A stretch of 11,967 nucleotides of DNA from positions 1 to 11,967 of the forward strand of contig CAMYNZ010000235.1 in assembly GCA_947259865.1 (NCBI GenBank), read 5' to 3'. Shown piece by piece: positions 1 through 11,967 of this stretch. How positions within the stretch are numbered: position 1 is the stretch's first letter; every line of letters starts with the position of its first letter. The notes beneath the pieces were generated by a model. That model did no database searches. It was not told the origin of the DNA and saw nothing but the letters and a program-made list of their open reading frames with translations. The DNA comes from an uncultured Desulfobacterales bacterium. Its GTDB lineage: Bacteria > Desulfobacterota > Desulfobacteria > Desulfobacterales > G020354645. The position numbers and the translations under genes were made by a program.

Positions 1-274
1 AGCCGATGGCTGCGCCCAGAATCAGAAGAAGAATCGGAAATACATAAATAAAAAAACAGGCTTTGAGAAGTGAGGTGGTTTCGAAGTTGAGAACGATCCG
101 ATCGCCGACCCTGGCACCGGCATTATTGAGGGCTTCAACCTCCATCTCGCCACCGCCACCCAGCGCATTGCAAGAACCTCTTGCACTGCAGGATATTCAG
201 GCACCGGTTTTGGAAGTTTTTACCCAGGCAGTGTCAGAACCGGTTTTTATTACAATACCCTGTTCGGTGGCCAT
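1..274 (-). CDS. RseC/MucC-family membrane protein, probable selenoprotein, 3' end outside window
   Basis: RseC-family proteins are small inner-membrane proteins with an N-terminal cysteine motif, associated with Rnf-like complexes and SoxR reduction. Reading from ATG at 274, with GGAG 6 nt upstream, and translating TGA at codon 26 as Sec gives an uninterrupted frame of 91 codons to the window edge. The segment K-T-G-A-U26-I-S-C29-S-A-R-G-S-C35 aligns with the family pattern A-C-x-S-C-x5-C (E. coli RseC has S-C-S-S-C-A-S-R-A-G-C), so Sec replaces the first cysteine. A Gly-rich stretch and a soluble beta-type segment ending in GDRIVLNFE follow. A hydrophobic helix starts near residue 70 (LLKACFFIYVFPILLLILG), as in RseC. 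It lies 28 bp after the RnfB/GltD fusion and is probably the last or a late gene of that operon. If the TGA were a real stop, only a 25-residue peptide would result. Family assignment is from memory of the motif and topology. Sec decoding is inferred from motif position plus the downstream hairpin. Confidence 0.8.
164..190 (-). promoter_or_regulatory. Bacterial SECIS-like hairpin after the TGA codon
   Basis: On the minus strand the arms TGCAGTGCAAGA (190-179) and TCTTGCAATGCG (175-164) pair in 11 of 12 positions, with one G/A mismatch and one terminal T-G wobble. They enclose a 3-nt GGT loop. The loop begins 18 nt after the TGA. Known bacterial SECIS elements sit in the coding region just after UGA, with the apical loop roughly 16-37 nt downstream and a G among the first loop bases; this one fits. 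I see no clear bulged U like that of the E. coli fdhF element. Function is inferred. Confidence 0.7.
197..199 (-). other. In-frame TGA read as selenocysteine (codon 26 of the RseC-like gene)
   Basis: The TGA falls exactly at the first position of the RseC CxxC redox motif, giving U-x-x-C. The reading frame stays open and family-like on both sides, which argues against a random nonsense mutation. Recoding would need SelA, SelB and tRNA-Sec encoded elsewhere in the genome; none is in this window. Confidence 0.75.
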
Positions 275-302
275 AAAATGCTCCGATCGCTTAATATTAC
301 TA

Positions 303-2381
303 TTAACCAGTTTCCTGCCAACCCTCTTCGCGCATATAGCAAATCAAACCGCAACGCAGACATCGATCTGCCTCATCGCGAGCCATGTCCTCGGTGAATC
401 CTCTTTCGATTTCCCCGCATACCGGGAGATCTTTGGGCGGACATAACGGCATGAGTTGGCGTCTGCCTTCGGCGACAGCATGGATATGATCGACATTATG
501 GACATCAGATTCAGCGCTGACGACATTTTCGGAAAGTGCCAGTGATATGCCATACATAACTTCATGGATGGAAGCGGCTGCCCGGCGTCCGGCACCAATC
601 GCTTTGATAGCGCCACTGTAATCACTGAGAGTATCCCCCCTGGCAAACAGGCCGGTTTGCGTCCGAAAGGCCGGTTGTTTGTAGGGTTCAATCGCCACCC
701 AGCCGTGGGGCTCGCTTTCAGTCTCCCTTTCCGGGTTATCCTGGCTTTCTTCAGATCCCAGCCGCTCGGATTCAGCTCTGGCAAATATCAACTCCGGAAA
801 CCGGCCGGCGGCAAAGATCAGGGTCTTGGCCGGTATTTGCTCTTTTTCAAAGGAGTTCAGATCGACTTTTTCCAGCGCGGTCAGCTGGTCTTTTTCACCC
901 CACAGGCGCGAGATGCCGCTGTCGAAGACAATCCGGATATCCTGACCGACATCTTCAACGTCCGAATCGGTAACCGGGCTGTTCTCCAGCGACTCCCGGT
1001 AAAGTATGGTTATATTTTTAGCACCCTGTGCCCGGCATTTGCGAACAGCCTCCAGCGCGAGTTTCCCGCCGCCGACAATTACAACCGGTGATTGACAGGT
1101 AATCGGGCTGTTTTCCGAGCTACAGTGTTTTATAAAATCCAAAAGTAAATAGGCGCCGGCTATGGGCGACTCGGCCACAGCACCGCCCCTTCTGGCAATC
1201 CGGCTGTCCCAGCCGCCCAGGGCCAAAAATACCGCCTCAAATCCCTGATCAAGCAGGGAATCGATGGTGAAGTCTTTGCCGAGCAACTGGTTGGTCCGGG
1301 CTTCAACCCCCATCTCCAGAATTCCGTCAATATCCCAATCCAAAATTTCCTGCGGAAGTCGATAGCGGTCAATAGCGCTGCGGAGCAGACCACCCAGTTT
1401 ATCGGTTGCTTCGAAAACGGTGGTGTCGTGGCCCAGACGGGCCGCAAAAAAAGCCGTCGATAAACCCTCAACCCCGGCCCCGACAACAGCAATCTTGCGA
1501 CCGCTGTCAGGTGCCTTGTAAGGCAAGACGCGTTCACCGCTATCCAATTCATAATCCGCCGCATAACGTTTTAAATAATTTATGGCCACCGGTTCATCAA
1601 TATAATTACGCCGGCACTCCAGTTCACAGGGTCGCGGGCATATTCTGCCGATGACAGCAGGAAACGGGTTTCTCTCCTTGATAATTTGAACGGCACGACG
1701 ATAATCCCCCTTGGAAATTTGACGGATATACTCGCAAATATTGATTCCGGCCGGGCAGGCCCGCTGGCAGGGGGTAGTGCATTCGTTGGTGGTATACTCT
1801 TTGAGGATTCGCCGGGTGACGGAGGACAGGTTAATGATATATTTGGGGCATACCCGTTCGCAGGTGCCGCAACCGGTGCATTTTTTTTCACTCACGACCG
1901 GCAGACCTGCCGATCCCATTGAAATGGCATCAAAAGGACAAACCCTGACACAGGTCCCAAGCCCTAAACATCCGATGTTACACACCTTCATACCGCCGCT
2001 TAGCAGGGCCACCGCCCGACAGTCATTCATACCATCATAAATATATTTAAGATCCGCATCCTGAACCCCGTAGGTGCATCCGGGCCGTGCAATATCAGGC
2101 TCCTTGGCCTCTACCCTGACTCCCATAATTTCGGCAATTTCTTCGGCGACTTCGGCACCGGCTGCCACACAAGAGTTGGGCGCCGCTCTGCCGGCCACGA
2201 TAGCTTCGGCATTGGCACTACAGCCGGGCAGTCCACAACCACCGCAATTAGCGCCCGGCAGTGCATCCTCGACAGACAGTATTTTCGGATCAACGTAGAC
2301 ATAGAATATTTTTGAGGCCAGCGCCAATCCAATTCCTACAAAAAGTCCTAAACCACCCAACATAAAAAGTGCTTCTTGCAT
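303..2381 (-). CDS. RnfB-like Fe-S module fused to GltD/NfnB-type NAD(P)-FAD oxidoreductase (Stn-type transhydrogenase catalytic subunit)
   Basis: This 692-residue fusion has a hydrophobic N-terminal helix (about 6-28) as in RnfB, then the RnfB-type cluster motif C46-x2-C49-x4-C54-x16-C71. Two [4Fe-4S] ferredoxin motifs follow (C134/138/144/148 and C168/171/174/178). A GltD-type N-terminal Fe-S region comes next (C201, C205, C209, then C248, C252, C256), then an FAD fold (VVGAGVEG, about 299-306), a second nucleotide fold (VIVGGGKLA, about 434-442), the FAD-closing segment GLFARGD (577-583), and C-terminal CLRCGLIC (674-681). The GltD part resembles NfnB and the GltD-like subunit of the Sporomusa-type Nfn (Stn), so a role in NADH/ferredoxin/NADP electron bifurcation is likely. 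The helix suggests it anchors the NuoE/NuoF-like partners, 33 bp upstream in the same operon, to the membrane. GAGG sits 7 nt before the ATG. Domain calls are solid; substrate and reaction direction are inferred. Confidence 0.85.
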   Translation of the reverse strand: MQEALFMLGGLGLFVGIGLALASKIFYVYVDPKILSVEDALPGANCGGCGLPGCSANAEAIVAGRAAPNSCVAAGAEVAEEIAEIMGVRVEAKEPDIARPGCTYGVQDADLKYIYDGMNDCRAVALLSGGMKVCNIGCLGLGTCVRVCPFDAISMGSAGLPVVSEKKCTGCGTCERVCPKYIINLSSVTRRILKEYTTNECTTPCQRACPAGINICEYIRQISKGDYRRAVQIIKERNPFPAVIGRICPRPCELECRRNYIDEPVAINYLKRYAADYELDSGERVLPYKAPDSGRKIAVVGAGVEGLSTAFFAARLGHDTTVFEATDKLGGLLRSAIDRYRLPQEILDWDIDGILEMGVEARTNQLLGKDFTIDSLLDQGFEAVFLALGGWDSRIARRGGAVAESPIAGAYLLLDFIKHCSSENSPITCQSPVVIVGGGKLALEAVRKCRAQGAKNITILYRESLENSPVTDSDVEDVGQDIRIVFDSGISRLWGEKDQLTALEKVDLNSFEKEQIPAKTLIFAAGRFPELIFARAESERLGSEESQDNPERETESEPHGWVAIEPYKQPAFRTQTGLFARGDTLSDYSGAIKAIGAGRRAAASIHEVMYGISLALSENVVSAESDVHNVDHIHAVAEGRRQLMPLCPPKDLPVCGEIERGFTEDMARDEADRCLRCGLICYMREEGWQETG

Positions 2382-2414
2382 ATGAATACCTCGCCTCAGT
2401 TTGGATTGAATGGA

Positions 2415-4202
2415 TTATAAGATGGCATCGAACTTACATTTTTCATAGCACGTCAGACATTTAATACATTTATCCTTCTCGATTCTGGCAACCTCTTTTT
2501 TCTTCCAGGTAATCGCTTCCACCGGACAGCCCCGGTAACAAAGCCCGCATTTGGTGCAGATCTCCGGAATGACTTCAAATTTTAAAAGGGCCACGCAGCG
2601 CTTGGCCGGACACTTTTTGTCGTGAATATGGGCATCGAATTCATCCTTGAAATAGCGCAATGTGGAAAGTACGGGATTGGGGCCGGTTTGTCCCAAACCG
2701 CATAAAGACGCTTCTTTAATAACCCCGGAGAGCAGCATTAAGGTGTCTATATCCTCCGGTTTACCCTTGCCGTCACATATTTTATCCAGTATTTGCAAAA
2801 GGCGCCGGGTACCTTCCCGGCAGGGCGTGCACTTACCACAGGATTCATCCTGCACAAAATCCATAAAAAAGCGGGCCATGTCAACCATACAGGTGTTTTC
2901 GTCCATGACGATCACACCCCCGGATCCCATGATAGCGCCGACCTTGGCAATTTCTTCATAATCCACGGGTGTGTCCAGATGCTGTTCCGGTATGCAGCCC
3001 CCCGAGGGGCCTCCGAGTTGGACAGCCTTGAATTTCTTTTTCTTGGGAATACCGCCGCCGATATCAAAGATTATGTTTCTCAGTGTCGTACCCATGGGCA
3101 CTTCCACCAATCCGATGTTGTTTACATCCCCGGAAAGGGCGAACACCTTGGTACCCTTGCTGGTTTCGGTCCCGACGCTGGCATACCATTCGCCCCCGTG
3201 TAAGATGATCTGGGCAACATTGGCCAGTGTTTCAACATTGTTCAAAACGGTGGGTTTATCCCACAAGCCTTTATGCGCCGGAAACGGGGGGCGGGGACGC
3301 GGCATCCCCCGCTTTCCCTCAATAGATCGCATGAGGGCTGTTTCTTCACCACAAACAAAAGCACCGGCACCCTGATAAATACCGATATCGAAACTAAACC
3401 CGGTACCGAGTATATCTTCGCCCAGCAGACCGTATTCCCGGGCCTGCTGGATGGCAATACCGAGACGGCGCACCGCCAGAGGATATTCGGTCCTGGCGTA
3501 GATATATCCCTGGTGTGCATTGATCGCCTTAGCCGCAATGATCATGCCTTCGAGTACGGTATGCGGATCTGCTTCAAGTATACTGCGGTCCATAAAAGCG
3601 CCGGGATCTCCTTCATCCGCGTTACAGAGCACATACTTGTGTTCTCCCGGGCTTTTGCTGGCAAACTCCCATTTGAGTCCGGTGGGAAATCCGGCACCAC
3701 CTCGGCCCCGCAGGCCAGAAATCTTCATCTCTTCGATGATCTGTTCGGGAGTCATTTCCTTCAGGGCTTTGGCTACTCCAAAATAACCATCCGTGGCGAT
3801 GTACTCATCGATAACCTCCGGATCAATAGCACCCTTGTTGCGCATGGCCCAAAACATCTGACTGGCGAAAAAGGGAATTTCAGACATCGTGGGGATGGTT
3901 TCATGGGAAGCAGGTTCGGTATAAAAGAGCTTTTTTACCGGTCGGCCTTTAAGAAAGTGCTCTTCCACCAGGTGAGGAACATCTTTAGGATTAAGCTTCT
4001 GATAAAATATACCATCGGGTTGAACCAGCATCACCGGGCCGACAGCACAAAACCCGTTGCAGCCCGTCTCAATGATTTTAACCTCGTCAGCCAGCCCCTG
4101 TTGTTGAAGTTCCTTGGAAAGGGCCTGCTCGAATTCGGCAGTCCCTGAAGAGTGGCACCCAGTGCCACCACATAACATTAATTGCGTTCTGGGTTTTATC
4201 AT
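2415..4202 (-). CDS. NuoF/HndC/HydB-like NADH-binding flavoprotein subunit of a bifurcating complex
   Basis: The 595-residue protein has the extended architecture of HndC/HydB rather than plain NuoF. Residues 1-90 form a thioredoxin-like [2Fe-2S] domain (C11, C16, C48, C52). The FMN/NADH core follows, with GLRGRGGAGFPTGLKW (163-178), NADEGDPGAF (194-203) and GAGAFVCGEETALMRSIEG (278-296), then an SLBB-like region. Next is the NuoF [4Fe-4S] site (C455, C458, C461, C501). The C-terminal double [4Fe-4S] domain has C549/552/555/559 and C579/582/585/589. All expected ligands are present. It should oxidise or reduce NAD(H) at FMN and pass electrons through its clusters to the GltD-type partner. AGGA lies 7 nt before the ATG, and the gene starts 9 bp after the NuoE-like stop, indicating translational coupling. 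The same subunit type serves [FeFe] hydrogenases and formate dehydrogenases; the partner here is inferred from the operon. Confidence 0.92.
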   Translation of the reverse strand: MIKPRTQLMLCGGTGCHSSGTAEFEQALSKELQQQGLADEVKIIETGCNGFCAVGPVMLVQPDGIFYQKLNPKDVPHLVEEHFLKGRPVKKLFYTEPASHETIPTMSEIPFFASQMFWAMRNKGAIDPEVIDEYIATDGYFGVAKALKEMTPEQIIEEMKISGLRGRGGAGFPTGLKWEFASKSPGEHKYVLCNADEGDPGAFMDRSILEADPHTVLEGMIIAAKAINAHQGYIYARTEYPLAVRRLGIAIQQAREYGLLGEDILGTGFSFDIGIYQGAGAFVCGEETALMRSIEGKRGMPRPRPPFPAHKGLWDKPTVLNNVETLANVAQIILHGGEWYASVGTETSKGTKVFALSGDVNNIGLVEVPMGTTLRNIIFDIGGGIPKKKKFKAVQLGGPSGGCIPEQHLDTPVDYEEIAKVGAIMGSGGVIVMDENTCMVDMARFFMDFVQDESCGKCTPCREGTRRLLQILDKICDGKGKPEDIDTLMLLSGVIKEASLCGLGQTGPNPVLSTLRYFKDEFDAHIHDKKCPAKRCVALLKFEVIPEICTKCGLCYRGCPVEAITWKKKEVARIEKDKCIKCLTCYEKCKFDAIL

Positions 4203-4211
4203 CCTGGTATC

Positions 4212-4706
4212 CTATTCATATCTTTCGAGAATATCGATGACTTTATCTGAAGAAACAGCGCCATGGGTGTCACCGTCAACAACCACAACAGGTGCCAGAC
4301 CGCAGGCCCCCAGGCATCTGACGGCTTCCAGCGAAAATCGCCTGTCTGGGGTCGTTTGCCCTTCTTCCAGCTGATACTGATTGGAAACGCGAACCATGAC
4401 TTCCTTGATGCCCTTAACGTAACATGCGGTTCCCAGGCAGCACTTTATGGTATGCCTGCCTTTGGGCTCCATCGAAAAAAGGGCATAAAAAGTTGCAACG
4501 CCGAATACCTCACTGCGAGAAATGGTGAGCCCCTCACTGATATAATCAATCAGCTCCAACGGCAGATAACCGACAATGTCCTGACATTCTCTCAAGACCG
4601 TGATGACCGCCCCAGGTGTTGATTTATGGGTCGCTATAACCGCATTAATTTTTTCCAGCATTTCTTCGGAGATATCACTGTGTAGTAGCGGGCTGCCAAT
4701 TTTCAT
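4212..4706 (-). CDS. NuoE/HndA/HydC-like [2Fe-2S] subunit
   Basis: This 164-residue protein has the normal length and fold of the NuoE 24-kDa family: a helical N-terminal half and a thioredoxin-like C-terminal half. The [2Fe-2S] ligands C90-x4-C95 and C131-x3-C135 are all present. The segment SEVFGVATFYALFSMEPKG is characteristic of the family. It would partner the NuoF-like subunit encoded 9 bp downstream to form the NADH-handling core of the complex. GAGGGA lies about 7 nt before the ATG. It is the first gene of the minus-strand operon and faces a divergent control region. Family assignment is very secure; the physiological complex (Stn-type transhydrogenase) is inferred from the third gene. 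Confidence 0.93.
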   Translation of the reverse strand: MKIGSPLLHSDISEEMLEKINAVIATHKSTPGAVITVLRECQDIVGYLPLELIDYISEGLTISRSEVFGVATFYALFSMEPKGRHTIKCCLGTACYVKGIKEVMVRVSNQYQLEEGQTTPDRRFSLEAVRCLGACGLAPVVVVDGDTHGAVSSDKVIDILERYE

Positions 4707-4720
4707 GTAGGAATCCCTCT

Positions 4721-4739
4721 GAATATATTAGTAATATTC
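4721..4739 (+). repeat. AT-rich palindrome in the leader of the minus-strand operon
   Basis: Arms GAATAT and ATATTC flank a 7-nt centre, and an 11-nt perfect dyad (TATTA-G-TAATA) is nested inside. It sits just upstream of the ribosome-binding site of the NuoE-like gene, between promoter and start, a position suited to an operator or leader structure. The half-site TGAATATAT recurs at 4820-4828. No known regulator is recognised. Confidence 0.4.
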
Positions 4740-4773
4740 ATTTCGATGATAATTTCTTTGAAAATTGCAAATG

Positions 4774-4802
4774 TTTATTTCACACTATTTATGAATTGTC
4801 AA
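4774..4802 (-). promoter_or_regulatory. Candidate sigma-70 promoter for the NuoE/NuoF/RnfB-GltD/RseC operon
   Basis: On the minus strand a perfect TTGACA (4802-4797) is followed after 17 nt by AATAAA (4779-4774), a 4/6 match to the -10 consensus. It lies about 70 nt upstream of the NuoE-like ATG. The good -35 box supports it; the weak -10 leaves doubt. Confidence 0.5.
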
Positions 4803-4854
4803 CGGCATCCTTGCTGTATGTGAATATATGACAATAACGTTTTTGAAAAGTTCA

Positions 4855-4895
4855 GGATGAATGGATCTTCAAATTATCAGCATCCATTGACATCC
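4855..4895 (+). repeat. Inverted repeat overlapping the -35 of the plus-strand promoter
   Basis: AATGGAT (4860-4866) pairs with ATCCATT (4882-4888). Outside these, GGATG (4855-4859) pairs with CATCC (4891-4895) with a 2-nt offset on the right. The right arm overlaps the first bases of the TTGACA box, the usual place for a repressor or dual-acting operator. No family consensus is recognised; it does not match the FNR or CRP pattern. Confidence 0.4.
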
Positions 4896-4915
4896 ACGAG
4901 TGATTATCCTATATT
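4887..4915 (+). promoter_or_regulatory. Near-consensus sigma-70 promoter driving the right-hand accessory module
   Basis: Perfect TTGACA (4887-4892), an exact 17-nt spacer, and TATATT (4910-4915, 5/6) make this the best promoter in the window. Transcription should start near 4922, leaving an untranslated leader of about 105 nt before the DRTGG-type gene at 5027. Confidence 0.7.
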
Positions 4916-5026
4916 GATTTATGAGAAGAAGGCGCTAATCTTTTATCTTTACTGATGTTTAGAGTCTGTCAGCGATTTTGAAGGCAGCTGTGAAAACTAT
5001 GGGCTGTGGGTAGGGCGCTTAGGAAA

Positions 5027-5380
5027 ATGAAAATAAACGAAATTGTGGAGGCCCTGGATGCTTCCCTTCTGGCTGGCAAGGACCAGATAAACAAAGACAT
5101 TACAAAATGCGGCGCCAGCGATCTCATGAGTGACATTCTGGCCGGATTTTCTGAGGGAAGTGTCCTGCTCACCGGATTGACAACCGTCCAGGTGATACGT
5201 ACGGCGATCGTTGCCGGCATCGGAGCCATCGTGTTTGTGCGGGGGAAAATGCCCCCTCCCGAAGTACTCGAACTGGCTGAATCTCAGAAATTACCGTTAA
5301 TATCTTCTCCGTATTCGATGTTCGTGGCCTGCGGCAAATTGCATGCCTGCAATCTGACGGGTCTGGATGGCGCCAGATAG
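5027..5380 (+). CDS. DRTGG-domain protein (first copy)
   Basis: This small protein (117 residues from ATG 5027) belongs to the stand-alone DRTGG-like family often found beside [FeFe]-hydrogenase and NuoE/NuoF gene sets. Typical features are the start MKINEIVEALDASLLAG, the middle SDLMSDILAGFSEGSVLLTGLTT with QVIRTA, and a C-terminal part with FVRGK and PLISSPYSMF. DRTGG domains occur in phosphotransacetylases and next to CBS domains and are suspected ligand-binding regulatory modules. The biochemical role of these stand-alone forms is not known to me. It is the first gene downstream of the strong plus-strand promoter. An in-frame GTG at 5006 could extend it by 7 residues, but family start positions favour the ATG, even though AGG is only about 3 nt away; GGGTAGGG at 5008-5015 is the alternative ribosome site. 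Confidence 0.75.
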   Translation: MKINEIVEALDASLLAGKDQINKDITKCGASDLMSDILAGFSEGSVLLTGLTTVQVIRTAIVAGIGAIVFVRGKMPPPEVLELAESQKLPLISSPYSMFVACGKLHACNLTGLDGAR

Positions 5381-5435
5381 CTAAAGCGCATCAGGGCTTC
5401 AAAAGTTGCATGTGCAACCGGATGTGCGCCGGTGA

Positions 5436-5460
5436 CCATCCCGCGGCTCGCTCGGGATGG
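5436..5460 (+). repeat. Strong GC-rich hairpin, 8-bp stem
   Basis: CCATCCCG (5436-5443) and CGGGATGG (5453-5460) pair perfectly around a 9-nt loop. The sequence after it (GTTGAATTT) lacks a run of T, so it is not a standard intrinsic terminator. It could be an attenuator, RNA-stability element or part of a repeat. Confidence 0.45.
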
Positions 5461-5526
5461 GTTGAATTTCCGATCGGGGGGCGAGACAAACGGAAAACGT
5501 CGGTTCGCGATCGCGGCAGGTAGGAT

Positions 5527-5543
5527 CGGGTGACGTGCACCCG
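5527..5543 (+). repeat. GC-rich hairpin, 6-bp stem
   Basis: CGGGTG (5527-5532) and CACCCG (5538-5543) pair perfectly around a 5-nt loop (ACGTG). It is the third dyad of the spacer. No poly-T follows. Confidence 0.4.
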
Positions 5544-5732
5544 GTTTGGACGCAAGAAGCCGCTGCCAAGAAATGGACACAATTACCCGAAGGAAGCCGG
5601 ACGGATGCTATCTGAAATTTGAAAGCTGAAATGCAGGGGTCGTCCAAGGTCCACATCCTCCTTTCTCTCTGATACGCATTTTGCCTCCCATCAATGGTAT
5701 CCGGCCGATAAACAAGTGATGGGTAGCTGATG

Positions 5733-5756
5733 CACCGCCTAAAATTAGACACCGCC
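5733..5756 (+). repeat. Direct repeat of CACCGCC just upstream of the ATPase pseudogene
   Basis: CACCGCC at 5733-5739 and again at 5750-5756, each followed by (T)AAAATT, gives two similar half-units 17 nt apart. This spacing places both on nearly the same helix face, as for tandem operator half-sites, 23-46 nt before the start codon. It may equally be chance or the edge of an inserted element. Confidence 0.3.
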
Positions 5757-5778
5757 AAAATTGTCGGGAGTATCCGGA

Positions 5779-6151
5779 ATGTCGGCGCTCAAAAAAAGTT
5801 ATCATATCAATAAAAGTGATTTCATCCACGCCGGTGAGGCATCTATCCATGTCAAAAATTTGCTCAAAACCTTGAACTATAATCCGGCATTAATTCGGCG
5901 GGTAGCCATCTGCGGCTATGAAGCGGAGATGAATGTGGTCATGCACGGTGGCGATGGAAAGCTGGGTGTAAAAATAGATACCCATACGCTGGTAATGGAG
6001 ATATCAGATAACGGACCCGGGATTGAAGATATTGAAAAAGCGCATGGGCCTGCCGAACATGAAAAAGAATGCAGACCACGTAGACCTGGCATCTGAAAAC
6101 GGGAAAGGCACGCAAGTTGTTATGATTTTTCAAACAGGCCTGGAGACGTAA
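5779..6151 (+). pseudogene. Anti-sigma/HATPase-type ATP-binding protein, disrupted by an internal deletion and frameshift
   Basis: From ATG 5779 (GGGAG 8 nt upstream) the protein follows the small GHKL-ATPase family usually encoded at this position: N-box YEAEMNVVMH (residues 47-56) and G1 box ISDNGPGIEDIEKA (75-88). After residue 88 the frame reads into nonsense and stops at 6096. The missing C terminus continues in the next frame from ATG 6044 to TAA 6149-6151: MGLPNMKKNADHVDLASENG, then a GTQVV-type ending. Family members carry about 20 residues between these parts (the ATP lid leading into GxGMGL), and these are absent. The simplest reading is a deletion of some 60 bp that also shifted the frame at about 6042. 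The GGAG used by the next gene lies inside this tail, so the region is still the intact leader of the downstream gene. An assembly error is possible. Confidence 0.75.
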
Positions 6152-6152
6152 T

Positions 6153-7448
6153 TTGAATCCTGAACCTACACCCACATGTTTTATCCATTTTGACAAAAAT
6201 CTTTGCAACCGTTGCATCGATTGTGTGAGGGCCTGCCCGACCAAAGCCATCCGAATTAGGAACGATCAAACCATTCGTATGGTCGACCAATGCATTGGAT
6301 GCGGTGATTGCATCCGAGTTTGCCCAAAAGGGGCGATGACCGCGGCCACAGCATCGCTCGCATCCCTGGAAAAAGACAAGATTCCTGTGGCCCTTGTCCA
6401 TCCGACCCTCTATGCCCAGTTTCCAGGGATTGCGCCAATGGATCTGCTTGCGGCTGTCAAGAACCTGGGATTTCACCATGTCATGGATATGTCTCATTAT
6501 ATTGAGATGTTTCAATGCGCCACCGAGGAGTTCATCAGACGCAATAGGGTCTCACAGCAGGCGCCATGGCCTCTGATCTCACCCTTCTGCCCGGTGGCTA
6601 TCCACCTTATCACAGTTATGTTTCCAAGTCTTTTACACCATGTCCTGCCGATTATGAGACCCGTCGCTCTGGCCGGCAGGGAAATCAAGCGGAGCCTTGC
6701 AAAGGAGCACAGGGTATCAGAAGACGAAGTGGTTATCTATCATATCACCCCTAACCGGGCTTCTTATCCATTTGAACGATCCTACGTGGACAGAGCTTTG
6801 GGCATAAACGACGTCTATGCGCAACTGATCCGACAAATCGAACAATTCGAGAATAATGATTCGATTTCCTCGCTCCAGGATCAATTCAACATCACGGTGA
6901 CCGGAAACGGTCTGATGTGGGCGATATCCGGCGGCGAGATCGCCGGCCTCAACATTGAGTCAACCCTTGCGGTATCGGGAATCAGGGAGACCATGGCCTA
7001 TTTGGAAAAAATCGAGCTCGGCCTTTTTGGTGATACCGAATATATAGAATTGCGGACTTGCCCGGATGGATGCGTGGGCGGTGTGCTCACCGGTATTGAC
7101 AGACACCTGGCCAAGAGTGCCGTCTTGCGCATGGTTCCCAAGCTCGATTCCGGCAGACGGCTGCCGCGAAAAAAAATACTTCGCCTTTATGAGAAAGGTC
7201 GATTTATGGCCGAAACGATGCCGTCCGATCTGGAAAAGTTATTCGGCACCAAAAAAGAGCATATGTCGCTGGAATCGTTGCAGAAGGTAGAAAACCTTTT
7301 GAAAAGCATTAACGGTATGAACTGTGCTGCTTGCGGTTCACCGGATTGCAGAACTTTTTGCGAAGATGTTGTCATGGGAAAAGCGGCTTTAAGGGACTGT
7401 CTTTTGATTTGGGCCCGCGAAAACGGTGGCGACACCTCCGGTCCGTGA
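6153..7448 (+). CDS. [FeFe]-hydrogenase-like Fe-S protein with degenerate H-cluster site (probable redox sensor)
   Basis: This 431-residue protein starts at TTG 6153, with GGAG (6142-6145) 7 nt upstream. Two [4Fe-4S] motifs (C18/21/24/28 and C47/50/53/57) are followed by a hydrogenase large-subunit C-terminal-like domain. A C-terminal cluster motif, C391-x2-C394-x4-C399-x3-C403, lies at 391-403. Of the H-cluster motifs, L1 is reduced to SPFCP (only C146). L2 reads HITPNRAS, where catalytic or sensory forms have a PC motif, so the ligand cysteine is replaced by N201. L3 keeps both cysteines, TCPDGCVGG (C303, C307). It resembles the sensory-type hydrogenase relatives found in this accessory module but lacks their PAS or phosphatase extension. 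Loss of L2 makes a normal H-cluster and H2 chemistry unlikely. A role as Fe-S redox sensor or electron carrier is inferred. Confidence 0.82.
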   Translation: MNPEPTPTCFIHFDKNLCNRCIDCVRACPTKAIRIRNDQTIRMVDQCIGCGDCIRVCPKGAMTAATASLASLEKDKIPVALVHPTLYAQFPGIAPMDLLAAVKNLGFHHVMDMSHYIEMFQCATEEFIRRNRVSQQAPWPLISPFCPVAIHLITVMFPSLLHHVLPIMRPVALAGREIKRSLAKEHRVSEDEVVIYHITPNRASYPFERSYVDRALGINDVYAQLIRQIEQFENNDSISSLQDQFNITVTGNGLMWAISGGEIAGLNIESTLAVSGIRETMAYLEKIELGLFGDTEYIELRTCPDGCVGGVLTGIDRHLAKSAVLRMVPKLDSGRRLPRKKILRLYEKGRFMAETMPSDLEKLFGTKKEHMSLESLQKVENLLKSINGMNCAACGSPDCRTFCEDVVMGKAALRDCLLIWARENGGDTSGP

Positions 7449-7531
7449 CCCGGTCATCGGATGGAATTGCACTAAGACACTTAGATGATAGTCGATACAC
7501 ATTTCGATTGATATCGGAAGGACGGTGCAAG

Positions 7532-7879
7532 ATGACAGTAAAAGATCTGGTGGAACAATTTGGATTGCAGGTGGCGGCAGGCAAAAAAGGCCTCAGCCGA
7601 CCGGTGCGGGATGGGTATTGCGGCGATCTTTTGAGCGACGTTATGGCAAATGCCCCTGAAAGCTGTGTGTGGTTAACCGTGCAGGGCCATCAAAATATCG
7701 TGGCGGTGGCGGTTTTGAAAGAAATGGCAGCCATGATCCTCACGGGCGGACAGTCAGCGGATGAGGAAACAATTGCAAAAGCCGATGCAGAGGGTATCCC
7801 CATTCTTCAATGGGCCGGTTCAGCCTTTGATCTGGCGGGTCGCATATATGCAATGGGCATCGGTCATGCCAACGATTAA
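7532..7879 (+). CDS. DRTGG-domain protein (second copy)
   Basis: The protein has 115 residues from ATG 7532, with AAGGA 9 nt upstream. The family-typical start MTVKDLVEQFGLQVAAG supports this start over upstream in-frame codons, which lie inside the preceding gene. It has the same general plan as the first DRTGG-like protein: an N-terminal KDLVE helix, GYCGDLLSDVMANAPESCVWLT, a central AVLKEMAAMILTGG, and a C-terminal IPILQWAGSAFDLAGRIYAMG. The pair differ enough to be ancient paralogs rather than a recent duplication. The gene lies 83 bp after the hydrogenase-like gene and 42 bp before the PHP gene. Ligand and function are unknown; a small-molecule-binding regulatory role is inferred from DRTGG domains elsewhere. 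Confidence 0.75.
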   Translation: MTVKDLVEQFGLQVAAGKKGLSRPVRDGYCGDLLSDVMANAPESCVWLTVQGHQNIVAVAVLKEMAAMILTGGQSADEETIAKADAEGIPILQWAGSAFDLAGRIYAMGIGHAND

Positions 7880-7921
7880 ACCGGTCATGGCAGAGAGGGT
7901 TCGGTATAAGGTAAACAAACG

Positions 7922-8656
7922 TTGAAACAATATACGGCAGATCTCCACGTCCATACATGCCTATCTCCGTGCTCCGATTGGGATATGAGTCCCCAAAAAA
8001 TCGTCCAAAAAAGCCTCAGAAAAAATTTGGATATCATTGCCATCTGTGATCATAATTCTGCCCAAAATACGGAAGCGGCTGTGCGTTCAGGAAAAAAGCA
8101 CGGTATCTGTGTAATTCCGGGGATGGAAATCTGCTCCAAGGAGGAGGTCCATCTTTTGGGACTTTTCGGGAGCCTTGAAAATACCTTGGCGATGCAGGAA
8201 TATGTTTACCCGCACCTGAAAGGGGAAAACCAACCCGCAGTATTCGGACACCAGGTCATTGTGAACGAACACGATGAGGTCCTCGGTGAGAATTCCCGCC
8301 TACTGATCGGGGCGACCGAATTAAGTCTCCACGATATCGCGGTCAAAATTCATGATTTGGGGGGAGTGTGCATTGCCTCCCACGTTGACCGGCCGGCATT
8401 CGGTGTTATAAACCAGCTCGGCTTTATCCCGCCGGATCTGTTACTCGACGGGGTTGAAGTTTCGTATCGGGTACCGCTTGGGGGGGCCCGGGAAAAGATC
8501 CCCGGCATGATGAATCTGCCGTGTATCTCATCTTCCGATGCTCATTTCCTGGCCGATATTGGTAAGGCAAAGACCGTGTTTGTTTTGGCAGCCCCGACTT
8601 TAGCTGAAATTCGTCTTGCGCTCAAAAGCCAAAACGGAAGAAGGATAATAGCCTAA
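7922..8656 (+). CDS. PHP-domain metal-dependent phosphoesterase
   Basis: This 244-residue protein starts at TTG 7922, with AAGG about 10 nt upstream. The PHP metal site is complete: H9-x-H11 in ADLHVHTCLSPCSD, D43-H44 in AICDHNSAQN, E69 with H77, H154 in ASHVDRP, and D206-x-H208 in SSDAH. PHP enzymes hydrolyse phosphomonoesters or phosphodiesters, including nucleotides, using two or three metal ions. This stand-alone type is a regular member of hydrogenase-linked accessory modules, but its substrate is not known to me. It ends directly against the start of the second ATPase gene (0 bp gap), implying coupled synthesis. Hydrolysis of a signalling nucleotide would fit the ligand-binding neighbours, but that is speculation. 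Confidence 0.88.
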   Translation: MKQYTADLHVHTCLSPCSDWDMSPQKIVQKSLRKNLDIIAICDHNSAQNTEAAVRSGKKHGICVIPGMEICSKEEVHLLGLFGSLENTLAMQEYVYPHLKGENQPAVFGHQVIVNEHDEVLGENSRLLIGATELSLHDIAVKIHDLGGVCIASHVDRPAFGVINQLGFIPPDLLLDGVEVSYRVPLGGAREKIPGMMNLPCISSSDAHFLADIGKAKTVFVLAAPTLAEIRLALKSQNGRRIIA

Positions 8657-9205
8657 TTGCGGGAAATTGCACTTCACATTTTAGACGTTGCCGAGAACGG
8701 AATTGCCGCAGGCGCCAGCTGTATCCGCATATATGCAGAAGAGGCTCGCATTAAAAATTTCCTGAAAGTCATAATCGAAGACAACGGCAAAGGGGTCCCG
8801 TTGGAGAAGATCAATACATTAACGGATCCATTTGTCACCAGCCGAACCACACGCAGGGTCGGCTTGGGCCTTCCGCTGCTGGAAGCCGCAGCAAGGCGTT
8901 GTGACGGAAAACTGTCGATTGAATCCGAACCCGGCACGGGAACTCGAATTACGGCCACTTTCCGCTATGACCACATCGATCGGGCGCCGATGGGAGATAT
9001 GACCGGGACCCTGATGACATTAATCATGGGTAACACCGAGGTTGACTTTGTCTACAGCCACCGCATAGACAGCCATCATTTTGATCTGGACACCCGGGAA
9101 ATAAAAGAGGAACTCGGGCCGCTTTACATGACAGATCCCGCGGTAATGTATCATTTAAAACAAACGATAAGAACACAGCTTGAACAATTAGAGTCCGACG
9201 TATAA
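8657..9205 (+). CDS. Stand-alone GHKL/histidine-kinase-like ATPase
   Basis: The 182-residue protein starts at TTG 8657, immediately after the PHP stop, with AAGGA about 11 nt upstream inside the PHP gene. The ATP-binding boxes are in order: N-box AENG with N14, G1 DNGKGVP (42-48), G2 VGLGLPL (68-74) and the GTGTRI segment (93-98). The helix with the phospho-accepting histidine is absent, so this is not a conventional sensor kinase. A C-terminal extension of about 80 residues after the ATPase domain is specific to this hydrogenase-linked subfamily. It could act as a protein kinase or ATP-dependent regulator for the ferredoxin or hydrogenase-like neighbour; this is inference. Unlike the first ATPase of the module, it is intact. 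Confidence 0.85.
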   Translation: MREIALHILDVAENGIAAGASCIRIYAEEARIKNFLKVIIEDNGKGVPLEKINTLTDPFVTSRTTRRVGLGLPLLEAAARRCDGKLSIESEPGTGTRITATFRYDHIDRAPMGDMTGTLMTLIMGNTEVDFVYSHRIDSHHFDLDTREIKEELGPLYMTDPAVMYHLKQTIRTQLEQLESDV

Positions 9206-9230
9206 TTATCCGGAGAAAGGAAACAGAGGC

Positions 9231-9599
9231 ATGGCCAAACTAACGGTTGAAGACCTAAAAAGAATAAAAGAAAAAACATCCAGAGATACATCGGTACGGC
9301 ACGGCCCCGCCAAGGTGAAAATAACGGTCCATATGGGAACCTGCGGCATTGCGGCCGGTGCCCGTGAAGTAATGGCGTCTCTTATGGAGGAGATGGCCCG
9401 AACAGACCGACAGGACATTCGGGTAGTAAATTCCGGATGTATGGGAATGTGCAGCAGCGAACCCAATGTAACCGTAGCGTTTGAAGAACAAGAACCCATC
9501 GTATATCAATTTATGGATGCCAACAAGATGCGGCAGGTCTTTAAGCGCCATGTCCTTTTGGGCGAAGCCCAAACAGATTTTGCTCTGGGAAAAATTTAG
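9231..9599 (+). CDS. HndB-like thioredoxin-fold [2Fe-2S] ferredoxin
   Basis: The 122-residue protein has GGAGAAAGGA ending 9 nt before ATG 9231. An N-terminal charged helix (1-28) precedes a thioredoxin-like ferredoxin domain with KITVHMGTCGIAAGAREVM (C38) and NSGCMGMCSSEPNVTV (C70, C74). Only three cysteines are visible where the NuoE-type site uses four; MGTCGIAAGA with a single cysteine seems usual for this subfamily, so the fourth ligand is unclear. Homologs such as HndB accompany HndA/HndC/HndD hydrogenases as small electron-transfer or regulatory subunits. Here it closes the accessory module, 25 bp after the ATPase, and its domain is duplicated in the fusion protein at 10054-10797. It probably interacts with the NuoE/NuoF-like complex encoded on the opposite arm, which is inferred. 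Confidence 0.88.
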   Translation: MAKLTVEDLKRIKEKTSRDTSVRHGPAKVKITVHMGTCGIAAGAREVMASLMEEMARTDRQDIRVVNSGCMGMCSSEPNVTVAFEEQEPIVYQFMDANKMRQVFKRHVLLGEAQTDFALGKI

Positions 9600-9601
9600 T
9601 A

Positions 9602-9630
9602 TGCATAAAATATCATTCCCTTTTTATGCA
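9602..9630 (+). terminator. Inverted repeat after the ferredoxin gene, possible weak terminator
   Basis: TGCATAAAA (9602-9610) and TTTTATGCA (9622-9630) pair perfectly around an 11-nt loop, starting 3 nt after the stop codon. The stem is AT-rich and no T-run follows, so termination would be weak; 3'-end RNA protection is an alternative. Confidence 0.3.
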
Positions 9631-9716
9631 CGATCTATTAGAGTAGAAAATGTATTGGATCACCAGACGGCTATAATTTGCAATCCAACAACCAATAGGT
9701 TATACCCTAAATGAGC

Positions 9717-9842
9717 GTAAACAAAATGGAGAATTTATATAAAAAACCTAATTTATTATATTCGTTAAGCAACATGTAGGCTGTTTACAACGCTTGCATA
9801 AGTGAAATATAAATTGTCCAAAAACCAACCCATTTTGTTTAC
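9717..9842 (+). repeat. 126-bp segment bounded by a 13-bp perfect inverted repeat
   Basis: GTAAACAAAATGG (9717-9729) and CCATTTTGTTTAC (9830-9842) are exact reverse complements, 100 bp apart. Terminal inverted repeats of this size around a short AT-rich core resemble a miniature transposable element, but no target-site duplication is visible and no transposase is present. A long-range RNA or DNA structure is the alternative. Confidence 0.4.
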
Positions 9843-9853
9843 CCTTCGGGAAA

Positions 9854-9951
9854 GCCACGCCAGAGGCGGGCAAGCCGATGTTTATCCGCCAGAGATCTTT
9901 GGCGGAATACCCCATCTTCCGCGTTGCCCAGGGCTCGCAGTAGTATACTAC
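9854..9951 (+). repeat. Cluster of three dyads, candidate interspersed intergenic repeat
   Basis: Three structures follow each other: GCC-(A)-CGCC/GGCGGGC at 9854-9871 with an AGA loop, TCCGCCA/TGGCGGA at 9885-9906 with an 8-nt loop, and the 12-bp palindrome GTAGTATACTAC at 9940-9951. The sequence CGCCAGAG occurs in both of the first two. Dense, GC-richer dyads in an otherwise AT-rich spacer are typical of repeated extragenic elements, but only one copy is present in this window. Confidence 0.35.
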
Positions 9952-10053
9952 GACTTCGCCCTTGGACGCCTTGAATCTGGGGCACCCTCGACTTTCGCTC
10001 AATCAGGGTTATGGTTTTTTTAAGTAGTTATTGAATCAAATGAGGAGGGAGAA

Positions 10054-10797
10054 ATGACTAGTCTCGACTTTCTGCGGAATGTTGAGGTGCTCAAGGGCCT
10101 GGTCGACAACAAGCTTACCGGTATCCAGGACCATTGTTACGAAAAGGACTACCGGCACAATGAAAAACTTTTCAGCGATGAAGATGACGCAACCTGTTTG
10201 TGGATAATGCGAAAGGGACAGGTCGATCTGCGTTTTGATCTGCCGGCTCGCCCGACATCAGCAAAAAACACCATCTCGTCGCTGTCAAAATATATGACGT
10301 TTGGTTGGTCAGGCCTTGTAGCCCCCTATAAATACAGACTATCGGCGTACTGTGCCACTGAATTCTGTAGGGTCATCCAGATAGAGAGAGAAAAGTTGGT
10401 TAAGATTTTCGAAGAGGATTCAAAAATCGGTTATGTGGTGATGTCGAATCTAGTAGAAATTATCGGCAAACGGTTCCACCAACTGCAGGATTCGGCCTGG
10501 ATATCTCCCTACGCCAGCATAAAGATTATAGTACATCTGGCAACCTGCGGAATCGCTGCAGGGGCGCGCGAAGTCATGAGTGCTCTCATGGATGAAATGG
10601 CGCTCACCGACCGTCTGGACATCCGGATTTTGAGCGGTGGTTGTATCGGAAAGTGTGAGACCGAGCCAAACGTCACGATCGAGATCGAAGGAGAAGATCC
10701 GGTGGTTTACCAGAATATGAATCCTGATAAAATGCGCAAGGTTTTCAAAAAACACATACTTGAGGGTCAAGTCCAGGCTGAATACATCCTTGGTTAG
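10054..10797 (+). CDS. Cyclic-nucleotide-binding-fold protein fused to an HndB-like [2Fe-2S] ferredoxin domain
   Basis: This 247-residue protein has a strong ribosome site (AGGAGGGAG, ending 3 nt before ATG 10054). Residues 1-146 form a CRP-like beta-barrel domain with its following helix. Residues 155-247 are a thioredoxin-like ferredoxin domain closely matching the stand-alone protein at 9231-9599 (shared TCGIAAGAREVM, EPNVT, KMR-VFK), with C165, C197 and C201. There is no helix-turn-helix. The barrel is colinear with the paralog at 10872-11354 but more degenerate: turn glycines are lost (E43, M81) and the phosphate-cassette region reads FGWSGLVAPYKYRLSA, with Trp-Ser after the Gly where cAMP binders have Glu. 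C100 and C105 are shared with the paralog. The combination suggests a sensor coupling ligand or redox state to the Fe-S electron-transfer system. Domain calls are firm, function inferred. Confidence 0.85.
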   Translation: MTSLDFLRNVEVLKGLVDNKLTGIQDHCYEKDYRHNEKLFSDEDDATCLWIMRKGQVDLRFDLPARPTSAKNTISSLSKYMTFGWSGLVAPYKYRLSAYCATEFCRVIQIEREKLVKIFEEDSKIGYVVMSNLVEIIGKRFHQLQDSAWISPYASIKIIVHLATCGIAAGAREVMSALMDEMALTDRLDIRILSGGCIGKCETEPNVTIEIEGEDPVVYQNMNPDKMRKVFKKHILEGQVQAEYILG

Positions 10798-10801
10798 ATT
10801 T

Positions 10802-10839
10802 GGCATCGTTATAGCGATACCCTTTGGGTTTGGTTTTTT
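10802..10839 (+). terminator. Possible weak terminator after the fusion gene
   Basis: A dyad (GG-c-ATCG / CGAT-a-CC, 10802-10821) and a small ACCC-TTT-GGGT hairpin (10819-10829) precede TTTGG and a run of six T (10834-10839). Stems are short and the T-run is offset, so at most partial termination is expected before the paralog gene. Confidence 0.3.
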
Positions 10840-10871
10840 GAAACTTTTGATTCGAACTAGAGGAGGCGGCT

Positions 10872-11354
10872 ATGATCAGTATTGACTTTTTAGAGAAGGT
10901 CGAAGTCTTTCAGGGTCTTGACTCTGAACAGCTTGCAGGAATCAAGGATTGCTGCCGCCAGGAGGAATTTAAGCATGAAACGATACTGATGGAAGAAGGC
11001 GAAGAGGCAAATCACCTTTGGGTAGTCAAAGAGGGTCGAGTGGATCTGCGCTTCGACCTTCCGGGGCTCACCACTTCTGAAGAAAGCACTATTTCCTCGA
11101 TTTTGGAGGCAGGCGCTTTTGGATGGTCGAGCTTTGTACCACCTTATAAGTATCGACTTGCGGGCTATTGTGCCAGCAAAAGTTGCAGATTAATCAAGAT
11201 CGAAAAAGAATGCCTGATCAATCTGTTCGAAAAAGAACCAAGCATCGGTTATGTGGTGATGTCGAGTATAGCCACCGTGGTCGGCAGACGGTTTCATCGA
11301 TTACAGGGAGAAGCCGCCAAAAGCAGGGGCCATGACATTATGGGCGGCTGGTAA
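10872..11354 (+). CDS. Cyclic-nucleotide-binding-fold protein, stand-alone paralog
   Basis: The 160-residue protein has AGGAGG 5 nt before ATG 10872. It contains a single CRP-like barrel plus a C-terminal helix and no DNA-binding domain. It is colinear with residues 1-146 of the preceding fusion protein (shared DFL-x2-VEV, GRVDLRFDLP versus GQVDLRFDLP, PPYKYRL versus APYKYRL, IGYVVMS), showing a tandem duplication. It keeps the turn glycines (G43, G81) lost in the fusion copy, but its ligand cassette (FGWSSFVPPYKYRLAG) also has Trp-Ser in place of the Gly-Glu of cAMP receptors. C100 and C105 are conserved between the two. It ends in a short polar tail where the fusion carries the ferredoxin domain. 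It may form mixed oligomers with the fusion protein; ligand unknown. Confidence 0.8.
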   Translation: MISIDFLEKVEVFQGLDSEQLAGIKDCCRQEEFKHETILMEEGEEANHLWVVKEGRVDLRFDLPGLTTSEESTISSILEAGAFGWSSFVPPYKYRLAGYCASKSCRLIKIEKECLINLFEKEPSIGYVVMSSIATVVGRRFHRLQGEAAKSRGHDIMGGW

Positions 11355-11444
11355 ACGTGCAACACGAGCCTATAGAAAAAGTCACAAACACTTTCCCCGA
11401 ATCCCCTTTTCTTATTTGATTAAATAACCTGAAGCGGATGCTTT

Positions 11445-11473
11445 TTGGTTAAGTGTCTCGGGATTAGTATATT
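11445..11473 (+). promoter_or_regulatory. Candidate promoter for the nucleoside phosphorylase gene
   Basis: TTGGTT (11445-11450), a 17-nt spacer and TATATT (11468-11473) lie about 30 nt before the ATG at 11504. The -10 is good (5/6) and the -35 weak. A separate promoter fits the change of function from the preceding genes. Confidence 0.4.
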
Positions 11474-11503
11474 TGGATTTGAATTCAATAACAGGTCAGA
11501 CCC

Positions 11504-11967
11504 ATGCATCAATATAAAGAAAAGGTAATTGAAACGGCAGGGTTTTTAAAACAACGGTTTAGCCGCTTGCCCAAAATCGGATTACTCACCGGGACGGGCT
11601 TGGGTGACATAACCAGTTTTCTTCAAATATCCCAATCTTTTGACTATGGCGATTTGCCTCATTTTCCTATCTCAACGGTTGAAAGCCACCCTGGCAGGCT
11701 GCTTGCCGGAGAAATACAGAAAATATCTGTACTGGCCCTGCAGGGCCGTTTCCATCTTTACGAAGGGTATTCACCTTATGAGGTTACATTCCCGATCCGG
11801 GTAATGCAAGAGTTGGGAGTTAACATTCTGATTCTTTCCAATGCAGCCGGCGGGTTGAATCCCGACTTTCAGGCCGGCGATATCATGGTGCTCCGCGACC
11901 ACATCAATCTTACCGGGTCCAATCCACTCACCGGACCCAATCAAGATAGATGGGGCATCCGTTTTCC
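11504..11967 (+). CDS. Purine nucleoside phosphorylase (PNP/MTAP family), 3' end outside window
   Basis: It catalyses phosphorolysis of purine nucleosides to free base and (deoxy)ribose-1-phosphate in cytoplasmic purine salvage. The 154 codons present cover about 55-60% of the usual ~270 residues. Recognisable motifs are the phosphate-binding loop LLTGTGLGD (GSGLG type), the SHPG segment, LQGRFHLYEGYSPYEVTFP, and the base-binding NAAGGLNPDFQAGDI followed by DHINLTG. ATG 11504 has AGG 8 nt upstream. The family also includes methylthioadenosine phosphorylase; the substrate-deciding C-terminal residues are outside the window. It lies 149 bp after the cNMP-fold gene, has its own candidate promoter, and is probably functionally unrelated to the redox cluster. 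Confidence 0.92.
   Translation, partial: MHQYKEKVIETAGFLKQRFSRLPKIGLLTGTGLGDITSFLQISQSFDYGDLPHFPISTVESHPGRLLAGEIQKISVLALQGRFHLYEGYSPYEVTFPIRVMQELGVNILILSNAAGGLNPDFQAGDIMVLRDHINLTGSNPLTGPNQDRWGIRF

Follow-up and report, generated by a model that had tools for sequence, protein, structure and literature searches.

At one edge of a contig from an uncultured Desulfobacterales bacterium, a relative of sulfate reducers, a TGA codon interrupts a reading frame of the RseC family, and the locus hence raises the question of whether this codon ends translation or is read as selenocysteine (Sec). The window—the whole stretch of 11,967 nucleotides analyzed here—very probably encodes an RseC-family selenoprotein: UGA-26 would be read as Sec by means of SelB, tRNA-Sec, and a hairpin, and the product would serve the oxidoreductase encoded upstream.

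The rseC reading frame and its in-frame TGA

The first 91 codons of rseC occupy positions 1..274 of the reverse strand, with the ATG at 274–272; the gene continues beyond the window edge, and its C-terminal third lies outside the window. The in-frame TGA, the proposed Sec codon, is codon 26 (197..199, reverse strand), and the frame stays open past it. With TGA read as Sec, the protein features U26, C29, and C35 and, hence, the motif U-X2-C-X5-C. A 133-residue translation with TGA taken as a residue matches PF04246 (RseC_MucC) with 78.6 bits against a gathering score of 24.4 (E 5.2e-22). All of the 120 homologs considered (the best 120 of 474 matches) carry Cys in the column of residue 26, and the same 120 have Cys at residues 29 and 35 as well. 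The earlier note had described an RseC-family frame split by TGA 199–197 at the first motif Cys, and this description stands as judged by the frame, the PF04246 match, and the Cys in all 120 homologs listed.

A general change of the code, with TGA as a sense codon throughout the organism and not as Sec here, would likewise leave the frame open—this openness being all that speaks for it—but the column is Cys and never Trp in the 120 homologs listed, TGA ends one of the 11 window ORFs checked, and none of the other genes calls for read-through. This reading was rejected on the Cys column and the stop usage of the window ORFs and is barely conceivable.

The window protein departs from nearly constant residues at two further positions: Ser28, which is Gly in 111/120 homologs, and Asn36, which is His in 116/120 (the best 120 of 474 in both cases). 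Both departures fall inside the folded stretch of the window rseC, and RNA pairing may have driven them. The equivalog NF008115 of NCBIfam, which represents the Escherichia coli-type SoxR-reducing RseC at a cut-off of 184 bits, gives 29.4 bits for the partial window protein and 44.3 bits, also below the cut-off, for the full-length relative P0003. RseC/MucC proteins are expected to have a pair of membrane helices and a C-terminal portion in the cytoplasm; for P0003, the predicted structure model features long helices at residues 67–94 and 102–131, the window gene itself being partial. A fold search yielded nothing at E 0.001 or better, with 0.074 as the best value.

Recurrence of TGA in other RseC genes

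Scanning genome contigs with an alignment of RseC turned up 64 loci, which were selected without regard to stops. In-frame stops occur in three of them and are all TGA: at residue 26 in L032 and at residue 29 in L030 and L041. In L064, the N-terminal part of RseC is absent. In addition, an even draw of 389 genomes from the order was used for codon-pattern searches, the matches of which were checked by translating 39 loci. The UxxC pattern matched in 15/389 genomes, one of the matches being an RseC (G003, the genome of L032), and the CxxU pattern in 22/389, three being RseC (G002, G004, and G172, the last with L188). The patterns demand W-V/I/M-K-T ahead of the motif, so Sec forms can escape them. 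L188 came from such a TGA-demanding pattern; L030, L032, and L041 did not. A direct family search found one TGA within the RseC of each of G002, G003, G004, and G172 and none within that of G001, G104, and G159. Among these other genomes, only G003 has TGA at the window's own column, the other three having it at the second CxxC Cys. PF04246 is present in 333 of the 389 genomes and few carry the TGA; Sec forms are therefore a small minority.

Taken over 99 RseC sources (the 64 loci, 30 further RseC loci, four others, and the window, with some mutual copies), internal stops occur in five and are all TGA: at residue 26 in the window and L032 and at residue 29 in L030, L041, and L188. Sec at the third motif Cys was found in none of the 99. 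The expected exchange of Cys and Sec at the TGA column was thus encountered: Cys in 120/120 homologs listed, with TGA there or at the neighboring Cys in other organisms. A scan of viral contigs gave 24 pattern matches and zero confirmed ones. Genome G003 carries, beside the Sec-form L032, a second and diverged rseC (L198) with Cys at all three positions; from their sequences, Sec and Cys paralogs of RseC appear to coexist within this genome.

Database relatives that start at Met44

The next in-frame Met codon behind the TGA, Met44 (143..145, reverse strand), is where a set of database relatives starts. With the C-terminal 100 residues of the L001 protein (P0003) as query, 299 matches were obtained, of which the best 120 were considered. 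The seven that follow P0003, namely P0123–P0129, are all 100 residues long and all begin at Met44 (proteins only)—as gene callers would probably produce behind a stop, going by these sequences. P0127 is identical to window residues 44–91 at 47 of 48 positions and represents 30 member sequences from three sources on three contigs, the longest of which measures 15.8 kb; P0129 comes from a contig of 54.8 kb. Among the matches listed, P0137, P0139, P0146, P0153, P0156, P0157, P0158, and P0165 likewise begin at Met44. These eight belong to other clades, some lie on contigs of 7–11 kb, and they may be Sec forms or fragments.

These relatives bear on a sequencing or assembly error, by which codon 26 would truly be TGC or TGT. 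The TGA is one base from either Cys codon, and the window may contain another defect; against this, P0127 (47/48 identical, three sources) and six other relatives begin at Met44. Since near-identical proteins from other assemblies begin at the same place, an error is disfavored and very unlikely. Gene callers lose the N-terminal domain, and databases therefore carry Sec-form RseC as 100-residue pieces; because callers cut these genes, protein databases are short of Sec forms.

Tree and selection

The RseC tree was computed from 83 distinct rows with L064 left out and has few columns and a bootstrap that is not settled. On it, four changes are needed to account for the Sec label, and four are also required by the supported branches. 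L001, a Cys form, groups with the window, and L030 and L041 likewise have Cys forms as neighbors; L188 belongs to a different clade, and the position of L032 is unresolved. That Sec stands at two different Cys favors separate gains over one old Sec.

Behind the TGA, the window and L001 differ by 21 synonymous and 12 nonsynonymous codon differences over 65 codons (dN 0.12, dS 0.90; NG86). L030 and L041, in both of which the TGA is kept, differ there by 38 synonymous and 10 nonsynonymous ones over 113 codons (dN 0.049, dS 0.744; NG86). Before the TGA, dN is 0.251 and dS 1.898 for window and L001 (25 codons) and 0.07 and 0.409 for L030 and L041 (28 codons). Before as well as behind the TGA, the rseC frame behaves like coding sequence, and purifying selection persists past this codon.

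An ordinary nonsense mutation in a decaying rseC is quite unlikely on these grounds. Under the standard code, translation would end after 25 codons, and the window holds one more gene that seems disrupted, the HATPase-like ORF at 5761. Such decay is contradicted by the purifying selection behind the TGA, by like TGAs in four other genomes at CxxC Cys columns only, and by close relatives that keep a conserved reading behind the cut. It is exceedingly unlikely that the two halves are separate functional pieces, with translation restarting at Met44 so that the sole product is a 100-residue protein lacking the Cys motif. The next in-frame Met is indeed conserved and gene callers begin there, but the 25 codons before the TGA are constrained (dN 0.25, dS 1.90 for window and L001; few codons), the start region of the RseC family is intact, and E. 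coli RseC without its N-terminal domain (the C90 fragment) loses function according to the part of PMC11729352 available.

The selenoprotein reading of rseC proposed in the earlier note is therefore supported: by the recurrence of TGA, the tree, the relatives starting at Met44, and the selection behind the TGA. The sequences themselves show a recoding signature that recurs, as well as selection both before and behind the UGA. For L001, a return from Sec to Cys is plausible because seven close relatives start late, at Met44.

Candidate SECIS hairpin

The proposed bacterial SECIS is a hairpin at 164..190 on the reverse strand, with the arms 190–179 and 175–164, a mismatch at 186/168, and a GGU loop at 178–176. 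Its geometry is as had been claimed: 11 of 12 positions are paired, and 18 nt separate the UGA from the loop, at −11.6 kcal/mol. It also lies within the bacterial range, satisfying the bSECIS constraints as quoted in the accessible part of PMC13188914. With the peptide fixed and the window's codon usage, 3.0% of 3000 synonymous-codon draws were equally stable and qualifying; for the other Sec genes, these fractions are 0.027 (L041), 0.072 (L030), 0.177 (L032), and 0.191 (L188). The combined p is 0.007 for the window, L041, L032, and L188, L030 being omitted as the sister of L041. The simple stems of L032 (−4.5 kcal/mol) and L188 (−6.5 kcal/mol) fall short of the −7.5 level, and hairpins of −7.5 kcal/mol or lower occur behind non-TGA codons in 8/63 cases at residue 26 and in 5/62 at residue 29. 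The 61-nt fold of the window lies just 1.2 sd below shuffles. The 45-nt stretch as a whole has an unremarkable folding energy, which was therefore not counted as evidence, and an Rfam search of window positions 1–400 gave one chance match (E 8).

The window and L001 share 22 identical bases over the hairpin core, their longest run, at 205/273 identical bases overall. Under codon permutation, the run does not reach significance (p 0.10). L001 is able to form the 6-bp core stem of the window hairpin, and 8/98 sources likewise are, counting the window, L032, and copies. SECIS-like remnants have been described behind Cys codons, according to the part of PMC1794560 available; because the 22-nt run is not significant, a remnant SECIS in L001 stays a lead. 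The Cys genes L006, L082, L097, and L100 encode ARSSC and can fold the 6-bp core stem of the window hairpin; the codons of the motif therefore readily give a hairpin without Sec. The window hairpin alone is suggestive as a Sec signal. Across the Sec genes, the hairpins are only modestly unusual—compatible with SECIS and somewhat enriched—and the case rests elsewhere.

Selenocysteine machinery in related genomes

The machinery was searched for in G001, the nearest relative, and in G002, G003, and G004, none of which is the host's own genome. selA and selD lie above the cut-off in four of four, each selD with an in-frame TGA of its own (loci L166–L169), and a tRNA-Sec with the anticodon tca is present in all four as well. 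selB lies above the cut-off in three of the four, with nothing above it in the Sec genome G002. G172, the fourth Sec genome, was tested for selB alone, and selB was found; of the five genomes, the nearest relative and the Sec genomes together, four hence have a selB above the cut-off. In G104 and G159, which belong to the family of G002/G004 and L030/L041 and have a Cys RseC, no selB lies above the cut-off. These absences of selB are weak, since the genomes may be incomplete.

Gene neighborhood

The upstream genes lie on the reverse strand as rseC does. The order is that of NuoE- and NuoF-like genes, followed by an RnfB-like oxidoreductase gene and then rseC: a NuoE-like 2Fe-2S thioredoxin-fold subunit (4212..4706); a NuoF-like subunit with Complex1_51K, NADH_4Fe-4S, and ferredoxin domains (2415..4202); and RnfB-like Fe-S domains fused to Fer4_20 and pyridine-nucleotide oxidoreductase domains (303..2381), the stop of which lies 28 nt ahead of rseC. 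L041 has the identical upstream domain set before rseC, and in L188 and L032 a cut upstream gene carries an oxidoreductase domain. The upstream ORFs of L030 and L025 (691 and 693 residues) are judged to be the same oxidoreductase on length and start only. In L001, a different gene on the opposite strand lies upstream of rseC. A biotin ligase-like gene lies downstream of rseC in L041 and L001.

The remainder of the window holds one run of ORFs on the forward strand (5006–11354) with DRTGG-domain, Fe-hydrogenase-like (PF02906), PHP, and HATPase ORFs as well as 2Fe-2S thioredoxin-fold-like and cyclic-nucleotide-binding ones; it looks like a redox or signaling cluster. The HATPase-like ORF at 5761–6164 (forward strand) stops early at 6096, and a stretch that by eye resembles the remainder of such a domain (MGLPNMKKNAD...) follows in the next frame. 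Either this gene seems to carry a frameshift, or an indel or assembly defect is present here in the window.

Proposed function and significance

We infer Sec insertion itself, as well as the partner and the chemistry of the Sec form. SelB and tRNA-Sec would decode UGA codon 26 as Sec, aided by the downstream hairpin, and the product would carry U-X2-C-X5-C where its relatives carry C-X2-C-X5-C. It would be a small inner-membrane protein with the motif in a cytoplasmic N-terminal domain and would work for the RnfB-like/NAD(P) oxidoreductase encoded directly upstream. By analogy, the most likely role of the Sec form is that of a membrane partner to this RnfB-like oxidoreductase. Its motif would hold either an Fe-S cluster in which a selenolate is one of the ligands or a redox pair of selenol and thiol. 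The three-Cys motif of an E. coli RseC fragment binds an oxygen-sensitive [4Fe-4S] cluster, as the accessible part of the published account has it. The earlier note had foreseen a fast redox step, which would be one option; by the published work on E. coli RseC, a role as Fe-S ligand is no less likely. Sec at residue 26 or 29 would suit a cluster ligand no less than a thiol oxidoreductase. It is possible, if rather doubtful, that these are natural selenolate-ligated Fe-S clusters in which ligand 26 or 29 turned into Sec separately, tuning the membrane partner of an RnfB-type oxidoreductase. A literature search for Sec ligands of Fe-S clusters returned only a formate dehydrogenase paper, available in part.

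If the selenoprotein reading holds, RseC joins the prokaryotic selenoproteome, and selenium enters the RNF/RSX electron-transfer setting. The role of RseC is itself unsettled between regulator, complex partner, and Fe-S protein. Sec occurs at two motif Cys across lineages with close Cys relatives, and these forms therefore provide natural pairs for the question of ligand versus thiol switch.

Comparison with known systems

The earlier note did not count RseC among the established selenoprotein families, and this holds for the review table and the literature searched. RseC/PF04246 is absent from the 119 selenoprotein families and subfamilies in Table 1 of PMC13188914. RseC, SoxR, and MucC are unmentioned in the main texts, supplements aside, of PMC13188914, PMC9312934, PMC1794560, and PMC2398784, as are RseC and SoxR in PMC12013277 and PMC8318568 (supplements aside). 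Literature searches linking RseC, PF04246, or SoxR reducing with selenoprotein or selenocysteine gave no such report. Within this table and literature, the Sec variant of the RseC family is new; the family itself is known.

E. coli RseC, of the SoxR-reducing system, features CX2CX5C with its conserved Cys numbered 26, 29, and 35 and shares with the window PF04246 and these motif positions; it is likewise a small membrane protein linked to an Rnf/Rsx-type system (PMC11729352, as far as available). In contrast to it, the window protein has Sec for Cys26 and, as a partial protein, scores far under the NF008115 cut-off, and its gene sits in an RnfB-like/NuoE/NuoF-like cluster. In the anaerobe Clostridium ljungdahlii, a PF04246 gene adjoins the RNF genes; this rseC is required for autotrophy and raises rnf expression. 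It differs in being described as a positive rnf regulator, Sec not being mentioned in the accessible portion of the paper (PMC9124969, for all three statements). The bacterial selenoprotein families of the UxxC/CxxU type (PMC13188914) resemble the Sec form of RseC in three respects: Sec stands for one Cys of CxxC, a SECIS lies behind it, and homologs with Cys exist.
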